From assembly GCF_902809845.1 (NCBI RefSeq), contig NZ_CADDWI010000009.1:310001-374000 (forward strand): DNA of 64,000 bases. The letters are read 5' to 3'. The stretch's first letter is position 1. Each line of letters begins with the position of its first letter. This DNA comes from Chelativorans sp. Marseille-P2723. GTDB taxonomy: Bacteria > Pseudomonadota > Alphaproteobacteria > Rhizobiales > Rhizobiaceae. A program made the position numbers and the translations under genes. This document shows positions 1-64,000 of this stretch, in pieces. The notes under the pieces were generated by a model. The model was not told the DNA's origin, made no database searches, and saw nothing but the letters and a program-made list of their open reading frames with translations.

Positions 1-1
1 C

Positions 2-1639
2 GAAGTGCGGCGCATGGGAGGCGGCTTTGGCGGCAAGGAAACGCAGGCAAATCTCTTTGCTGCGGTTGCTGCTGTCGCTGCAAAGCGCACCGGCCGGCCC
101 GTGAAGATTCGGCCTGACCGCGACGACGACATGACCGCTACCGGAAAGCGGCATGATTTCCTGATCGAATACGAGGTGGGGTTCGATGAGGAAGGCACCA
201 TTCTAGGCGTCGACTACACCTATGCAGCGCGCTGCGGCTTTTCCGCAGACCTCTCCGGCGCTGTAACGGACCGCGCGCTTTTCCACTGCGACAATGCCTA
301 TTATTATCCCGCGGTGCGCGCCATCTCGGCACCCATCTACACGAATACCGTCTCAAACACCGCGTTCCGCGGGTTCGGTGGCCCGCAGGGAATGGTGGGT
401 GCGGAGCGGGTCATCGAGGAAGTGGCATTCGCGCTGGGCAAGGACCCGCTGGAGGTCCGCAAGAAGAACTTTTACGGGGTGACAGAGCGCAATGTTACGC
501 CATACCATCAGAGGGTGGAGGACAACATCATCCACCGTCTGGTTGCCGAACTTGAGGAAAGTGCGGAGTACGCGGCCCGCCGCCTTGCCATTGCAGAGTT
601 CAACACCGGAAGCGAAATCGTCAAACGCGGCATTGCGCTGACGCCCGTGAAGTTCGGCATCTCCTTCACCGCCACCCATTTCAACCAGGCAGGCGCGCTT
701 GTTCATGTCTATACGGACGGCTCGGTGCACCTTAATCATGGGGGCACGGAGATGGGCCAAGGGCTTTACGTGAAGGTGGCCCAAGTGGTCGCGGAAGAAT
801 TCCAAATCGATATCGACCAGGTAAAGATCACTGCCACCACCACCGGCAAGGTGCCCAATACCTCGGCCACCGCCGCCTCATCCGGCACGGATTTGAACGG
901 CATGGCTGCGCAAAACGCAGCCCGGCAGATCAAGGACCGGCTCATCGATTTTGCGGCTGACTACTATGACGTGCCGAAGGAGCAGGTGGTGTTCCTGCCG
1001 GGCCGCGTGCGCGTAGGAAATCAGGAAATCCCCTTTCCCGATCTCGTCTACCAAGCCTATATGGCTCGCGTGCAGCTCTCAGCCGCTGGCTTCTACAAGA
1101 CACCGAAAATCCATTGGAACCGGGAGAAAGGACGCGGACGCCCATTCTATTATTTCGCTTATGGGGCGGCCTGCACGGAGGTTTCCATCGACACGCTCAC
1201 CGGCGAATACATGGTGGAACGGGTGGACATCCTTCACGAGACGGGAAAGTCGCTCAACCCTGCCATCGACCTGGGCCAGATCGAGGGAGGCTTTATCCAG
1301 GGGATGGGATGGCTCACCACCGAAGAACTCGTGTGGAATGAGAAGGGGCGGCTAACTACCCACGCTCCTTCCACCTACAAGATTCCGCTTGCTTCAGACC
1401 GTCCGAAAATCTTCAACGTACGTATTGCTGACTGGTCGGAGAATACGGAGGCTTCCGTCCATCGGTCCAAGGCCGTTGGCGAGCCGCCCTTCATGTTGGC
1501 AATCTCCGTGTTGCACGCGCTTTCCGATGCGGTGGCGAGCGTCGCAAACCACAGAATATGCCCGCGTCTTGACGCCCCGGCCACGCCAGAACGCGTGCTG
1601 ATGGCGGTGGAACGGCTGAAAGCCGCAACTGCGCGGTAG
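2..1639 (+). CDS. xdhB: Xanthine dehydrogenase molybdopterin-binding subunit, C-terminal part
   Basis: The reading frame is already open at the window edge, so this is the C-terminal 545 residues of a larger protein. Near the start it shows the GGGFGGKE motif of the molybdopterin subunit of xanthine dehydrogenase, later GTEMGQGL and, near the end, the VGEPPF segment, all typical of this family. The enzyme oxidises hypoxanthine and xanthine to urate in the cytoplasm, using Mo-cofactor together with an FeS/FAD subunit that would lie upstream, outside the window. xdhC follows 112 bp downstream on the same strand, supporting an xdhABC operon. The family call is secure; only the 5' part is missing. 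Confidence 0.93.
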   Translation, partial: EVRRMGGGFGGKETQANLFAAVAAVAAKRTGRPVKIRPDRDDDMTATGKRHDFLIEYEVGFDEEGTILGVDYTYAARCGFSADLSGAVTDRALFHCDNAYYYPAVRAISAPIYTNTVSNTAFRGFGGPQGMVGAERVIEEVAFALGKDPLEVRKKNFYGVTERNVTPYHQRVEDNIIHRLVAELEESAEYAARRLAIAEFNTGSEIVKRGIALTPVKFGISFTATHFNQAGALVHVYTDGSVHLNHGGTEMGQGLYVKVAQVVAEEFQIDIDQVKITATTTGKVPNTSATAASSGTDLNGMAAQNAARQIKDRLIDFAADYYDVPKEQVVFLPGRVRVGNQEIPFPDLVYQAYMARVQLSAAGFYKTPKIHWNREKGRGRPFYYFAYGAACTEVSIDTLTGEYMVERVDILHETGKSLNPAIDLGQIEGGFIQGMGWLTTEELVWNEKGRLTTHAPSTYKIPLASDRPKIFNVRIADWSENTEASVHRSKAVGEPPFMLAISVLHALSDAVASVANHRICPRLDAPATPERVLMAVERLKAATAR

Positions 1640-1751
1640 ATCGGCGCGGCATGTACGTCTATCCTGCTGATAGGCCTGGTTGCGCGCGTGCCAAGGTTCG
1701 ACCTGGGCCTGCGATCGGGGCCGCCGCCCCGACGGAGGGGTACCGATTGCC

Positions 1752-2564
1752 ATGAGCGCCTTTGCAAAACACCTGAAGGCCTTTCTTACTAGCGCCCCGG
1801 ACGCCGCCGTCGTAACCATCAGCCAGGCAAAAGGCTCCACCCCTCGCGAGGAAGGAGCATGGATGCTGGTTTCGCGCGAGGGGATCTTTGGCACTATCGG
1901 CGGCGGACAGCTTGAATATTTGGCGATTGGCAAGGCGCGCGAACTGATCGAGCAGAATATCGCCACTGGAGCGATGAATATTCCCCTCGGACCAGAAATC
2001 GGCCAGTGCTGCGGCGGCCGCGTTGCATTGGACATCCGCATAGCCGGACCGGAAGACCGCAGGATATTGACGGCGCGTGCGCAGGAGGAGGACGGCTCCC
2101 GCCCCAATGTCTACGTTTTCGGCTGCGGGCATGTGGGCCGCGCGCTTGCCTCTGCACTTGCCCTTCTGCCGCTGCGTACCACCATCGTGGAAACGCGCGC
2201 CGAGATGGTGGAGGAGATGCCGCCGGAGGTGAAAACCGTTCTAACTGCGGTGCCGGAGGAGGCAGTGCGCTCGGCGCCGGCGGGCTCTGCCTTTGTCGTC
2301 CTCACGCATGATCACGCGCTCGATTTCCTTATTGTCGCAGAGGCGCTTGCGCGTGACGATGCAGCCTATGTCGGCATGATTGGCTCGAAGACCAAGAAGG
2401 CAACGTTCCGGAGCTGGTATTTGAAAAACGGGGGAGAGGAACAGCGCTTCAGCCGCCTCATTACGCCGATCGGCGGTGCGGACGTGAAGGACAAGCGACC
2501 GGCAATCATTGCCGCCCTAACCGCGGCCGAGATACTGAAGGCGACCATCGGAGCTACCCGCTAA
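1752..2564 (+). CDS. xdhC: Xanthine dehydrogenase accessory protein XdhC
   Basis: This 270-residue protein has the two-part XdhC layout. An N-terminal XdhC/CoxI segment carries GSTPREEGAWM and the GGGQLEY motif, and a C-terminal Rossmann-like domain starts with VFGCGHVGRAL. XdhC binds molybdenum cofactor, helps its sulfuration and inserts it into XdhB. The start was set at the ATG at 1752, which has a GGAGGGG ribosome-binding site about 11 bases upstream; an in-frame extension to 1680 lacks homologous character. It follows xdhB in the same direction and is probably cotranscribed. Confidence 0.93.
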   Translation: MSAFAKHLKAFLTSAPDAAVVTISQAKGSTPREEGAWMLVSREGIFGTIGGGQLEYLAIGKARELIEQNIATGAMNIPLGPEIGQCCGGRVALDIRIAGPEDRRILTARAQEEDGSRPNVYVFGCGHVGRALASALALLPLRTTIVETRAEMVEEMPPEVKTVLTAVPEEAVRSAPAGSAFVVLTHDHALDFLIVAEALARDDAAYVGMIGSKTKKATFRSWYLKNGGEEQRFSRLITPIGGADVKDKRPAIIAALTAAEILKATIGATR

Positions 2565-3364
2565 AGGACTCTTACCGGCCAGAGCTCTACGGAAAATGGT
2601 AGCGGTTCTCGGGATAATGGAAGGTCAGGTCATTCTGAAAAATGGTCTAACGGCGCGTATAACCGCTTCGACCAGATGGTAGCTGGCGTATTGAAGTGGC
2701 CCGCGCATTCCGCGCCCATCCCCTCCGGTCGTCTGCGGATTTAGTGGGCCAGCGGTCGGCAACCCAATTGGCAGCCATACCGGCGGAGCGTCTTGCGCCA
2801 AGCGGGATGAAGATCAGCATGCACCTCGCCTACAACAAGCCGGGCTTATTCAGCACTCCGCGCGCGAAATTTAGCACGCGAAAGCATCATGGCTCCGCTA
2901 GGGGCTGTCTGCAACCGAGCTGATCGTTCGCGGCCTCCAGGTGGAATTATGAGCATGAGAAGTCACCATGCTCCGGTGGCCTTGAGCCGCAGGAAAATAG
3001 ACGGGCCAACATCATTGCGTAGGTCCTGCGTCAGCCGCTTCACGGCTAATCAGGCAAAGCCGACGGCCTTGGTGGATCATCTAAGGCCGCGTGTGATCTA
3101 ATGGCCGGTTCCGCGAACCATGGTCGCGACGGTGATGGTCACCTTTGAAAACGCAACAGGTGAAGTCGCCGATGATTGTCGCGCAACGCCTAATGCGATA
3201 GCTATCGAACATTAGCAGCTTCATTAAATACGCCCGCACCGGAGCAGATGCTTCAAATCGGCCTTACGACCCAGGTGGCGGTGTTCCCCCAGAAGGTCCT
3301 AGCGCCGGCTAACGCATCCCAGGAGCCTACCGCCGTCTACCGACGTATCGCACTTGCAGTCCGA
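2565..3364. other. 800-bp gap without a convincing gene
   Basis: No reading frame here looks like a conserved protein. Short frames at 2696-2923, 2889-3101 and 3248-3493 have mixed, low-complexity composition and no good ribosome-binding site. Around 2660-2700 one frame reads YNRFDQMVAGVLK, faintly like the YNRF..W segment of IS5-type transposases, so the gap may hold a decayed insertion sequence; this is weak. It lies at the left edge of the more A/T-rich catabolic block and may be scar sequence. Confidence 0.3.
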
Positions 3365-5107
3365 TCACCTACTACGCTGAGTAAGGCGTTCAGAGATCCA
3401 CATCACCGTGAGGACAACCGACGCCATGATGATGGAAACCACCGTCGCAAAGGCTGCGACAGGAGCAAAGGAGCCCTCTGTCCAAAGGTTTAGTATCACT
3501 GAGCCAATCACTGGGTTGCCTGTACCAGACAGCATCGCTGATGCAGTTAGATCGCCCGCTAGAAGCACAAATAACATAGTCCATCCAGCCACGAGGCCCG
3601 GAAGCATCAGTGGGAACATGATCCTGAAGAAGGTCTTGCCTTCGGATGCGCCCGCAACAGAAGACGCTTCCTGTAGCTGCCGTCCAACCTGCGCTATCGC
3701 CGATGAAGCAATGATTGAGGCTTGCGGGAGATACAGAACCGCATAGGCCAGAAGTAGAATGGTCAGCGTACCATGCAGGTAAAATGGCGCACCGGCGAAC
3801 ATCACGATAAAGGCCATCCCTATGACAAGATTGGAGATAGTCGCCGGCAATTTCAGGGTAAAGTCGATTGCGCCAGTCACTAACCAGTTCCGGCTTGTAT
3901 ACATTCGGAAAGCGATGAGAGCTGTTACAAACATTACAACCGTCGCGACACTGATAGCCAAGGTCAAGCTGTTCAGGATTCCCTGACTCGCAAAGGAATT
4001 TCCAAACACATTTAAATAGTGGCGGAAGCTGAGGCGGCTCCAATCAATATTCGCGGTCCAAAAACGCTGGAGACTCACCAGGAATAGCGTGCCGAACGGC
4101 AAGATCGTAGCAACTAAGATATAGCCGAGAAGCAACATGCGGGCAGGCCAGCGCACCCAGCCAAGCTTGACTAAGGTGACTTGTGCACCCTTGCCGCCGA
4201 TCGTTGCAAACTTTCCTGAACTGATGACACGACGTTGAATCCACGTCATCACACTGATTACAACGACAATAACTAAGCCAAACAGAAGCGCCGCACCCGT
4301 CTTAGGAGGAAATTCGGCCATCATCAGATTGACGATCTTCACTGCTAAGATGTCAATTCCAGCTTGCGAAGCGATGATCGCCGGTACGGAAAATAGTGCG
4401 ATCCCATAAATGATCGATATGGTGCCGCCCGATATGATGGCAGGCAGAACTGCTGGTAAGGTTACCTTGACCAAGGTCTTGAGCGGGCCTGCGCCATTGA
4501 CACGGGAAGCTTCTTCCAACGAAGGATCGAGGTTTCGGAGCGCTGAGGCGACACACAAATAGACATGAGGCAGGGTATAGATTAAATAGACGAAAATCAG
4601 GCCGGACCAGGAGAATATGCTTACCAACGGGCCGTCTGTTTGAATGCCCATAAACTCCAGCAGGCGCTTTCCCCAAACATTAAGCAGACCCGCGCGATCA
4701 CTTGCAAGCATGACCCAGCCAATCGAACCTGCAATTGGCGGTAATAGGAGCGGGATAATGGGAAGAACTTTCGATGCCCATGACATCTCGACATCGGTGC
4801 GTTCATTAAGCCACGCAAACAGAGAACCAAAGAATACGGCCAGGATAGCAGCAACACCTAGCACCAAAGACGTATTCGCTAGTACAGTTAATGCAGCTTT
4901 TGCTGATCCGAGCTGATCAAAAGGCGACGCTCCTGGCGCGTGTGCCCAGAAAACATCATACAGTATGTTGGCGATTGGGACCAGGATTAGCATTGCAAGA
5001 AAGATACATAGTGCTGCAGATATTGCAGCGAACCAGTTGCCTCGTCGTACTCTCTTGTTCCCGATCCCGTGTACTCTGCCAGCCATTGTTTGCGAGAGTG
5101 CCTGCAT
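3365..5107 (-). CDS. Iron(III)-type ABC transporter permease, fused two-domain
   Basis: The 580-residue membrane protein carries two copies of the inner-membrane permease domain, each ending in an EAA-type loop (EEASRVNGAGPLKTLVKVTLP near residue 205 and EASSVAGASEGKTFFRIMFP near 495). This is the FbpB/AfuB layout, where one polypeptide supplies both halves of the channel. It begins 7 bp after the ATPase gene and is the third gene of a binding-protein, ATPase, permease operon on the minus strand. FbpABC-type importers carry Fe3+, but relatives import thiamine, phosphonates and other small organics. With oxidoreductase neighbours, an organic substrate is at least as likely. Confidence 0.9.
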   Translation of the reverse strand: MQALSQTMAGRVHGIGNKRVRRGNWFAAISAALCIFLAMLILVPIANILYDVFWAHAPGASPFDQLGSAKAALTVLANTSLVLGVAAILAVFFGSLFAWLNERTDVEMSWASKVLPIIPLLLPPIAGSIGWVMLASDRAGLLNVWGKRLLEFMGIQTDGPLVSIFSWSGLIFVYLIYTLPHVYLCVASALRNLDPSLEEASRVNGAGPLKTLVKVTLPAVLPAIISGGTISIIYGIALFSVPAIIASQAGIDILAVKIVNLMMAEFPPKTGAALLFGLVIVVVISVMTWIQRRVISSGKFATIGGKGAQVTLVKLGWVRWPARMLLLGYILVATILPFGTLFLVSLQRFWTANIDWSRLSFRHYLNVFGNSFASQGILNSLTLAISVATVVMFVTALIAFRMYTSRNWLVTGAIDFTLKLPATISNLVIGMAFIVMFAGAPFYLHGTLTILLLAYAVLYLPQASIIASSAIAQVGRQLQEASSVAGASEGKTFFRIMFPLMLPGLVAGWTMLFVLLAGDLTASAMLSGTGNPVIGSVILNLWTEGSFAPVAAFATVVSIIMASVVLTVMWISERLTQRSR

Positions 5108-5114
5108 AGCTCAT

Positions 5115-6209
5115 TCATCCTTGGTCAAAAAGTGCGACGGATTCGGGCTTGACATTGCACCAAACGCTTTGCCCAGGTGGCAGGAGCTCTCCTTTGTGTT
5201 TCCAAATTACAATATTAAGTTCACCGAACCGGACAATATACTCGGTGTGAGCGCCTAGAAAAACACTTGCAACAATTTCACCTCGCCACGACTCCTCACT
5301 TACTGGCGTCTCGGTTGATACAGACCAGTCTTCTGGTCTTGATATGGCGAAAACCTCCTGTTCCTTCCGCCCAGCCACAGCCTCTGGGGAGACGGGTATG
5401 CTGCCGTGTTTTGTCTTGATGCGGATACAATCACCAGAGGAACTCAGACGACCGCTGATCTTGTTAATTGAACCAACAAACTCAGCAACTTCAAGGCTTT
5501 TAGGTTGGCGATAGATGCGCTCAGGCGTGTCTATCTGTGCGATCCTACCATTGGCTACGACCGCAATCTTGGTTGCCAGACCCATTGCCTCGTGCTGATC
5601 ATGCGTAACATAAAGGGCAGTGAAACCGAGCTTCCGCTGCATTGCGAGCAGTTCTACTCGCAGATGCTCGCGCACCTTTGCATCCACGTTCGAAAGTGGT
5701 TCATCAAACAAAATAAGGCTATCGCCCCTGACGAGCGCGCGAGCAAGCGCCACCCGTTGTTGCTGACCACCGCTGATCTGGCTGGGAAACTGCTTTGACA
5801 GATGCTCAATCTGCATCGCCTCCAGAATCTCCGTTACACGCGAGGTAACTGCAGCACGACGCAGTCCTTCCATTTGCAAAGGGTAGGCAATATTGTCAGC
5901 AACACTAAGGTGGGGCCAAAGGGCGTAGGATTGAAATACCATCCCTAGCCGACGGGTCTCTGGGGGTAGACTTATGCGCCGGGACGAATTGAAAACATCA
6001 ACTCCACCGATGGAGATAGATCCACTACTTGGATATTCCAGCCCTGCAACACTTCGTAGTAGCGTCGTTTTCCCGCATCCGCTTGGCCCCAGAAGAACGA
6101 TAAACTCGCCCTGTTTGATATCCAACGATACGTTGTCGATAGCATGGACTTCTTCGCCATCCTTGCGATAGAAGACCTTGGTTACCGAACGTAGTGACAA
6201 ATCCGACAT
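5115..6209 (-). CDS. ABC transporter ATP-binding protein (FbpC/PotA-like)
   Basis: This 364-residue ATPase has Walker [11 protein letters not shown]-loop VFQSYALWPH, signature SGGQQQRVALARAL, Walker B ILFDEPLSNVDA and the switch His in VTHDQHEA. A C-terminal TOBE-like regulatory domain follows from about residue 240. It energises import through the two-domain permease immediately downstream. It starts 61 bp after the binding-protein gene. The ATPase call is secure; the substrate is unknown. Confidence 0.93.
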   Translation of the reverse strand: MSDLSLRSVTKVFYRKDGEEVHAIDNVSLDIKQGEFIVLLGPSGCGKTTLLRSVAGLEYPSSGSISIGGVDVFNSSRRISLPPETRRLGMVFQSYALWPHLSVADNIAYPLQMEGLRRAAVTSRVTEILEAMQIEHLSKQFPSQISGGQQQRVALARALVRGDSLILFDEPLSNVDAKVREHLRVELLAMQRKLGFTALYVTHDQHEAMGLATKIAVVANGRIAQIDTPERIYRQPKSLEVAEFVGSINKISGRLSSSGDCIRIKTKHGSIPVSPEAVAGRKEQEVFAISRPEDWSVSTETPVSEESWRGEIVASVFLGAHTEYIVRFGELNIVIWKHKGELLPPGQSVWCNVKPESVALFDQG

Positions 6210-6270
6210 GCCATTAGCCCAAGCTAGATCCCTATGCCGGGCGATTCCGGCACAGGGAGGATGATGATGC

Positions 6271-7269
6271 TTACTGGATGTTCAGCAACCGAGCGATGTT
6301 GTCTCTTTCATCATCGGTCATCTTAGCAATGTCCGGTGAGACATAGCGCTCAGGCATTGGCATTGTGCCATCTGCGCCCGTCGTTGATATGCCATTGCTA
6401 CCGGTGTAAATGCGCTGGCCTTCATCAGTAAACATAAAATTGTAAAGACAACGCGCGGCGTTCGGGCTATCGGACCCTTCAGAGATTACCGCAATATACT
6501 CGTATCCAGTAGCAGGTTCAGGCGCAATCCAGCCGATTGGAGCACCTTCATCTCTGAGGGATGCCATCCCCGCTTCTGCTCCAGGCAAGGCAATCGCCAA
6601 TCCGCCAGCAGCGACTTGCTGGGTTCCTGGAGTTACGCTGTCAAGTATTGCCGGCTCCTGCGCGAGCAGTCGCTCGAAAAATTCATCACCATACTCCTCG
6701 TGTAGAATACGGTAAACGGCCATATTGCTCGGAACTGTTCGCGGGTTGGCGAGCGCGATTTGCCCCTTCAGTTCCGGCTTCAGAAGATCCTCCCAAGACT
6801 GAATTCCATCCTGACCGACGATGTCCGTATTGTACATGATGCCAGCAAGTTGAATTCCGGCAAGACCTACGCCATTCTGGAAGAACTTGTCGTCGACATT
6901 GTTCAATGCTGGAAGTTCCTGCTTATCGAACTTAGCAAACCAGCCTTGGCGTTCCCCCTCTTCGATAAAAATTGCATCGGCTATGTATACGACATCCGCA
7001 TTGACAACACCTGCAGCGCGCTCTGAGGCGTAGCGAGTAGCTGTCTGCCCACTCGTCATGCGAAGATGCTGAACCGTAATATTCGGATACTTCGCCTTAA
7101 AAGCGGCAAAGAACTCATCATTTCGCGCGGGAAGCGCCACCGTATATACAACGAGTTGGGGTTCTTCTGCTCCGAGTGCGCAAATCTTCTCCAGCTCGTC
7201 GCCAGACGCGCCTCCAGCCAGAACCGCGGTGATCGCAGTTGAGAAGGCTAAAATACTAATCCGTTTCAT
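6271..7269 (-). CDS. Periplasmic substrate-binding protein, Fe3+/small-organic ABC importer
   Basis: This 332-residue protein starts with a cleavable signal peptide (MKRISILAFSTAITAVLAGG, cleavage probably around residue 23). The mature part has the FbpA-type periplasmic-binding fold: LVVYTVALPARNDEFFAAFK near the start, then YNTDIVG and the GAEAGMASLRDEGAPIGW segment. It is the first gene of the importer operon, as expected for the most highly expressed component. The ligand cannot be read from the sequence; the tyrosine pair typical of iron ligands was not recognised with confidence. Confidence 0.9.
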   Translation of the reverse strand: MKRISILAFSTAITAVLAGGASGDELEKICALGAEEPQLVVYTVALPARNDEFFAAFKAKYPNITVQHLRMTSGQTATRYASERAAGVVNADVVYIADAIFIEEGERQGWFAKFDKQELPALNNVDDKFFQNGVGLAGIQLAGIMYNTDIVGQDGIQSWEDLLKPELKGQIALANPRTVPSNMAVYRILHEEYGDEFFERLLAQEPAILDSVTPGTQQVAAGGLAIALPGAEAGMASLRDEGAPIGWIAPEPATGYEYIAVISEGSDSPNAARCLYNFMFTDEGQRIYTGSNGISTTGADGTMPMPERYVSPDIAKMTDDERDNIARLLNIQ

Positions 7270-7394
7270 GTGGTGCTCCCATTTTTACGAGGTATTAGTT
7301 TTGGTATAGAACGTTCGAATTGATACGAGACGTTGTGGAGTGTTGTTGCCTCAGGCGACTATCAAGCATTGTTCGTACGCAGGCTCGATCCGTT

Positions 7395-7790
7395 TTACTG
7401 ATCGAAAGCTGCATCGATAGGCACGCGCAACCCGTTTACGAGCCGGTTAGTCTGATTTGCCATGCCGATGACACTGAGCAGTTCGCCAAATTGTTCCTGA
7501 GTCATACCGGCCTTTTGAGCTGCGGCAGTGTGGCTCGCTATGCAGTAGCCGCAATTGTTCGTGATCGAGACGGCGAGATAGATCATCTCCTTGGTTTTTA
7601 CATCGAGAGCGCCGGGTGACATCACCTCTTTGATGCTTTCCCAGGTGCGGCGAAGAGCCGCCGGATCGTTCGCCAGGTATTTCCAGAAATTATTCGGATC
7701 GTCTATTTGCTTCACAGTTTTAATGTCATCGAAGATTGCGCGCACTTCGTCGCTCGCGCTTGCATATTCGACGGGTTTCGGTCTGCTCAC
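7395..7790 (-). CDS. Carboxymuconolactone decarboxylase/AhpD-like protein
   Basis: This 131-residue protein has the AhpD core: the CxxC pair in NNCGYCIASHTAAAQKAGM followed by EQFGELLSVIGMANQTNRLVNG. Such proteins are disulfide-active peroxidase partners or decarboxylase-like enzymes. It sits between the binding-protein gene and the opine-oxidase-like genes, with 12 bp to the upstream flavoprotein gene, so it probably belongs to the oxidoreductase operon. Its role there may be to detoxify peroxide made by the flavin oxidases (inference). Confidence 0.85.
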   Translation of the reverse strand: MSRPKPVEYASASDEVRAIFDDIKTVKQIDDPNNFWKYLANDPAALRRTWESIKEVMSPGALDVKTKEMIYLAVSITNNCGYCIASHTAAAQKAGMTQEQFGELLSVIGMANQTNRLVNGLRVPIDAAFDQ

Positions 7791-7802
7791 TTCGGTTCTC
7801 CT

Positions 7803-9179
7803 TTAGAGTCCGCCAATCTCTGCTATGGTCACAGGCTTCACAGGCATTCTGAGACGGTAATAGCCAACTGCGTCCGGTGAACTACCTGTGTCAGCGCAAA
7901 AGCTTTCGACAACGGTATTCCCGCACATGCGCCCTTGGCAGGGTCCCATTCCTGCACGGGTGAAGCTTTTGAACTGGTTGGGTCCCGGGCATCCTTCGCT
8001 CAATGCCCGGGAGATTTCCTCACGGCGCACTTCCTCGCACCGGCAGATGGTCACTTGCGGATCTGTTGGTGAGCGAAACCGCGCAAGTGGAAGGTACCGG
8101 GCATCTAGAAATGGTCTTATGCGCTGATCTTTCCTGCGGAGCCGGAGCAGGGGCACGGTCTCGCGCCTGAAGTCCGCAGCCTTGAGGAAACCAAGGTCAT
8201 GCATGATCGCCAGGGCAGCTATTTCACCTGATAAGGCAGCTGACCTTGCTCCCACGATCCCAGCGCCGTCACCTGCACACACCAGCCAATCGCAGGAGGT
8301 GCGCCCGAAAGGGTCGACCACTGGGCGGAAACAGGCCTGCAGATCATCCCAGTGATGGTCGCAGCGTGCAGCCATGGTCAGGTTGATGTTGGGAATGATA
8401 CCTTGATGGAGGAAGACATTCTCGCATTCGAGGGAGAAGTCACGTCTACCATCATTCCAGTGGACTCCAGCCACCTTAGTTGTGCCCATAATCCTCACGG
8501 ACTCTACTCCCGAGTAATAGGGCACTCCGGAACTCTGGATATTACTTAAGAGCTTGAGACCTTTCATGAGGTAGGAGGGCGAGCATAATGCTCCGGCTAC
8601 GTGTTTAGCTGCGCGGAACCAGTTGGTTCCCGGTGCGGTATCAAGTAGGGCGCGAACCTTGACGCCTGCTTCTAGGTACTGGTTGACAATCAGGTACAGC
8701 AGCGGTCCGCAACCTATGAAAACTGCGTCATCGGCAACGACGCCATCCAATTTCAGCAATATTTGCGCCGCACCCGCTGTCATCACGCCCGGTAACGTCC
8801 AGCCTCCGATCGGGAAGGGTCGTTCCATCGCTCCGGTTGCAGCCAAAATACGGTCAGCCAGCAGCTCGCCGGACCCACTCTTCGAAGTCCACGACAATTC
8901 CCCCGGTGCAACCCGCCAAACGGTGCTTCCTGGATAGTAGTCAATGCCGGCATCAAGAAAGGGTTGAGCAATATTCTTGCCAGCTGCATAATCTGCACCG
9001 AGCACGTGCTGAAGTTTTTGGGAACGCGACCTCATGACGTCCCGGTAAATCTGGCCACCAGGCGTGGGTTGCTCATCGAAGACTGCAACGCTCAATCCGA
9101 ACTGCTTTGCGCGTAATGCTGCCGACATGCCAGCCGGGCCTGCACCAATGATGGCAAGGTTTACATGCGCGTCTTTCAT
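7803..9179 (-). CDS. FAD/NAD(P)-dependent oxidoreductase with BFD-like [2Fe-2S] tail (opine oxidase A-like)
   Basis: The 458-residue protein opens with a dinucleotide-binding motif (GAGPAGMSAALRAKQFG) and PGGQIYRD, then a second nucleotide-binding segment near residue 150. A C-terminal BFD-like cysteine cluster follows (CRCEEVRREE ... GPCQGRMCG). This is the layout of subunit A of octopine/nopaline oxidases, hydrogen cyanide synthase HcnB and proline dehydrogenase complexes. With the small 2Fe-2S protein and the DAO-type subunit directly upstream it forms a three-part membrane-associated dehydrogenase. It probably oxidises a secondary amine or amino acid derivative and passes electrons to the respiratory chain. 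The start overlaps the 2Fe-2S gene by 4 bp. Confidence 0.9.
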   Translation of the reverse strand: MKDAHVNLAIIGAGPAGMSAALRAKQFGLSVAVFDEQPTPGGQIYRDVMRSRSQKLQHVLGADYAAGKNIAQPFLDAGIDYYPGSTVWRVAPGELSWTSKSGSGELLADRILAATGAMERPFPIGGWTLPGVMTAGAAQILLKLDGVVADDAVFIGCGPLLYLIVNQYLEAGVKVRALLDTAPGTNWFRAAKHVAGALCSPSYLMKGLKLLSNIQSSGVPYYSGVESVRIMGTTKVAGVHWNDGRRDFSLECENVFLHQGIIPNINLTMAARCDHHWDDLQACFRPVVDPFGRTSCDWLVCAGDGAGIVGARSAALSGEIAALAIMHDLGFLKAADFRRETVPLLRLRRKDQRIRPFLDARYLPLARFRSPTDPQVTICRCEEVRREEISRALSEGCPGPNQFKSFTRAGMGPCQGRMCGNTVVESFCADTGSSPDAVGYYRLRMPVKPVTIAEIGGL

Positions 9180-9493
9180 TCGTAATCACCTAATGAAGCT
9201 TCGTGCATGTATTGAGCCTTGCCATCCTGTATTTCCACGATCATGCCTTCGCGAACGCTTTCAAGGCAGGTCTGCCTGTTGGGAATGCCATCGATGGTTG
9301 CTAGGCAATCGAAGCAAACTCCCATCATGCAATAAGGTAGACGCGGCGCGCCGCTTACCGGCGAAACACGGGTGAGCTGTACACCGGCTGCCAGCAGGGC
9401 ACAGGCAAGATTGGCATTCGCCGGAACTTCTACGCGCTGCCCGGAGACAAGGATGGATACTTCCCTGGTAGATGGCTCAAGCTTTCTGAACAT
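9176..9493 (-). CDS. [2Fe-2S]-binding small subunit (HcnA/opine oxidase-type)
   Basis: This 105-residue protein carries a ferredoxin-like 2Fe-2S fold with cysteines in ANLACALLAAG and in YCMMGVCFDCLATIDG, and a further Cys at RQTCLESVR. It matches the small subunit of HcnABC-type and opine oxidase complexes. The ATG at 9493 was chosen because GGAGG lies 4 bases upstream; the frame is open further but without homologous sequence. It overlaps the upstream DAO gene by 17 bp and the downstream flavoprotein by 4 bp, indicating tight coupling. Confidence 0.88.
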   Translation of the reverse strand: MFRKLEPSTREVSILVSGQRVEVPANANLACALLAAGVQLTRVSPVSGAPRLPYCMMGVCFDCLATIDGIPNRQTCLESVREGMIVEIQDGKAQYMHEASLGDYE

Positions 9494-10592
9494 TGAACCT
9501 CCGCGATGAAAATGGCGCCAGGTCGCCGCCAAGACGTCCTTGAATCAATTTCTCGACCAAGGCAGAGCTATGGAAGGGAGCAAGGGTTACGCCACTATGG
9601 ACGCTAACGGCATAGACACCGGGCAGTTGGGATGATTCTTCATAGACCGGAATTCCGTCGGGGGTCATGATGCGCAAAGCGCCCCAACTTCGAACTACCC
9701 GAGCATGCTTTAAGATGGGGAATGCCTGCGCAGCACGCCGGGCGGTCTCACGAAGAATCGGCAAGGTTGTTCCATCATCAAACCCGGCCTCCTCCGAAGA
9801 CTCGCCTATGATGCAACCACCCTCGACCGTCTGTCTGATAAAGTTTGTTCCGTAGTCGAGGAAGGGGGCAAGCTTTTCCGTAACAAGAACCTGGCCCCGG
9901 ACGGGCCTTACTGGCGCGTTAATACCGGCTATCGCTGCCAATTCCTTGTTGGCAAGGCCTGCGGCGAGTACAATTCGTGAGCCGGCAGTTACACCGTCGG
10001 TCGTTTCCAGCGTATACCCCATGCCTTCAGGCCGAAAGGACAGGAGCTTGCAACGCGGGCGATAGGCACCACCCCGTCTCTGGAACGCCAGGATAAGCGC
10101 GCGTAAAAGATGAAGCGGGTTTGCCGTACCGTCGTCTGGCGAAAACGTTGCACCGACGATGCTCGGTCCCACCCCGGCAAGGCGCTTCCTCAATTCGGAG
10201 CCATCGAGAATTTCGAAAGGGCTTGATACCGATGCGGCACGGTCGATCGCCCGCATCATTGCGGTACGCTTCTGAAAGTCCTCATGCGTAAAGCACAAAT
10301 AGAAGGCACCCGGGCGCCGAAAGTGGAGATCAATTTCAGTTTCCGCCTGCAGCTCATTCGCATAAGAGGCCCAACTATTCGCTGCCGCGCGGGTCAGGTC
10401 CGCATAGGCTGGGTTATTGTGCCCTTTGCCCTGAACCCAGATATTGCCGAAATTCCCCCGCGCAGCGCGATGCGCTATGTCTCCTTCGTCTAGCAGCATG
10501 ACGCTTAACCCATTACGTGCTAGTCCGTAGGCGATGGCTGCACCCACAGTACCACCGCCAACGACAACGAAATCGGGGGATTTCGGGTCCAT
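9477..10592 (-). CDS. FAD-dependent DAO-family oxidoreductase (opine oxidase B/HcnC-like)
   Basis: The 371-residue flavoprotein has the N-terminal FAD motif VVVGGGTVGAAIAYGLA and the RGNFGNIWVQGKG segment characteristic of octopine/nopaline oxidase subunit B and related D-amino acid dehydrogenases. A C-terminal SVHSGVTLAP segment closes the FAD site. It would be the catalytic subunit that oxidises an amine to an imine, with the 2Fe-2S and NAD(P)/FAD proteins as partners. It is followed by the two partner genes with overlaps and preceded by a racemase gene 10 bp upstream, so all are probably one operon. Confidence 0.9.
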   Translation of the reverse strand: MDPKSPDFVVVGGGTVGAAIAYGLARNGLSVMLLDEGDIAHRAARGNFGNIWVQGKGHNNPAYADLTRAAANSWASYANELQAETEIDLHFRRPGAFYLCFTHEDFQKRTAMMRAIDRAASVSSPFEILDGSELRKRLAGVGPSIVGATFSPDDGTANPLHLLRALILAFQRRGGAYRPRCKLLSFRPEGMGYTLETTDGVTAGSRIVLAAGLANKELAAIAGINAPVRPVRGQVLVTEKLAPFLDYGTNFIRQTVEGGCIIGESSEEAGFDDGTTLPILRETARRAAQAFPILKHARVVRSWGALRIMTPDGIPVYEESSQLPGVYAVSVHSGVTLAPFHSSALVEKLIQGRLGGDLAPFSSRRFNVQKA

Positions 10593-10602
10593 GATTAGAC
10601 CC

Positions 10603-11313
10603 TTACTGGTTGATGAAGCGTCGGGGACGCAGGCTAGCCTGGAACAGGTTGACCATGGTCAGCGTGTCGAAAACGGGAAGACCCAACGCGTCGGAAATAT
10701 CAGCGCTAAAGGGGGCAAGGTTGGTGCATTCCAAAACCAATGCCCCAACGTCGGGATTCTGCTCAACCATCTGGCGGGCCGTAGCAACAACCTCCTGGCG
10801 AAGCGTGCCAAAGCTAACCGAGTTGTCGCCCTCCTTGATCCACCGTACAAAATTTGAGTCTTGCGCCATCCCCATGACAGGCGTGTCTTGAGCGATGCCT
10901 ACCGCGTCGAGATAGGGTCCGTTCAGCACGTCGCCATTATAGGTGAGAATTCCAACGCGCTTCCCGGTCGGCAGCATTCGCTCGACCATCGGCACCTGAA
11001 GAAGACTGCTTGTTGCAACGGGAACACTGCAATAGTCCGCAAGTTCCCGTTGATAAATCGAAAGAAAACCGCAGGTGGTTGTAATGCCGTCCACTCCAGA
11101 GGCTATCAGCTCATCCGCTGCCAGCTTGAATGGCTCCAAAAGGCTGGAGTTGTGGAGCTCTGTCATCTTGGACGGAACTGCACCCTTCACCACCTTGTAC
11201 TGGACCGGGAACGACCAGGTTTCGGCATTACCAATATCACCTAGATAGCGGCGAAAGGCGCTCTCAACCATCAGAATGCCGACAGAGACACCATAATAGA
11301 TCTTCTTTCTCAT
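10603..11313 (-). CDS. Aspartate/glutamate racemase family protein
   Basis: This 236-residue protein belongs to the Asp/Glu/hydantoin racemase superfamily. It has the two catalytic-type cysteines in their usual settings: GITTTCGFL near residue 83 and LVLECTNL near 195. The middle reads GKRVGILTYNGD, typical of the uncharacterised branch found in catabolic operons. It lies between the PLP enzyme and the opine-oxidase-like genes. It may interconvert stereoisomers so that the DAO-type enzyme can act (inference). Confidence 0.85.
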   Translation of the reverse strand: MRKKIYYGVSVGILMVESAFRRYLGDIGNAETWSFPVQYKVVKGAVPSKMTELHNSSLLEPFKLAADELIASGVDGITTTCGFLSIYQRELADYCSVPVATSSLLQVPMVERMLPTGKRVGILTYNGDVLNGPYLDAVGIAQDTPVMGMAQDSNFVRWIKEGDNSVSFGTLRQEVVATARQMVEQNPDVGALVLECTNLAPFSADISDALGLPVFDTLTMVNLFQASLRPRRFINQ

Positions 11314-11368
11314 CTATCGTTCCAGTTCAGGTTAGAATTCACGCGCCACAGCGCCTTTGGCAACACAG

Positions 11369-12556
11369 TCAGTCAGGAATCTTGTCGAGTGCCTGCTTAA
11401 GATCCGCCTCGAGATCGATCGGATCTTCAAGACCAACAGAAATACGCACCAGACTCCCGCGCTCATTCCAGCGGGTAGCCGTACGTGAATTGGTCGGATC
11501 GCCGGGCAGCACAAGGCTTTCGAACCCACCCCAAGAAAAGCCTAGCCCGAATATGTTAAGTGCCTCTGCAAAGATTGCTGCCGAAGCGCGATCTTCTGAA
11601 TTCAGCACGAAAGCGAAAAGGCCGCTAGCGCCTGTAAAGTCGCGTTTCCATATTGCATGGTCTGGATGAGATGGCAGCGCCGGGTGGATTACCTTCTTCA
11701 CCTTAGGATGGCATTCAAGCCATTTGGCAATTCTGATACCGTTTTGGCCATGCTCACGCAAACGGAGCGATAGCGTCCGTAATCCGCGGGAGGCCAAGAA
11801 AACATCTTCCGAGCTAACCCGATATCCAAGCCAGTTCGCTGCCGCACGCAGCGCGGTGTAATGCTCTTGGCCGGCACAAACCAAACCAAGCATGCCGTCG
11901 GAGTGACCTATCACATATTTGGTTGCAGCCTGGACAACGATGTCGACGCCAAGTGCTGTCGCTTTCATGCATATGGCTGTTGCCCATGTATTGTCACAGA
12001 CGGTCAATATACCGGATTGTCTAGCCACCCGCGCGATGGCCGGAATATCCTGAATTTCAAAGGTTAGAGACCCGGGCGATTCTAAGTAGATCATCTTGGT
12101 ATTTGCCCGAAGAAGATCACGGATATCGCTGCCAATTCGAGGATCATAGTAAGTGATCTCGATACCGTTTCGCTGGATGAAAGAATCCAGTGCTACGCGG
12201 GCAGGCTCGTATACGGAATCAGTGACAAGAACGTGATCCCCGGGCTTGAGAAACGCCACCAATGGCAGCACACAAGCAGCAAGACCGGAAGGGACTGCAA
12301 TAGTTCCATAAACCCCTTCGAGCTTTGAGATCGCACTTTCAAACGCAAAAACATCGGGCGTTCCAAAGCGGCCGTAAAAAAGCTCGCCTTGCTTAAACTT
12401 ATCAGCCTTTGAAGCCTCAAGCTGCGCCATCGTCTCGAAGGAAATCGTCGAGGCGCGGTAAATGGGCGAATTTACTGGAACCTTTTCCCCGCTTGGACGG
12501 CCAAGGTGGCAAAGCGTCGTGCTGACAGCCAGGTCGCCATCAAAATTGCTGCCCAT
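11369..12556 (-). CDS. Cys/Met metabolism PLP-dependent enzyme (cystathionine beta-lyase-like)
   Basis: The 395-residue protein is a trans-sulfuration enzyme. It has YGRFGTP near residue 55, the cofactor-stacking SGLAA region, and the PLP lysine in AATKYVIGHSDGM. The family includes cystathionine beta-lyase, cystathionine gamma-synthase and methionine gamma-lyase, so it most likely breaks or makes a C-S bond. The ATG at 12556 follows a GGGGGAG ribosome-binding site; the frame extends 29 residues upstream but into a likely operator. It diverges from the GntR gene, whose protein probably controls it. Confidence 0.87.
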   Translation of the reverse strand: MGSNFDGDLAVSTTLCHLGRPSGEKVPVNSPIYRASTISFETMAQLEASKADKFKQGELFYGRFGTPDVFAFESAISKLEGVYGTIAVPSGLAACVLPLVAFLKPGDHVLVTDSVYEPARVALDSFIQRNGIEITYYDPRIGSDIRDLLRANTKMIYLESPGSLTFEIQDIPAIARVARQSGILTVCDNTWATAICMKATALGVDIVVQAATKYVIGHSDGMLGLVCAGQEHYTALRAAANWLGYRVSSEDVFLASRGLRTLSLRLREHGQNGIRIAKWLECHPKVKKVIHPALPSHPDHAIWKRDFTGASGLFAFVLNSEDRASAAIFAEALNIFGLGFSWGGFESLVLPGDPTNSRTATRWNERGSLVRISVGLEDPIDLEADLKQALDKIPD

Positions 12557-12597
12557 CAGCTCCCCCCTCTCCGGCAAACTGGGTGCACTAAAGCCTA

Positions 12598-12643
12598 TTG
12601 CATGCCAAAGGTCAATATTGTATGCCAAATTAATTGCATACAA
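12598..12643. promoter_or_regulatory. Probable GntR operator: TTGYATGC repeats
   Basis: The divergent region between the PLP enzyme gene and the GntR gene contains a perfect 8-bp inverted repeat, TTGTATGC at 12618-12625 and GCATACAA at 12636-12643. A direct copy of the left arm, TTGCATGCCAA, starts at 12598, exactly 20 bp before the corresponding TTGTATGCCAA. Such repeats are typical of FCD-type GntR operators. The regulator could repress both divergent units and itself. Confidence 0.6.
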
Positions 12644-12709
12644 ATTGATGATTGATAGAAAGGAGCAAACCTGCTGCGAGGAATGTTCCGACGGCAGGGA
12701 GACGCTAGA

Positions 12710-13399
12710 ATGAGAGATGAGGTGTTATCGCTACCGCAGCAGGTCGCCGAATATATTCGTTATCAAATCATCCATGACATCCTAAAGCCCGGCGAACGAA
12801 TCCGTGAACGGCATATCGCCGAGACTTTGAACGTTTCGCGCACACCCTTGCGAGACGCATTGCAGATTCTCGCTATGGAGCGCCTCGTCGAGTTGCATCC
12901 CAATAGAGGCGCAACTATCGTCGATCCAGACACACAAGAGCTATCGCATATGCTCACGGTTTATTCGGAGTTGGAAGTGCTAGCTGGGCGCCTGGCTGCG
13001 CGACATGCGACAGAAGCCGATATTCTTAGACTTGAGCAGTGTAGCGTGGAGATGGATTTTGCCTTCAAGAGAGGCGATCGAGCCAGGTATTTCGCTGCAA
13101 ATCAAGGCTTCCATCTAGCTATTATTAAGGCTTCGCACAATCCGGTCCTGATCGAGATGCACGGTCACCTGAATATCAGGCTCTACCGTATCAGATACCT
13201 GGCGGTAATGAATGCGTCGGAATGGAAAGTCGCGGCCAGTGAACATGGCAGCCTACTTGAAGCGCTACGCAATCGAGACGGGGATTTGCTTGCAGAACTA
13301 CAGACAAAACATCTGAACTTTGCTTGGCGCCTCATTCAGGCGGCTGAAAGCACACGACCCGCTCCGGCAAACCGGCTCCTGGAGCGGCAGGACGACTAG
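12710..13399 (+). CDS. GntR-family (FCD) transcriptional regulator
   Basis: The 229-residue regulator has an N-terminal winged helix (QVAEYIRYQI, GERIRERHIAETLNVSRTPLRDAL) and a C-terminal all-helical FCD ligand domain with the expected metal-binding type residues (E76LEVLAGRLAARHA region, then FHLAIIKASHN). The ATG at 12710 was preferred over 12683 because a GGGAG sequence lies about 7 bases upstream. It diverges from the PLP enzyme and is followed 58 bp later by the molybdoenzyme gene, so it probably controls this catabolic block in response to a small organic acid. Confidence 0.9.
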   Translation: MRDEVLSLPQQVAEYIRYQIIHDILKPGERIRERHIAETLNVSRTPLRDALQILAMERLVELHPNRGATIVDPDTQELSHMLTVYSELEVLAGRLAARHATEADILRLEQCSVEMDFAFKRGDRARYFAANQGFHLAIIKASHNPVLIEMHGHLNIRLYRIRYLAVMNASEWKVAASEHGSLLEALRNRDGDLLAELQTKHLNFAWRLIQAAESTRPAPANRLLERQDD

Positions 13400-13457
13400 C
13401 ATTTTGCCCAGCTCACAACCGAAACACGGCTTTTGCACCTAGAGGAAACGTGTCATC

Positions 13458-15782
13458 ATGTTGCCCGAACCGACAAATCCGACGGTAATCGCTCATTGGG
13501 GCTCATATCGAGCTCAGTTCAGCGGTAATCGGCTCAAGGAACTTCTGCCGATTGAGGGCGATCCCGATCCATCCCCATTGGCAAACTCGATGATCGACGC
13601 GCTTGATAATCCAAGCCGGATCAGGAAACCAGCAATCCGAAAATCCTTTCTCGATGGCGGTCACGCATCAGGTAATAAGAGAGGATGCGATCCGTTCGTC
13701 GAGGTTGAGTGGGATGAAGCGTTGACGTTAGCCGCGTCGGAACTGGAGCGCGTCGCGGAGACTTATGGAAATGCTGCAATCTATGGTGGTTCCTATGGAT
13801 GGGCTAGCGCCGGACGTTTCCACCATGCACAAAGCCAAATCCATCGGTTTCTGAATTGTCTGGGAGGATATACAAAGTCGGTCCAGAATTACAGCTACGC
13901 TGCGGCTGACACCATCGTTCCCTATATTCTCGGCAATAAAGACGGGCTGGTCTCAAAGCACAGCTCATTGCGTTCGATTGCCGAGAACTCAGAAATGATC
14001 GTGATGTTCGGCGGACTGCCTCGGAAGAACGCACAGGTTAGCTCTGGTGGAATTTCAAGACACATCCTGCAAGAAACATTGGATAAAGCAGCAGCGAAAG
14101 GCACCCGACTTATAAACATCAGCCCAATCAGAGACGATGCAGTATGTGATCCCGCGCCAGAATGGATCCCCTTGATTCCAAATACCGACCTGGCCTTGAT
14201 CCTCGGCATAGGGCATACGTTATTATCGCGCGATCTTCACAACCAGGCTTTTCTAGAGCGCTATACGGTTGGCTTTTCTAAATTTGCTGAGTATCTCACG
14301 GGAGCCTCGGATGGCGTTGAAAAGTCCGCACAATGGGCGAGCGCCATCACGGGGGTGCCAACAGAAACCATCATAGGACTGGCCACCGAAATGGCATCTC
14401 ACCGCGTGATGATCATGATGGCATGGTCGTTGCAACGCGCGGATCATGGGGAGCAACCATACTGGGGTGCAATTGCGCTGGCTTGCATGCTTGGACAGAT
14501 CGGCTTGCCGGGCGGTGGATTTGGCTTCGGATACGGTTCGGTTAACGGAATCGGGAATGCTATCGTAGAAATGCCGTGGCCTTCCTTGCCGCAGGGAACA
14601 AACAAGGTCGATAGTTATATTCCCGTCGCGCGCATTGCGGATATGCTTCTGCACCCGGGAGAAACCTTTGAATTTAACGGAGCGCAGCTTACCTACCCGG
14701 ACATCAAGCTTATTTATTGGGCAGGCGGGAACCCATTTCATCATCACCAGGACCTGAACCGGCTCAGGAAGGCTTGGGCGCGCCCCGAAACCGTGATTGT
14801 CAATGAATCATGGTGGAATCCGTTGGCCAAGCATGCGGACATCGTTTTCCCAGTAACAACAGCTTTGGAGCGCAATGACATTGCGGCTTCAAGTCGAGAT
14901 CGCTTCATCGGCGCCTCACATAAGGTTGCAGAACCCTATGAGCAGGCGCGCAATGATTATGATGTATTCGCCGCGATTGCAGAAAAGTTAGGGTGCGCCG
15001 ACGCCTTCACTGAAGGCCGCGATGAAGAAGCCTGGTTGAGACATCTCTACCTTAACGCCGTGCAAAATGCTGGCCGGGTTGGTATCAACCTTCCAGATTT
15101 CGAATCCTTCTGGAAAGCGGGCTTTGTCCTCCTCCCAGAGCCGGAGAATGATCGGCCACTACTGGATAGGTTTATCACCGATCCGGAAAGCAATCCGCTG
15201 CAAACGCCTAGCGGCAAGATCGAGCTCTTCTCGGAACGTATCGAGAGGTTCGGATACGATGATTGTCCCGGGCACCCCGCATGGTTGGAGCCTTATGAAT
15301 GGTTGGGAAGCGCGTCACGCTCGGCGACATCGCTACACCTGATTTCAAACCAGCCAGCCACCCGCCTTCATAGTCAATATGACAGTGGCAGCTACTCACG
15401 CTCCTTCAAGATCGAGGGGCGCGAGGTAGCGCGGATAAATCCTTCGGACGCAGCGGCAAGAAACATCCAAAACGGAGATATAGTTAGATTATTCAATCAA
15501 CGCGGGAGTTGCCTCGCTGCTGCGTTGCTGTCCGACGAGATTCGACAAGGCGTGATTCAGCTATCGACGGGAGCGTGGTACGACCCACTCGATCCCGACA
15601 GCCCGAACTCACTCGAGAAGCACGGCAATCCCAATGTACTCACGAAGGATCAAGGGACATCAAAGCTTGCTCAAGGACCTAGTGCCCAAACCTGTTTGGT
15701 CGAAATGGAACTTTATGATGGTGAACCAAGCCCGGTCACCGCTTTCGACCCTCCAACCTTTGTTTCTCGCAATCAAACCTAA
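13458..15782 (+). CDS. Molybdopterin-dependent S-/N-oxide reductase (BisC/TorA family)
   Basis: The 774-residue protein is a DMSO reductase-family molybdoenzyme. It reads IAHWGSYRA at the N-terminus and YGGSYGWASAGRFHHAQSQ around residue 109, where Ser112 fits the serine Mo ligand of BisC, TorA and DorA. It has PGGGFGFGYGS near 350, WAGGNPFHHHQDLNRL near 420 and a C-terminal cap domain (NPSDAAARNIQNGDIVRLFN). No twin-arginine or other signal peptide is present, so it should be cytoplasmic, like biotin sulfoxide reductase. It may reduce a sulfoxide such as a cysteine S-conjugate sulfoxide or methionine sulfoxide; an N-oxide is also possible. Confidence 0.88.
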   Translation: MLPEPTNPTVIAHWGSYRAQFSGNRLKELLPIEGDPDPSPLANSMIDALDNPSRIRKPAIRKSFLDGGHASGNKRGCDPFVEVEWDEALTLAASELERVAETYGNAAIYGGSYGWASAGRFHHAQSQIHRFLNCLGGYTKSVQNYSYAAADTIVPYILGNKDGLVSKHSSLRSIAENSEMIVMFGGLPRKNAQVSSGGISRHILQETLDKAAAKGTRLINISPIRDDAVCDPAPEWIPLIPNTDLALILGIGHTLLSRDLHNQAFLERYTVGFSKFAEYLTGASDGVEKSAQWASAITGVPTETIIGLATEMASHRVMIMMAWSLQRADHGEQPYWGAIALACMLGQIGLPGGGFGFGYGSVNGIGNAIVEMPWPSLPQGTNKVDSYIPVARIADMLLHPGETFEFNGAQLTYPDIKLIYWAGGNPFHHHQDLNRLRKAWARPETVIVNESWWNPLAKHADIVFPVTTALERNDIAASSRDRFIGASHKVAEPYEQARNDYDVFAAIAEKLGCADAFTEGRDEEAWLRHLYLNAVQNAGRVGINLPDFESFWKAGFVLLPEPENDRPLLDRFITDPESNPLQTPSGKIELFSERIERFGYDDCPGHPAWLEPYEWLGSASRSATSLHLISNQPATRLHSQYDSGSYSRSFKIEGREVARINPSDAAARNIQNGDIVRLFNQRGSCLAAALLSDEIRQGVIQLSTGAWYDPLDPDSPNSLEKHGNPNVLTKDQGTSKLAQGPSAQTCLVEMELYDGEPSPVTAFDPPTFVSRNQT

Positions 15783-15798
15783 CCGTAGGAAAATATAA

Positions 15799-16140
15799 GT
15801 GAAGCGCATAGACTCGAATTCCCGACGCAGTCGGGCAGTTGTTACCAACGGAATTTGTCACCTGGGCGGGCAGGTAGCTGACGATGTTAACGGTGATATC
15901 CGTGTACAGACACAGCAGGCCCTTGCGAAAATTGACGATCTTCTGGCCCAGGCAGGTACTGATAAGTCCAAGCTCGTTTCGGTAACGATATGGCTGAAGA
16001 GTATGGATGACTATGCCGGCATGAATGAAGTGTGGGATCGTTGGATCGATCCTCAAAACCCGCCGGCGCGCGCCTGTGGTGAAGTTCGCATGGCGGACGA
16101 TCGTTTTCGTGTCGAAATCATCGCTACCGCTGCCGTATAG
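15799..16140 (+). CDS. RidA-family (YjgF) protein
   Basis: This 113-residue protein has the RidA fold signature: GGQVADDVNGDIRVQTQQALAKIDDLL followed by VSVTIWLKSMDDYAGMNEVWDRW and a C-terminal PARACGEVRM with the expected arginine. RidA proteins hydrolyse reactive enamines and imines such as 2-aminoacrylate to keto acids and ammonia. The gene starts at a GTG 16 bp after the molybdoenzyme, with AGGAAAA upstream. Its place beside a PLP lyase and an amine-oxidising flavoprotein, both sources of imines, makes functional sense. Confidence 0.88.
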   Translation: MKRIDSNSRRSRAVVTNGICHLGGQVADDVNGDIRVQTQQALAKIDDLLAQAGTDKSKLVSVTIWLKSMDDYAGMNEVWDRWIDPQNPPARACGEVRMADDRFRVEIIATAAV

Positions 16141-16342
16141 ATGGCAGTGGATCAGCAAGATGCCTTATCGCACATATGCCTCGGCTTCTCATCAAGCGGA
16201 GCGCGGATGCTAAGGCAACGATTTTCGCGAGCCCGTCGTGATACTGAGCTAATGATCATGCTGACCTGGAGATCGCTCGTTTCACGGACCGTCCAAACCA
16301 CTACAAACAAGTTCTTCGAATTCACTTAAGGGGAAGCAGTTA

Positions 16343-17323
16343 ATGAAGGCGCTAGTGCTGATAGAACACGGCCCGACCACCAACTTTGAGATCCGGGATA
16401 TCGCTCAGCCCGAGCCGACGGAGGGGCAGGTACTCGTCGAAATTGCGGCCTCCTCTCTGAACCCGATAGATAACAAGATCCGTGGTGGCCTGCCGATCGG
16501 CCCTGAGCTCCCGGCACCGATTGGATGCGACTTTGCTGGACGTGTTGCAGCAGTCGGTAATGGCGTCACGAAGTTCAAGGTCGGAGACGAAGTCTTTGGT
16601 TGTGCCGGAGGTGTGAAGGGGCGCGGCGGAACGCTGGCAGAGTACATTGCCGCAGATCAAGAACTAATCGCCATCAGGCCCAGCAATATCTCCTTTCGAG
16701 AAGCAGCTGCACTGCCGCTTGTGTCTATTACAGCGACCAATTTGCTTGAACGTCTACAGTTGCGCGAGGATGACAGGTTGCTCATCCATGGAGGAGTTGG
16801 CGGTGTCGGGCATATTGCACTTCAACTTGCCCGCGGCATCGTAAAATCAATCGCGGTCACTGTTGAAAGCAGTGAGGATGCCGAGCTAGCTAGCAGCTTG
16901 GGCGCTGATGAAGTTGTTCTTTTCAGAGAGGAAGAACCAGCCGCCTACACCCAGCGTCTAACCGGCGGCAAAGGGTTTACCGCAATCATCGATACAGTGG
17001 GAGGAACCCATCTGACGAAGTCATTCGAAGCGGCTGCATTGGAGGCTCGCATTGCGACCACGGCTGCACGCGCAGAACTCGACCTCGGCCCAGTCCATGC
17101 AAAAGCGCTCACGTTGCATGGCATATTCATGTTAATCCCAATGTTGCACAACTATAATAAGCATAGACATGGCGAGATACTTGACAATATTCGGGACGAC
17201 GTTGAGGCTGGTAAGTTGAAGCCGATTGTCGACGAACGCCGTTTCACGCTGGCCGAGGCACCGCACGCATACGACGAACTTGAAGCGGGACGCGCCAGAG
17301 GCAAGATCGTCATCGATATTTGA
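16343..17323 (+). CDS. NAD(P)H quinone oxidoreductase-like MDR protein
   Basis: The 326-residue protein is a zinc-independent medium-chain dehydrogenase/reductase. The N-terminal GroES-like domain has SSLNPIDNKIRGG and GCDFAGRVAAVG; the nucleotide-binding domain has HGGVGGVGHIALQLAR near residue 150. No structural zinc cysteine set is visible. Relatives reduce quinones or enoyl compounds with NADPH. It is separated from ridA by 202 bp, so it may have its own promoter. The substrate is unknown. Confidence 0.87.
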   Translation: MKALVLIEHGPTTNFEIRDIAQPEPTEGQVLVEIAASSLNPIDNKIRGGLPIGPELPAPIGCDFAGRVAAVGNGVTKFKVGDEVFGCAGGVKGRGGTLAEYIAADQELIAIRPSNISFREAAALPLVSITATNLLERLQLREDDRLLIHGGVGGVGHIALQLARGIVKSIAVTVESSEDAELASSLGADEVVLFREEEPAAYTQRLTGGKGFTAIIDTVGGTHLTKSFEAAALEARIATTAARAELDLGPVHAKALTLHGIFMLIPMLHNYNKHRHGEILDNIRDDVEAGKLKPIVDERRFTLAEAPHAYDELEAGRARGKIVIDI

Positions 17324-17338
17324 CAGATAAGCCCCTCA

Positions 17339-17359
17339 CCGTCCGTGCTCCGCGGACGG
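17339..17359. terminator. Stem-loop after the MDR oxidoreductase gene
   Basis: A perfect 7-bp stem (CCGTCCG at 17339-17345 and CGGACGG at 17353-17359, 7-base loop) starts 15 bp after the stop codon at 17323. It is followed by TTAAATCTT rather than a clean T run, so termination is plausible but not certain. It also abuts the end of the decayed IS630 transposase and could belong to that element. Confidence 0.4.
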
Positions 17360-18145
17360 TTAAATCTTCAGGAGCGCCTTGAGCTTTGAGAATGCCATCT
17401 CGATCGGATTGAAGTCGGGTGAATAGCGCGGCAACAGGAGCCGCGCACCAACCTTCTCGATCGCCTCGCGCACACCGCTGATTTGCGGGCTGGTATGCTA
17501 TCCACGACGTCGCCGGGGCAAAGCTCGGGTGCGAGAACCTGCTCCGCATAGGCGAGGAAGGCCTGACCGTTCAGCAGCATCCGCGCGGCCCTGCCGTTCA
17601 ACCGCAAGCCGGCGCTGAAGGTGATGGTTTCCCAATGGCCATGAGGGAACGGCCGCCCGGCACCGCTGCCGCACAGGCTGCGCCCACGTGATTATGCCAT
17701 CTTTGTGGATGCCGTAGTCTCATCGATGAAGATCAGTCTATCGGGATCGAGGTCGCATGGGCCGTCGAACGAAGCTATGCGGCGGCGCAGGACATCGGGA
17801 CGCTGCTGCTCTGAAGCGTGCGCCGTCTTTCTTTGAACGTGATGCCGCGCCGGTCGAGGAACAGCCAGCCGTCAACGGCGCTGCCCGCACGCGTGCTCGC
17901 TCTCCGATCGGGCCAAGCGTGACCTCCGGCTACGTCTCAATGAGGTCAAGAATGAAGGCCTCATGCGCGACAAGCTTGGAGCGCGACGGCTGTCCCTAAT
18001 TGCGGGCTTGTGTCTTGCCGGTCCCGTGATAGCGGCGATACCAGTTCCTGGCTGTCAAATTCCCGATCCGGAAGCGAGGAAAGTCTTGAGGAAATAGGAA
18101 GAGAAATTGTTGGGCAGCCGCATAGGCGCTCCCGCCGTAACCATC
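17360..18145 (-). pseudogene. Decayed IS630-family transposase
   Basis: Read on the minus strand in changing frames, this stretch gives recognisable IS630 transposase pieces in the correct order. They are WYRRYHGTGKT, AHEAFILDLIE followed by PEVTLG, LIFIDET (catalytic DDE region), PHGHWETITF, GQAFLAYAEQVLAPELCPGD, GVREAIEKVGARLL, and finally RYSPDFNPIEMAFSKLKALLK before a stop at 17360-17362. Several frameshifts and internal stops break it, so it is inactive. No terminal inverted repeats were found. It marks past insertion at the right edge of the catabolic block. Confidence 0.8.
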
Positions 18146-18268
18146 CTTCCCACGGCGCAGGAATTTCCACAGCATTTCTCAGCCGCCAGTAAAGCGATAT
18201 GTCGGGCCATTTACCACTTGATGGCGCTTTATTCATCCTCTCAGCCCCTTGTATAATCACGGCTCAAT

Positions 18269-18358
18269 CCATGTTGCATCCATGTCGCGTCGAGTAGCCG
18301 AGCACGATGAAAAACCTTGAAAATCAAGGGAGTACATTTGCAACATGATGCAACATGG
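18269..18358. repeat. 12-bp inverted repeat downstream of tRNA-Phe
   Basis: CCATGTTGCATC at 18269-18280 is the exact reverse complement of GATGCAACATGG at 18347-18358. The right arm is preceded by a second direct GCAACATG at 18340-18347. The pair lies 36 to 125 bp beyond the 3' end of tRNA-Phe, between the tRNA and the IS630 remnant. It could be a recombination or integrase arm-type site, but no integrase is present in the window. Confidence 0.45.
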
Positions 18359-18393
18359 TTTCGGGGAAGGATGGGAAAACTGCCTGATTTTGT

Positions 18394-18469
<76 letters not shown>

Positions 18470-18748
18470 TTCCATGTTAGGGCGGGGCTTGCCGCGCCTG
18501 ACCGGCAACGTTGGCGATCGCCGAAAGCGCGTGGGTTATAGCATGAGTTCGTGCGCTGTCCAGCGCCTTTGGCATTAAAAAACCTCTGCAACGGGCGAGC
18601 GGAGGATTCCTCCACAGGACCACCGCATCTCGTTCCGCTAAAGGGCGTCAGGAAAGAAGAAGGCGTTCGAAGGGAATCCCAACAGATGCCCTTTGGTAAC
18701 AAGCACTATGCCGGACGCTCTTCCGCTTGGCTGCCTGTTTTGCTCCGC

Positions 18749-19597
18749 TCAAGAGCGCCAGGAAAGAAGAATGCGCTCGGCCCTGCCGATAAGCCAACCA
18801 ATGGCGAGGCCGAGGACAGAAAGAAGCGTCACGCCAGCGATGAGCTGATCGGTAGCGAAAAGCGCTCCGGCCGTCAGGATGTAGGCCCCGATGCCATATT
18901 GCGCACCGATCATCTCGGCAGCCACGAGAAGCACGATCGCGATGGATGCGGAAATGCGGAAGCCGGACAGGATGGAAGGCATTGCGCCCGGCACGATGAT
19001 CTTGCGCACAATAGAAAGCCAGGAGAGCCCGAAAGACTGCCCCATCCGGATCAGGTTGCGATCCACATTGTCCACCCCGCCCACAGTGGCAATCACAGTT
19101 GGGAAGAAGGCACCGAAAAGGATCGTTGCCACCTTGGAGCCCTCGCCGATGCCGAACCAGACGATGAAGAGGGGCAGGAGCGCGATTTTGGGTATGGGAA
19201 ACAGGGCGGAAACAAGCGGCATGAGCCCGGCACGGGCGAGCGAGAAGAGGCCGATCGCCAGACCAACGGCGATGCCGAGGAGGCTTCCTGCCGCCCATCC
19301 GGCCGAAAGGCGATAGAGACTGGCACCCAGATGCTGCCAGAGGGTTCCCGTAACAATCAGATCGACAAGGGCGCGGACTGCCTCGGAGGGCGCCGGCAGC
19401 GCAATTGGGCTGATCACGCCGGTGCGTGATCCCACCTCCCATAGGCCGACGACAAGAAGGAAGACGACCGGTGCGACCGGCCCCAATGGCCGGTAGGTGA
19501 AACCGCCGCCGCGAAATGGTACGGGCCGCGCCCCCTCCCCTGCTTGGACCTGTCCGACCACCGCATCGGCCCTTTTCGTGATTACATCATGCGACAT
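18749..19597 (-). CDS. NitT/TauT-family ABC transporter permease
   Basis: This 282-residue inner-membrane protein has about six hydrophobic segments and the SsuC/TauC family pattern: LPAPSEAVRALVDL near residue 75, then FPIPKIALLPLFIVWFGIGEGSK, and the EAA-like LSWLSIVRKIIVPGAMPSILSGFR. It forms the channel of an importer for a sulfonate, nitrate, thiamine precursor or similar small molecule. The ATG at 19597 overlaps the end of the ATPase gene by 11 bp. Confidence 0.9.
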   Translation of the reverse strand: MSHDVITKRADAVVGQVQAGEGARPVPFRGGGFTYRPLGPVAPVVFLLVVGLWEVGSRTGVISPIALPAPSEAVRALVDLIVTGTLWQHLGASLYRLSAGWAAGSLLGIAVGLAIGLFSLARAGLMPLVSALFPIPKIALLPLFIVWFGIGEGSKVATILFGAFFPTVIATVGGVDNVDRNLIRMGQSFGLSWLSIVRKIIVPGAMPSILSGFRISASIAIVLLVAAEMIGAQYGIGAYILTAGALFATDQLIAGVTLLSVLGLAIGWLIGRAERILLSWRS

Positions 19598-20357
19598 CAG
19601 CAATTTCCCGGTCAGCCTCGCGAGCCTCCTCGCGCATGACCTGCCAAACCCGGCGCTGCAGGCTCTCTAGTTCGGCCAGGCGCTCCGGCCGCTCCTCAAG
19701 CGGTATTCCGATTTCGACCACCTCGCGGATGCGGCCAGGACGGCGCGAAAGCACGACGACACGGTGGCCCAGGCGCACAGCCTCGGCAAGATTATGGGTG
19801 ACATAGCATGCGGAGAAACGCTCCCGGTGCCAAAGCGCTGCGAGGTCGTCCATCAGCAATTCACGCGTCTGGCTGTCCAGTGCGGAAAGCGGCTCGTCCA
19901 TCAGCATTATTGCTGGCCGTACAGCGAGCGCTCGGGCAATGGCCACACGCTGTTTCATACCGCCGGAAAGCTGACGTGGATAGGCCCGGGCAAAATCGGA
20001 AAGGTTTGTGCGGGCAAGCACGTCCGAGATAACGGCGCGCTGCCTTTCCACCCCAAGGCGGTGGTCTTCCAATGCCAGACTGACATTGCCCTCGACGGTA
20101 CGCCACGGCAGGAGGGCAAAGTCCTGGAAGATGTAGGTAATGGGGTTGAGCGAACCTTCGGGCGGCGCGCCCGCGACCATAACCTTCCCAGCATTGGGCT
20201 TTTCCAGCCCGCCGGCAATCCTGAGCAAAGTCGATTTCCCGCAGCCCGAAGGCCCGACAATACAGACGATCTCGCCGTCACCCACCGCAAAAGAGACATC
20301 CTCCAACACATTGGTGGTGCCGTAACGGTGGGTGATCCCCTTCACATTAAGTTGCAT
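19587..20357 (-). CDS. NitT/TauT-family ABC transporter ATPase
   Basis: The 256-residue ATPase has Walker A GPSGCGKST, Q-loop IFQDFALLPW, signature LSGGMKQRVAIARAL, Walker B IMLMDEPLSALD and switch VTHNLAEA. Lack of a long C-terminal regulatory domain fits the SsuB/TauB/NrtD group. It lies between the binding-protein gene and the permease on the minus strand and overlaps the latter, making a three-gene importer operon. Confidence 0.92.
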   Translation of the reverse strand: MQLNVKGITHRYGTTNVLEDVSFAVGDGEIVCIVGPSGCGKSTLLRIAGGLEKPNAGKVMVAGAPPEGSLNPITYIFQDFALLPWRTVEGNVSLALEDHRLGVERQRAVISDVLARTNLSDFARAYPRQLSGGMKQRVAIARALAVRPAIMLMDEPLSALDSQTRELLMDDLAALWHRERFSACYVTHNLAEAVRLGHRVVVLSRRPGRIREVVEIGIPLEERPERLAELESLQRRVWQVMREEAREADREIADVA

Positions 20358-20403
20358 GGACCGAACAACTTGCTCAAGCGCCCGCAGCCCGCGGGCGCTG
20401 CCC

Positions 20404-21423
20404 TCAGAACGTCTCCACGAAGCTCGCGTCGACGAGTTTTTCCATGGTGACCGTCTCCGGCACCAGCTTCTCCGACTTGAACCACTCTAGCTGATCCTCC
20501 ACGCTCTTAAGGCTCAGCGCGGCGCCGGGGCTCATGCGCATGGCGCCGGCTCGGATGCGTGGATCGGCTGTCTCCAGCGGCTGGTCGGCATAGATGTATT
20601 CGTGGATCATGGCAACGATCTCAGCCGCCTCTTCCTCGCTCATCGTTTTGTCGACCAGCGCCGCGTTATAGTCGTCCATGCCTTTGGAAAGCCCGGCAAG
20701 GAAGCGCTTTACAAGATCGGCCTTTTCCTCGGCATTGGCCGTGGAGGTGAAGACAGTGGTAACCTGGTAACCTTCGATATAATCGGCAATGGTCCCGATC
20801 TCCACCGCCTCGCCACCAGCCGTCAGTCCGGAAGCAATGTTGGGAACGATCGCCCAGGCATCGATCTGTCCGCTCTTCAGCGAGGCGATCACGGCAGGCA
20901 CCTGCTGCAGCGGCCGCAGCGTAATTTCTTCGCGCGGAAAGCCTTCCTTGTCGGCAATCTTGTGCGCCATGTAATGGAATGACGAACCGGCCGTGGTGAT
21001 GCCGAAGCTGCGGCCCGCCAGGTCCGCAGGCGTGGTCACGCCCTGCTCGTAGGCGGCCTTTGACACGAGGATCTTCTGCCCTTCGACATCCGGCGTCTCC
21101 TGCAGCGCCCCTCCAATCACCTTGATGACGCCCTTGTCGGCAAGGCTGATCAGACCGCCGGAGATGGCCGTCATGCCGAAATCGACATCGCCAGAGGCAA
21201 TAGCGACCGCCATCGGCTGGGCCGCCTGGAAGCTCACAAGCTCGACTTCCAGATCCTGCTCGGCAAAATAACCTTTCGCGGCAGCGATGATGCTCGGCGC
21301 GTGCGAGGTCAGTGACGGGATAATCCCGATATTGATCTTGTCGGCCGCGGTCGCGCCGGTGGCCATGAGGGCTGTGCCAGCACCAGCCAGAAACAAGGCG
21401 GCGAAGGTTCTGCGCGAGATCAT
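20404..21423 (-). CDS. NitT/TauT-family ABC substrate-binding protein
   Basis: The 339-residue protein begins MISRRTFAALFLAGAGTALMA, a signal sequence with twin arginines that could be Tat- or Sec-type. It continues as an SsuA/TauA/NMT1-like binding protein: GIIPSLTSHAPSIIAAAKGYFAEQDLEVELV, ASGDVDFGMTAISGGLISLADKG and the GSSFHY loop. The ATG at 21423 was chosen since GGAAGGA lies at good spacing; an ATG two codons earlier sits on the ribosome-binding site. It is the first gene of the importer operon. The ligand is not deducible. Confidence 0.9.
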   Translation of the reverse strand: MISRRTFAALFLAGAGTALMATGATAADKINIGIIPSLTSHAPSIIAAAKGYFAEQDLEVELVSFQAAQPMAVAIASGDVDFGMTAISGGLISLADKGVIKVIGGALQETPDVEGQKILVSKAAYEQGVTTPADLAGRSFGITTAGSSFHYMAHKIADKEGFPREEITLRPLQQVPAVIASLKSGQIDAWAIVPNIASGLTAGGEAVEIGTIADYIEGYQVTTVFTSTANAEEKADLVKRFLAGLSKGMDDYNAALVDKTMSEEEAAEIVAMIHEYIYADQPLETADPRIRAGAMRMSPGAALSLKSVEDQLEWFKSEKLVPETVTMEKLVDASFVETF

Positions 21424-21659
21424 GAACATTCCTTCCTTACCACTTACGATTGTTCCTCGTGGCTGTTGCATATGGGCAGCCACGGAGCAAGAGAAATGTC
21501 AACCCGTACACCCTGATGCCTTCCAGAACGCGCGTCGCGTAAGCGCTGGCGCTCGGCGGAAAGCTTCGGTGCTGGAAGATCGCACAGCGGAAATCCTGCC
21601 CCGGCCGGTCTTCTCGTGTGACATTTTGTTTCGAAAGTGTGAAAGTGCACCCTGCCACA

Positions 21660-22400
21660 TCAGCCGGAGATATGGCGTACTTTCGCCGCGAAAACATAGC
21701 CGACCCCCCGGACAGACTTGATGATAGTCGGATGCTTTGGATCCGGCTCAATCTTCTTGCGCAAGCGGGCGATGTGGGCGTCGATGGTTCGGTCAAGCGC
21801 ATTCCAGTTACGCCCGCGCGTCAAGTCCATAAGCCGGTCGCGGGTCAGCACCTTGCCGGCGTGGCGAACCAGCACGGACAGCATCTCAAACTCGCTCGAC
21901 GTGAGCTCGATTTCAGCGCCATCCGCGTCGATCACGCGGCGCTGCTCGAAATATAGCTGCCAGCGACCGAAGCCAACCGCGGCGCCGTCCGCCTCGGTTC
22001 TCCGGCTCGGCCTGCTCCCGCGCGTGCGCCGCATCACCGCTCTTACCCGTGCCAGCACCTCACGCAAGTGAAACGGCTTTGCGATGTAATCGTCAGCACC
22101 CATTTCGATGCCCACGATGCGGTCGATCAAGTCGCTGCGGGCAGTCACGATTATAATGCCAATGTCGGATTCATTACGCAGGCTGCGCGTAATGGCCAGG
22201 CCATCCTCTCCCGGCAATTCGATATCGAGCAGGACAAGGCCGAAGTTCCGCTCCGCAAGACGAGCGCGCATTTCGGTGCCGCTCACAGCCGTAACAACGT
22301 GATAGCCTTCGTTATTGAAGTATTTTTGCAGTATTTCTCGGGGTTTCTCATTGCTGTCGACAATAAGAACGTTTCGGAGATACTGGAGATTCTCACTCAT
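21660..22400 (-). CDS. OmpR/PhoB-family response regulator (orphan)
   Basis: The 246-residue protein has a receiver domain with the phospho-acceptor Asp in LVLLDIELPGEDGLA, the switch Thr in IIVTARS and Lys in DDYIAKPF. A C-terminal winged helix follows (ELTSSEFEMLSVLVRHAGKVLTRDRL ... RTIDAHIARLRKKI ... RGVGYVF). The ATG at 22400 was chosen because further upstream sequence is not conserved-looking. No sensor kinase is adjacent, so it is an orphan here. It diverges from the Crp/Fnr gene upstream of the Pel-type operon and may take part in its control. Confidence 0.92.
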   Translation of the reverse strand: MSENLQYLRNVLIVDSNEKPREILQKYFNNEGYHVVTAVSGTEMRARLAERNFGLVLLDIELPGEDGLAITRSLRNESDIGIIIVTARSDLIDRIVGIEMGADDYIAKPFHLREVLARVRAVMRRTRGSRPSRRTEADGAAVGFGRWQLYFEQRRVIDADGAEIELTSSEFEMLSVLVRHAGKVLTRDRLMDLTRGRNWNALDRTIDAHIARLRKKIEPDPKHPTIIKSVRGVGYVFAAKVRHISG

Positions 22401-22565
22401 CTCAGATCCGCACGCGCTACGTACACGAACCGAAGCGCATTCCCAACAGGGCCGCGCAAACGGTACTTCGCTACAATGACGGTTCCTTGCGGAGGATGAT
22501 AGCCACCTCACGAAAACTGTATAGCTGTGCGCGCCCCCATCCGTAGATAAAATTTATTACAACTT

Positions 22566-22579
22566 TTGCGTTACGTCAA
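22566..22579. promoter_or_regulatory. Crp/Fnr-like half-matching site upstream of the Crp/Fnr gene
   Basis: TTGCG-TTAC-GTCAA resembles the perfect palindrome TTGAC-AAAA-GTCAA found downstream at 23578; the right arm is identical and the left arm differs at one base. It lies 104 bp before the Crp/Fnr start, within the divergent region to the response regulator. It could mediate autoregulation or shared control. Evidence is pattern only. Confidence 0.35.
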
Positions 22580-22683
22580 GTTTCGCAACAAAATGATGTA
22601 ATCCGTCATAGCCCCCTACAACGGAAGTAACATTGGCAGTGTTTACTTGAAATGTGGGGTTGGTGACGAGTTACGGTCGCGTT

Positions 22684-23490
22684 ATGAGTACGTTGCAGCC
22701 AACGATCCCGCACGGCAAACCTGGATTTCTCTCGCAATCGCTGAATTCCAGCCTTTTGCCGGATTTGCCGACTGAGCGATTTGTCGCCGGGCGCGCGATC
22801 CTGTGGGAAGGCGATCCCAGCAGCGATGTCTTTTACCTGGTTGGGGGAACCCTGCGCTACTGCCGTGTTCTCTTGGACGGACGCCGGATGATCTCCAGCT
22901 TTGCTCTTCCGGGTGAGTTCTTCGGCCTCTCCTCGATGGGCCGCTACTTATTCACCATAGAAGCTGTCAGCGATTGCCGCATACAGCGGTTGTCGACCGG
23001 GCGCATGAAGGTGTTGGCCAGTCGGGCTCCGCATGTCCATGGGGCAATTGTCGACGCATTGCGGGTGCAGTACTACCAGATGCATACGCGCCTCTTGTCG
23101 ATGCTGCACAAGAGCGCCGAAGAACGCGTTGCTCATTTTGTGCTCGATATCGGTCAACGCACGACTGGCGATCTGGACAATGGCTCAGTGTTCTGCCTCT
23201 CCATGCCGCGCAGCGATATCGCCGACCATCTTGGGCTCACCGTCGAAACGGTATGCCGCGCTCTGACGCGGCTGAAGCGCGACGGCGTCCTCAAGCTCGA
23301 CAGGCCGAACAGGGTTATCATTAACGACCTTGCTGCATTGTGCGCCCGTGCGGCAGAGGACCCCACCACAGGCGACCTTGGCGCTTCTGGCTCCCCGGCG
23401 CGCCGCGGTGACTGGCGTCGGGAAGCTTTAAGCCGCCCACGCCCGTCGCTCATTCGCAAAACTACAAAACTTAAATCACATCCGAACTGA
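22684..23490 (+). CDS. Crp/Fnr-family transcriptional regulator
   Basis: This 268-residue regulator has an N-terminal cyclic-nucleotide-type beta-barrel (FVAGRAILWEGDPSSDVFYLVGGTLRYCRVLLDGRRMI, PGEFFGL), a dimerisation helix and a C-terminal HTH (MPRSDIADHLGLTVETVCRALTRLKRDGVLKL). The E-x-x-x-R pattern in the recognition helix (ETVCR) is that of FNR/FixK proteins, which read TTGA half-sites. The N-terminal FeS cysteines of true FNR are absent, as in FixK. It lies 169 bp before the Pel-type operon, whose leader contains a matching palindrome. The ATG at 22684 was preferred to a GTG at 22654. Confidence 0.9.
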   Translation: MSTLQPTIPHGKPGFLSQSLNSSLLPDLPTERFVAGRAILWEGDPSSDVFYLVGGTLRYCRVLLDGRRMISSFALPGEFFGLSSMGRYLFTIEAVSDCRIQRLSTGRMKVLASRAPHVHGAIVDALRVQYYQMHTRLLSMLHKSAEERVAHFVLDIGQRTTGDLDNGSVFCLSMPRSDIADHLGLTVETVCRALTRLKRDGVLKLDRPNRVIINDLAALCARAAEDPTTGDLGASGSPARRGDWRREALSRPRPSLIRKTTKLKSHPN

Positions 23491-23577
23491 GGGGTGCGGA
23501 GACCAAGCAGCCGCAATGCGACTGGGCTTGCAGCCTCCCGAACGGAGCACCTCGAAGGAAAGCTTATTTGCTGTTGA

Positions 23578-23591
23578 TTGACAAAAGTCAA
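23578..23591. promoter_or_regulatory. Crp/Fnr-type palindrome before the Pel-type operon
   Basis: TTGAC-AAAA-GTCAA is a perfect 14-bp palindrome with FNR-like spacing, 69 bp before the first operon gene. FNR/FixK consensus is TTGAT-N4-ATCAA, so this differs only in the inner base of each arm. The upstream gene encodes a Crp/Fnr protein with an FNR-like recognition helix, the natural candidate to bind it. A second inverted pair, GTTAA/TTAAC, lies at 23611-23627. Confidence 0.55.
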
Positions 23592-23659
23592 AAAGGCCCG
23601 AGGTCAAAATGTTAAAAAAACATTAACACTCTGGCTTCAAGTTAATTTCAGGGGGTATT

Positions 23660-24724
23660 ATGCATAGTCCGACCCATAACGGCGGCAAGCGATATACCAA
23701 AGATAAAGAACAAATCACAGAAGACAGCCTAAATTATCACAACAATTTTATCATACCGGGAATAGATATTTTTGGTCTATTTGCAATGATCATTCTGCTG
23801 GAGAATTCTGGCATTATGAACTTGCACCTTCTGCAGCTCTCCCCGCATCCGTTCTGGATACCCATTCTCCTTGCCGTGGTGCAGTATGGCCTGACGGCAG
23901 GCCTGGTGACAGTGGCCATTGCCAGTAGCCTGCATTGGGTAATGGGAGGCTGGTCCTCTCCTGTGGACCATGCCGATTTCTATGCGTATCTCCAGGCAAA
24001 CCTTCATGAATCGATCCTGTGGCTCCTGAGCGTTGCCGTACTGGGACTAATCCGCCAGAAACAATTCGATGAGCTTGAGGATCTGCGCGAAGAGGCCGCG
24101 CAAAGGGAGAAGCAGGCCAGGACGCTCGCAGATCATTCCCAGGCACTGCGGCAAGAGATTGCCCGGCTCGAACATACGGTCGTGGTATCAGGTGCTGGAA
24201 ATGCAAGCCTCTCGATCGAGTTGCTCAACGATCTGGCCACGGCGCCCGCCCACCAACTGGAGGATGCTTTCAGCCACGCGTTGGGGCGGTTGCTCGGGGC
24301 CAGAAACATTCAGCTCATAATGCTGGAGCATAGCCCGAGCATTCTTACCGGGGAAGATGATCATCTCTCCGCACTGATCCAGACGCCGGACCTGCCTCCT
24401 GCGGCTACACCGCTAATTCTTCATACCCTTAGTTCCTCTGGCCGACCGCTAAACTGCACCCGTAGACAGGATGCATCCAAGCTCGGCGGGACGGCGGCAA
24501 TGGCTGCCTTGGTGCCGGGGTTCGACAAGCGAGCGCTGGGGCTCGTTCTTGTAGGGAAAGTCGAGCCGGCTTGCTTGTCCCCGGCAGGTGAGGCAGCACT
24601 CGCACTTTGCTGCTTCATTCTCGGAATGCGGATCTCCATGAACCGCATGACTGCATCCGATTCCACACTGCCGCGGCGAGCGTCCGGTGGACTCGCAATG
24701 GAACGATATTCTACGAAATCCTGA
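23660..24724 (+). CDS. pelD: PelD-like membrane GAF protein, without GGDEF domain
   Basis: The 354-residue protein has several N-terminal membrane segments (about residues 32-52, 60-95, 112-130), including HPFWIPILLAVVQYGLTAG, which resembles PelD. A charged coiled coil (about 132-176) and a GAF-like domain to about 335 follow. Pseudomonas PelD is roughly 100 residues longer because of a C-terminal degenerate GGDEF domain that binds cyclic di-GMP. That domain and its RxxD site are absent here. It begins the operon with AGGGGG upstream of the ATG and is followed by pelE-like, pelF and pelG, the order seen in known pel loci. Family assignment rests on topology and context. Confidence 0.72.
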   Translation: MHSPTHNGGKRYTKDKEQITEDSLNYHNNFIIPGIDIFGLFAMIILLENSGIMNLHLLQLSPHPFWIPILLAVVQYGLTAGLVTVAIASSLHWVMGGWSSPVDHADFYAYLQANLHESILWLLSVAVLGLIRQKQFDELEDLREEAAQREKQARTLADHSQALRQEIARLEHTVVVSGAGNASLSIELLNDLATAPAHQLEDAFSHALGRLLGARNIQLIMLEHSPSILTGEDDHLSALIQTPDLPPAATPLILHTLSSSGRPLNCTRRQDASKLGGTAAMAALVPGFDKRALGLVLVGKVEPACLSPAGEAALALCCFILGMRISMNRMTASDSTLPRRASGGLAMERYSTKS

Positions 24725-24734
24725 AGGGGCTGCC

Positions 24735-25853
24735 ATGACCATTGTCGCGCAACGCGACGAGATGCCAGGAAGGGGCGTGGATCTTCATCCACTCTATCTG
24801 CTGGCCGTTGCAATCATAGATGCTGCAGTCATCATGGCAGGAGCGGCGGGCATCCTGGCCATTCCAATATTGCTGACCATGCACCTGGCGCTTGCTGGCG
24901 CTGTCTGCTTCGTTCGCGGTTCCGATGGAGACAATGGGGTAGCAGCCATCGGCGCCATCTCCGTGCTGGCAATGGGCCCTCTGGGCGCGCTGGGCATGAT
25001 CATGCTGGCGCACCGCCTTAGGCATGATTGCTCATCTGCCGATAGCCTTGCACCGTCGCATCACCCGTCCGCCGAACCGGCTCATCTCGACCCGCCACAT
25101 GCTATATACAACGAAGTTGCCGAGGGTCGCGCCTATAGTGCGGAAAGATCCCAGGTCTTGCGCTTTGCCGAGGTGATCGCAGGAAACAGCGTGAGAGAAA
25201 AACAGGCGCTGCTTGGCACCATTTCCAAGCAGTACCATCCTGACTATCTGCCCTTCCTACAAGTCGCGTTGAGGAGCCAGGAGGCGCAGGTAAGGGTCTC
25301 CGCCGCCGCTGTTTACGCCAAGCTGCGGGAAGGTTTTTCCCGGCCAATCCAAAAACGGCAGGCAAAAACGACTCCGCAGACGAAGTCGCTGCACGGCAGG
25401 GAGGCGCTGGAACAAGCACAGGCCCTTGCCGATGCGGCTCGATCCGGCCTTCTCAGCATTTCCGATGCCTATCGGGCGCGGAGCATCGCGCTGAGCATCC
25501 TTGTGCAGGAGCGGCCGGCTGCCGTCGATCTTGACGAGACCGAGACGCTACTGTGCGGCTTGCTTCTGGAAATGGAACGTTATGATGAGATCGAGGCGCG
25601 GCTTGCTCCATTGATCCCGAAACTGGGTGGCTCGCTACGCGACATACTCTTCAACGCCCGCCTCCGCGGGGGCCTCTCCGAGAGGATCCCGTTCCTGTTG
25701 AAGTCCGGTCAGAGCGAGGTCGTGTCCTTCGACAGATCTCGTGCCGCAGCGTCCAAACTGCCGCTGCTTGCCCCGTTCGGCGACGACACATGCCGGCAAC
25801 CAGCAGTCCTTTCTCAAGCAGACAGAGGACAGGATGAGCATTCCCGCTTTTGA
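24735..25853 (+). CDS. pelE: PelE-like inner-membrane TPR/HEAT scaffold
   Basis: The 372-residue protein has two N-terminal hydrophobic segments (about residues 19-55 and 68-92) followed by a cytoplasmic helical region. That region includes VRVSAAAVYAKL near 195, paired helices similar to TPR or HEAT repeats. PelE has this layout and bridges PelD, PelF and PelG in the inner-membrane synthase complex. The ATG at 24735 follows GAAGGGG and lies 10 bp after the PelD-like gene. The end overlaps pelF by 20 bp. Sequence similarity to PelE is modest; position between pelD and pelF supports the call. Confidence 0.72.
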   Translation: MTIVAQRDEMPGRGVDLHPLYLLAVAIIDAAVIMAGAAGILAIPILLTMHLALAGAVCFVRGSDGDNGVAAIGAISVLAMGPLGALGMIMLAHRLRHDCSSADSLAPSHHPSAEPAHLDPPHAIYNEVAEGRAYSAERSQVLRFAEVIAGNSVREKQALLGTISKQYHPDYLPFLQVALRSQEAQVRVSAAAVYAKLREGFSRPIQKRQAKTTPQTKSLHGREALEQAQALADAARSGLLSISDAYRARSIALSILVQERPAAVDLDETETLLCGLLLEMERYDEIEARLAPLIPKLGGSLRDILFNARLRGGLSERIPFLLKSGQSEVVSFDRSRAAASKLPLLAPFGDDTCRQPAVLSQADRGQDEHSRF

Positions 25854-27366
25854 CCTTGCCCGGGGGAAGGAAACGGATGTGTGCCTCATCGTGGAGGGGT
25901 GTTACCCGTACGTGCTTGGCGGCGTTGCGGGCTGGCTCGACTGGCTGATGCGTAGCCAGCCGGAACTGACCTTTTCTGTCGTCTCTATTGTTTCGGGGAA
26001 GGGCCCGCGCGAAAGCAAATACGTTTTCCCCGACAACCTGCTGCGCTTCTGCGAACTCGATCTGCAAGGCCCGCCCCCAACATTCCGGGCAAGACCCTTC
26101 AAGCCGGGGGAAGCGGACGTTCAACGTGTCGTACAGATTCTGGACCGTTTCGCGCGAACCGGACAGCTTGAAGCCCTTGACGACCTGCTACATTGGCTCC
26201 GCAACCCGCAGATGCCGCCTACTTTCCACGAGCTGACGCAATCGGAGTTCTCGTGGAGGGTAGTCACCGGACTCTATGCGCGGCTGATGCCGCACGCCTC
26301 CTTCCTCGATTTCTTCTGGGCTTGGCACACACTCATCCGCGGGCTTTTGGCAACCGCCATGTTTCCCCTGCCGCGCGCCCGCATCTATCACACCATTTCT
26401 ACCGGCTATGCCGGCCTGTTCGCTGCACGCGCATTTCTGGAAACCGGACACCGAACCATCCTCACCGAGCACGGCATCTACACGAATGAAAGGCGCCTTG
26501 AAATTCTCATGGCCGACTGGATCGTGGATACGGTGGACAAGGGCCTGAGACTGAATGACCCGCGCATGGACCTGCGCGATCTTTGGATCAGGGTCTTCGA
26601 GAGTTATGCGCGCGCCTGCTATGAAGCATGCGAAACCGTCACCACCCTTTACTCGGACAACCAGACACTACAGGTCAATCTCGGAGCGCCCCGGCACAAG
26701 CTGGCGGTCATCCCGAACGGCATCGATCTGGCGCATTTCGGCAGTGTAGCCCCGCCCAGGCAGGACGCGCCACCAACCATGGCAATGGTCGGGCGTGTCG
26801 TGCCGATCAAGGACGTCAAGACCTTCATAGCCGCCGCCGCCGCGGTACGTCACGCCGTCCCCGGCTTGCGCGCTCCCATACTGGGGCCGCTGGACGAAGA
26901 TCCCGCCTATTTTGCCGAATGCCGGCAGATGGTGGCGGATCTCGGGCTGGAATCAATCGTGCGGTTCGAAGGGCGCGTGGATGTGAAGCAATGGCTGTCT
27001 TCGATCCATGTTGTGGTGCTGACCAGCCTTAGCGAAGCGCAACCGCTGACGCTTCTGGAAGCCGGAGCGGCCGGCATTCCCTGCGTCACGACCAATGTCG
27101 GCTCCTGCAGGGAGATTCTTCTGGGACGCGAGGATGAAGAGCCTGCCTATGGGGCCGGAGGTATCGTCACTGACGTGGTTGCCCCTGAACAGATCGCGGA
27201 GGGTGTAATTGCGCTTTTGACCAACGCGCAATTGCGTCAGGAGATGGGTGAGCGCCTGCAACGCCGCGTGCGGCGATTTTATTCTTCCGAGCGTGCGAGC
27301 AATGCTTACCGCCGCCTCTACCGCGAGCCTGCCGCGTCCGATGGAGCTTCTTCATGGCAGGAATAG
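25834..27366 (+). CDS. pelF: PelF glycosyltransferase (GT4)
   Basis: This 510-residue cytoplasmic GT-B enzyme shows the PelF hallmark at the N-terminus, VCLIVEGCYPYVLGGVAGW. It continues with YHTISTGYAGLFAARA, LTEHGIYTNERR, AVIPNGIDL, MVGRVVPIKDVKTFI and the retaining-GT4 EX7E-type segment EAQPLTLLEAG near 430. PelF polymerises nucleotide-activated amino sugars (UDP-GalNAc in Pseudomonas) into Pel chains. The ATG at 25834 was chosen over an upstream frame start by its GAGG site and family alignment. It overlaps pelG by 13 bp. Confidence 0.93.
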   Translation: MSIPAFDLARGKETDVCLIVEGCYPYVLGGVAGWLDWLMRSQPELTFSVVSIVSGKGPRESKYVFPDNLLRFCELDLQGPPPTFRARPFKPGEADVQRVVQILDRFARTGQLEALDDLLHWLRNPQMPPTFHELTQSEFSWRVVTGLYARLMPHASFLDFFWAWHTLIRGLLATAMFPLPRARIYHTISTGYAGLFAARAFLETGHRTILTEHGIYTNERRLEILMADWIVDTVDKGLRLNDPRMDLRDLWIRVFESYARACYEACETVTTLYSDNQTLQVNLGAPRHKLAVIPNGIDLAHFGSVAPPRQDAPPTMAMVGRVVPIKDVKTFIAAAAAVRHAVPGLRAPILGPLDEDPAYFAECRQMVADLGLESIVRFEGRVDVKQWLSSIHVVVLTSLSEAQPLTLLEAGAAGIPCVTTNVGSCREILLGREDEEPAYGAGGIVTDVVAPEQIAEGVIALLTNAQLRQEMGERLQRRVRRFYSSERASNAYRRLYREPAASDGASSWQE

Positions 27367-28850
27367 GGATAACCTCTCGCGCGCTGTTCCGACGCAGCGG
27401 CGTGATTGGGCCAGCGGCAACGCTCAGCCACGGCGCGGTGATCGCCGCCGGACCATGGATCTTTACCGTTCTTTCCATAGCCGTAATCGACAGGGCGACC
27501 ATAGGAATTCTGTTGGACGAGCACAGCTATGCCTTTCGTGGCCTCGTCATCTACGCCTTTGCGTTGTCGCTGTTTGCCACCATGCCGGTGGTCAATGTAG
27601 CGGTCCGGCAAGTCGCAGACGACATTTTCCTGGGCAATTTCCATGAAATCCGCCCGCGCTACGTCGCAGCCCTCATCCTTAGTTCACTGGCCTCAGCGGC
27701 AGTGGCCGGAGTGACGCTAACCCTGCTTCGTGTTTCAGGCATCGACCTTGTGGTCGCGATCGCCGCAACAACGGTGGTGGGGCTTATCTGGCCCAGCCTC
27801 GCCTTCTGTAGTGCAACGCGTGATTATTCCGGCATTACCTCCGGTTTCGTCATAGGGCTCGTTGTTTCGATAATGGCGACGGTGGCGGTTGCCCATGCCG
27901 ATTGGGGATCGGCAGCAATGATGGCAGCTTTCACGACGGGCCTCGGTCTGGTTTTCTTTGCACTGGCCGGCCGGATCCTAAGCACCTTTCCTTCCCCCGT
28001 AAGGCAGATAGGTCCCCAACTCGCCAATCTGCTGAAGGGCTTCGTCAGCTACCGGGTGCTGGCGCTGGGGTCTGGGATAGCCATCGCAGCCTTGTGGATG
28101 GACAAGTGGATCATGTGGGTCAGCCCTCAGGGGGTGCGGCTGGAAAATGGGCTTATCAGCGCACCGGTTTATGATGGCGCAATGTTCATTGCCTACCTGG
28201 TGATCATTCCCGCACTCGGCATGTTCGTCACCGGGATAGAAACGACATTCTTCAAGGCATATCGCGGCTACTTTCATGCAATCCATGCGCGCGCTCCGCT
28301 GTCGCGGATCCATGTCGCCCGCACCACGCTTGACCGCCAGGCAACACGTCTCCTTTGGCGCATGATGGCAATACAGGCGATACTCTGCACCGTCGCGGCA
28401 ATGGCAGCTCCCTCTTTGGTGAATGCCGTGGGATTGCAGTATCAGCAGATCGGGATACTACGCCTTGGCCTCGCAGCAGCCCTCTTTCAGTTCATATTTC
28501 TCGCAGCCACCTCGCTCCTCCTCTTCTTCGAGCGCCACGGACGATTCCTGGTATTGCAGACCATCTTTCTGGTTTGTCAGGTGGGCTTTACGCTTCTTTC
28601 AATCTGGCTCGGGCCCGAATATCTCGGCTTGGGTCACTTGGTGGCCTGCGCCGCCGCCGCTTTCGCTGCCATGGCAGTACTCGACCGCACCTTAAAAAAA
28701 CTCGTTTACCTCACCTTCGACACCGCCTTGCGGCAAAGCCTGGCATTCGGATCTCGCAAGGCGCGCCGACAGGAAAAGCCGGTCCAGATCCATGATTTTC
28801 CCATGTCGCTCTATCCGGACGGACCGCCTAAGCCGCTGCTGGCGCCATGA
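27354..28850 (+). CDS. pelG: PelG polysaccharide transporter
   Basis: The 498-residue protein has about twelve hydrophobic segments and the MOP-superfamily PelG pattern: MAGIGITSRALFRR, ISSGPW-like AAGPWIFTVLS and the central PVYDGAMFIAYLVIIPALGMF near residue 273. PelG moves the growing polymer across the inner membrane with PelD, PelE and PelF. Length and order match known PelG. The C-terminal tail (from about 460) is charged and cytoplasmic. Confidence 0.93.
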   Translation: MAGIGITSRALFRRSGVIGPAATLSHGAVIAAGPWIFTVLSIAVIDRATIGILLDEHSYAFRGLVIYAFALSLFATMPVVNVAVRQVADDIFLGNFHEIRPRYVAALILSSLASAAVAGVTLTLLRVSGIDLVVAIAATTVVGLIWPSLAFCSATRDYSGITSGFVIGLVVSIMATVAVAHADWGSAAMMAAFTTGLGLVFFALAGRILSTFPSPVRQIGPQLANLLKGFVSYRVLALGSGIAIAALWMDKWIMWVSPQGVRLENGLISAPVYDGAMFIAYLVIIPALGMFVTGIETTFFKAYRGYFHAIHARAPLSRIHVARTTLDRQATRLLWRMMAIQAILCTVAAMAAPSLVNAVGLQYQQIGILRLGLAAALFQFIFLAATSLLLFFERHGRFLVLQTIFLVCQVGFTLLSIWLGPEYLGLGHLVACAAAAFAAMAVLDRTLKKLVYLTFDTALRQSLAFGSRKARRQEKPVQIHDFPMSLYPDGPPKPLLAP

Positions 28851-28875
28851 AAACGCATCACAAAGGACAAGACTC

Positions 28876-30297
28876 ATGCTCAAGCTCCATGCCTCAGCTT
28901 CCAGGCCCCCCACAGGTTTCCTGCATTTCCTGGCCGTCGCCGCGGCGTTGATTGCGTTGATGGGGGGAACCTGGTTCCCCATCACCACCGCCGCCGCCGA
29001 GGAGGCAGCGCAGGACACGGCTCCGGTACAAGAAACCTCCACGGAGGAAGCGACCGCGTCAGCGACAGCCGAGACACCTCCAACACAGGTATCACCGGCG
29101 CAATTTCACATCGGGGACCGGCTTCAGATCAGCTTCTTTGAGCATCTGGAGCTTCCACCGCCGGGCGGGTCCGACAGCTCCGCTATGACTGCCGCCATGC
29201 GCACCTTTTACCAGCGGCTGGACCTGACAGGCGAATATAACGTGGAGATGGACGGCACAATCGCAATTCCGTTGCTCGGGCGGTTCTCCGTCGGTGGCAA
29301 GACCCTTGAGGAACTGCGCGATGAGATCTCAACAACCTTCCAGCAGCAGATCGGGCGCAGCGGCGAGGTTTATGTGAATATTCTGGCGCGACAGCCTGTT
29401 TTTGTTCTCGGCGTGGTGCGTAATCCCGGCTCCTATCCCTTCTCGCCCGGCATGATCGCATTGCAGGCGATCGCGCTTGCAGGAGGATTTGAACGCCTGC
29501 CCGAAGGCGCTCCGCAGCACATGGAGTTAAGGCGCGAACGTGAGCGCCTCGCCCAGGCGATGCAACGTCTGAAGCGCCTGACAGCGCAGCGGGCCCGTTT
29601 GACGGAGGAACGCGACGGGCAGCGTGTGGCCGCCTCCCATCCCATATTGGCACAGGCTGCGCAGGATGCCGACGAAATGCTGGAGGGCGAGCGTAGTCTG
29701 GGTGAAGTGGAGGCCGCCGTACGCCAGGGTGAGGCCGAACTTCACGGCGCCGCGCTAGAAAGTGCCCGCGGGGAGTTGGAGACGCTTCGCGAGAGCGCTA
29801 CCCTTTTCAACCAACAGATTGAAGCTCGCACTGAGCGGCTGCGAGTATTGCAGCAGATGCAAGGCCGCGGCGTTGCCAATCTGGAAGCGGTCTGGGGCGC
29901 CCAGAAAGATCTGACGGATCTTGAGCTCCAGCGCGAGCAACTACTCTCGGCGATTCATGTTGCCGAACAGAAGGTGGTGCAGGCTGAGCTGACCCAATCG
30001 AAGGTCGATCTGGAGCATCGCGCCCGCATTACCCGCGACCTTGTTGCCGTGGAGGACGAAATTGCCGGCCTCGAAACCACAATTACCACCGCACGAGACA
30101 TGGTGCGGACCCTTGAGGCGGCCCTGCGCGGGCTGGGAGCCGACGACAAGGCAAGGATTGAGATTCTACGCCGCACCGATGAAGGGGTACTCAACTTCGT
30201 GGCAAGCGAAAGCGAGGAGTTGGCACCAGGTGATGTGATTAAGGTGGTCGCCGAGCGGTTGGACATGATGTCGACAGCACAAACAGAACGACGCTGA
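28876..30297 (+). CDS. ExoF-like polysaccharide export protein (PES/SLBB with coiled coil)
   Basis: The 473-residue protein has an N-terminal signal sequence or anchor (about residues 17-40) and a low-complexity Ala/Glu/Thr linker. A polysaccharide-export domain follows (FHIGDRLQISFFEHLE, GEYNVEMDGTIAIPLLGRF), then an SLBB segment (VFVLGVVRNPGSYPFSPGMIALQAIALAGGF), a long coiled coil (about 215-420) and a final GDVIKVV. This is the layout of rhizobial ExoF rather than lipoprotein Wza; no lipobox was seen. Pel operons of Pseudomonas have no such gene, so it probably replaces or assists the missing outer-membrane exit. The ATG at 28876 has AAGGA upstream and lies 25 bp after pelG. Confidence 0.87.
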   Translation: MLKLHASASRPPTGFLHFLAVAAALIALMGGTWFPITTAAAEEAAQDTAPVQETSTEEATASATAETPPTQVSPAQFHIGDRLQISFFEHLELPPPGGSDSSAMTAAMRTFYQRLDLTGEYNVEMDGTIAIPLLGRFSVGGKTLEELRDEISTTFQQQIGRSGEVYVNILARQPVFVLGVVRNPGSYPFSPGMIALQAIALAGGFERLPEGAPQHMELRRERERLAQAMQRLKRLTAQRARLTEERDGQRVAASHPILAQAAQDADEMLEGERSLGEVEAAVRQGEAELHGAALESARGELETLRESATLFNQQIEARTERLRVLQQMQGRGVANLEAVWGAQKDLTDLELQREQLLSAIHVAEQKVVQAELTQSKVDLEHRARITRDLVAVEDEIAGLETTITTARDMVRTLEAALRGLGADDKARIEILRRTDEGVLNFVASESEELAPGDVIKVVAERLDMMSTAQTERR

Positions 30298-30326
30298 GCA
30301 GGTCAGCTTGTTCAGGGGCTTAATTA

Positions 30327-31286
30327 ATGTCGAGTTCAGGTATTTTTTCTCTCACGCGGCGGAATGTCATTGCTGCTTTCCTGGCAGGTCTGATGTTCGC
30401 GATGCAGAGAGCCGGAGCCACAACACGGGGTTTGAGCACGGAGAGGGTCCAATCGCGGCGCGCGCTTGCGCGCGTCAGATGTTGGGGTTGTCAGTATCAA
30501 AACGTGAAGCTTAGCGAGATCTCAGCCTCGAACCTCGATCTCATCATCATCGACGCAAGCCTCGATGACGGTCGCCGGCGGTTTGTCACGCCGGACGAAA
30601 GGAGACTCCTCCAGCGCAAGCCTAATGGTCAGCGGCGCATTGTCCTTGGTTATCTATGTGTCGGGGAAGCCGACGTGAAACGCTGGTACTGGCCGCCGCA
30701 GTGGCGGGAGCAGGTGCCCGACTGGGTGGGACCGGAGAACCCAAAATGGCCAGGCTCACGTTACGTCCGGTACTGGGATGACCGCTGGCAATCCATGGTC
30801 TTCCGTGCCCCTGACTCCATCCTTGACCGAATTCTGGACATCGGTTTCGATGGCGTCCTGATCGACCGTGCCGACGCCTATCTTGATTGGGAGAAAGAAA
30901 GGCCCACGGCCCAGCAAGACATGATTGACCTTATCGCCGAGCTCGCCGCCAAGGCACGCGGGCGCGATCCAGGATTCATCCTGTTGCCGCAGAACGCCGA
31001 GTTGCTACTCACGCGGCAGCGCTATCTCGACCTCATCGATGCGCACAACAAAGAAAGCCTGCTCACCGGACTGAAGGGCGAGGGCATAGAAAACGACAGG
31101 AGGGACGTGGTTTGGAGCCTGGGCTATTTGCGCAAGGCGCAGGCCGCGGGAATAAAGATGTTGGCCACCGAATACCTGGCCGACATGGAGGCAATCGCCT
31201 CCGCCCGCAAGCACCTTACCTCGCTTGGCTTCCTTCCCTTTTTCGGCCACCGTCAGCTTGACCGACTGCCACTTGAGGAATGCTGA
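30327..31286 (+). CDS. GH114/TM1410-family glycoside hydrolase (PelA hydrolase-like)
   Basis: The 319-residue exported protein has a twin-arginine-like N-terminus (TRRNVIAAFLAGLMFAM). It then follows the GH114 pattern: LIIIDASLDDG near residue 72, VLGYLCVGEADVKRWYW near 110, WPGSRYVRYWDDRWQ, and GFDGVLIDRADAYLDW near 175. In Pseudomonas this endo-galactosaminidase domain is the N-terminal part of PelA; here it is a separate gene that overlaps the deacetylase gene by 7 bp. The conserved Asp and Glu residues appear intact, so it is probably active. It would trim or release polymer in the periplasm. Confidence 0.83.
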   Translation: MSSSGIFSLTRRNVIAAFLAGLMFAMQRAGATTRGLSTERVQSRRALARVRCWGCQYQNVKLSEISASNLDLIIIDASLDDGRRRFVTPDERRLLQRKPNGQRRIVLGYLCVGEADVKRWYWPPQWREQVPDWVGPENPKWPGSRYVRYWDDRWQSMVFRAPDSILDRILDIGFDGVLIDRADAYLDWEKERPTAQQDMIDLIAELAAKARGRDPGFILLPQNAELLLTRQRYLDLIDAHNKESLLTGLKGEGIENDRRDVVWSLGYLRKAQAAGIKMLATEYLADMEAIASARKHLTSLGFLPFFGHRQLDRLPLEEC

Positions 31287-33577
31287 CGATGTTTGCGTGT
31301 CTGTCTTTCCTCAGATACCTGGCGGGCCGGTTATGCTTCTTCGGCGGCATGGTGCTCATCCTGACCCAACATGCGGCGGCGATTCCGGTCCAGCGTGAAA
31401 TTCTTGCAATTTATGACAGCGTTCACGAGGAGCTATCCTCAGCCACGATGGTCCATTACATGGCCGAGATGCCACTTAACCACCTGGGGTATATCGTTAA
31501 GTATCACGACATCCGCACGAAGCCGCTGCCTCCTGTCGAGACCATGTCACGTTATCGCGCGGTCATCACCTGGTTCACCTACAATCTGGAGAATCCAGCC
31601 TACTACCTGGACTGGGCAGCGAAGGTCTCAGAAAGCGGCACCCGCTTCATCATTCTAGGAAGCGTAGGGGCTGATCCGAGCGATAACAATCTTCCGCTCC
31701 TGAACCGAGTTCTCGCACGGATCGGAGTACGATATACGACGGACTTCGTGTCCATTACCATGGGCTCAAAGATCCTTTTCCAGGACGAGGATCTTATCGG
31801 GTTCGAGCATCCGGTCGATCCTGCGATGCCTGAATATCCCATCATCGAGACAATCTCACTCGAAGCCTATGTGGCTCTTGAGGTTATGGCACCCCAACGT
31901 AGCCTCAACAGGCCCACTGCGCTTGTGACGATCGGGCCGGGCGGCGCCTACGTGGCTGCCGAATTCGAGATCTTTTACGACGAACAACTCAACCGCAGCC
32001 GGTGGATCATCAACCCATTCGCGTTTTTCCATCGCGCGCTGGGCGGGGAGGTTTTCCCAATCCCCGATACCACCACCGTATCGGGACGGCGGCTCTACTT
32101 CAGCCACGTCGACGGCGACGGCTGGATCAATCTCGTGGAAATGGAACGATACCGGAACCCGCCAACCACATCGGCGGAGGTCATGCTGAAGGAGCTGATC
32201 GAACCTTTTCCAGATCTTCCTGTAACCGTGGGGCTTGTGGCGGGGGACCTCGACCCGCAACTTGGTGGAGGCAAGATTGCCGAGGATCTGGCTCGGCGCA
32301 TCTTTGCCCTCCCTCATGTAGAGGTCGGGCTCCACACCAGCACCCACCCGTTTGACTGGGGCTTTTATGAAAATTACAGCCGTTCGGCGGAGCTTGCCCT
32401 GCTGGAAGAAGGCGTTGCCACAAACCAGCCAACCGGCATGTTCAGCCGGCTGACCGCTAGCATCGGCCTGTCCCAGGAGCGTTCAGCAAAGGAAGCCATG
32501 CGGCAGCTCTACGTGTCCGGGGGCAAGGAACTGCCGCGCGCCTATATGCGCGATCCATTCCGGCTGGATCAGGAAGTCGACCTTGCCATTCAGCAGACGG
32601 AGGCGCTGGCGCCGCCTGGAAAAGCTGTAGAGCTTTATCAGTGGACTGGCGACACTCGGGCGTTCGAAGCTGTCGTGAAGGCAACGCGCCGGGCAGGCAT
32701 AAGGAACCTCAATGGCGGCGACAGTCGCTTTGACGACGAGTATCCTTCAGTCGGCTATGTCCCGCCATTGTCCCGCGAGGCGGGAAGCGAACGGCAGATA
32801 TATGCTGTGAACAGTAATGAGAACACCTACACCAATGACTGGACGGAGCATTTCCACGGCTTCCTAAGCCTCAGCGAAACGATTAGGCGAACGGAAAATC
32901 CACGGCGGCTCAAAGGCGTCAACGTCTATTACCATACGTTTTCGGCCGAAAAGGAAGCGTCACTGAATGCTGTTCGCACCCATTTGCGATGGGCGCGCAA
33001 GCAGAAACTAGCTCCGATCGAAGCCTCCCGCTATGCAACAATAGCCGACGGCTTTTTCAGCACTAAGATTGAAAGGCGCGGGCCATGGAGCTGGCGGGTT
33101 TCCGGGCGTGACGGTTTGCAGACGGTCCGCTTCGACGATGCCGAAGAACTGGACGTCGACCTTGCTGCGAGCGTCGGGGTCATTGGCCGCACCCGCCATC
33201 AAGGGTCCCTCTACATCGCCCTTGACGAAACCGTGCCCGCCGCCACCATCAAGCTGAAGGCCAGGGACAAGGCGCCCGGACCCGAACATGCTCCGGTCAC
33301 CGCACTTGACAACAGCCGCTGGCGCATATGGGACCTTGAGCGCGATGCTTGCGGCATAAACTACCAGGCAAGCGGCTATGGACCTGGAGAATTCACCTGG
33401 GTCGGATTCTTGCCGGGAACCACCTACGAGCTGGAGGCGCGGCACGACGAAAAGATGGCCTGGAGCAGCTTCGCAACGGCAGATGCCGACGGTCGGCTGG
33501 AATTCGAGATCAAGGCCGATGCCATCAGTGGTATCGAAATCCGGCTGTCCTGTATCCCGACCGGAAGTGGAGCGTGA
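31280..33577 (+). CDS. pelA: PelA-type polysaccharide deacetylase
   Basis: This 765-residue protein has an N-terminal signal segment and a Rossmann-like region (ITWFTYNLENPAYYLDW, FIILGSVGAD). A deacetylase domain follows with LYFSHVDGDGWIN near residue 272 and LHTSTHPFDW near 353, which give the Asp and His-x-x-x-His metal and catalytic residues seen in PelA. GVNVYYHTFSAEKEASL lies near 547. A C-terminal beta-rich domain completes it. PelA partly deacetylates the N-acetylgalactosamine polymer, giving a cationic chain. Here the GH114 part is carried by the preceding gene. The start overlaps that gene (ATG within its last codons), and the end overlaps the TPR gene by GTGA. Confidence 0.85.
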   Translation: MLTMFACLSFLRYLAGRLCFFGGMVLILTQHAAAIPVQREILAIYDSVHEELSSATMVHYMAEMPLNHLGYIVKYHDIRTKPLPPVETMSRYRAVITWFTYNLENPAYYLDWAAKVSESGTRFIILGSVGADPSDNNLPLLNRVLARIGVRYTTDFVSITMGSKILFQDEDLIGFEHPVDPAMPEYPIIETISLEAYVALEVMAPQRSLNRPTALVTIGPGGAYVAAEFEIFYDEQLNRSRWIINPFAFFHRALGGEVFPIPDTTTVSGRRLYFSHVDGDGWINLVEMERYRNPPTTSAEVMLKELIEPFPDLPVTVGLVAGDLDPQLGGGKIAEDLARRIFALPHVEVGLHTSTHPFDWGFYENYSRSAELALLEEGVATNQPTGMFSRLTASIGLSQERSAKEAMRQLYVSGGKELPRAYMRDPFRLDQEVDLAIQQTEALAPPGKAVELYQWTGDTRAFEAVVKATRRAGIRNLNGGDSRFDDEYPSVGYVPPLSREAGSERQIYAVNSNENTYTNDWTEHFHGFLSLSETIRRTENPRRLKGVNVYYHTFSAEKEASLNAVRTHLRWARKQKLAPIEASRYATIADGFFSTKIERRGPWSWRVSGRDGLQTVRFDDAEELDVDLAASVGVIGRTRHQGSLYIALDETVPAATIKLKARDKAPGPEHAPVTALDNSRWRIWDLERDACGINYQASGYGPGEFTWVGFLPGTTYELEARHDEKMAWSSFATADADGRLEFEIKADAISGIEIRLSCIPTGSGA

Positions 33578-34971
33578 CCGTGCGGCCACCGTTCATTGCA
33601 TTTGCCTGTTCGCTGGTTGCAGTTGCCGTCGGATTTGCCACTGTCCCGCGTCCGCTGGAACAGGTCACGATGCTGATACGTGACCGACGATACGAGCAAG
33701 CTTTGCACCTAGCCAACGCGAAGGTGGAAGCCGGTGAGGCGAGTCCGGAAGTGCTGATGCAGGCATTCCTGCTCAACGAGCGATATGGAGACTTCTATTT
33801 TGCGAAGAGCGCCCTGAGATCTTATCTTGCGCTACGCCCGGACGACGTTGAAGCCTGGCGCAAAGCGGCATGGGTCTATGCAAATGCCCATCGCCGGGAG
33901 CCTCTCCTGAATGCGCTGGAGAATGTCCTACGGCTGACCGGCGATCCGCAAACAGCCGACAGGCTGGCCCGCTTCTACAGGATGCATGCGCGGTTTGACG
34001 ACGAACTTCGTGTCCTTCAGACAATCCCTTCCGATAAGATCGGCGAAGCGCGCGGGATGCGTTTGGCCTCACTGTTAGCAGCAGAGGAGAGGCTGAAGGA
34101 GGCGAGCGCCCTGCTTGCCGACCTCGATCGGATTTTGCCCATAGATGCCAGGCAGCCGCGGATGTTGCTGTTTGAGATTTTGGTCGAAGACGGCAGGTTT
34201 GTCGAAGCGGTGGAACATGCGAGCAACTGGCTTGAAACCTGGCATGGTGCAGAAAGTCGCGTGGAGTTCGTACGGTCGCTGCTAAGGGCCGGGGCCGAGG
34301 AAGCCGCCATCCAAATTGCATCCATGGCAGACGGCTCGGTGGAGCCCTTCATACTGGACGAGCTCATTTCGCTGCTATCGTCAGAGAACCGGCTTTACCT
34401 GCTGGGCGATCTATTGTCGGGATGGATCGCACAAGCAGTAGCCATATCGCCTGAGGCGCTCGACTTCCAACTTCGCGAGATTGTCGATGTCGCTGCAAAG
34501 CGAGGAATGGGAATGGAACTCGCCCTGCACCTTATGCGGACATTGCAACGTAGTGAGAGGCCAGATCTGCAGGCGGGGCTGATCAATGCGATCCTCGAGC
34601 GGTTCGGATACTCAGCGATAGTGCCGGTTCGTGCGGCGATAACCCCCCAGGTGCTCGCCGCACGTCCGGTAATGGCGGCTCGGCTGTTCCTTGCCGAAGG
34701 AAACCCCATGGCGGCACGTTATTTTCTGCTGGGAACCGAGCTGGCAGATATTCCCGAACGGTTGCGCCCATCCTGGCTTGATCTGGCAAGGGAAATTCTC
34801 AAGCCCTCCGAGCTACTTGGCGAACTGGTGGCGCAAGCGCGATCCGGAAAGTTGCCAGCGGATATGCTGCGGCCCGCACTCGACCTTGCAACGAGCCTTG
34901 GAGGCGAAGCACAGCTCCGCCAGATTTGGTCGCTCGCAGCTTACGCCGAATGGCAATCGAGCGACATCTAG
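33574..34971 (+). CDS. TPR-repeat periplasmic protein, PelB-like scaffold without barrel
   Basis: The 465-residue protein has one N-terminal hydrophobic segment (PFIAFACSLVAVAVGFA) followed by helical repeats of TPR type (YEQALHLANAKVEAGEASPEVLMQAFLL, FAKSALRSYLALRPDDVEAWRKAAWVYA, and others). Pseudomonas PelB is about 1190 residues, with TPRs that guide PelA and a C-terminal outer-membrane beta-barrel. Here only TPR-like sequence is present. The GTG start overlaps the pelA stop as GTGA; a second GTG lies at 33580. It is the last gene of the operon. Its link to PelB is by repeat type and position, not by clear sequence identity. Confidence 0.7.
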   Translation: MTVRPPFIAFACSLVAVAVGFATVPRPLEQVTMLIRDRRYEQALHLANAKVEAGEASPEVLMQAFLLNERYGDFYFAKSALRSYLALRPDDVEAWRKAAWVYANAHRREPLLNALENVLRLTGDPQTADRLARFYRMHARFDDELRVLQTIPSDKIGEARGMRLASLLAAEERLKEASALLADLDRILPIDARQPRMLLFEILVEDGRFVEAVEHASNWLETWHGAESRVEFVRSLLRAGAEEAAIQIASMADGSVEPFILDELISLLSSENRLYLLGDLLSGWIAQAVAISPEALDFQLREIVDVAAKRGMGMELALHLMRTLQRSERPDLQAGLINAILERFGYSAIVPVRAAITPQVLAARPVMAARLFLAEGNPMAARYFLLGTELADIPERLRPSWLDLAREILKPSELLGELVAQARSGKLPADMLRPALDLATSLGGEAQLRQIWSLAAYAEWQSSDI

Positions 34972-35063
34972 GTCACTCCTAAATTTCATGGATGCTGGAA
35001 TGACCAGGTTCCGGCTTTTTCAGATCTGGACGGAGAACCGACACCCGCTTTTCTATGAACCTT

Positions 35064-36284
35064 TCAGTAGAACGCCTGCAATCCGGTTTGTGCGCGGCCG
35101 AGGATGAGGGCGTGCACGTCGTGTGTGCCTTCATAGGTGTTGACGGTCTCCAGGTTCTGCGCGTGGCGCATCACGTGATACTCGACCTGGATGCCGTTGC
35201 CGCCATGCATGTCGCGCGCGGCGCGGGCGATGTCGAGCGCCTTGCCGCAATTGTTGCGCTTCACCAGCGAGATCATCTCCGGCGCCATCCGCCCCTCGTC
35301 GAACAGCCGTCCGACCCGCAGCGAGGCTTGCAGGCCGAGCGCGATCTCCGTCTGCATGTCCGCCAGCTTCTTCTGGAAAAGCTGAGTCTGCGCCAGCGGC
35401 CTGCCGAACTGGATGCGCTCCAGCCCGTAATTGCGCGCCCGGTGCCAGCAATCCTCCGCCGCCCCCATGACGCCCCAGGAAATGCCGTAGCGGGCTCGGT
35501 TGAGGCAGCCAAAGGGACCCTTCAGGCCGGAAACATTGGGCAAAAGCGCGTCTTCGGAAACCTCCACCCCGTCCATCACGATTTCGCCGGTGATGGAGGC
35601 GCGCAACGAAAGCTTGCCGCCGATCGTCGGCGCCGAAAGCCCCTTCATGCCCTTTTCCAGGATGAAGCCGCGGATCTGGTTGTCATGGGCGGCCGACTTC
35701 GCCCACACCACGAACACATCGGCGATCGGCGCGTTGGAGATCCACATCTTGGTGCCGACCAGCCGGTAGCCGCCATCGATCTTCTCCGCCCGCGTCTTCA
35801 TGGAGCCGGGATCGGAACCGGCATCCGGCTCCGTCAGACCGAAGCAGCCGATGAGCTCGCCCGAGGCAAGCCCCGGCAGGTATTTCCGGCGCTGCTCCTC
35901 AGAGCCATAGGCATGAATCGGATACATGACCAGCGAGGACTGCACGCTCATCATCGAGCGGTAGCCCGAATCCACACGCTCGATCTCGCGCGCGACCAGC
36001 CCGTAGGAAACATAGCCGGCCCCCGCACCGCCATATTCAGCCGGGATCGTCACACCCAAGAGCCCCGCCGCACCCATCTGGCGGAAAATCTCCGGATCCG
36101 TCTCCTCCTCCATATAGGCCCGCTCAATGCGCGGGCTCAGCCTCTCCGCCGCAAAGCCAGCCGCAGCGTCCCGGATCATCCGCTCCTCTTCCAAAAGCTG
36201 ATCCTCAAGAAGAAAAGGATCAGACCAGGCAAACGGGCCACGATCGATCTGGTTCTTCGGCGACGGGTTGGCGGTCTCGGACAT
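35064..36284 (-). CDS. gcdH: Glutaryl-CoA dehydrogenase
   Basis: The 406-residue acyl-CoA dehydrogenase has the N-terminal, middle ([36 protein letters not shown]) and C-terminal helical domains. FAD/substrate motifs include [31 protein letters not shown] and the catalytic-base region [20 protein letters not shown]. These are hallmarks of GcdH, which converts glutaryl-CoA to crotonyl-CoA in lysine and tryptophan breakdown. The ATG at 36284 has an AGGAAGGA site upstream. A divergent LysR gene lies 137 bp away, the usual arrangement for gcdH and its regulator. Confidence 0.94.
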
Positions 36285-36421
36285 TGCCGTTTTCCTTCCT
36301 GTAATGTGAAATCGGGAGTTCGGCCACGGCATCAGCGCGCGCATAGATCATGTCTTTAGCAATTGTATCTATGGCCGAGAAACAATATTTATGCGTAAAA
36401 TAATGCGCAAAAGGAATATCC

Positions 36422-37363
36422 GTGGGCCGTTCTCGCCGCTTCATTCCATCCACGAGTCTGTTGTCAGCCTTTGAGGCTGTGCTCAGAACGGGAACAACAG
36501 CAGCGGCGGCACGGGAACTGGACCTTACGCAGGGTGCGGTCAGCCGGCTCATCCAGAACCTGGAGGCCCAACTGGGACAGCGGCTCTTCGAGAGGCACCG
36601 CCGCAGGCTCATTCCCACGCAAGCCGCCCGCGCCTATGGCCGAGATATAAGCCGTGCGCTGGACCTCATCCAACGCGCCAGCATGGAGCTTTCGGCGAAT
36701 CCCGGCGGGGGCGTTCTCTCGCTCGCCATCCTGCCGGCTTTCGGGACGCGCTGGCTCGCTCCAAGACTGGGAAGTTTCCTGGCGCTGCATCCGGGGGTGA
36801 CGATCAATCTCGCCACACGACTGAAGCGCTTCAACTTTGAGGCGGAGGGGTTCGACGCTGCCATTCATTTCGGCACGGACGATTGGCGCGATGCAGGACA
36901 TATGAAGCTTTTCGAAGAGCGGTTGACAGCCTGTGCTGCGCCGTCTCTGCTCGAACGCAGCCCAGTAGACACGGTGGAGGATATGCATTCGCTGCCGCTG
37001 CTGCAGCTTGAGACGCGCCCGACAGCATGGGCGGCATGGTTCAGGGCACACGGGGCTGAGCCGGTACCCGTACGCGGAATGCTCTTCGATCAGTTCGCGA
37101 CAATGACGCAGGCGGCCATTGCCGGGCTCGGCGTGGCACTTCTGCCGGAATATCTGGCGGCGCCCGAGATAAGGGAGAGACGGCTGGTCCCGCTTTTCCA
37201 GCGCGCAACGAAAGGCGTTGGAGCCTACTGGCTCGTCTGGCCACAGGCGCGTGCGAACTATCCGCCGCTTGCATCCTTCCGCGAATGGCTTGCTGCGGAA
37301 ACCGCTTCGTTGCATCTGGAAAATCGCGACGCCGCGCATGAGGATGCTGCCGTGCCCCTTTGA
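36422..37363 (+). CDS. LysR-family regulator (GcvA-like), divergent from gcdH
   Basis: The 313-residue regulator has an N-terminal HTH (SLLSAFEAVLRTGTTAAAARELDLTQGAVSRLIQNLEAQLGQRLFER) and a periplasmic-binding-type effector domain (LSLAILPAFGTRWLAPRLGSFLALHPGVTINLATR, AAIAGLGVALLPEYL). It starts at a GTG preceded by AAGGA. Divergence from gcdH across 137 bp indicates that it activates or represses gcdH in response to a lysine-pathway intermediate. Its stop codon lies within the -35 element of the next operon's likely promoter. Confidence 0.9.
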   Translation: MGRSRRFIPSTSLLSAFEAVLRTGTTAAAARELDLTQGAVSRLIQNLEAQLGQRLFERHRRRLIPTQAARAYGRDISRALDLIQRASMELSANPGGGVLSLAILPAFGTRWLAPRLGSFLALHPGVTINLATRLKRFNFEAEGFDAAIHFGTDDWRDAGHMKLFEERLTACAAPSLLERSPVDTVEDMHSLPLLQLETRPTAWAAWFRAHGAEPVPVRGMLFDQFATMTQAAIAGLGVALLPEYLAAPEIRERRLVPLFQRATKGVGAYWLVWPQARANYPPLASFREWLAAETASLHLENRDAAHEDAAVPL

Positions 37364-37388
37364 CAGGCTTCAAGGCACACCCTTTAAT
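37360..37388 (+). promoter_or_regulatory. Sigma-70-type promoter of the YnjBCD-like operon
   Basis: A consensus TTGACA at 37360-37365 is followed, after exactly 17 bp, by TTTAAT at 37383-37388. It lies 68 bp before the GTG start of the ATPase gene. The -35 hexamer overlaps the last codon of the LysR gene, so the importer operon can be expressed independently of it. Confidence 0.5.
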
Positions 37389-37455
37389 CCGCACAGTCAG
37401 CATGCCGAGACCATTCTGGCTGATGAAGCATGGTGCAGAGCGGTGGAGAGCCTCG

Positions 37456-38505
37456 GTGACGAAAGTTCATCTAAGCGGGGTGCGGAAGTCCTTCGGCTCG
37501 TTTACCGCAATCGAACATCTGGAGCTGACGATAGAGTCCGGCGAGTTCGTCGTGCTGCTCGGCCCCTCGGGCTGCGGAAAGACGACGATGCTGCGCATGA
37601 TTGCCGGGTTGGAAGAGCCGTCGGCCGGGTCGATCCTGCTCGACGGCGCGGACGTATCGAATACGCCGGTGCAGGAGCGCAACGTTGGAATGGTTTTCCA
37701 GCGCGCCGCCCTTTTCCCCCATATGACGGTTGAAAAGAACATTCTTTTCGGCCTCAGCGTGCGCGGAAGACCGCGCGGTGAGATGCGCGAGAAGCTGGAG
37801 GAGATGCTTGAGATCGTCCAGCTCCACGACTTTCGCCACCGCTTTCCCGCCCAGCTTTCCGGTGGGCAGATGCAGCGCGTCGCCATAGCCCGCACCCTGA
37901 TCACCGAGCCTTCCGTGCTGATGATGGACGAGCCCCTTGCCGGCCTCGACACCAAGCTGCGCGCAACGATGCGCCGCTTTATCCGCGACGTGCAGAAGCG
38001 CTTGCGCCTCACCACCATCTTCGTCACGCACGATCAGGCCGAGGCGATGGAACTCGCTGACCGTATTGCGGTAATCTTTGACGGACGCCTTGCCCAATAT
38101 GCACCGCCAGATTTGCTCTACAAACGCCCCAGTTGCATGGCCGTCGCGGATTTCATGGGAGTGTCCAACATTTTTCCCGGCACGCTTGTGGCAAAGAACC
38201 GGGTCGAGTCGGCGTTCGGGCAATTGAGGGTGGATGAACAGCCGCGTTGTCCCCTTGGGGCCACCGTCAGCCTCATGCTGCGCGCGGAGGCAATCGACCT
38301 TCATGAGCATAAGGAAGACACACGCTTTCAGGCAATTGAAGGCCGGATAGTGGAACGGGATTTTCTGGGCGCCAGCGTTGTCTACACTCTGGAATGCGGC
38401 GCAACACGCATCGCGGTAAGCGAGCCGTCTCGCCGCCTTCTCGATGTCGGCCGGACAGTATGGCTCGACATTGCGCCGGAAAGCGTCTGGCTGCTATCGC
38501 ATTAA
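37456..38505 (+). CDS. ABC transporter ATPase (spermidine/putrescine or YnjD-like)
   Basis: The 349-residue ATPase has Walker [26 protein letters not shown], signature [15 protein letters not shown], Walker [13 protein letters not shown] and switch VTHDQAEA, then a TOBE-type C-terminal domain from about residue 235. The GTG at 37456 ([14 protein letters not shown]) was chosen because GGTGGAGAG lies just upstream; the longer frame begins inside the promoter. It is the first of four genes encoding a complete importer. Confidence 0.9.
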
Positions 38506-38515
38506 GGGAGGCAAC

Positions 38516-39868
38516 ATGCACAAGTTTCGACTGGTTCCCATCACCTTGCTGGCGCTGCTGGCCTGCTTTCCGGCGGTGGCCGATGAGGGCGCGGAAAGGT
38601 TCAGGGATGATTTCCTGGCCGGAAAACTCGCGTGGGGGCAGGTTCGCGAAAGAGCGCGGGAGGAAGGCCAGGTCAATCTTTACTACTGGGGCGGCGATGA
38701 CCTGCTGAATGTATGGATGGACAGGGTGGTAGCTCCTGCCATGAAACAGGAAGGCATCACCTTCAATCCCGTGCGGGTTACTGCCACGAAGGATGCGATC
38801 GACCTCGTTCTGACGGAACTCGCTGCCGGCAGGACCATCGGCAAGGGCAGCGTCGACGCGATATGGGCGAACGGCGAAAACTTTGCGACGCTGAAGCAGC
38901 AGAACGCGCTTTTCGGCAGCTTCGCCAAATTGCTGCCAAACGCGGTGAATCTCGAATGGGATCCGGCGGATGAGCGGTCGCTCACAAATCTGAGGGATTT
39001 TGGCGTGGAGACGCTTGGGCAGGAAATGCCCTGGTCGGCTGAGCAATATGTGTGCGCAGCCGATCGCGCCCGCGTTGCGGAAGAGGACACGCCGTCAACC
39101 TTCGCGCAGTTACATGCCTATCTTGAGAAGAACCCGGGAAAGTTCACCTATGTGAAGCCACCCCACTATATTGGCAACACCTTCGTACAGGCCGCGATCT
39201 ACGCCCATAACCCCGATGGAACAGGGGCCATGCCATTGCAGGCCTCACTGGATGACTTGGGAGTAGAGGAGCTTGCCCGCCTCATCGAGCCCGGGCTTCG
39301 TTACCTGAAGGATCTGGAGCCGCTGCTTCTGAGCGCGGGGAATGGACGCAGGCCCCGCTATCCTGAAGACATTGCGGAACTGGAAGGCCTGTTCCTCAAC
39401 GGTGAAATCGATTTTGCCTGCAAATTCGGCCTTTATGCGGTTGCCACAGCGGTTGCGACAGGCCGCTATCCGGAAAAGGCCGAAGGGTTCATCTTCCCAG
39501 AGGGCAACATGATCAAGAACAAGAACTATCTGGTCATCCCTGCAAATGCCCCGAACCCTGCAGCATCCCTGGTCATGATCGACTATATGACCTCTGTTGA
39601 GGCGCAGGTCTCAAAGCTTCGCCATGTGGGCATGCCAGCCGGGATCGATCCGTGGCGGCTGCCGGCAGAAGATGCCGACGCGCTTGAAGAAGCGTCACCT
39701 GGCCATGTCGGTGTTACCCAAGCGCAGCTCGATGAGAATGCAGCGCCCGATACCCACGCCACATTGGTCGACGTGATCGAAGCCGTCTGGCTGGAATATA
39801 TTGAGCGGAATAGAAACGAGCCCATCTCGAAGATCGTCGCGCGCGTGGCCGAAAATTACATAAGATAA
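38516..39868 (+). CDS. ABC substrate-binding protein, YnjB-like
   Basis: The 450-residue exported protein has a signal peptide (MHKFRLVPITLLALLACFPAVA) and the YnjB-family pattern NLYYWGGDDLLNVWMDRVV near residue 45. Later segments are AGRTIGKGSVDAIWANGENF and YVKPPHYIGNTFVQAAIY. YnjB relatives are periplasmic binding proteins of uncertain ligand, distantly related to spermidine and thiamine binders. It follows the ATPase gene by 10 bp, with GGGAGG upstream of the ATG. Confidence 0.88.
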   Translation: MHKFRLVPITLLALLACFPAVADEGAERFRDDFLAGKLAWGQVRERAREEGQVNLYYWGGDDLLNVWMDRVVAPAMKQEGITFNPVRVTATKDAIDLVLTELAAGRTIGKGSVDAIWANGENFATLKQQNALFGSFAKLLPNAVNLEWDPADERSLTNLRDFGVETLGQEMPWSAEQYVCAADRARVAEEDTPSTFAQLHAYLEKNPGKFTYVKPPHYIGNTFVQAAIYAHNPDGTGAMPLQASLDDLGVEELARLIEPGLRYLKDLEPLLLSAGNGRRPRYPEDIAELEGLFLNGEIDFACKFGLYAVATAVATGRYPEKAEGFIFPEGNMIKNKNYLVIPANAPNPAASLVMIDYMTSVEAQVSKLRHVGMPAGIDPWRLPAEDADALEEASPGHVGVTQAQLDENAAPDTHATLVDVIEAVWLEYIERNRNEPISKIVARVAENYIR

Positions 39869-39900
39869 ATAGAAGCAGGCCAGCCGCACCGGAGCCAGCC

Positions 39901-40839
39901 ATGTCCTCCCCGATCCCGCCACCAAATTCAGCGCCGCGCCTCTTCCAGCCGGCGCAGGCGGCAGGCAGACGGCCCGCTCTCGGCCTTGCGCTGACCCTGA
40001 CGCCGATTGCTTTCGTTCTTGTGCTGCTCTTTGGCGGGGCTATGCTGCTTGCCGTGCTCCAGTCCCTGGGCTTTGCGCCATGGTTCGGCGTCAACACATT
40101 CCCAAGTCTGACATATTTCAAGGCGCTTTGGGCATCGCAGTTCTTCTGGATTTCTGTCGGCCTCACCCTTTATTACGCAACTGCCTCCACAATGATCGCG
40201 CTGGTGCTCGCCATCCCTCTTGCACTGGCGCTGACCAAGGCATTTCCCGGCCGGGGACTATACGATTACATCTACAAATTGCCGTTGATGATCCCCTATC
40301 TGGTTGGGATCGCTCTGGCCGTGCTTATGCTTGGCAATGGCGGCATTCTTTCCCGACTTGCAGCCTATGTGGGCCTCATCGACGATCCCGGCCAGTTCCC
40401 TGCCATCCTGAAAACGCATTACGGCTGGGGCATCATTACCGTCTATGTGTGGAAGCAGACACCTTTCATGACGCTTGCCATTTATGCGGTTCTGCTTGGT
40501 GTCGATCGCAACACCGAAGAGGCGGCCGCAGTGCTCGGCGCAAGCCCGCGGGCGATCTTCTTTCGCGTCACGCTGCCGCAGATCCTGCCCGGCATCGTCT
40601 CTTCGAGCCTGATCTGCTTCGCCTTCAATATGGGAGCCTTTGAAGCGCCGCTGATCCTGGGCGGCGGCTTTCCCGATACACTGCCCGTGATCGCCTGGCG
40701 CTACTTCAACGATGCAGATTATACGCTGCAGCTTCAGGGCATGGCGGCGGTGGTCTCGATGGGCATCATCTCGGGCGTGCTCCTGTTTGCCTATCTTGCT
40801 GCGTACAGGCGCTACGAAATGATGATTGGAAGGGTCTGA
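39901..40839 (+). CDS. ABC transporter permease, first subunit
   Basis: The 312-residue membrane protein has six predicted hydrophobic segments and an EAA loop, EEAAAVLGASPRAIFFRVTLPQILPG near residue 205. It pairs with the next permease to form the channel of the YnjB-like importer. It begins 32 bp after the binding-protein gene and overlaps the next gene by one base (TGATG). Confidence 0.9.
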   Translation: MSSPIPPPNSAPRLFQPAQAAGRRPALGLALTLTPIAFVLVLLFGGAMLLAVLQSLGFAPWFGVNTFPSLTYFKALWASQFFWISVGLTLYYATASTMIALVLAIPLALALTKAFPGRGLYDYIYKLPLMIPYLVGIALAVLMLGNGGILSRLAAYVGLIDDPGQFPAILKTHYGWGIITVYVWKQTPFMTLAIYAVLLGVDRNTEEAAAVLGASPRAIFFRVTLPQILPGIVSSSLICFAFNMGAFEAPLILGGGFPDTLPVIAWRYFNDADYTLQLQGMAAVVSMGIISGVLLFAYLAAYRRYEMMIGRV

Positions 40840-41681
40840 TGCGGCGCCCCCGCCTCACAGATCGGCTGTCGCCCTTCCAGAGGTTCTACCTTCTGGCCAT
40901 GGCCGCCTTCATCCTTGGTCCGTTCCTGCCGCTCATCATCCAGAGCCTCGCTTTCCGCTGGGCCTGGCCGGACCTGCTCCCCTCGGAGTGGTGGCTGGAA
41001 CAGCGCGAGCGTTCGATTGGCCCGCTTGCGTGGGATTATGTCTTTTCGCCGTATTCGCGCGTACTTGAGGCTACGGTGAACACGGTCATCATCGGGGCGG
41101 CGGCCACGATCCTGTGTCTAGCCATCTGCCTTCCTGCGGCGCGCGTGCTGGCGCGCGAGCGGTTCAGGGGCAAAAGCGCGGTCGAATTCTTCCTCTCGTT
41201 GCCCCTCATCCTTCCGGAGGCTGCGATTGGAATTACGCTTCTCATGGTTTTCATAGGCCTTGGTCTGGCCGGCAGCTATGCGGGCATTATCATTGCCCAT
41301 CTGATCCCGACCATTCCCTACATGGTGCGCACGCTGACGGCGGTCTATCAGGGGCTCGGAACCGAGTTCGAGGAGCAGGCAATGGTCCTTGGCGCCAGCC
41401 GGCTGCAAGTCTTCCTGCGTGTCACGCTGCCCATGCTCATGCCTGGCGTCGTGGCCGGCGCGCTGTTCACCTTTCTCGTCTCCACCAACATCTTCCTGCT
41501 CACTTTTCTGCTGGGCCAGGGCAGGATCATCACGCTGCCGACGCTGCTTTTCTCAAAAGTGTCGGGAGGAACCATCGATGCCTCCGCAGCCGGCATCACC
41601 GTCATTGCCACCCTGCCGGGAATCGTGCTTCTGCTCCTGACAGAACGTTTTATCAGGCAAAAAGCTTTCGACGGGTATTAG
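40839..41681 (+). CDS. ABC transporter permease, second subunit
   Basis: The 280-residue membrane protein has about six hydrophobic segments and an EAA loop, EEQAMVLGASRLQVFLRVTLPMLMPG near residue 178. It completes the four-gene importer (ATPase, binding protein, two permeases). Location next to gcdH and its regulator hints that the ligand may feed lysine, polyamine or glutarate metabolism, but this is inference only. Confidence 0.9.
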   Translation: MRRPRLTDRLSPFQRFYLLAMAAFILGPFLPLIIQSLAFRWAWPDLLPSEWWLEQRERSIGPLAWDYVFSPYSRVLEATVNTVIIGAAATILCLAICLPAARVLARERFRGKSAVEFFLSLPLILPEAAIGITLLMVFIGLGLAGSYAGIIIAHLIPTIPYMVRTLTAVYQGLGTEFEEQAMVLGASRLQVFLRVTLPMLMPGVVAGALFTFLVSTNIFLLTFLLGQGRIITLPTLLFSKVSGGTIDASAAGITVIATLPGIVLLLLTERFIRQKAFDGY

Positions 41682-41801
41682 GCAAGCTAACTCCTGCGCG
41701 GGGTTGACAATCATCCGAAAGATACGCGATCCGAACGGCGGATGTATTGTCGCCGGTTCTCGCCATTTACATACCGTTCCGGCTTCGGGAAGGACTTCAA
41801 C

Positions 41802-42968
41802 TTGGATGAAACATCTTCTCCCAAGCGCTTGCAGGAAGCCAGCGGTGGGGATACCGCCATTGTTCCCCCGGTTGTTCGTTCAGCCAGCGCGTCTGTAAGC
41901 GTCGTTCTTGCACTCGTCATAGGAATCGCGGGCGCGCTGGTTTTTGCACATTTCCAGCTTCCGCTTCCATGGATGCTAGGTGCGATGGGCGCAAGCAGCG
42001 TTGCCGCCCTCGCTCGCTTGCCTGTAACCATGCCAAGCCTGGTGCGCCAGCCAATGCTGGCCATTATTGGCGTGATGCTGGGTGCAAGGCTTCAGCCCGA
42101 GCTATTCAAAGATGTCTGGGCATGGCTCCCGACACTCGCCCTCATCGTCGTGTTCGTAGCAACCAGCGGCTTTCTCTGCATGGTCTATTTCCAGAGAGTG
42201 GCCGGCCTTGATCCACGCACCGCCTATTTTTCTGCGATGCCAGGCGGGCTCATGGAAATGATCATCCTAGGAGAAAGATCGGGCGGCAATGTCCAGGTCA
42301 TTGCGCTCTGCCAGTCTGCCCGCATTCTGCTGCTCGTCTTCACCCTCCCCTTCCTGATACGTTATCTTGGCGATGCCTCCTCGCTGACCATCCAGACCGG
42401 CGCTGCTCCATCGATCTTCGATGCAGATTGGCAAAGCCACTTGTGGCTCCTTGTCACCGCGGCGGCCGGCGCCCTGTTCGGCAGGATCGCACGGCTTCCT
42501 GCAGGATGGTTGTTCGGACCGTTTCTTGTAAGCGGTCTCGTTCATCTTGCCAGCTGGAGCAACTTTCAACCCTCCGTCGAGATCGTCAATGCGGCCCAGC
42601 TTATCATCGGCACGGTGCTGGGTTGCAGCTTTGCGCGTTCGAACCCTGCCCTTGTACTGCGAATGTTGAAGCTTTCGGCTGGCGCGACGGTCATCCTGCT
42701 GGCGACTACCTTCACTTTCGCGTTCCTTGCCAGTCAGGTCTCTTCTTACGGCTTCCTTCCGCTACTGCTTGCCTACTCGCCGGGTGGACTGGCAGAGATG
42801 AGCCTGATGGCGCTGGTGCTGCAGGTGGAAACGGGATTCGTGGTTCTACATCACATTGCGCGCATTACATTGGTGCTCTTTGGTGCCCGTCTCGTATTCT
42901 CGTTGGTGTTCAAGGATGGCAAAGCAGCAACTAGCAGCCTGAGCAAAGATGCACGCAAGGACAGCTAA
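41802..42968 (+). CDS. AbrB-family membrane protein
   Basis: The 388-residue membrane protein shows two similar halves of the AbrB duplication type: FAHFQLPLPWMLGAMGASS with GVMLGARLQPE in the first, and IARLPAGWLFGPFLVSGLVH with GTVLGCSFA in the second. SAMPGGLMEM and YSPGGLAEMSLMALVLQVE are the repeated family motifs. Such proteins are annotated as putative transport or regulatory proteins; the function is not established. A TTG at 41802 after GGAAGGA is the preferred start, though an upstream start at 41742 is possible. Confidence 0.82.
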   Translation: MDETSSPKRLQEASGGDTAIVPPVVRSASASVSVVLALVIGIAGALVFAHFQLPLPWMLGAMGASSVAALARLPVTMPSLVRQPMLAIIGVMLGARLQPELFKDVWAWLPTLALIVVFVATSGFLCMVYFQRVAGLDPRTAYFSAMPGGLMEMIILGERSGGNVQVIALCQSARILLLVFTLPFLIRYLGDASSLTIQTGAAPSIFDADWQSHLWLLVTAAAGALFGRIARLPAGWLFGPFLVSGLVHLASWSNFQPSVEIVNAAQLIIGTVLGCSFARSNPALVLRMLKLSAGATVILLATTFTFAFLASQVSSYGFLPLLLAYSPGGLAEMSLMALVLQVETGFVVLHHIARITLVLFGARLVFSLVFKDGKAATSSLSKDARKDS

Positions 42969-43145
42969 AACCCGCGAAACTGTAACCGCCTCAAGACACC
43001 ATGATGGCAATAACTGCACCTCGTTGAAATTATCCTACTAACGTACTACTAAGCCGCTCAACATCGTTGACGCTTGAGTCGCGTTGAGGAATTTCTTCAG
43101 GTATTGACGCGGAACAGACGTGTAACTGGTTCTCCTGCAGGCTGC

Positions 43146-44306
43146 ATGGCGCTCGATTTCCTCACGCTTTACGTGATCATACTGCTCAACTCATTGAGCT
43201 TCGCCATTGTGTGGCTCGTGATCGCCTGCACCTATCGCAGCATGAAGGCGGCGCGTTTCTGGCTTGCCGCCCTTGTGATGACCTGCGTGAGCGGCCCCCT
43301 GCTCGTGAGCGCCGACGGAAACGAAGCGATTACCTATGTCGGCCTGACGCTGGTGGCGGGAAGCTTTGCAGTCATGTGGCAGGGTGTGCGGGTATTCCAC
43401 CATCAACCGCCGTTCTGGTTAGCCGTAGTCGCCATCGTCGCCGCCACATTTGCCGCCCTGAACATTTTTGGACCACAGCAGGAGGCGATCAACATTATCG
43501 CCGCCATAAGTCAGATCGGGCCGGTGTCCTTCGCAATGGTTGCGCTTCTGCGCGAGCGTCCACGCTATATCGGCGTGTATGTTGCAGCCTGCGCCGCCGG
43601 TGTGCTCATCCTCGGCCAAGGAGCCGAGGCGATCACAAACGCCTTGCGGCTGTCGGGCCTCATGACCATTGACGCTTACTACTCCGTCGCGGCGTGGTTC
43701 CTTGTCTGCGCCGTCATTGGCGGCAGCGTCTGGAACCTCGGCTTCCTTCTCATGGCTTCCGATCGATTCAGGGCCGAACTCCGGTTGCTGGCAACGCGAG
43801 ACGACCTTACAAACCTGCCCAATAGGCGTGGCCTGCGGGAAAAGATCGCAATTTGCGAAAAATCGGTGCGGCGCAAACGAACCTCCGCAGTGCTGATGAT
43901 GATCGATCTGGACAGGTTCAAAAATATCAATGACCGCTTCGGTCACGCCGCCGGAGATGCGGCGCTGGCCCATATCGGCCGCGTGATCCTCAGCAGGCTC
44001 CGCGACGACGACGTGCTGGCGCGCATTGGCGGGGATGAGTTTTGCGTGCTGTTGCCACACACGAAGCTGAAAACGGCTTCCACAATCGCAAAGCGGTTGA
44101 TTGAGGCAATTGCATCGACGCCGTTGGAATGGAAAGGATGTCGGGTCGACCTTTCTGCTAGTATCGGACTGTCCGAATGGAAACCCGAATCCTCCATCAC
44201 GCTGGCTGAGATCCTGCCACTGGCCGACGCGGCCATGTTTGGTAGCAAACGCGAGAGAAACAACAGCGCGCCCTCGACCACTGTTAACCTTCAGCTTGCA
44301 GGCTGA
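43146..44306 (+). CDS. Membrane diguanylate cyclase (GGDEF)
   Basis: The 386-residue protein has six to seven N-terminal membrane segments (to about residue 205) and a C-terminal GGDEF domain. The domain begins at DDLTNLPNRRGL and has an intact GGDEF active site in LARIGGDEFCVLLP. The RDDD sequence five residues before it is a proper RxxD inhibitory site, so it should make cyclic di-GMP under product control. No EAL domain is present. It stands alone, between the AbrB gene and the type III region, and is the only cyclic di-GMP enzyme in the window. Confidence 0.92.
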   Translation: MALDFLTLYVIILLNSLSFAIVWLVIACTYRSMKAARFWLAALVMTCVSGPLLVSADGNEAITYVGLTLVAGSFAVMWQGVRVFHHQPPFWLAVVAIVAATFAALNIFGPQQEAINIIAAISQIGPVSFAMVALLRERPRYIGVYVAACAAGVLILGQGAEAITNALRLSGLMTIDAYYSVAAWFLVCAVIGGSVWNLGFLLMASDRFRAELRLLATRDDLTNLPNRRGLREKIAICEKSVRRKRTSAVLMMIDLDRFKNINDRFGHAAGDAALAHIGRVILSRLRDDDVLARIGGDEFCVLLPHTKLKTASTIAKRLIEAIASTPLEWKGCRVDLSASIGLSEWKPESSITLAEILPLADAAMFGSKRERNNSAPSTTVNLQLAG

Positions 44307-44391
44307 CGACTTCTCGGGACAATCGCCAGCCTGTTGAAAGATCTGTTCTGGCCAGTCCTTTGTGCGCCGGCGGGATCTGGCCTGACCGGGC

Positions 44392-46032
44392 CTAAACCTT
44401 CAATTCCTCAAGTGCAGCGCACCGGATCGCATGAGCAATTACGTTGCGATATACGTTGTCCTTGCGCAGTATGCGCTTATCCTTGTTCCGCTCGGACTGC
44501 AGGAAACGCAGAAATTCGCCCAGCATCCGATCGTCTCCAGCATTGGCCGCCGGATCAAAGTCGTCATAGCGGTAGATCCGGCCGATGGCGACATGAGCAT
44601 CGTCAATCGCCTTCTTGCCATTGCATATCCGGTCAGCCAAGCCTTTCAAGAATGTCATTTCTTCCTTGTCCGAAAGTGTCCTGCCGCCAAGCTGCCTGGA
44701 CCCTTGCGCGATCGCGGAGCGGTTCAAAAGCGGACGGACCAGGTCTCCAAAACTTGAGCCGTAAGCTTCAGCGATCTTCTGCTGGAGGAAAGACTGTGCG
44801 GCCTGTCGTCTGAGGGAAACATTCCGGCTGCTCTCGGCTACATCCGCGGCTACTGACTTCCGATCAGGCTTGAAATCCGCAAAGGGTTGCTCCCCCCTCA
44901 GCGTGTCGAGAGCGAAGGAGCCCAAAAGCGTTACGAGCAGAGGGAAAGCTGCAGGATTGCGCGCCGATTCGCCACCTTGCACCGCATTCATGACATTGAG
45001 CGACAGGAAGCCGGCTTGGGCGGCAAATTCGTGGAGGAAGTCCAGCACGGTGTGAAGGCCGTTATCGACAAGTCCGTGGCCGATGGCGAAGGACGTGAAG
45101 GGGTAGGCCTCCTGATCGAAGCGGGCACGGCGGAGGCTGACCCATTCATATCCGTGATGCAGAATCTCCGGCAAATTGGTCATCATCAGTGCATTGCCGG
45201 CCGCCGCAGCAATGGCAGAGGTCTTGTCCAGGCCGAACGCGGCGGTTGTAGGATTAAGCGTCATGGCACCTATAGCACAGATCGAAAGTGCAGGCATGAG
45301 CGCGTCCTTGAAGCGTCGCTCGTGGAGTGCCTGCACTACCGTCGGCAGGTTCTTGCCAATGGTGGGAACGAACATCAGGAGAGCAGTAAGAGCCGCTGCG
45401 GCAATATTGGAACCGTTGAGCGCCTTGTCACTGCTGATCTTGTCGAAGAAATACGTGTTGACCGTCGCAATTGTGTCATCGATCGCAAGGTCCCGGCCGC
45501 CAAGGACTGCGAAATAGCTCTTGACCAAAGCTGTTATTCTGTCCTTCAGGGTGCCGTCGGGTTTGCTGGTTTCCAGATGCTCAAGCAACTGTGCGTTGAC
45601 TGCCGGCAGAAGCTTTCTGGCAATCTCCAGCTTTGCGGGTGTTTCATCCGCCAATGTCAACGAGCGGCAAACTTGAGCCAGATGCTGCGGCGAAGGTGAA
45701 CGTTGCGCCTCCGCCTCCTCCAGGTCGCGATGCCGGGTGATGAAAAGCTTTCCACCACGCAGGGCAAGGTCGGCCCCTGCCTTCTTGAGAAAGGCGTTCG
45801 CCATGTCTTCTGCGAGTTGTTCACTGACATTGCCTTGGGCAACCTTGTTCTGGCCGTTGGCCTTTCCGAAGCGATCCAGGCTTGCCGCCCGAGGTAATAG
45901 CAGGTTTGCGGAAGAATGTTGAAGGGAAAGGCTTCTTGAGCGTCGGGGAGATAACGCTGACGCGCTGCAAGCGGATTGTATATCCGGCGTCCGCAGGACG
46001 TGCATAGGAATTGCGGCACTCGAAATCGGCAT
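44392..46032 (-). CDS. Candidate type III secreted effector or translocator, unknown family
   Basis: The 546-residue protein is not recognised. Its N-terminus is rich in Ser, Ala and Arg and poor in acidic residues (MPISSAAIPMHVLRTPD, then SPRRSRSLSLQHSSAN), as is common for type III substrates. The middle has several hydrophobic stretches (about residues 210-230, 245-270, 272-290, 365-385), and the C-terminus is helical and charged. The ATG at 46032 has AGGTGA 6 bases upstream. It is the last gene of the minus-strand region that starts with the secretion genes. It could be an effector with membrane segments or a translocator. Confidence 0.6.
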   Translation of the reverse strand: MPISSAAIPMHVLRTPDIQSACSASALSPRRSRSLSLQHSSANLLLPRAASLDRFGKANGQNKVAQGNVSEQLAEDMANAFLKKAGADLALRGGKLFITRHRDLEEAEAQRSPSPQHLAQVCRSLTLADETPAKLEIARKLLPAVNAQLLEHLETSKPDGTLKDRITALVKSYFAVLGGRDLAIDDTIATVNTYFFDKISSDKALNGSNIAAAALTALLMFVPTIGKNLPTVVQALHERRFKDALMPALSICAIGAMTLNPTTAAFGLDKTSAIAAAAGNALMMTNLPEILHHGYEWVSLRRARFDQEAYPFTSFAIGHGLVDNGLHTVLDFLHEFAAQAGFLSLNVMNAVQGGESARNPAAFPLLVTLLGSFALDTLRGEQPFADFKPDRKSVAADVAESSRNVSLRRQAAQSFLQQKIAEAYGSSFGDLVRPLLNRSAIAQGSRQLGGRTLSDKEEMTFLKGLADRICNGKKAIDDAHVAIGRIYRYDDFDPAANAGDDRMLGEFLRFLQSERNKDKRILRKDNVYRNVIAHAIRCAALEELKV

Positions 46033-46223
46033 GGCGTTCACCTGTGAATCGGTTGGTCGGCTCGACATCCGTCAGGTAGCCAGCGCTGACACGAATATTA
46101 GAATTGGAAAATATTATGATCACCAAGCATGCCTCTACCTCACGGAATAGCCTGCCCATGAGGACGGGCGGCAACCGCGGATGCCACAGTTACCGCCCAG
46201 GTCGTTTACGTCATTGCGGACCT

Positions 46224-46514
46224 TTATATAGGAACGACGCAGCTTCGGGAGATCACTGCGTAAGCAATAACTTCCATTTCCTCGCCGATAAGCCGCATAA
46301 CATCTTCTTTCTGCCCTTCTGGCAGATCGGAATTGCCGACATATTGCAGTAGCACTTCAAGAGCCTGCGTCAGTTCGGCATTATTCCGGAAACGCTCGAC
46401 AACCTTGAATGCCTCATCGAATGAAAAGGAGAATACATCTGCAACGAGGCTCATATATCTGGGGAATTTCCCGAACTCGTTATCAAGCCCCCCAGCTGTG
46501 TCATCCACTATCAT
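46224..46514 (-). CDS. Small acidic protein of unknown function in the type III region
   Basis: A 96-residue acidic, helical protein that I do not recognise (DEFGKF-like N-terminus, then SFDEAFKVVERFRNNAELTQALEVLLQYV and EDVMRLIGEEMEV). It starts 37 bp after the LysR-type gene and precedes the large effector-like gene by 191 bp. Size, acidity and position are consistent with a secretion chaperone for the next gene product, but there is no motif evidence. Confidence 0.5.
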   Translation of the reverse strand: MIVDDTAGGLDNEFGKFPRYMSLVADVFSFSFDEAFKVVERFRNNAELTQALEVLLQYVGNSDLPEGQKEDVMRLIGEEMEVIAYAVISRSCVVPI

Positions 46515-46551
46515 GCTATATGGTCGAACCCGTATTCATATTAGGACGCAG

Positions 46552-47463
46552 TCAGATGTAGAAGCGGCGCTCGAAGACATTGTCGATGTCCTTGCCGATT
46601 ACCTTGCTGCGCATTCGGTTGCCATGAGAGATGGACAAGCCGATAGGGATGAACAGCTTTGAGTAGGAAAAAGGAAGCCAGCGAAGGCGAAGTTCATCTC
46701 CGAACGCATCGATCAAGTTCTTTGGTGCGATGGCAGGAATGCCTGCCTTGCTACAAAAGTTGCTCAGTACCGAGGGGCAGTTCACCTCAATGAAGTCGCC
46801 GGCGTCCTTCTGGGCCATCTTGAGATTCTCATAAATGCGCTCCAAAGTGTTCGGGCAGAGGTCGGAATATATGACTGCGCCACTTGGTACATCCTCCCAC
46901 GCCACTTCGGATTGACCGGGATCGATATTGGAATAGTTGTCGGGAATTATTAGGACCATTTCCACATTGCCGATCGAAATATACTCGCTATTCTTTAGAC
47001 GTATCTCCCCATCAACAAGCGCCATGCAATCCTCGCGATTCTCGATTGCATTCATGATTTCCTGCCAGCTTGCCGAACGAATGGAGGTCTGCGAATCCGT
47101 CTCCTGCTCGATCAGTTTGCTGAGCCACAGAGCGGAGACCGATGCAGCGTAGGGCGTCTGGATCAGAATTTTCTGGACGCGGCGTGGCCGCTTGCCGGCG
47201 CTGATGGCCTCAAGCGCGCGCTCATACACGGCCAAGGTGCGCACAAATGTGTCATAAACTTCATTGCCGCGTTGCGTCGGGGTAGCTCGCCGCGTTTTGC
47301 CCGAACGTTCAAACAGCTCTTCGCCTACGGTTTCCTCGATCTCGCCAATTATGCTTATAGCCGCGGGCTGCGATATGTTTGCCCGCCGAGCCCCTTCGGT
47401 AAAGCTGCCTTCTTCAATCGCACAAACGTACACCCACATCTTGCGGATACTGATATTTCTCAT
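46552..47463 (-). CDS. LysR-type regulator in the type III secretion region
   Basis: The 303-residue protein has an N-terminal LysR HTH (MWVYVCAIEEGSFTEGARRANISQPAAISIIGEIEETVGEELFERSGKTRRATPTQRG) and a diverged effector domain with the mild similarity usual for LysR proteins. The rhizobial type III activator TtsI (a response regulator) is not seen in the window, so this protein may be the local controller. A perfect palindrome, GTTTACA-TAT-TGTAAAC, lies 148 bp upstream of its start. Confidence 0.83.
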   Translation of the reverse strand: MRNISIRKMWVYVCAIEEGSFTEGARRANISQPAAISIIGEIEETVGEELFERSGKTRRATPTQRGNEVYDTFVRTLAVYERALEAISAGKRPRRVQKILIQTPYAASVSALWLSKLIEQETDSQTSIRSASWQEIMNAIENREDCMALVDGEIRLKNSEYISIGNVEMVLIIPDNYSNIDPGQSEVAWEDVPSGAVIYSDLCPNTLERIYENLKMAQKDAGDFIEVNCPSVLSNFCSKAGIPAIAPKNLIDAFGDELRLRWLPFSYSKLFIPIGLSISHGNRMRSKVIGKDIDNVFERRFYI

Positions 47464-48077
47464 CTAAAAACACCCGTAAAAGAAAGCCATGCGGATCAAA
47501 ACGCTGACGTGCGCACCCAGAAAATATGACAGAGCCCTCCTAGGGCAACGTCGCTGAGCTATCCGCAGAGTAAAAGCGCGGGCCTCAAAGGAGCGCCGCG
47601 ATAACTGGCCGTTTACATATTGTAAACTGATTTGTATATCCAGCCCGGATAGGGAAACAATTTTCTATTTGCGCGTCAAAATTCCCGTCGTTCATAGATA
47701 AATCCAGCGTCGACGGAAAGATCGTGGCATCTGCCATGCCGGACGGGTCCATTTACCCCCAGTCAGGGGCACAACGGCAAGGCTGAAGCTGGCACAGAGT
47801 TCATGGAAAGGACGATGAGGCAGGTGTGAGGAGGAGTGAGCACGCCGCCGGAGCTGCAGGGAGCATTAAATGCAGCATTGTGAAGAGGGTGGGCTCCCCA
47901 TCCGTTCTTGGGCGCGGAGCCCTCGATCAGGAGCCAGTCGGAAGCAAGGTCCTATGAGGCTACTTTCAATATCGTCAGGCGCGTGTTGCAGAATCGCAGC
48001 GGCCGTCAGGACGCTCAAGAAGGGTGTTGTCTGAGCCGCCGCAGCTGAAGAATAGGGCGGCAGGGAAGCGTCCCTGC
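47464..48077. other. 614-bp gap between type III genes and LysR gene
   Basis: This gap separates the small-protein genes from the LysR gene, all on the minus strand. The part near 47600-47720 is A/T-rich and holds the palindrome listed separately, so it is probably the LysR promoter region. The part at 47866-48081 is open on the minus strand for 71 codons with a GTG that overlaps the stop of the preceding gene, but its sequence looks non-coding. No terminator was found. Confidence 0.4.
47611..47627. promoter_or_regulatory. Perfect palindrome upstream of LysR-type gene
   Basis: GTTTACA-TAT-TGTAAAC is a 17-bp perfect inverted repeat in an A/T-rich stretch, 148 bp before the LysR start. It could be an operator for the LysR protein (autoregulation) or another regulator. 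The T-N11-A rule of LysR boxes is met by the outer bases. Confidence 0.4.
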
Positions 48078-48368
48078 TCACCCCAGGCTGCGCTGGAACG
48101 AATCGATCAGCTTGAACTTGTCGGTAAGCTTCGTCAGAAGGCGCTTGGATTGTGCGCTGGCAATGGTGCTGTCGGCCATGAACGCCACCATCCTAATCTG
48201 TTCGTTTACCAGCTCCTTCATGTGAGCGCGGCGCCGGAGTGACGAATCGGTCATTTGTGCCCGCACCTGGCCCATCTCGTTCTCCACAACATCCTGAACC
48301 AGGCGCAGGATTGCCGTGGAATGAGCATCCGTGCCGCCGAAAGCAGATATGGAAGAAAGCTCACTCAT
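48078..48368 (-). CDS. Small helical protein of unknown function after sctV
   Basis: A 96-residue, probably all-helical protein (STAILRLVQDVVENEMGQVRAQM, RRRAHMKELVNEQIRMVAFMADS, LLTKLTDKFKLIDSFQRSLG). No family is recognised. It is the third of three small genes downstream of sctV, each with its own start signal. Size and helicity are compatible with a needle, rod, secretion chaperone or small translocated protein. Confidence 0.6.
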   Translation of the reverse strand: MSELSSISAFGGTDAHSTAILRLVQDVVENEMGQVRAQMTDSSLRRRAHMKELVNEQIRMVAFMADSTIASAQSKRLLTKLTDKFKLIDSFQRSLG

Positions 48369-48442
48369 TGTTGATCCTTAGAGGTTCAAAAACAGCCCGC
48401 GCTGCCTCTCCCCACGGCAGCGCGGATAAAAGATCATCAGGA

Positions 48443-48793
48443 TCAGCCCGCAGACTGGCTCATCTGCTGAGAATCCTGATTGATTTTTTCCATCTGCTTG
48501 GTGAACGTATGCATCGTCATGTCGTGCGAAACCTTAAGGATGCTCTCAAAGGTCGAACGATCCATCTGCTGCATGTTGATTTCATGCATCTCACGGCTGT
48601 CTCTATCAGCATTGAAAGCGGTGTCTGCCTGGAACTGAAGAAGCCTTCCCAATTCCGCCGCGTTGATGGCAGAGCTGGACGCAAGAGCGCCAGCGGAAGC
48701 ATTTCGCGAGGTCAAGTTGCCTAGAACTGAACCTAGCGCGTTTCCGAGCGAAGGTAGCAGGCTGCCAAGGGCAGTGGAAGCAAGAGCAGTCAT
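48443..48793 (-). CDS. Small protein of unknown function after sctV, possible secreted subunit
   Basis: A 116-residue protein with an Ala/Leu/Gly/Ser-rich, weakly hydrophobic N-terminus (MTALASTALGSLLPSLGNALGSVLG). A Gln/Met-rich helical C-terminal half follows (MHEINMQQMDRSTFESILKVSHDMTMHTFTKQMEKINQDSQQM). The ATG at 48793 has GGAG at good spacing. Not recognised. The composition (no Cys, polar C-terminus, helical) is like small secreted type III pilus or translocator proteins, but this is only analogy. Confidence 0.6.
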   Translation of the reverse strand: MTALASTALGSLLPSLGNALGSVLGNLTSRNASAGALASSSAINAAELGRLLQFQADTAFNADRDSREMHEINMQQMDRSTFESILKVSHDMTMHTFTKQMEKINQDSQQMSQSAG

Positions 48794-48982
48794 GATGTAC
48801 TCCAAACTATTAGTCTAATATGTCGTTCAAATTGCCCCGGATGGAAGCCGGATCAGACACTCAGACCGAATGAACAGTCCGTGTGTGATGAGGCTTCCGT
48901 GCAAGGCGGACAATTCCGCCCTTGAAAGCCGCCGGCAGGCCTGGAACGATGTTCTGCAACGGCCTGCCGCGCGGATCTTCGA

Positions 48983-49252
48983 TCACCTGAACTGCATGTT
49001 GCTCATACAGTTGGTACAAGCACCGCAGTTGCAGCCGCCGCCCTGGCATCCGCCTGCCGGCTGTGCACCAGCCGCATTGGCACCGCAGTTACTTCCCGAG
49101 CAGCCAGCGTCGGCTTGCTTGCTCTTTACGGCAGCGGCCAAGAGCTCGAACAGAGCGGTGAAATCCTGAGTTTCCTGTCCGGGCTGGGAGAGGATATTCT
49201 GAAGATTTTTGAAATTCTGAGCGCCGCCCTGAATACCGGAAATACCAGACAT
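48983..49252 (-). CDS. Small cysteine-rich protein after sctV
   Basis: This 89-residue protein has a helical N-terminal half (MSGISGIQGGAQNFKNLQNILSQ, FTALFELLAAAVKSKQA). Its Gly/Ala-rich C-terminal 40 residues contain seven cysteines (AGCSGSNC ... GGCQGGGCNCGACTNCMSN). It starts at the ATG at 49252 with AGGAG 8 bases upstream, 158 bp after sctV. No family is recognised. The cysteine cluster could bind metal or be cross-linked by disulfides after secretion. The SGISGIQ start resembles secreted small proteins, without clear homology. Confidence 0.62.
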   Translation of the reverse strand: MSGISGIQGGAQNFKNLQNILSQPGQETQDFTALFELLAAAVKSKQADAGCSGSNCGANAAGAQPAGGCQGGGCNCGACTNCMSNMQFR

Positions 49253-49410
49253 ATATGTCACTCCTAAAACTTATACTGGACAAAACACAAGGCAGTAAGT
49301 CTATTCATCTCCTTGTGTTCTGTAATATGTCGAAGTTCGCGGAAATAACCTCTTCGCTGTTTCCGATAGCCAGGCGGAAGCGTTTTCAGTTAGCCAGCCT
49401 CTTCAGCATC

Positions 49411-51483
49411 CTATTGCTGCACGGCTTCTGCCGGCTCGGCAGAAAGGAATGAGACCGGATATATGACTGTCTCCGGGGTAATTTCCTGATAGGCGAGGAC
49501 AGGCAGGTAAATGCCGTGCTCATGAAGGATGTTGTGCATAGCAAAACGCACATCCTGCTGCATGATCAGGACAGGATCGAGCCCGCGCCGGAACCCCTCC
49601 CCACATATCTGCCTGGCCTGCTTGACGATGTGCGCCGCGATCGAAGGCTCAAGAACGAGGAAATTCCCTTCCTCGGTGCTCCTTGTCCCTTCGCGGATAA
49701 AGGACTCGATCGTCGGCGAGACAACGACCACCGGCAGAAAGCCATCAGAGGCAAAGCGCTGGGTTATGAAATCAGCGATCTCAACCCGCACTTTCTGCGC
49801 AAGATAGGCCGGATCGGGCCGCCTCTGCGACCATTTCAGAACAGCCTCAAGGATGCGCACACGGCTGGTGATCGGGATGCGCTCACGAAGCAGGTTCTGG
49901 ATGACGCCCGTGACCTGGTTGTTCGAGACAGCCTCGCGCAGGTCGCTTATCAAGGCAGGATTACTAGCCTGCACTTCCTCAAGCACTGCCGAAGTGTTCT
50001 GGAATGTAGCCAGGAAGTCCAGCCGCTCGATCACCACCCGTTTTGTATGCAGGAGCAACTGCACCATGGGAGGCCAATAGGCGATATTTTCCTGAATGAG
50101 TTTTTCCTCATATTCGGCAGAAACGACCGCTCCTTCCCTGCGGCCGAAGCTGCCAAGGCAAGGGATGCCAAGCGGTTCGAGGTAGTCCGGATTGGCCTTC
50201 ACGAAAAAACTGTCCACCCTGAGGGTGCCGCTATCGGCAAACTCCTGACCGACAAAGATCTTGTAGGTGTGCTCGGACCCTTCATCGACCTCAAGCCGCC
50301 AATAGCCGGTGGGAATACCATATTCCTGTTCTAGTCCGGTACGCGCCTTTTCGAAAGCCTCGTAGAACCTTACGACATCCAGCTTGTAGACTTCGCGGGG
50401 CAAGAGCAGCTTCAGGCTCTCCTTCTTGCCCGTGCGCCCTTCGATCTCGGCATATTGCTGCTTCAACAGCGCAAGGCGCAGGTGCCAGTCACTTTGCGCA
50501 TTCTGCACAATGCGTTGCCGGTGGCGCATGGTCCAAAGGACGCCTCCGGCCATGCTGACGCCGACCAAGACGAAGATCGAAGTAGGGAAACCCGGAACAA
50601 AACCGAACAGCGCTATGATAATACCAGCTATGATGATCGTGCGGTGATTGGCGACAATTTGCTGGGTGATCTCTGTTCCTAGATCCATACCCTTCGGATT
50701 TGCAACCCGAGTAACCATATTGCCGGCCGCCACCGAGATCAGGAGCGCCGGAATCTGGGCGACCAGCCCGTCGCCAACCGTCAGAAGCGAATAAAGGCTG
50801 AGCGCCTCGCTAAAGCCCAGTCCGCGCTGGGCCATGCCAATCGCGACGCCTCCAAGAAGGTTGATGGCAGTGATTACAAGGCCCGCTATGGCATCGCCCT
50901 TCACGAACTTCATCGCGCCATCCATGGCGCCAAACAGTTTGGCCTCGCGCTCCAGGTTCTGCCTTGCCAATCTGGCGTCCACCTGATCCATGTTGCCCGC
51001 ACGGACGTCCGCATCGATGCTCATCTGCTTGCCGGGCAAGCCATCCAGCGTGAAGCGCGCGCCAACTTCTGCAACACGGTCGGCACCCTTGGTGATTACA
51101 AGGAACTGCACGACGGTGATAATCAGAAAGATCACCAAACCGACTGCTAGGTTGCCGCCCATTGCAACCTGTCCGAAGGTCTCGACGATGCGTCCTGCGT
51201 CGCCCTCGATCAGGATCAGCCGCGTCGTTGATATGGATATTGCCAGCCGAAAGAGCGTCGTCACGAGAAGCAGCGGCGGAAAAGTGGAAAAATGCACGGG
51301 ATGGTGCATCTGCAGTGACATCAAGATGATGATGATCGACGCGCTGATGTTCAGGGTGATCAGCACATCCATCGCCGCGGCTGGCAATGGCAAGATCACC
51401 ATGAGAAGAACAAGTACAAAGACTACAACAAGAACAATGTCCTTCTGCCGCCCCAGCAGGACCGCAAGTTTTGCCGGTTTCAT
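49411..51483 (-). CDS. sctV: Type III secretion export gate protein SctV (RhcV)
   Basis: The 690-residue protein is of the FlhA/SctV (FHIPEP) family. It has about eight N-terminal membrane segments with PLPAAAMDVLITLNIS, FPPLLLVTTLFRLAISISTTRLIL and GAMDGAMKFVKGDAIAGL. The large cytoplasmic domain from about residue 340 forms the nonameric ring that receives substrates. It follows rhcC1 by 23 bp. All membrane and cytoplasmic parts appear complete. Confidence 0.95.
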   Translation of the reverse strand: MKPAKLAVLLGRQKDIVLVVVFVLVLLMVILPLPAAAMDVLITLNISASIIIILMSLQMHHPVHFSTFPPLLLVTTLFRLAISISTTRLILIEGDAGRIVETFGQVAMGGNLAVGLVIFLIITVVQFLVITKGADRVAEVGARFTLDGLPGKQMSIDADVRAGNMDQVDARLARQNLEREAKLFGAMDGAMKFVKGDAIAGLVITAINLLGGVAIGMAQRGLGFSEALSLYSLLTVGDGLVAQIPALLISVAAGNMVTRVANPKGMDLGTEITQQIVANHRTIIIAGIIIALFGFVPGFPTSIFVLVGVSMAGGVLWTMRHRQRIVQNAQSDWHLRLALLKQQYAEIEGRTGKKESLKLLLPREVYKLDVVRFYEAFEKARTGLEQEYGIPTGYWRLEVDEGSEHTYKIFVGQEFADSGTLRVDSFFVKANPDYLEPLGIPCLGSFGRREGAVVSAEYEEKLIQENIAYWPPMVQLLLHTKRVVIERLDFLATFQNTSAVLEEVQASNPALISDLREAVSNNQVTGVIQNLLRERIPITSRVRILEAVLKWSQRRPDPAYLAQKVRVEIADFITQRFASDGFLPVVVVSPTIESFIREGTRSTEEGNFLVLEPSIAAHIVKQARQICGEGFRRGLDPVLIMQQDVRFAMHNILHEHGIYLPVLAYQEITPETVIYPVSFLSAEPAEAVQQ

Positions 51484-51506
51484 CGTTCGTTTTCCGGTAA
51501 CAGGGA

Positions 51507-52184
51507 CTATTCGGCGGCCAAACCCGATTCGGCGCCGACACCACCCGACTGCATCACGTCCGGCATCCGGGACAGTGAGTGCAGGACCGGGTCTTCCACA
51601 GCGCCGCGCAAAATGGTTGGGATGGTCCGGTTTGCCTTTTCCAGAGCTTCGACCGCCTTCTTGATGTTCGATACATAGGAAGGAGGGCCAGATACCATGA
51701 AGACCCTCCCCTTCAGGTCATAGCGATGCCTGAATTTGGGCTGGTAGAGATCAAGGCGGGAAAGTGCCGTCATGACACGAGCGCCGTTGTTGTTCTCAAG
51801 CGCAAAAACTTCGGTCTGGACGCTGCTGGATGGCGCCATATGAAGCACGGTGCCATCGAAATACCAGACGAAACGAAACTCCGCCGCTAGATGATCGATG
51901 AAAGCCTGGCGGGAAAGATTGCGCGGAGCAGCATCGCTTACGCGTCCCTGGATGCCCGGAGCGATGTTCGCTCCGATCCCCAGATTGAGCGCGAAGAAGC
52001 GGATCACCTCGTTCACATCCTGCTCGACGCTCACATAGTTGTAAGGGCTGTTTGCGCCTGGCAGCGTTGGTTGCGCTCTTGCCGTACCTGCTGACAGGAT
52101 GCTGCCTGCCAGAAGGAGGCTCGCAACTAAGCACCTTGTGAGCGACCGATATCCATTCCCCCTCGAATTCTGTTCGTTTGCCAA
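51507..52184 (-). CDS. rhcC1: Type III secretin N-terminal component RhcC1 (NolW-like)
   Basis: The 225-residue exported protein has a signal peptide (LVASLLLAGSILSAGTARAQ) and a secretin N0/N1-type domain. Recognisable parts are VEQDVNEVIRFFALNLGIGANIAPGIQGRVSDAAPRNLSRQAFIDHLAAEFRFVWYFDGTVLHM and RVFMVSGPPSYVSNIKKAVEALEK. In rhizobia the outer-membrane secretin is split in two genes, and NolW/RhcC1 supplies this N-terminal part. The start is uncertain: a TTG at 52184 has GAGG upstream and follows the rhcC2 stop by 11 bases; an ATG at 52220 would overlap rhcC2. Confidence 0.85.
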   Translation of the reverse strand: MANEQNSRGNGYRSLTRCLVASLLLAGSILSAGTARAQPTLPGANSPYNYVSVEQDVNEVIRFFALNLGIGANIAPGIQGRVSDAAPRNLSRQAFIDHLAAEFRFVWYFDGTVLHMAPSSSVQTEVFALENNNGARVMTALSRLDLYQPKFRHRYDLKGRVFMVSGPPSYVSNIKKAVEALEKANRTIPTILRGAVEDPVLHSLSRMPDVMQSGGVGAESGLAAE

Positions 52185-52194
52185 GATATGTGCC

Positions 52195-53547
52195 TCAATA
52201 AAGAAACCCGGCAGGACCATACAGGCGCACCGAAGCAGGGCGCTCACCTCTGGCCTCGGCGCTTCTCGCAAGAATATATTCAAGATTACTCTGCTGAAGG
52301 TCCATCACTTCTGCGATAACCGGCTTATCGGGTTCGCCAAAGAAGGGAGTGACAACCACGATAAGGTCCCGTTGGCGAGAGGTTATGTTGTCCCGGCCAA
52401 AGAGCCAGCGCGAAAGCTCGCCTAGTAGGCCCCAGTTGCGGCGCGGCTTGTCTAGCGATGCGCTCGTATCCAGACGCGACAGGCCGGCCAGGATAAAATC
52501 CTCGCCGCTTGCAAGATCCACGCTCGTATCGACTTTGCGGGTAGCGATATTGGCGAACCTATCTCCGTTGATGAATTGGGCAGTATCGTGGACGTTGGAG
52601 ATTTCGGATTCGATGGCCAGATGGATCTTTTCACCGGGAACGAAGCTCGGCGTGAAACCGACATTCAGCCCCACGAATCTGTAATCAACGCTATAACCCG
52701 GAGCAGTCTCCGCATCCGAAACCGCATAATGTGGAATGGCCAGCTCTTCACCAACCATGAAGCTAGCCTTCTTCTTGCTCGTGGTCGTCAACGTCGTTTC
52801 AGATAGAACTGTGGCCACCCCGGTATCGAGAAGTAGCTTCAGGAGGGCATTGACCTCCAAGCAGGGTTTGGACTTGCACCGCCCATCTGGACGACTGGAG
52901 GTCAGGACGGACCAGCTTACGCCATAAATTTCCAACTGGTCCCTTGCTACCTCCATGAACTTTACGTCAAGGCGGATGATCCGACCGTCGGTCACGATGA
53001 TCTCGTCGATGAGCACTCCATCGGGGATGCTGCCGCGCAGGCTCTCCATGATCGCGTCATAGATACGCTCATCCGCGACCGTCCCGCTTACGTAAACGCT
53101 CCCCCGCGCAGACTGGACGGTCACATGAGTCCCCGGAAAACGGTAGGCGATCATCCGCTGCACTTCATCAAGATTATGGATCACGATCACATCATATGAG
53201 AACAGGGTACTCCCTGTCAGATCGACGCCGATAACCGTCGTCTCGCCCGGCTGCTTGCCGTATACAAAATGCGCTTCTCCCGGCGAGGCGCTCAGATCCG
53301 CAACATCTGGATCGGCTACGAAAACGGTTTCGGCTTCCTCGGTGCCCTGCAGATGCAACCCTTTGCCGACCTCGATCACAAGCTGCCCTGAGCGGGCGGA
53401 AGCCGCGCTGGCGCAGATGCAAAATGCAAGCAGGAGGAGCGCCAGGAAACCACTCAGACGCTTGGGAAAATCCGGCAGGAAGCCGGAACAGGAACGGTAA
53501 TAGCGGAAAGTAACGCCTCTTAACGACATGGTTGAGAATGGTGTCAT
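52195..53547 (-). CDS. rhcC2: Type III secretin C-terminal component RhcC2
   Basis: The 450-residue protein has a signal segment (FLALLLLAFCICASAASA) and a CpaC-like N-terminal domain (GKGLHLQGTEEAETVFVADPDVADLSASPGE). A BON-like region follows (GSVYVSGTVADERIYDAIMESL), then the C-terminal secretin domain (VLSETTLTTTSKKKASFMVGEELAIP, FTPSFVPGEKIHLAIESEIS, FILAGLSRLDTS, RDLIVVVTPFF). It forms the outer-membrane ring with RhcC1. CpaC-like character can mislead toward Tad pilus annotation, but the neighbours settle it. The ATG at 53547 was chosen among several by its GGTGG site. Confidence 0.87.
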   Translation of the reverse strand: MTPFSTMSLRGVTFRYYRSCSGFLPDFPKRLSGFLALLLLAFCICASAASARSGQLVIEVGKGLHLQGTEEAETVFVADPDVADLSASPGEAHFVYGKQPGETTVIGVDLTGSTLFSYDVIVIHNLDEVQRMIAYRFPGTHVTVQSARGSVYVSGTVADERIYDAIMESLRGSIPDGVLIDEIIVTDGRIIRLDVKFMEVARDQLEIYGVSWSVLTSSRPDGRCKSKPCLEVNALLKLLLDTGVATVLSETTLTTTSKKKASFMVGEELAIPHYAVSDAETAPGYSVDYRFVGLNVGFTPSFVPGEKIHLAIESEISNVHDTAQFINGDRFANIATRKVDTSVDLASGEDFILAGLSRLDTSASLDKPRRNWGLLGELSRWLFGRDNITSRQRDLIVVVTPFFGEPDKPVIAEVMDLQQSNLEYILARSAEARGERPASVRLYGPAGFLY

Positions 53548-53587
53548 CCCATTGCCACCGCTAATAATTCGACAGCTTGTCATGCCG

Positions 53588-54124
53588 TTAACGCGCCCGT
53601 GCAAATGCATCAGCGTCAATACGCTGCCAGTTCTGGAGAATGCGGATCAGGCTGATAAAGGACCGCAAGCTGACATGGGTCGCCACTTCGTTGACTCCCA
53701 TCTTGCTGGTTCCCATGATGTGACTGTCATGTCGTGCCTTAGCGGAAGCTTGTGCATCCTTTCCCTGCACGTCCGCCTGCGGCGCTGTTACCGAGCGTGC
53801 CCCCCTGCTCTCACGAATGCTGGCGAGAATCGCGTCGTCACTGGCGACCCTCTTGGACTTGGCAGAGACTTTCCTGTCAGATTCGTTGGCGGCGGCCGAT
53901 CCTCTCCTGCCAGCCGTCAATCCAGTTGCGGCGGCGGCCATATGCTCAGAGGTATCATTATCATAAGCTTCCCTCAGCATCGCCTCGTAGCTGGTGGAAG
54001 CTACTTCGGCGCCCTGGGGCGAGCTTTCCCGAAGCTTTGCCTGCTTCTGCTGCCCCTCAGGTGTATTTGCGCGTGACGGAAACGCCGTCTGCTTGCTTGC
54101 GACTCTGGCCGTAGTTCCGCTCAT
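53588..54124 (-). CDS. Ala/Ser/Arg-rich protein of unknown function in the type III operon
   Basis: A 178-residue, hydrophilic, low-complexity protein (MSGTTARVASKQTAF start; many Ala, Ser, Lys and Arg) with a more ordered C-terminal segment (NEVATHVSLRSFISLIRILQNWQRID). Not recognised. It lies between the small TPR-like gene and rhcC2, with 3 bp to the former. A disordered basic N-terminus with a short folded tail fits a secreted regulator, needle-length protein or substrate, but nothing in the sequence decides. Confidence 0.65.
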   Translation of the reverse strand: MSGTTARVASKQTAFPSRANTPEGQQKQAKLRESSPQGAEVASTSYEAMLREAYDNDTSEHMAAAATGLTAGRRGSAAANESDRKVSAKSKRVASDDAILASIRESRGARSVTAPQADVQGKDAQASAKARHDSHIMGTSKMGVNEVATHVSLRSFISLIRILQNWQRIDADAFARAR

Positions 54125-54127
54125 CTC

Positions 54128-54433
54128 TTATCTCCCTCTCAGATAGGTCCTGAGTGCTTCCTGCCTCTCCGGCTCAGAATGCCCTTCATTCATCGCAAGT
54201 TGCGCTTTCAGATAGGCTAGATTGCGGGTCTGACGGTGAATGGTGCTGACGACGGCCGCAGCTTCCTCAGTCTCACCCTCAAGCAGCAGTCCGTAGGCAA
54301 GAGCCTCTCTGAAGCGGTTATCCTCAGGGTAAAGCGCCACCCCGGCTCGCCCGTAAATAATAGCCTTGGCGAAAAACTTCGTCTTCAGGCTAAAGGCTGT
54401 CAACATCAAAAGAACATCTGCAGTTATGCCCAT
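54128..54433 (-). CDS. Small TPR-like type III chaperone-type protein
   Basis: This 101-residue helical protein has TPR-like helices (FFAKAIIYGRAGVALYPEDNRFREALAYGLLLEGETEEAAAVVSTI, AYLKAQLAMNEG), similar in size and pattern to SctG/YscG and SctY-type secretion chaperones. The ATG at 54433 was preferred; the frame is open to a TTG at 54526, whose product would begin with an implausible hydrophobic stretch. It follows the TPR lipoprotein gene and precedes the Ala-rich gene by 3 bp. Confidence 0.65.
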   Translation of the reverse strand: MGITADVLLMLTAFSLKTKFFAKAIIYGRAGVALYPEDNRFREALAYGLLLEGETEEAAAVVSTIHRQTRNLAYLKAQLAMNEGHSEPERQEALRTYLRGR

Positions 54434-54558
54434 AACAGTCTCGTTTATTCTGGCGAGAACCGGCAGCCCAACGCAGGGAAACCGGATCAGCGCTGATAGG
54501 AAAATTGGAAAAAACAATAATTGCAAACAAGTCGTACATAGATGGCTGGTTATGCTCC

Positions 54559-55311
54559 TCAGCGCCTTCCGACGAGCTTCGAGACCTGAATGAAATTCGC
54601 TTGTGCCTCCCCTTCAGCCAGGTCCAGAAGCGCCGTCCGCTTCGATCTTCCACGATCACCAGCAAGGTACTGAATCAATGCAAGATTCTGCCGGATCACC
54701 GCTTCATTCTGATTGGAGCGAGATAGCTCCGCGACTATAGGATAAGCTTCCTTAGCCTCTCCTGCCAAAGCAAGCGAAAGCGAGAGATTGTTAAGTGCCT
54801 CCTTATGCGTAGGAACACGGTTCAGAACGGTTCTATAGAGTTCCTGCGCCAGGTCATGACGACCATCCAGATCGCGAACTACACCCAGAGCGGTGAGCGC
54901 GTGGATATTTCCAGGCTCCCTTTGCAGGATGTCGTTCAGCAGGACCTCGGCTCCGGCGGGATTGTTACGGGCTAGTTCCACCCTGGCGAGCCCCAGCTTG
55001 CCTGGAAGCCGCGCGCTAAGTTCGATTGCTCTTCGATAGTGGGCGGACGCCTTCAGCAGAACTCCTTGCCGGAAATAAGCTTCGCCCAGCCCTAGCGCAG
55101 CGACACTGGAGCGGGGATTGTTCTCAGCGATCCTATCCAAGAGGGCATACGCCTTGTCATAGTCACCATAGCCCAGCATCCGCTCGCCAACGGAGATTTG
55201 CGCCAATGTACTGGTGCGGTTGCTGTTTGCAGTGGAACATGCAGCAAGAATCGCAACTCCGGCTACCGCCAACAGCCGGGGAACCACCCCACGTGCAAGG
55301 TTCAGCTTCAT
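54559..55311 (-). CDS. TPR lipoprotein of the type III region (y4yS/TadD-like)
   Basis: The 250-residue protein has a lipoprotein signal ending in the lipobox LAAC (Cys25) and then about five TPR repeats (MLGYGDYDKAYALLDRIAENNP, LLKASAHYRRAIELSARLP, GLARVELARNNPAGAEVLLNDIL, ALGVVRDLDGRHDLAQELYRTVL, NNLSLSLALAGEAKEAYPIV). TadD-type pilotins and rhizobial y4yS have this layout. A role in assembling the secretin encoded downstream is likely. Confidence 0.85.
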   Translation of the reverse strand: MKLNLARGVVPRLLAVAGVAILAACSTANSNRTSTLAQISVGERMLGYGDYDKAYALLDRIAENNPRSSVAALGLGEAYFRQGVLLKASAHYRRAIELSARLPGKLGLARVELARNNPAGAEVLLNDILQREPGNIHALTALGVVRDLDGRHDLAQELYRTVLNRVPTHKEALNNLSLSLALAGEAKEAYPIVAELSRSNQNEAVIRQNLALIQYLAGDRGRSKRTALLDLAEGEAQANFIQVSKLVGRR

Positions 55312-55653
55312 AGTTCACCTGACTGACCGAACACCCCCCAAAGATGCCGTCGCCTGTGAAAGTCAGCGCTAAGGCAGGGGGTAATCGTCAGGCCATTGCA
55401 TGGAGGCCGCAGCAACGCCTTTACCGGCGTGCGGTGATCGACATTGTAGCTGATTATTGCCCCTATGCCCCCGCACGCCGAACACGCGGAAAAGTGCATG
55501 AACAAACCGGATTACCATTTATCTCTCGCAAACAATCTACATACCAACGAACAGCAAAATCAATATGCGCATTCCATATCTGTATACCATATCGAAAGCA
55601 CGTTTATCCACCAAAAAATACCTTGGTTCTGACAGCAAGGGGAAAGGCTGAGG
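55312..55653. other. 342-bp gap between sctU and the TPR lipoprotein gene
   Basis: No gene is seen. The stretch 55500-55630 is clearly A/T-rich compared with the neighbouring genes and lies upstream of the minus-strand TPR lipoprotein/secretin/sctV genes. It is a likely promoter region for a second type III operon. No tts-box was identified with confidence. Confidence 0.35.
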
Positions 55654-56670
55654 CTAACTCATTGACGCCCTGAGGATTCTTTCAAAGTTGCGAGCAGCCC
55701 GTGCCGAAAGATACTGGCCGACCGGCGCCGCCCGATACAACTCAAGGGCTGCACCGGGCTGATTGATCGTCGGAATTTTCATAGAGGCAAATCTTCTGCG
55801 AAGAACTGGAACGCGCGCGCCCTTAGCTTTGAATACGATGTAGGGAGGCTGCTGCACACCTGGATAAAAGATGAGGGCCACGAGCACCTGATCACTATGC
55901 ACCACATGCGTTGCCTCCGATGGCAGCGGCATGGTTGCGTCGCTCACGGCGATGGATTTGCGCCCGGCCTTGATCTCAGGGTCCCCTTCCTGCCCTTTAT
56001 ACTCTCTTTTTACCTCATCCTTCGTCATCTTGTTCTGTGAGATGAACAGAAGACTCTGAATGCGGTAGTCGATAGCGGCCATCACCAACAGGGCGATCAG
56101 AATGGATATGATGGCAGTCCGGATAATCTTGACAAAGAGCGGATAAAGACACGCTTCGCCGCAATAGCTTGCATTTAGGGAATTTTCTATGTTGGCATAG
56201 ATTGATATGTATAATATTACGCATACAGAAAAGAAGAAAACAAGCAGTCGCACAAAATTGTATAGAGTAGACTTGGAGAATATGCTCTTCACCTGGTTGA
56301 CAGGATTCAATTTTTGGAACTTTATAGAAAGTGCTTTCGGCGCGAACAGGAACTTGTTCATCAGCATTCCAAAAAGCACGGAAAACAGCGATGAGGCGGC
56401 GCAGATCGCCAGAATAAAGTAAAGCGCGTCCAGAGTCGCGGGGAGACTCAGCGCCCACGCTGCACCGAAGTCTTCGTCGATATTCGAAAAGACAGCTGTC
56501 GAAAGGTCGAGGAGTACTTTAGAAAGTCGGTCGAAAAGCCCCGCAATGAGCAGCAGGGTGAAGGTTAGAAGCGCAGCCTCGATGACGTTCCTGCGCTGCG
56601 GAACCTGCCCTTCCTTGCGCCGTTCATCCAGTCGGTGCGGTGTCGGCGCCTCGGTTTTCTCGCCGCTCAT
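55654..56670 (-). CDS. sctU: Type III export apparatus switch protein SctU (RhcU), lacking NPTH
   Basis: The 338-residue protein has the SctU/FlhB layout: SGEKTEAPTPHRLDERRKEGQVPQRR, four membrane segments, and a cytoplasmic domain with KMTKDEVKREYKGQEGDPEIKAGRK. In all well-studied homologues an NPTH motif then cleaves itself and switches substrate class. Here that motif is absent: aligning the following strand (LVALIFYPG with the usual IAIGILY) puts SDQV in its place. The linker is also shorter. The rest of the C-terminal domain is present but diverged. The start overlaps the sctT stop as ATGA. Confidence 0.9.
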   Translation of the reverse strand: MSGEKTEAPTPHRLDERRKEGQVPQRRNVIEAALLTFTLLLIAGLFDRLSKVLLDLSTAVFSNIDEDFGAAWALSLPATLDALYFILAICAASSLFSVLFGMLMNKFLFAPKALSIKFQKLNPVNQVKSIFSKSTLYNFVRLLVFFFSVCVILYISIYANIENSLNASYCGEACLYPLFVKIIRTAIISILIALLVMAAIDYRIQSLLFISQNKMTKDEVKREYKGQEGDPEIKAGRKSIAVSDATMPLPSEATHVVHSDQVLVALIFYPGVQQPPYIVFKAKGARVPVLRRRFASMKIPTINQPGAALELYRAAPVGQYLSARAARNFERILRASMS

Positions 56671-57470
56671 GGGATGAGTGCCTGCTTCAGGAGCTCCAAC
56701 GCTCCGGAAAGCACCTGCAGAACGTTCGGGTAGAGAATGCTCATATAGAAAATCAGCATGACCATGAGGACGGCGGACTTCACCGGCATGCCGAGGGTAA
56801 GCGCGTTGAGGCTTTGGGCGGAGCGGGCCAGGAAGGCAATGCAGATGTCGCTCAGGAACATGAACCCGGAAATTGGCAGGACAAGCACCATGGCCGTGAT
56901 GTAAACCATCCCGGCAAACCGCAGGAAAAGGAGCATCATCTCCGGTGAAATGTCAGGGAGAAGCTCCAGCGGCCGCCATATAGTGACGCTTTGGTAGAAC
57001 ATCGTCATCACCATCAAGAAACCGCCGGCGGCGAAGAAATAACCAGCAAAAAGCTGAGACAGAAAGATCGCCGTCGGCGTCGTCTGTGCGGAGAAAATCA
57101 CGTCGAAATCTTCCGCCTGTGTGCTGCCGCGCTGGGTATCGAGAATGGCGCCTGCCAGTTCCAATCCGCGTACAGGCAGCCAGGTGAGTGCCCCGAGAAA
57201 AAGACCGAGCGTCAGTTCTTTCACGATCAACAGGAGATAGGCAGGCAGCACATCTTTTCTTTCTGCAATCTCTGCTGCCAGTTCCGGCATGATCGGAAAA
57301 CTCAAGGCAGCCATCACGCCAAAACGCACGACCCGCGGGACGCTGCGGCGGGAAAAAAAGGGAGAAGCCGCCAGAAATCCTGTCAGACGAGAAACGGACA
57401 GCATGAACGCAAGCAGAAGATCCAGCAGTTCGCGATTGTCCGACGCCAGGAATGAGAACGCTCCGGCCAT
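56667..57470 (-). CDS. sctT: Type III export apparatus protein SctT (RhcT)
   Basis: The 267-residue membrane protein is of the SctT/FliR family: RLTGFLAASPFFSRRSVPRVVRFGVMAALSFP, LPVRGLELAGAILDTQRGSTQAEDFD and TSLEL-like segments, with six or more membrane helices. It forms part of the inner-membrane export gate with SctR and SctS. It starts 1 bp after sctS ends and overlaps sctU by 4 bp. Confidence 0.94.
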   Translation of the reverse strand: MAGAFSFLASDNRELLDLLLAFMLSVSRLTGFLAASPFFSRRSVPRVVRFGVMAALSFPIMPELAAEIAERKDVLPAYLLLIVKELTLGLFLGALTWLPVRGLELAGAILDTQRGSTQAEDFDVIFSAQTTPTAIFLSQLFAGYFFAAGGFLMVMTMFYQSVTIWRPLELLPDISPEMMLLFLRFAGMVYITAMVLVLPISGFMFLSDICIAFLARSAQSLNALTLGMPVKSAVLMVMLIFYMSILYPNVLQVLSGALELLKQALIP

Positions 57471-57471
57471 T

Positions 57472-57735
57472 CTAGATCCCGATGATCTTGTCCATGGCTT
57501 GGTTCAAAAATCCGAGCAGATAAGAGGACATCCAGCCGATTGAGATCGATAGCATAAGCACAACGGCTGCCAGCTTGGCTGCGAAGGCCACGGTCTGCTC
57601 CTGAACCTGTATCAAGGTCTGGATGAGCGCCACGACCAGCCCTACCACCGTGGCGGCAATAATTATCGGCATGGATAGATAGAAAACCATCACGATGGCA
57701 TTCCGCGCCATCATCAACACTTCATCGGGAAACAA
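57472..57735 (-). CDS. sctS: Type III export apparatus protein SctS (RhcS)
   Basis: The 87-residue protein has two membrane helices and the SctS/FliQ pattern MPIIIAATVVGLVVALIQTLIQVQEQTVAFAAKL. It is a component of the export gate. Length matches the family. It lies between the frameshifted sctR and sctT and appears intact. Confidence 0.95.
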   Translation of the reverse strand: MFPDEVLMMARNAIVMVFYLSMPIIIAATVVGLVVALIQTLIQVQEQTVAFAAKLAAVVLMLSISIGWMSSYLLGFLNQAMDKIIGI

Positions 57736-57771
57736 TGTGCGACTCCTTCTCGCCTCCCGAGGTTCAGGGCT

Positions 57772-58427
57772 TCACCGGGCGTAGCTCAGCACCAGGTTGT
57801 GAAGCACGAGCGACCAGCCATCGGCCGCCACGAACAAAAGAATCTTTATGGGCAGCGATACCAGCATGGGCGGCACCATCATCGCGCCCATAGCCAGAAG
57901 AACGTTCGAAACTACCATGTCGATGATGACGAAGGGCAGAAAGATGAGAAAGGCGATTTGGAATGCGCGGGTGAGTTCCGAGGTAACGTGGGCGGGCAAA
58001 AGGATAAACAGGTTGTCATTTGTAATCTGGTCATGCAGCCTTTCCGGCCACATATGTCTGGCTGCATCCATGAAGAATTGCAGCTCGCGCGGCGTTGAAA
58101 AGCGCTGAAGATAATCGGTAAACGCTTCGGATATGATGGTGAACATTCCCGAAACATTCTCCCACCCGTGAAGCCCAGCTGCTGCTCCTGCACCTGCCCT
58201 ATAACAGAGTCGGCCATGGGCACCATAATGAAGGCGGTCAGCGTGAAGGCGATGGAGTTGATGACCAGGGCAGAGGGTGCCTGTTGCACACCAATCGCAT
58301 TGCGCAGGAGCATCAAGACGATAGAGATCTTGGTGAAAGCCGTCCCCATCACCGCCATGAACGGGAGCAGGCTCAAAGCCATGATGGCGATGGTGGTGGG
58401 AAGTATGGCGGGAAAATTCTCAGTCAT
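57772..58427 (-). pseudogene. sctR: Type III export apparatus protein SctR (RhcR), frameshifted
   Basis: Two frames together give a normal SctR/FliP protein of about 218 residues. The first runs from the ATG at 58427 ([23 protein letters not shown] ... [18 protein letters not shown]). The second continues [22 protein letters not shown] ... [34 protein letters not shown] to the stop at 57772. The join, near 58155-58165, needs a -1 shift in the minus-strand run ACGGGTGGGAG, as if one G were lost. It could be a true mutation, a sequencing error, or recoding. Internal ATG at 58146 with GGGA just upstream might allow separate translation of the second part. The start overlaps sctQ by 8 bp. Confidence 0.88.
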
Positions 58428-59478
58428 TATCTTTGATACCCGGCCAATAGCTGATCTGAATCCCGACCGTTTCTCCGATCTGCACCAAATGGCCCCTAGC
58501 TGTCGGAGCGCCATTGGCAAGAATCGTTACAGGCTGGGTGAGATCGAGCTTGAGGTCGAGAACGGCTCCTGGCCCTAACTGGCGTAACTCGGACAAGCTT
58601 ATGCGCCGGGCCGGCAGTAGAAAATCTAGCCTTACAGGCAAGCCTCCGACCGGATCTGAAACTGGCGGCGCATCGTAAACGGCTCCGGCCTCAAGTGCCA
58701 GTTCTTCCAATTCCTCATCGTTATCCATTGATGCTTGCATTCCTGCATCCTCGAGAACGTTTATCGCCCCGGTTGCGATATCGATTTCGGCGTGGAAAGT
58801 GGCGGCATCAGCGACTTCAAGCACCGCCCGAAGTCCCTCTCCTCGAAGCGCGCCCGCAAACAGCGTGTCACCGACCTCAAGGCCACTGTACTCGCAAAAG
58901 GACAGCGGCCGCCCAGTCAGCAGAACACGGCAGTGGAATTCCGGATCGAGTGTGCTGACCATCCGCTCGGGCTGCATCTCCAGCAGGAAAGCGATCCGGC
59001 TTTCGTTAATTCCGGAAAGTTCGAGCGAGAAGGGAAAGCTGTTTCCCTCAACCACAACGCTTCCATTCAACCGGGTAAGCGGTGGGCCTTCGTGCCGCTG
59101 ATCGGCCAGCAGTACACGTGCATCGACTTCAAGAATTCTGCTCGCCATCTCCTCGCCGGCGAACGCCTCCAGAGCCATGATCGCCCGCCATTCAGCAGGG
59201 AGGCACGCAGCATCCTCTTCACGCCAGCCGGGCAGAAGATAATCGCTCAGAAGATCTATAAGGTGGATCTCAATACACAGTACAGCCGTCCCGAGGTCGG
59301 TCGACGCCTTCAATTCCACACATGTGCCGGTCAAATGGACGCGAGACCCGAAATGCACTGCCAGCGGCACCGGAGCCACCTCCGGACCGACGAACAGCCA
59401 GCGGGTCGCTGCCAAATGGTTAATGAGCGCTACTATCCCAGGAGAAATGGCCGGCAGTACGGAAAGGTCAGGCGGCAT
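58420..59478 (-). CDS. sctQ: Type III C-ring component SctQ (RhcQ)
   Basis: The 352-residue protein has a diverged N-terminal part and a C-terminal SpoA domain (VRLDFLLPARRISLSELRQLGPGAVLDLKLDLTQPVTILANGAPTARGHLVQIGETVGIQI), the mark of SctQ/FliN. It forms the cytoplasmic sorting platform. The ATG at 59478 follows GAGGAAGGG and overlaps sctO by 11 bp. Confidence 0.92.
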   Translation of the reverse strand: MPPDLSVLPAISPGIVALINHLAATRWLFVGPEVAPVPLAVHFGSRVHLTGTCVELKASTDLGTAVLCIEIHLIDLLSDYLLPGWREEDAACLPAEWRAIMALEAFAGEEMASRILEVDARVLLADQRHEGPPLTRLNGSVVVEGNSFPFSLELSGINESRIAFLLEMQPERMVSTLDPEFHCRVLLTGRPLSFCEYSGLEVGDTLFAGALRGEGLRAVLEVADAATFHAEIDIATGAINVLEDAGMQASMDNDEELEELALEAGAVYDAPPVSDPVGGLPVRLDFLLPARRISLSELRQLGPGAVLDLKLDLTQPVTILANGAPTARGHLVQIGETVGIQISYWPGIKDND

Positions 59479-59953
59479 AGCCCTTCCTCGCAGCCATTTG
59501 CTCGCAAAACTCATCAAGCGCCGCTTCCTCGCGCAATTCCTCCGAATGCATCCGCTGCTGGCGCAAATGTGTCTGTATATGCTCGCTCTTGTTAAGTTTC
59601 ACGGCGCTGTTCGCCCGCTGGCGACCGGCAATGCGCACACGTTCCTTCGCTTCAAGCAGCCGGGTCTCGCACTCTGCGCGGTGATTGGCGAGTTCCTGCG
59701 CCTTCTCCTTCGTCTTGCGAAGCGTTTCTTCGACGGCAAGAAGATCATTGACGGAAACGCTCTTGTTGAGAAGGTTCGTCAGAAGGTCGATCTCGAGCGT
59801 CCTCGTCTGCTCAAGATAATCGTCAATGGCTTGTTGTGCCGCCTCGCAATCTGCATCAGCCTGCCGAAGAGCGGCTTCCTCAAGCTTCTCCGCGGTAATC
59901 ATGCGGTCCAGCCGGCGCTGGCGGATGGCGACGATCTTCGAGAAGTCAATCAT
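59468..59953 (-). CDS. sctO: Type III stalk protein SctO (y4yJ-like)
   Basis: The 161-residue protein is a nearly continuous charged coiled coil ([54 protein letters not shown]), typical of the SctO/FliJ stalk that couples the ATPase to the gate. It lies between sctN and sctQ as in rhizobial clusters. The ATG at 59953 overlaps the end of sctN. Confidence 0.85.
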
Positions 59954-61289
59954 GGCCAACCGCTTCCTTCAGCGCTTCCACAGTCTGCTCGAAGCTCAGA
60001 ACCTCGTCCATGCCTTGACGAAGAAAAGCATCGAGCATCGGCTTGCGTGCCACGGCTTCGTCTGCAAGGGGATCAGCCCCTTCAGAATATTCCCCGATCC
60101 TCAAGAGAAGCTCGACCTCGTCATATCTGGCAAGCAAGGCACGAAGCTTGCTGATCGCTTCGAGATGATCGGAGGAGGCTATGCGGTTCAGGACGCGGCT
60201 GGCGCTGGCTGTGACGTCTATGGCCGGATAGTGGCCGGCCGCGGCGAGTTTGCGCGAAAGGATGATGTGCCCGTCCAGGAGCGAACGGGCCTCGTCAGCA
60301 ACGGGCTCGTTCATGTCATCGCCCTCCACCAGAACGGTATAAAGAGCGGTGATGGAACCTTCGCCACTGCGGCCGGTACGCTCCACAAGACCTGGAAGCT
60401 GCTCAAAGACCGAAGGCGGGAATCCGCGCCTGGTCGGAGGTTCTCCGGCGGCCAGGCCAATCTGACGTTGCGCGCGGGCAAAACGCGTCAGGCTGTCCAT
60501 GATCAAGAGCACGCGTTCGCCGCGGTCACGGTGAAATTCGGCTATCGCCGTCGCAGTATACGCCGCCTTTACCTGTTCAATTGCCGGCCGGTCGGAGGTC
60601 GCCACAACGATGGTCGATTTCGCCAGACCTTCAGGGCCGAGCTGGTCATCGATGAATTCGCGCACTTCGCGCCCACGCTCGCCGATCAACGCTACGATGC
60701 AGCGGTCGTATTCAGCAAACCGAACCATCAGCGAGACCAGGGTAGACTTGCCGCCGCCTGCAGCCGCAAAGATGCCCATGCGCTGGCCCTCGCCGCATGT
60801 CAAAGCACCATCAAGCGCCTTTACGCCAAGGACGAAGGGTCGTTCTATAGGCGGGCGCAGCATCGGATTGGGCGGCGACCGGTCAGCCGGATAGAAGAGG
60901 CGGGGGGCAAGCGGGTGGCCGGAATCAAGAGGTTTGCCCATTGCGTCAAGCACCCGGCCGGTCAACTCTTCACCAACGGGAACCTCAAACGTGCCCATCA
61001 CGGACTGGATTGTCGAATTATGCGAGATGCCCAGGGTGCGCCCATAGGGTGTTAAAATGGCCTCCCCCTGATCGAATCCGACAACCTCCGCCAGAATCGG
61101 CTGTCCCGTGGTGCGTGAAATCGAGCAGACTTCACCGATGCTGAAATTCCCAGCCGCCCGAACCAGCGGCCCCGTGGTCCTGCTCACCCGCCCTCGCCGC
61201 CTGAACGGCCGTTGGCGCTCGAACAAGAGGTCAGCCATGCAATCATCGATGGCGCCGGCGGCAGATGAAGGTTTACGCTTTGGTGCCAT
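59946..61289 (-). CDS. sctN: Type III secretion ATPase SctN (RhcN)
   Basis: The 447-residue ATPase has [12 protein letters not shown], the Walker A region [12 protein letters not shown] near residue 170, [11 protein letters not shown], Walker [17 protein letters not shown] and the [25 protein letters not shown] segment of type III and flagellar ATPases. It unfolds and releases substrates from chaperones at the base of the machine. The ATG at 61289 has AAGGGA upstream; an ATG at 61304 is possible. It overlaps sctL by 17 bp. Confidence 0.96.
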
Positions 61290-61917
61290 TTGCTTTCCCT
61301 TCATCCTTGTCCCCGCTGCTTACCGGAAGTGACTTTAGAGCGGCAATGGCCTCCTCAACCAGCACAGGCATGCTGGCATCGATGACTTCGAGTCCAGCAT
61401 AGATCAGGCATTCATCTTCACCCATTTGCGGATTGGGTTCTGGCTTGATGGGTACGAGGCTCTTGTTGCGGCGTCTGGCCGCGCTGATCGCCGATCTAAG
61501 GGTGCGCAAGTTCGCCGGGTGAACCATGATCGCGATTTCGGGGTCGCCGCGCAGGTCGTCCAGTGCCTCCAGCGCTATCGAAAGCCATTCTTTCCGCGGC
61601 ATGTAACCCAGAACAGAGTACAGGCACTGGCGCAGCATTCCATCGAGTTCAGCGCGAAGCTGTGTTCGGGCGGCATCAAGATTTTTGATCGCGGCAGAGA
61701 ACTGTTGCAACCCCTCGGCATAACCAGCCTGTCGGGCGTTCTGGTGTATGGTCCCGCGGCTTTGCCGTGCACGGCGCAGGCATTCGGCAGCTTTTCCTCG
61801 CGCCACCTTCACAATAGTTTCCGCCTCCGCCAGATGGCGGAAGCACTCGGCTTTCAGGATTCCGTTGGCTGGAAAAACATCTTCCCCCTGTTGGTCGATC
61901 GCTTTAACCCGCAGCAT
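61273..61917 (-). CDS. sctL: Type III ATPase regulator SctL (NolV-like)
   Basis: The 214-residue protein has an N-terminal helical region ([26 protein letters not shown]) and a globular C-terminal part ([39 protein letters not shown]) as in SctL/FliH stators. It lies directly before sctN as nolV does before rhcN. The ATG at 61917 was preferred to a TTG at 61935. It overlaps sctK by 14 bp. Confidence 0.88.
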
Positions 61918-62518
61918 CGCGATGTTCCCGCGCAAGCATCAGGTAACGCAGAATACATGCCTCGTCAGGATCGCTCGCAGCAAAGGTCCGCGGCTCCGGG
62001 AAAGCTCCAGGCGGATACTTCAGCAGCAGTCGCTCCCGGCAGGCCGGCGGCAGCATGCCTATAAGGTATGCCTTGAGCATCGTTGCATATTCCTCCAGTG
62101 CATCGGCCGATACAGCGGTCAGAACGTGGAGATTCTCGAATGAGGGGAAGCGGCTATCGCCAAGCCCTCTGATCAATGCCTGATCTTCGCACCATGATGC
62201 AATACCGCTTAGCAAAGTACCGCTCGTGGCCATCCGAATTGCTTTGTGATTGATCATAACCGCCATTATCCGGCATAATCGGTTAAGCGATTCCAGTTCT
62301 TCATCCATCAAATACGCAAACAGACGCAACGTCTCCGCTCGCGACTCCGTAAACGGCGGCAGCTTTCTGAGAATCTGCTTGTTGAGCATCGGCCCCAGGA
62401 GGCGGATGTTGGTTAGCCGGGCTGCAATCTGAGCATCACGCAGTCCAAGCACGGCCGGGAGGTTGTCGGGCATGATGTGATCGAGAGGTGTCTCGTCAAA
62501 GCTGCAATGCGGATGCAT
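61904..62518 (-). CDS. sctK: Type III accessory protein SctK (NolU-like)
   Basis: The 204-residue protein has the position and length of rhizobial NolU/SctK, which anchors the sorting platform to the basal body. Sequence features are weak (LPAVLGLRDAQIAARLTNIRLLG, LNKQILRKLPPF). The ATG at 62518 overlaps the sctJ stop by one base (TGATG). The call depends mainly on the sctJ-sctK-sctL order. Confidence 0.8.
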   Translation of the reverse strand: MHPHCSFDETPLDHIMPDNLPAVLGLRDAQIAARLTNIRLLGPMLNKQILRKLPPFTESRAETLRLFAYLMDEELESLNRLCRIMAVMINHKAIRMATSGTLLSGIASWCEDQALIRGLGDSRFPSFENLHVLTAVSADALEEYATMLKAYLIGMLPPACRERLLLKYPPGAFPEPRTFAASDPDEACILRYLMLAREHRDAAG

Positions 62519-63327
62519 CAAGCGGCCTCCTTCCGCCGGCCCTTCAGCAGATTCTCTATCGCAAACATGCCTCCGGCTCCTACTATTGCTCCCAACAGGC
62601 CCATGCCTCCAAGCACCACAAGGGCTTGCATCTTGCTGCTGCGCTGCATGATGACGCCTCCCAGGGCAACAAGATCCATTTTCGGGGCCGAAGGCGTATC
62701 CACTGGGGAAATAACAACCCCCACCCGTTCGTAATCAATCTTCTCGACACTGTAAGAAACAAGCTGCTTGATCTGCGGAACGAGCTCGGCAGTGATGGCG
62801 TCCCGCGCTACCAGTACCAGAACGGAGGCGCTGGGCGGTGGCGCCTCCTCGAAAGGTGTCTGCTTGCGAGGGTTGGCGATATGCACTTGCGCGGAGATGA
62901 CGCCTGGGATGGACGACACCATGCTCGACAGTTCCTGCGATAGAGCGAAGTTGAACCTCGCCCATTCCTGCACAGGGCTGGTTACAAGACCATCGCCTGT
63001 AAACACGTCGCCCATCGTCTCATATTTACGGCGAGGCAATCCAAGGCTTTGAAGAAGCTCGACCGCCTGGGCAAACTGGCTTTCTTCCACCATCAGCGTG
63101 ATCCGATTGTCCTTGTCGGACTTTTTCGACGCGTCGATGCTGTACTCCAGCAGCTTGCTCAGCATTTCATTAGCTTCTGCTTCGTTCAGCCCGGTATGCA
63201 GCGGCACCTTGCAAGCAGCAAGGAATGCACACAGCGCCGCGCAGACCATAAACCGCCCAAGAGGCCATCGTGAACGACGCCTCATGCTGGTACTCGCAGT
63301 AAGATAGTGACAAGGCGCGTATATCAT
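62518..63327 (-). CDS. sctJ: Type III inner-membrane ring lipoprotein SctJ (NolT-like)
   Basis: The 269-residue protein has a lipoprotein signal ending in the lipobox LAAC. A YscJ/PrgK ring-building domain follows (LHTGLNEAEANEMLSKLLEYSIDA, LPRRKYETMGDVFTGDGLVTSPVQEWARFNFALSQELSSMVSSIPGVISAQVHI). A C-terminal membrane helix lies near residues 235-255. The ATG at 63327 overlaps the sctI stop (ATGA); an ATG at 63285 would give a shorter signal peptide and is possible. Confidence 0.94.
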   Translation of the reverse strand: MIYAPCHYLTASTSMRRRSRWPLGRFMVCAALCAFLAACKVPLHTGLNEAEANEMLSKLLEYSIDASKKSDKDNRITLMVEESQFAQAVELLQSLGLPRRKYETMGDVFTGDGLVTSPVQEWARFNFALSQELSSMVSSIPGVISAQVHIANPRKQTPFEEAPPPSASVLVLVARDAITAELVPQIKQLVSYSVEKIDYERVGVVISPVDTPSAPKMDLVALGGVIMQRSSKMQALVVLGGMGLLGAIVGAGGMFAIENLLKGRRKEAA

Positions 63328-63722
63328 TGGCTCGACAGAAGCTGCTGCACCCCGTTCACAATTTTACTAACCGCTTTGACAGCCGCTTCAAGTTGTATTT
63401 TATCGGCGTTTTGTGCAACTTTATTGCGAATATAGTCGCGATTGTCGTTATGCAGCTGGATGATCTTGTTCTTTGTTACATCCATGAGCCGCGCCTGCTC
63501 TGGCGTTAAATATTTCGGATGGTCGGCCCAGCGGCGGAACAACTCCTGAACCGGCCTTGGCAGGCTCATCAGCGGGCTCGACGGATCAAGGGCGTCATTA
63601 ATGTCACCGACGATACTCTCCTCCTGCTGACGAAGCGTTTCGATCAGACGGGTTTGTAAACCGTCCACGCCCGGAGCAGCGGGTTTTTCCTGCGGTGCAC
63701 TTAGCGTGAAAGATATGCTCAT
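63324..63722 (-). CDS. sctI: Probable type III inner rod protein SctI (NolB position)
   Basis: The 132-residue protein has an irregular N-terminus, a middle segment PSSPLMSLPRPVQELFRRWADHPKYL, and a C-terminal helix (KIQLEAAVKAVSKIVNGVQQLLSSQ). That helix resembles the conserved end of SctI proteins (a V-x-x-VSK-x-x-x-x-VQ-x-LL pattern). It sits directly before sctJ, where nolB lies in rhizobia. Rod subunits are secreted early and form a gate-to-needle adaptor. Assignment is by this tail and position. Confidence 0.68.
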   Translation of the reverse strand: MSISFTLSAPQEKPAAPGVDGLQTRLIETLRQQEESIVGDINDALDPSSPLMSLPRPVQELFRRWADHPKYLTPEQARLMDVTKNKIIQLHNDNRDYIRNKVAQNADKIQLEAAVKAVSKIVNGVQQLLSSQ

Positions 63723-63755
63723 CCGACGATTATCCTTTTGCAGTGCATACAGGAA

Positions 63756-64000
63756 TCAATCTTCCTTGATGCCCAAGGCATCGGCACATTCGGTTACGAT
63801 GGTCTGCACGGCTTCCAGGGCAGCTTCTGACTGGAGAAGATCCTCATCGAGGTAGATCGAGCCCAACTTGTGAGCGCGTTCGAGCTGCCCGTCCTGCTGG
63901 AGCAGGTAGAGATGAAATGCCAGTGCCTCGTCACGATTGACATCGGCGGCAAGCGCGCCGTTACTCTCCAGGAGGTCTATCCCGGCGCCAGCCTCCCCTC
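63756..64000 (-). CDS. Partial gene of unknown function upstream of sctI
   Basis: The minus strand is open from the window edge to a TGA at 63756-63758, giving the last 81 residues of a protein. The sequence is acidic and helical (LAADVNRDEALAFHLYLLQQDGQLERAHKLGSIYLDEDLL, EAVQTIVTECADALGIKED) and looks coding. It ends 33 bp before sctI, so it is probably in the same operon. The start lies outside the window. A secretion chaperone or accessory protein is possible; no family is recognised. Confidence 0.6.
   Translation of the reverse strand, partial: GEAGAGIDLLESNGALAADVNRDEALAFHLYLLQQDGQLERAHKLGSIYLDEDLLQSEAALEAVQTIVTECADALGIKED

What the first reader, a model, noticed from the sequence alone, without database searches (positions are those of the whole stretch)
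23660..34971. Variant Pel operon with an ExoF-type exporter in place of PelB barrel and PelC
Eight genes run in one direction with gaps of 29 bp or less or overlaps: PelD-like, PelE-like, PelF, PelG, ExoF-like export protein, GH114 hydrolase, PelA-type deacetylase, TPR protein. PelF and PelG are clear. Known Gram-negative Pel systems export through the PelB outer-membrane barrel with PelC; neither is in the operon. Instead a PES/SLBB protein of the kind used by Wzx/Wzy and rhizobial succinoglycan systems is embedded between pelG and the hydrolase. This suggests a hybrid machine that makes a Pel-like polymer but exports it by another outer-membrane route. I do not know of a description of this arrangement.
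Basis: partly seen in the sequence, partly recalled or inferred. Interest (0 to 1): 0.78.

Follow-up and report, generated by a model that had tools for sequence, protein, structure and literature searches.

The report
Pel biofilm operon with swapped exporter
A bacterial gene cluster that looks built to make a Pel-type slime polymer has lost the usual outer-membrane pore genes and carries instead an exporter-type protein known from other polysaccharide systems.

Summary
Eight same-strand genes (23660-34971) encode PelD, PelE, PelF, PelG, an ExoF-type OPX protein, a GH114 hydrolase, a PelA-type deacetylase and a TPR protein. The TPR protein is the N-terminal half of the PelB scaffold (profile match E 3.7e-40); the outer half, barrel and PelC are missing. 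Profile searches found no PelB barrel in the own genome or 18 other OPX-Pel genomes, and no PelC beyond weak Microvirga matches. The arrangement recurs in 25 of 95 distinct pel loci (Methylobacterium, Aureimonas, Paracoccus, Sulfitobacter and others), none with barrel or PelC in the stretch held. In Microvirga, on a separate branch, the OPX gene sits where relatives keep the barrel gene, and the TPR protein is shortened. The OPX model joins Wza-like domains to a HlyD/LipC-like hairpin, without an evident membrane-spanning part. PelD lacks the region that holds the c-di-GMP receptor domain elsewhere. Best reading: a Pel machine whose outer-membrane half was replaced by an OPX/adaptor chimera. 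Export through it is inferred; the pore is unidentified; 8 of 12 pel loci surveyed in the window's order have no OPX of this kind nearby. New variant of a known kind.

The parts
22654..23490 (+). CRP/FNR (FixK-like) regulator, 169 bp upstream of pelD; possible regulator of the operon, not shown to belong
   Evidence: Pfam HTH_Crp_2 and cNMP_binding; best NCBIfam match FixK 120.6 bits, below its cut-off of 300
23660..24724 (+). PelD-like membrane protein without the C-terminal region that holds the GGDEF (c-di-GMP receptor) domain in long PelD
   Evidence: BLAST to Azospirillum PelD 1.8e-14; profile match covers columns 18-313 of 468 of the comparison PelD profile; PelD_GGDEF in 0 of 26 of this set, but also in only 2 of 18 of the comparison set
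24735..25853 (+). PelE-like protein
   Evidence: BLAST to Azospirillum PelE 8.2e-11; start chosen
25834..27366 (+). PelF glycosyltransferase (GT4)
   Evidence: NF038011 412.9 bits; PF11997 235.4 bits; the only DUF3492 match in the genome
27354..28850 (+). PelG inner-membrane transporter
   Evidence: PF16933 318.6 bits
28876..30297 (+). ExoF-type OPX protein: hydrophobic N-terminus (signal-peptide-like, by eye), Poly_export, SLBB, long helical hairpin, C-terminal beta unit
   Evidence: Pfam; AlphaFold model pLDDT 81.6, pTM 0.50; Foldseek to Wza, class-3 OPX WzaB, LipC and HlyD
30327..31286 (+). GH114 hydrolase (stands for the PelA hydrolase domain)
   Evidence: PF03537; TM1410 structures E 9.4e-32
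31280..33577 (+). PelA-type de-N-acetylase without the hydrolase domain
   Evidence: PDB PelA 9cgy, two stretches between residues 251 and 837, E 3.1e-61, with HxDGDG and HTxxHPF motifs aligned
33574..34971 (+). TPR protein = N-terminal half of the PelB-type scaffold with N-terminal hydrophobic helix; no barrel
   Evidence: hhalign to PelB TPR profile columns 7-460 of 968, E 3.7e-40; all-helical model pLDDT 89.9
34994..35015 (+). terminator-like hairpin after the last gene
   Evidence: the number of such sites in the region (12) is about what shuffles give (mean 11.3)

Best explanation
This is an operon for a Pel-type galactosamine polymer (inferred) whose outer-membrane half has been exchanged. 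PelF would polymerise UDP-GalNAc and PelG with PelD/PelE would carry the chain across the inner membrane. The periplasmic deacetylase (PelA without its hydrolase) and the separate GH114 enzyme would modify and trim it. The TPR protein is the surviving inner-membrane-anchored half of the PelB scaffold, which in P. aeruginosa holds the PelA-binding region. The rest of PelB (outer TPRs and barrel) and the PelC ring are replaced by an OPX protein, built from Wza-like ring domains (Poly_export, SLBB) plus a hairpin like that of HlyD/LipC adaptors. An OPX ring with its long hairpins would bridge the periplasm and hand the polymer to the outer membrane. The OPX protein has no evident membrane-spanning part, so either an unlinked channel forms the pore (see the first rival, a special case of this reading) or the ring does so in an unknown way. 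Shown here: gene content, homology, recurrence, absence of PelC/PelB barrel within the reach of the profiles, one replacement in a separate lineage. Inferred: polymer identity, OPX function, complex architecture, pore.
For: Gene identities. PelC profile, which finds solved PelC: 0 in the own genome, no convincing match in 18 other OPX-Pel genomes, found in 4 of 4 PelC-bearing controls, all four of which contributed to the model. Alphaproteobacterial PelB-barrel profile: 0 of 24 genomes (own, 18 OPX, 5 with neither), 7 of 7 barrel-type controls, 3 of them not in the model. Classical PelB-barrel profile: 0 of the same 24. Of 87 loci, 22 carry the OPX and none of these has a barrel or PelC in the stretch held, while 45 of the other 65 have a barrel. 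Three more OPX loci, also without barrel or PelC, in a separate survey. TPR protein = N-terminal half of PelB scaffold. Microvirga L039: GH114-TPR(579 aa)-OPX-PelDEFG, against GH114-TPR(about 960)-barrel protein-PelDEFG in its relatives L040, L051 and L066, its TPR aligning to residues 9-508 of the 960 of L040. OPX and PelF distances covary, Spearman 0.69, reached in 0 of 2000 permutations. OPX fold.
Against: Of 12 pel loci found in 397 genomes of the order, 8 have neither this OPX nor a barrel within about 9 kb of pelG, so the OPX is not universally linked; in the first set 6 uncut loci also have neither. Independent contrasts on the PelF tree are only 3 (2 opposite, 1 no difference; not significant). 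The OPX has no evident outer-membrane segment, and no barrel gene was recognised at the locus. No polysaccharide co-polymerase, the usual OPX partner, is at the locus; the genome's two Wzz-domain matches lie on other contigs. The classical-barrel profile missed one of two controls outside the model, the PelC controls were all model members, and an unrelated barrel would not be seen. Several OPX loci are cut near contig ends. Two barrel loci (L056, L070) have weak OPX-like matches (27 and 40 bits) on separate genes, below my threshold of 60 bits. The distance correlation partly reflects shared ancestry of the hosts.
Confidence: 0.72

Rival explanations
1. Pel-type synthesis as above, but the real outer-membrane channel is an unlinked beta-barrel unrelated to PelB, and the OPX is a periplasmic ring beneath it, as in the composite EpsX/EpsY translocon of Myxococcus. 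(A special case of the main reading, differing in what forms the pore.)
For: The OPX lacks an evident membrane-spanning segment, like class-3 OPX proteins, of which the Myxococcus ones pair with barrels (PMC9603273, PMC9601211; passages read). Foldseek matches the class-3 OPX WzaB. Eight related pel loci have neither OPX nor barrel nearby, so distant partners are plausible.
Against: No barrel gene was recognised beside the OPX; the one signal-peptide protein looked at next to an OPX (L102) reads like a TonB-dependent receptor (by eye). No search for other barrel families was run.
Confidence: 0.4
2. The operon lost outer-membrane export; the polymer stays in the periplasm or cell wall, and the OPX serves another polysaccharide.
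For: Gram-positive Pel systems work without PelB/PelC (PMC7112168, passages read). The genome has two other OPX genes. Some related loci keep the pel genes with neither OPX nor barrel nearby.
Against: The OPX lies between pelG and the hydrolase gene with gaps of 25 and 29 bp and is kept with pel genes in 25 loci in several arrangements. Eight neighbouring genes tested hold no other polysaccharide gene.
Confidence: 0.1
3. PelF/PelG here make a different polymer, not galactosamine-based.
For: Sequence divergence: PelG is at most 35% identical to the plasmid-borne relatives found. A related locus carries a sugar epimerase-family gene beside pelG (L104).
Against: Match to the PelF equivalog model, a PelA-type deacetylase with its motifs and a GH114 enzyme all fit an alpha-1,4-galactosamine polymer.
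Confidence: 0.15

Closest known systems
Gram-negative Pel systems (pelABCDEFG, P. aeruginosa)
   Same: PelD, PelE, PelF, PelG, PelA deacetylase homology, N-terminal part of the PelB TPR scaffold, a hydrolase
   Different: No PelB barrel, outer TPRs or PelC; OPX present; PelA split into two genes; PelD without the GGDEF region
Azospirillum-type pel operon (GH114-deacetylase-TPR-TPR/barrel-PelC-PelDEFG)
   Same: Split PelA; PelF about 46% identical; same PelD/E/F/G order
   Different: Keeps a separate barrel protein and PelC; long PelD
ExoF-type OPX proteins of alphaproteobacteria (succinoglycan and similar pathways)
   Same: Poly_export, SLBB and an adaptor-like helical insert (PMC2850547 reports this chimera for alphaproteobacterial OPX proteins, shown on a homologue of ExoF; passages read)
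   Different: Those serve Wzx/Wzy- or ABC-type pathways with a co-polymerase (recalled); this one sits in a synthase-type Pel operon without one
Composite OPX/beta-barrel translocon of Myxococcus (EpsX/EpsY)
   Same: OPX without an outer-membrane segment
   Different: There a barrel partner is known and the pathway is Wzx/Wzy; here none was recognised
Gram-positive pelDE-A(DA)-FG
   Same: Stand-alone PelA deacetylase; streptococcal PelD also lacks GGDEF (PMC7112168)
   Different: No outer membrane; OPX and PelB scaffold are not part of the described cluster
Cyanobacterial XcsAB-TolC cellulose model
   Same: A synthase-made polymer proposed to leave through a HlyD-like adaptor (PMC12430437, passages read)
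   Different: Adaptor is not an OPX; TolC proposed there, and the review calls the model unvalidated

Membership tests
Pel biosynthetic systems | PelF glycosyltransferase | tested here: met
   NF038011 412.9 bits, cut-off 100
Pel biosynthetic systems | PelG transporter | tested here: met
   PF16933 318.6 bits, cut-off 29
Pel biosynthetic systems | PelA deacetylase and hydrolase domains | tested here: met
   By homology, as two genes: deacetylase to PelA E 3.1e-61; separate GH114
Pel biosynthetic systems | PelD with c-di-GMP-binding GGDEF domain | tested here: not met
   Homologous over TM and GAF region only; PelD_GGDEF 0 of 26, though only 2 of 18 in the comparison set
Pel biosynthetic systems | PelE | tested here: met
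   Weak homology, 25% over 316 aa to Azospirillum PelE, E 8.2e-11, same position
Gram-negative Pel with PelB/PelC export | PelB beta-barrel | tested here: not met
   0 in own genome with two barrel profiles; the second missed one of two independent controls
Gram-negative Pel with PelB/PelC export | PelB TPR scaffold | tested here: met
   N-terminal half only
Gram-negative Pel with PelB/PelC export | PelC lipoprotein | tested here: not met
   0 in own genome
Pel biosynthetic systems | Product is partly deacetylated alpha-1,4-GalNAc polymer | not testable with these tools
   Needs chemistry
OPX proteins | Poly_export and SLBB domains | tested here: met
   51.2 and 30 bits, over cut-offs; Wza fold
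OPX proteins | C-terminal outer-membrane helix (Wza_C; classes 1 and 2B) | tested here: inconclusive
   The Pfam scan listed no Wza C-terminal family (that Pfam holds such a model is recalled); the model shows only a short end helix, residues 460-472, mostly at low confidence. Most like class 3
ExoF-type (adaptor-helix) OPX | HlyD-like helical insert | tested here: met
   LipC 5nen_B TM 0.81 (target-normalised), rmsd 2.1; HlyD; weak HlyD match in NCBIfam. ExoF itself was not aligned here
OPX/PCP export pathways | Co-polymerase (Wzz-type) gene with the OPX | tested here: not met
   Own genome's two Wzz matches are on other contigs

The most novel reading that the evidence does not exclude
A synthase-type polymer is exported through a periplasm-spanning OPX/adaptor chimera that joins the Pel inner-membrane complex to the outer membrane, with no PelB barrel, no PelC and no co-polymerase. 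The hairpin part may dock a TolC-like or other shared channel. That would be an outer-membrane route different from PelBC, from Wza-Wzc and from the composite OPX/barrel. The tip of the hairpin is not more conserved than its arms (1.70 against 1.85 and 1.94 bits), which does not favour a conserved dock; the genome does hold one TolC-family open frame.
Probability: 0.2. Interest if true: 0.82.

Novelty: new variant of a known kind. Interest (0 to 1): 0.63.

Why it matters
Polysaccharide export is described as separate routes: synthase-dependent systems use a TPR-barrel protein, Wzx/Wzy and ABC systems use OPX proteins (PMC9601211). Here a synthase-type system recurs with an OPX where the TPR-barrel half should be, in Hyphomicrobiales, Rhodobacterales and others. 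PelC has been called a hallmark of Gram-negative Pel (PMC12141448) and was used as a search bait (PMC7112168), so such loci would be missed that way. The PelD in these loci mostly lacks the region of the c-di-GMP receptor domain, which suggests different control of the machine.

Tried and rejected
PelB or PelC hidden elsewhere in the genome: rejected within the reach of three profiles. OPX belonging to a neighbouring polysaccharide cluster: eight neighbouring genes tested are regulators, ABC transporter parts and an acyl-CoA dehydrogenase. Barrel fused to the TPR protein: the model is all helical, and the 50 best Foldseek rows shown (of 263 at E <= 0.001) are other helical-repeat proteins, none a PelB entry. 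TonB-receptor-like neighbour of the OPX in L102: by eye not an export barrel. TolC-docking tip: no extra conservation. Shortened PelD as a mark of the OPX class: not exclusive, since 13 of 46 PelD hits in barrel loci are also short, two of them pieces in one locus, and Microvirga's OPX locus keeps a long one. Horizontal-gene signature by G+C: none clear (operon 59.1%, window 56.9%), although 0 of 60 relatives, 15 of the same genus, have a PelG match. RNA families: none at the gathering score. Phylogenetic independence test: too few contrasts.

Failures: one search stopped on a script bug; the TPR seed was in the wrong frame and was corrected; two searches were frame errors in my coordinates, redone (the second without one of the L102 proteins and without the other).
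Full report
What is there. PelF and PelG are certain by curated models. PelD and PelE have no Pfam or NCBIfam match but align to the genes in the same positions of Azospirillum pel operons. The fifth gene encodes a Poly_export/SLBB protein with a signal-peptide-like start (by eye). The sixth is a GH114 enzyme. The seventh is the deacetylase part of PelA, with HxDGDG and HTxxHPF motifs aligned to a solved PelA. The eighth is a TPR protein with an N-terminal hydrophobic helix. The genome holds a single PelF (DUF3492) match, and none of 60 relatives, 15 in the same genus, has a PelG match.

The TPR protein. A profile of 21 such proteins (16 from OPX loci, 5 from Hyphomicrobium-type loci) aligns over columns 1-448 of its 480 to columns 7-460 of a 968-column profile of 13 PelB-type TPR scaffolds (E 3.7e-40). 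The latter includes two classical PelB proteins, one of which matches solved PelB (E 9.8e-25). The predicted structure is helical throughout (pLDDT 89.9). In P. aeruginosa the PelB scaffold may be anchored in the inner membrane, and PelA interacts with its residues 332-436 (PMC12141448, passages read). So the operon keeps the inner-membrane half of the PelB scaffold and has lost the outer half, the barrel and PelC.

Absence elsewhere. A PelC profile, which recognises solved PelC, has no match in the own genome and none in 17 of 18 other OPX-Pel genomes. Microvirga gives three weak matches (E 7e-5 to 7.5e-4) in open frames of 600 aa or more, which I take as spurious. The four controls with PelC in their locus were all found, but all four had given rows to the model. 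The alphaproteobacterial barrel profile finds 0 of 24 (own, 18 OPX, 5 with neither) and 7 of 7 barrel-type controls, 3 of which were not in the model. It does not recognise the classical barrels of L005 and L008, so a second profile was made from those two: 0 of the same 24. Of its four controls it found the two model members and Cupriavidus, and missed Pseudoalteromonas, so its reach is limited. One OPX genome (L017) is not held, and the plasmid records L006 and L007 were not searched. The completeness of the genomes other than the own (99.8%) was not told.

Recurrence. One scan of the named genome collection with a PelF alignment kept the best 80 of 565 relatives. With the window and six plasmid loci this makes 87, annotated by profiles built here. 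Labels: OPX 22, barrel 45, neither 6, cut by contig ends 14. OPX means a match over 60 bits; two barrel loci have weaker matches on separate genes (L070 40 bits, L056 27 bits). No OPX locus has a barrel or PelC in the stretch held, though some stretches are short (for example L007, L026, L036). Some barrel calls are weak (L087 33, L073 39, the Sphingomonas loci 67-73 bits). OPX loci come from Methylobacterium, Aureimonas, Fulvimarina, Paracoccus, Sulfitobacter, Loktanella, a Marivita MAG, Rubellimicrobium, Microvirga, a Roseiarcus MAG, two Rhodobacteraceae MAGs and a Thiohalocapsa MAG. In Methylobacterium (4 of 4), Aureimonas and Fulvimarina the order is deacetylase-TPR-PelD-PelE-PelF-PelG-OPX-GH114; the window's order is a permutation of it. 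In 9 of 11 Rhodobacterales OPX loci the OPX precedes pelD and the deacetylase and TPR genes are divergent; L007 is cut there, and in L029 the OPX lies with the divergent genes.

Tree. On the PelF tree (quick method, SH-aLRT only) the window groups with Aureimonas and Fulvimarina (97), inside a set of 32 rows (20 OPX, 7 cut, 5 neither; 96) without a barrel locus. The OPX label needs 6 changes on the tree. Microvirga L039 and the Roseiarcus MAG L079 lie inside barrel groups; L079 has a long branch and its place is unsure. In Microvirga the OPX gene lies where L040, L051 and L066 have the barrel gene (L034 is arranged differently), and its TPR protein matches residues 9-508 of the 960 of L040. 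This is the clearest sign of replacement. Formal independent contrasts are only three and not significant.

A second sample. A PelG search of 397 genomes drawn from the window's order gave 11 genomes over the cut-off, own included, with 12 loci; two more genomes had weak matches. The eleven other loci were fetched. OPX genes of this type lie in L097, L102 and L103, which with the window makes 4 of 12; the other 8 have neither this OPX nor a barrel within about 9 kb, and none of the 11 has a barrel or PelC match. L101 has a weak OPX match (32 bits) at the end of its stretch, not counted. Genomes of the 'neither' kind carry other OPX genes elsewhere, the best at 211 bits; the pel-linked ones in that search score about 450, and Microvirga's 330, on a profile built from pel-linked ones. 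Whether they serve Pel is open.

The OPX protein. The model (pLDDT 81.6, pTM 0.50) has the Poly_export domain (about 82-171), an SLBB unit, a hairpin of two helices of 69 and 84 residues, and a C-terminal beta unit. Foldseek matches Wza, the class-3 OPX WzaB, and for the hairpin part LipC (TM 0.81, rmsd 2.1) and HlyD. The chimera of OPX and adaptor helices is itself known for alphaproteobacteria (PMC2850547, passages read). New here is its place in a Pel operon. OPX and PelF distances covary over 22 loci (Spearman 0.69), in keeping with joint inheritance, though host ancestry adds to it.

PelD. PelD of the OPX and 'neither' sets aligns to the comparison PelD only over the membrane and GAF regions (columns 18-313 of 468). 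PelD_GGDEF is found in 0 of 26 of them, but also in only 2 of 18 of the comparison set, so the argument rests on length and alignment. Microvirga keeps a long PelD, and some barrel loci have short ones. Streptococcal PelD also lacks the domain (PMC7112168, passages read).

Literature. Passages of the 2020 operon survey mention pelB fission and gain or loss of loci, not OPX in Pel (PMC7112194; its supplements were not seen). Two 2022 OPX papers place OPX in Wzx/Wzy and ABC pathways and barrels in synthase pathways (PMC9603273, PMC9601211, passages read). Searches for Pel genes with OPX, roseobacter, alphaproteobacterial, Methylobacterium or Rhizobiales terms listed no description; I judged by listings, and one search listed 15 of 76.

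Verdict. A real, recurrent variant of Pel machinery with an exchanged outer-membrane half. The working of the OPX as Pel exporter is the most likely reading and is untested; the pore is unknown.

Noticed in passing
L009-L012, L080, L095, L099: Giant ORFs (at least 1097-1960 aa, several cut by the end of the stretch) lie beside the pel genes; the five looked at (L009, L010, L080, L095, L099) begin with an 'LDG.L.(D/E)W' type sequence. L009 has polysaccharide-deacetylase and cadherin-like matches over cut-off, L095 a weak deacetylase match, the first 1001 aa of L080 none. They may be secreted matrix proteins.
   Followed up: partly
L014, L019, L094: Three or four GH114 genes close together beside the pel operon of Hyphomicrobium-type loci.
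   Followed up: no
L079, L104, L080: A 328-aa ORF shortly after pelG that reads as a sugar-nucleotide epimerase/dehydratase, tested in L104 only; possibly a different sugar in these polymers.
   Followed up: partly
window 22654-23490: CRP/FixK-like regulator directly upstream on the same strand; weaker CRP-family matches (25-37% identity) in six of the other fetched loci, so a link is unproven.
   Followed up: partly
L003, L004 and other Azospirillum loci: PelB is split into a long TPR protein and a separate TPR-plus-barrel protein, with PelC kept in all but L046.
   Followed up: partly
L097 18177-19301: A second, divergent OPX gene (50 bits) upstream of the deacetylase in a locus that also has the pel-type OPX.
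   Followed up: no
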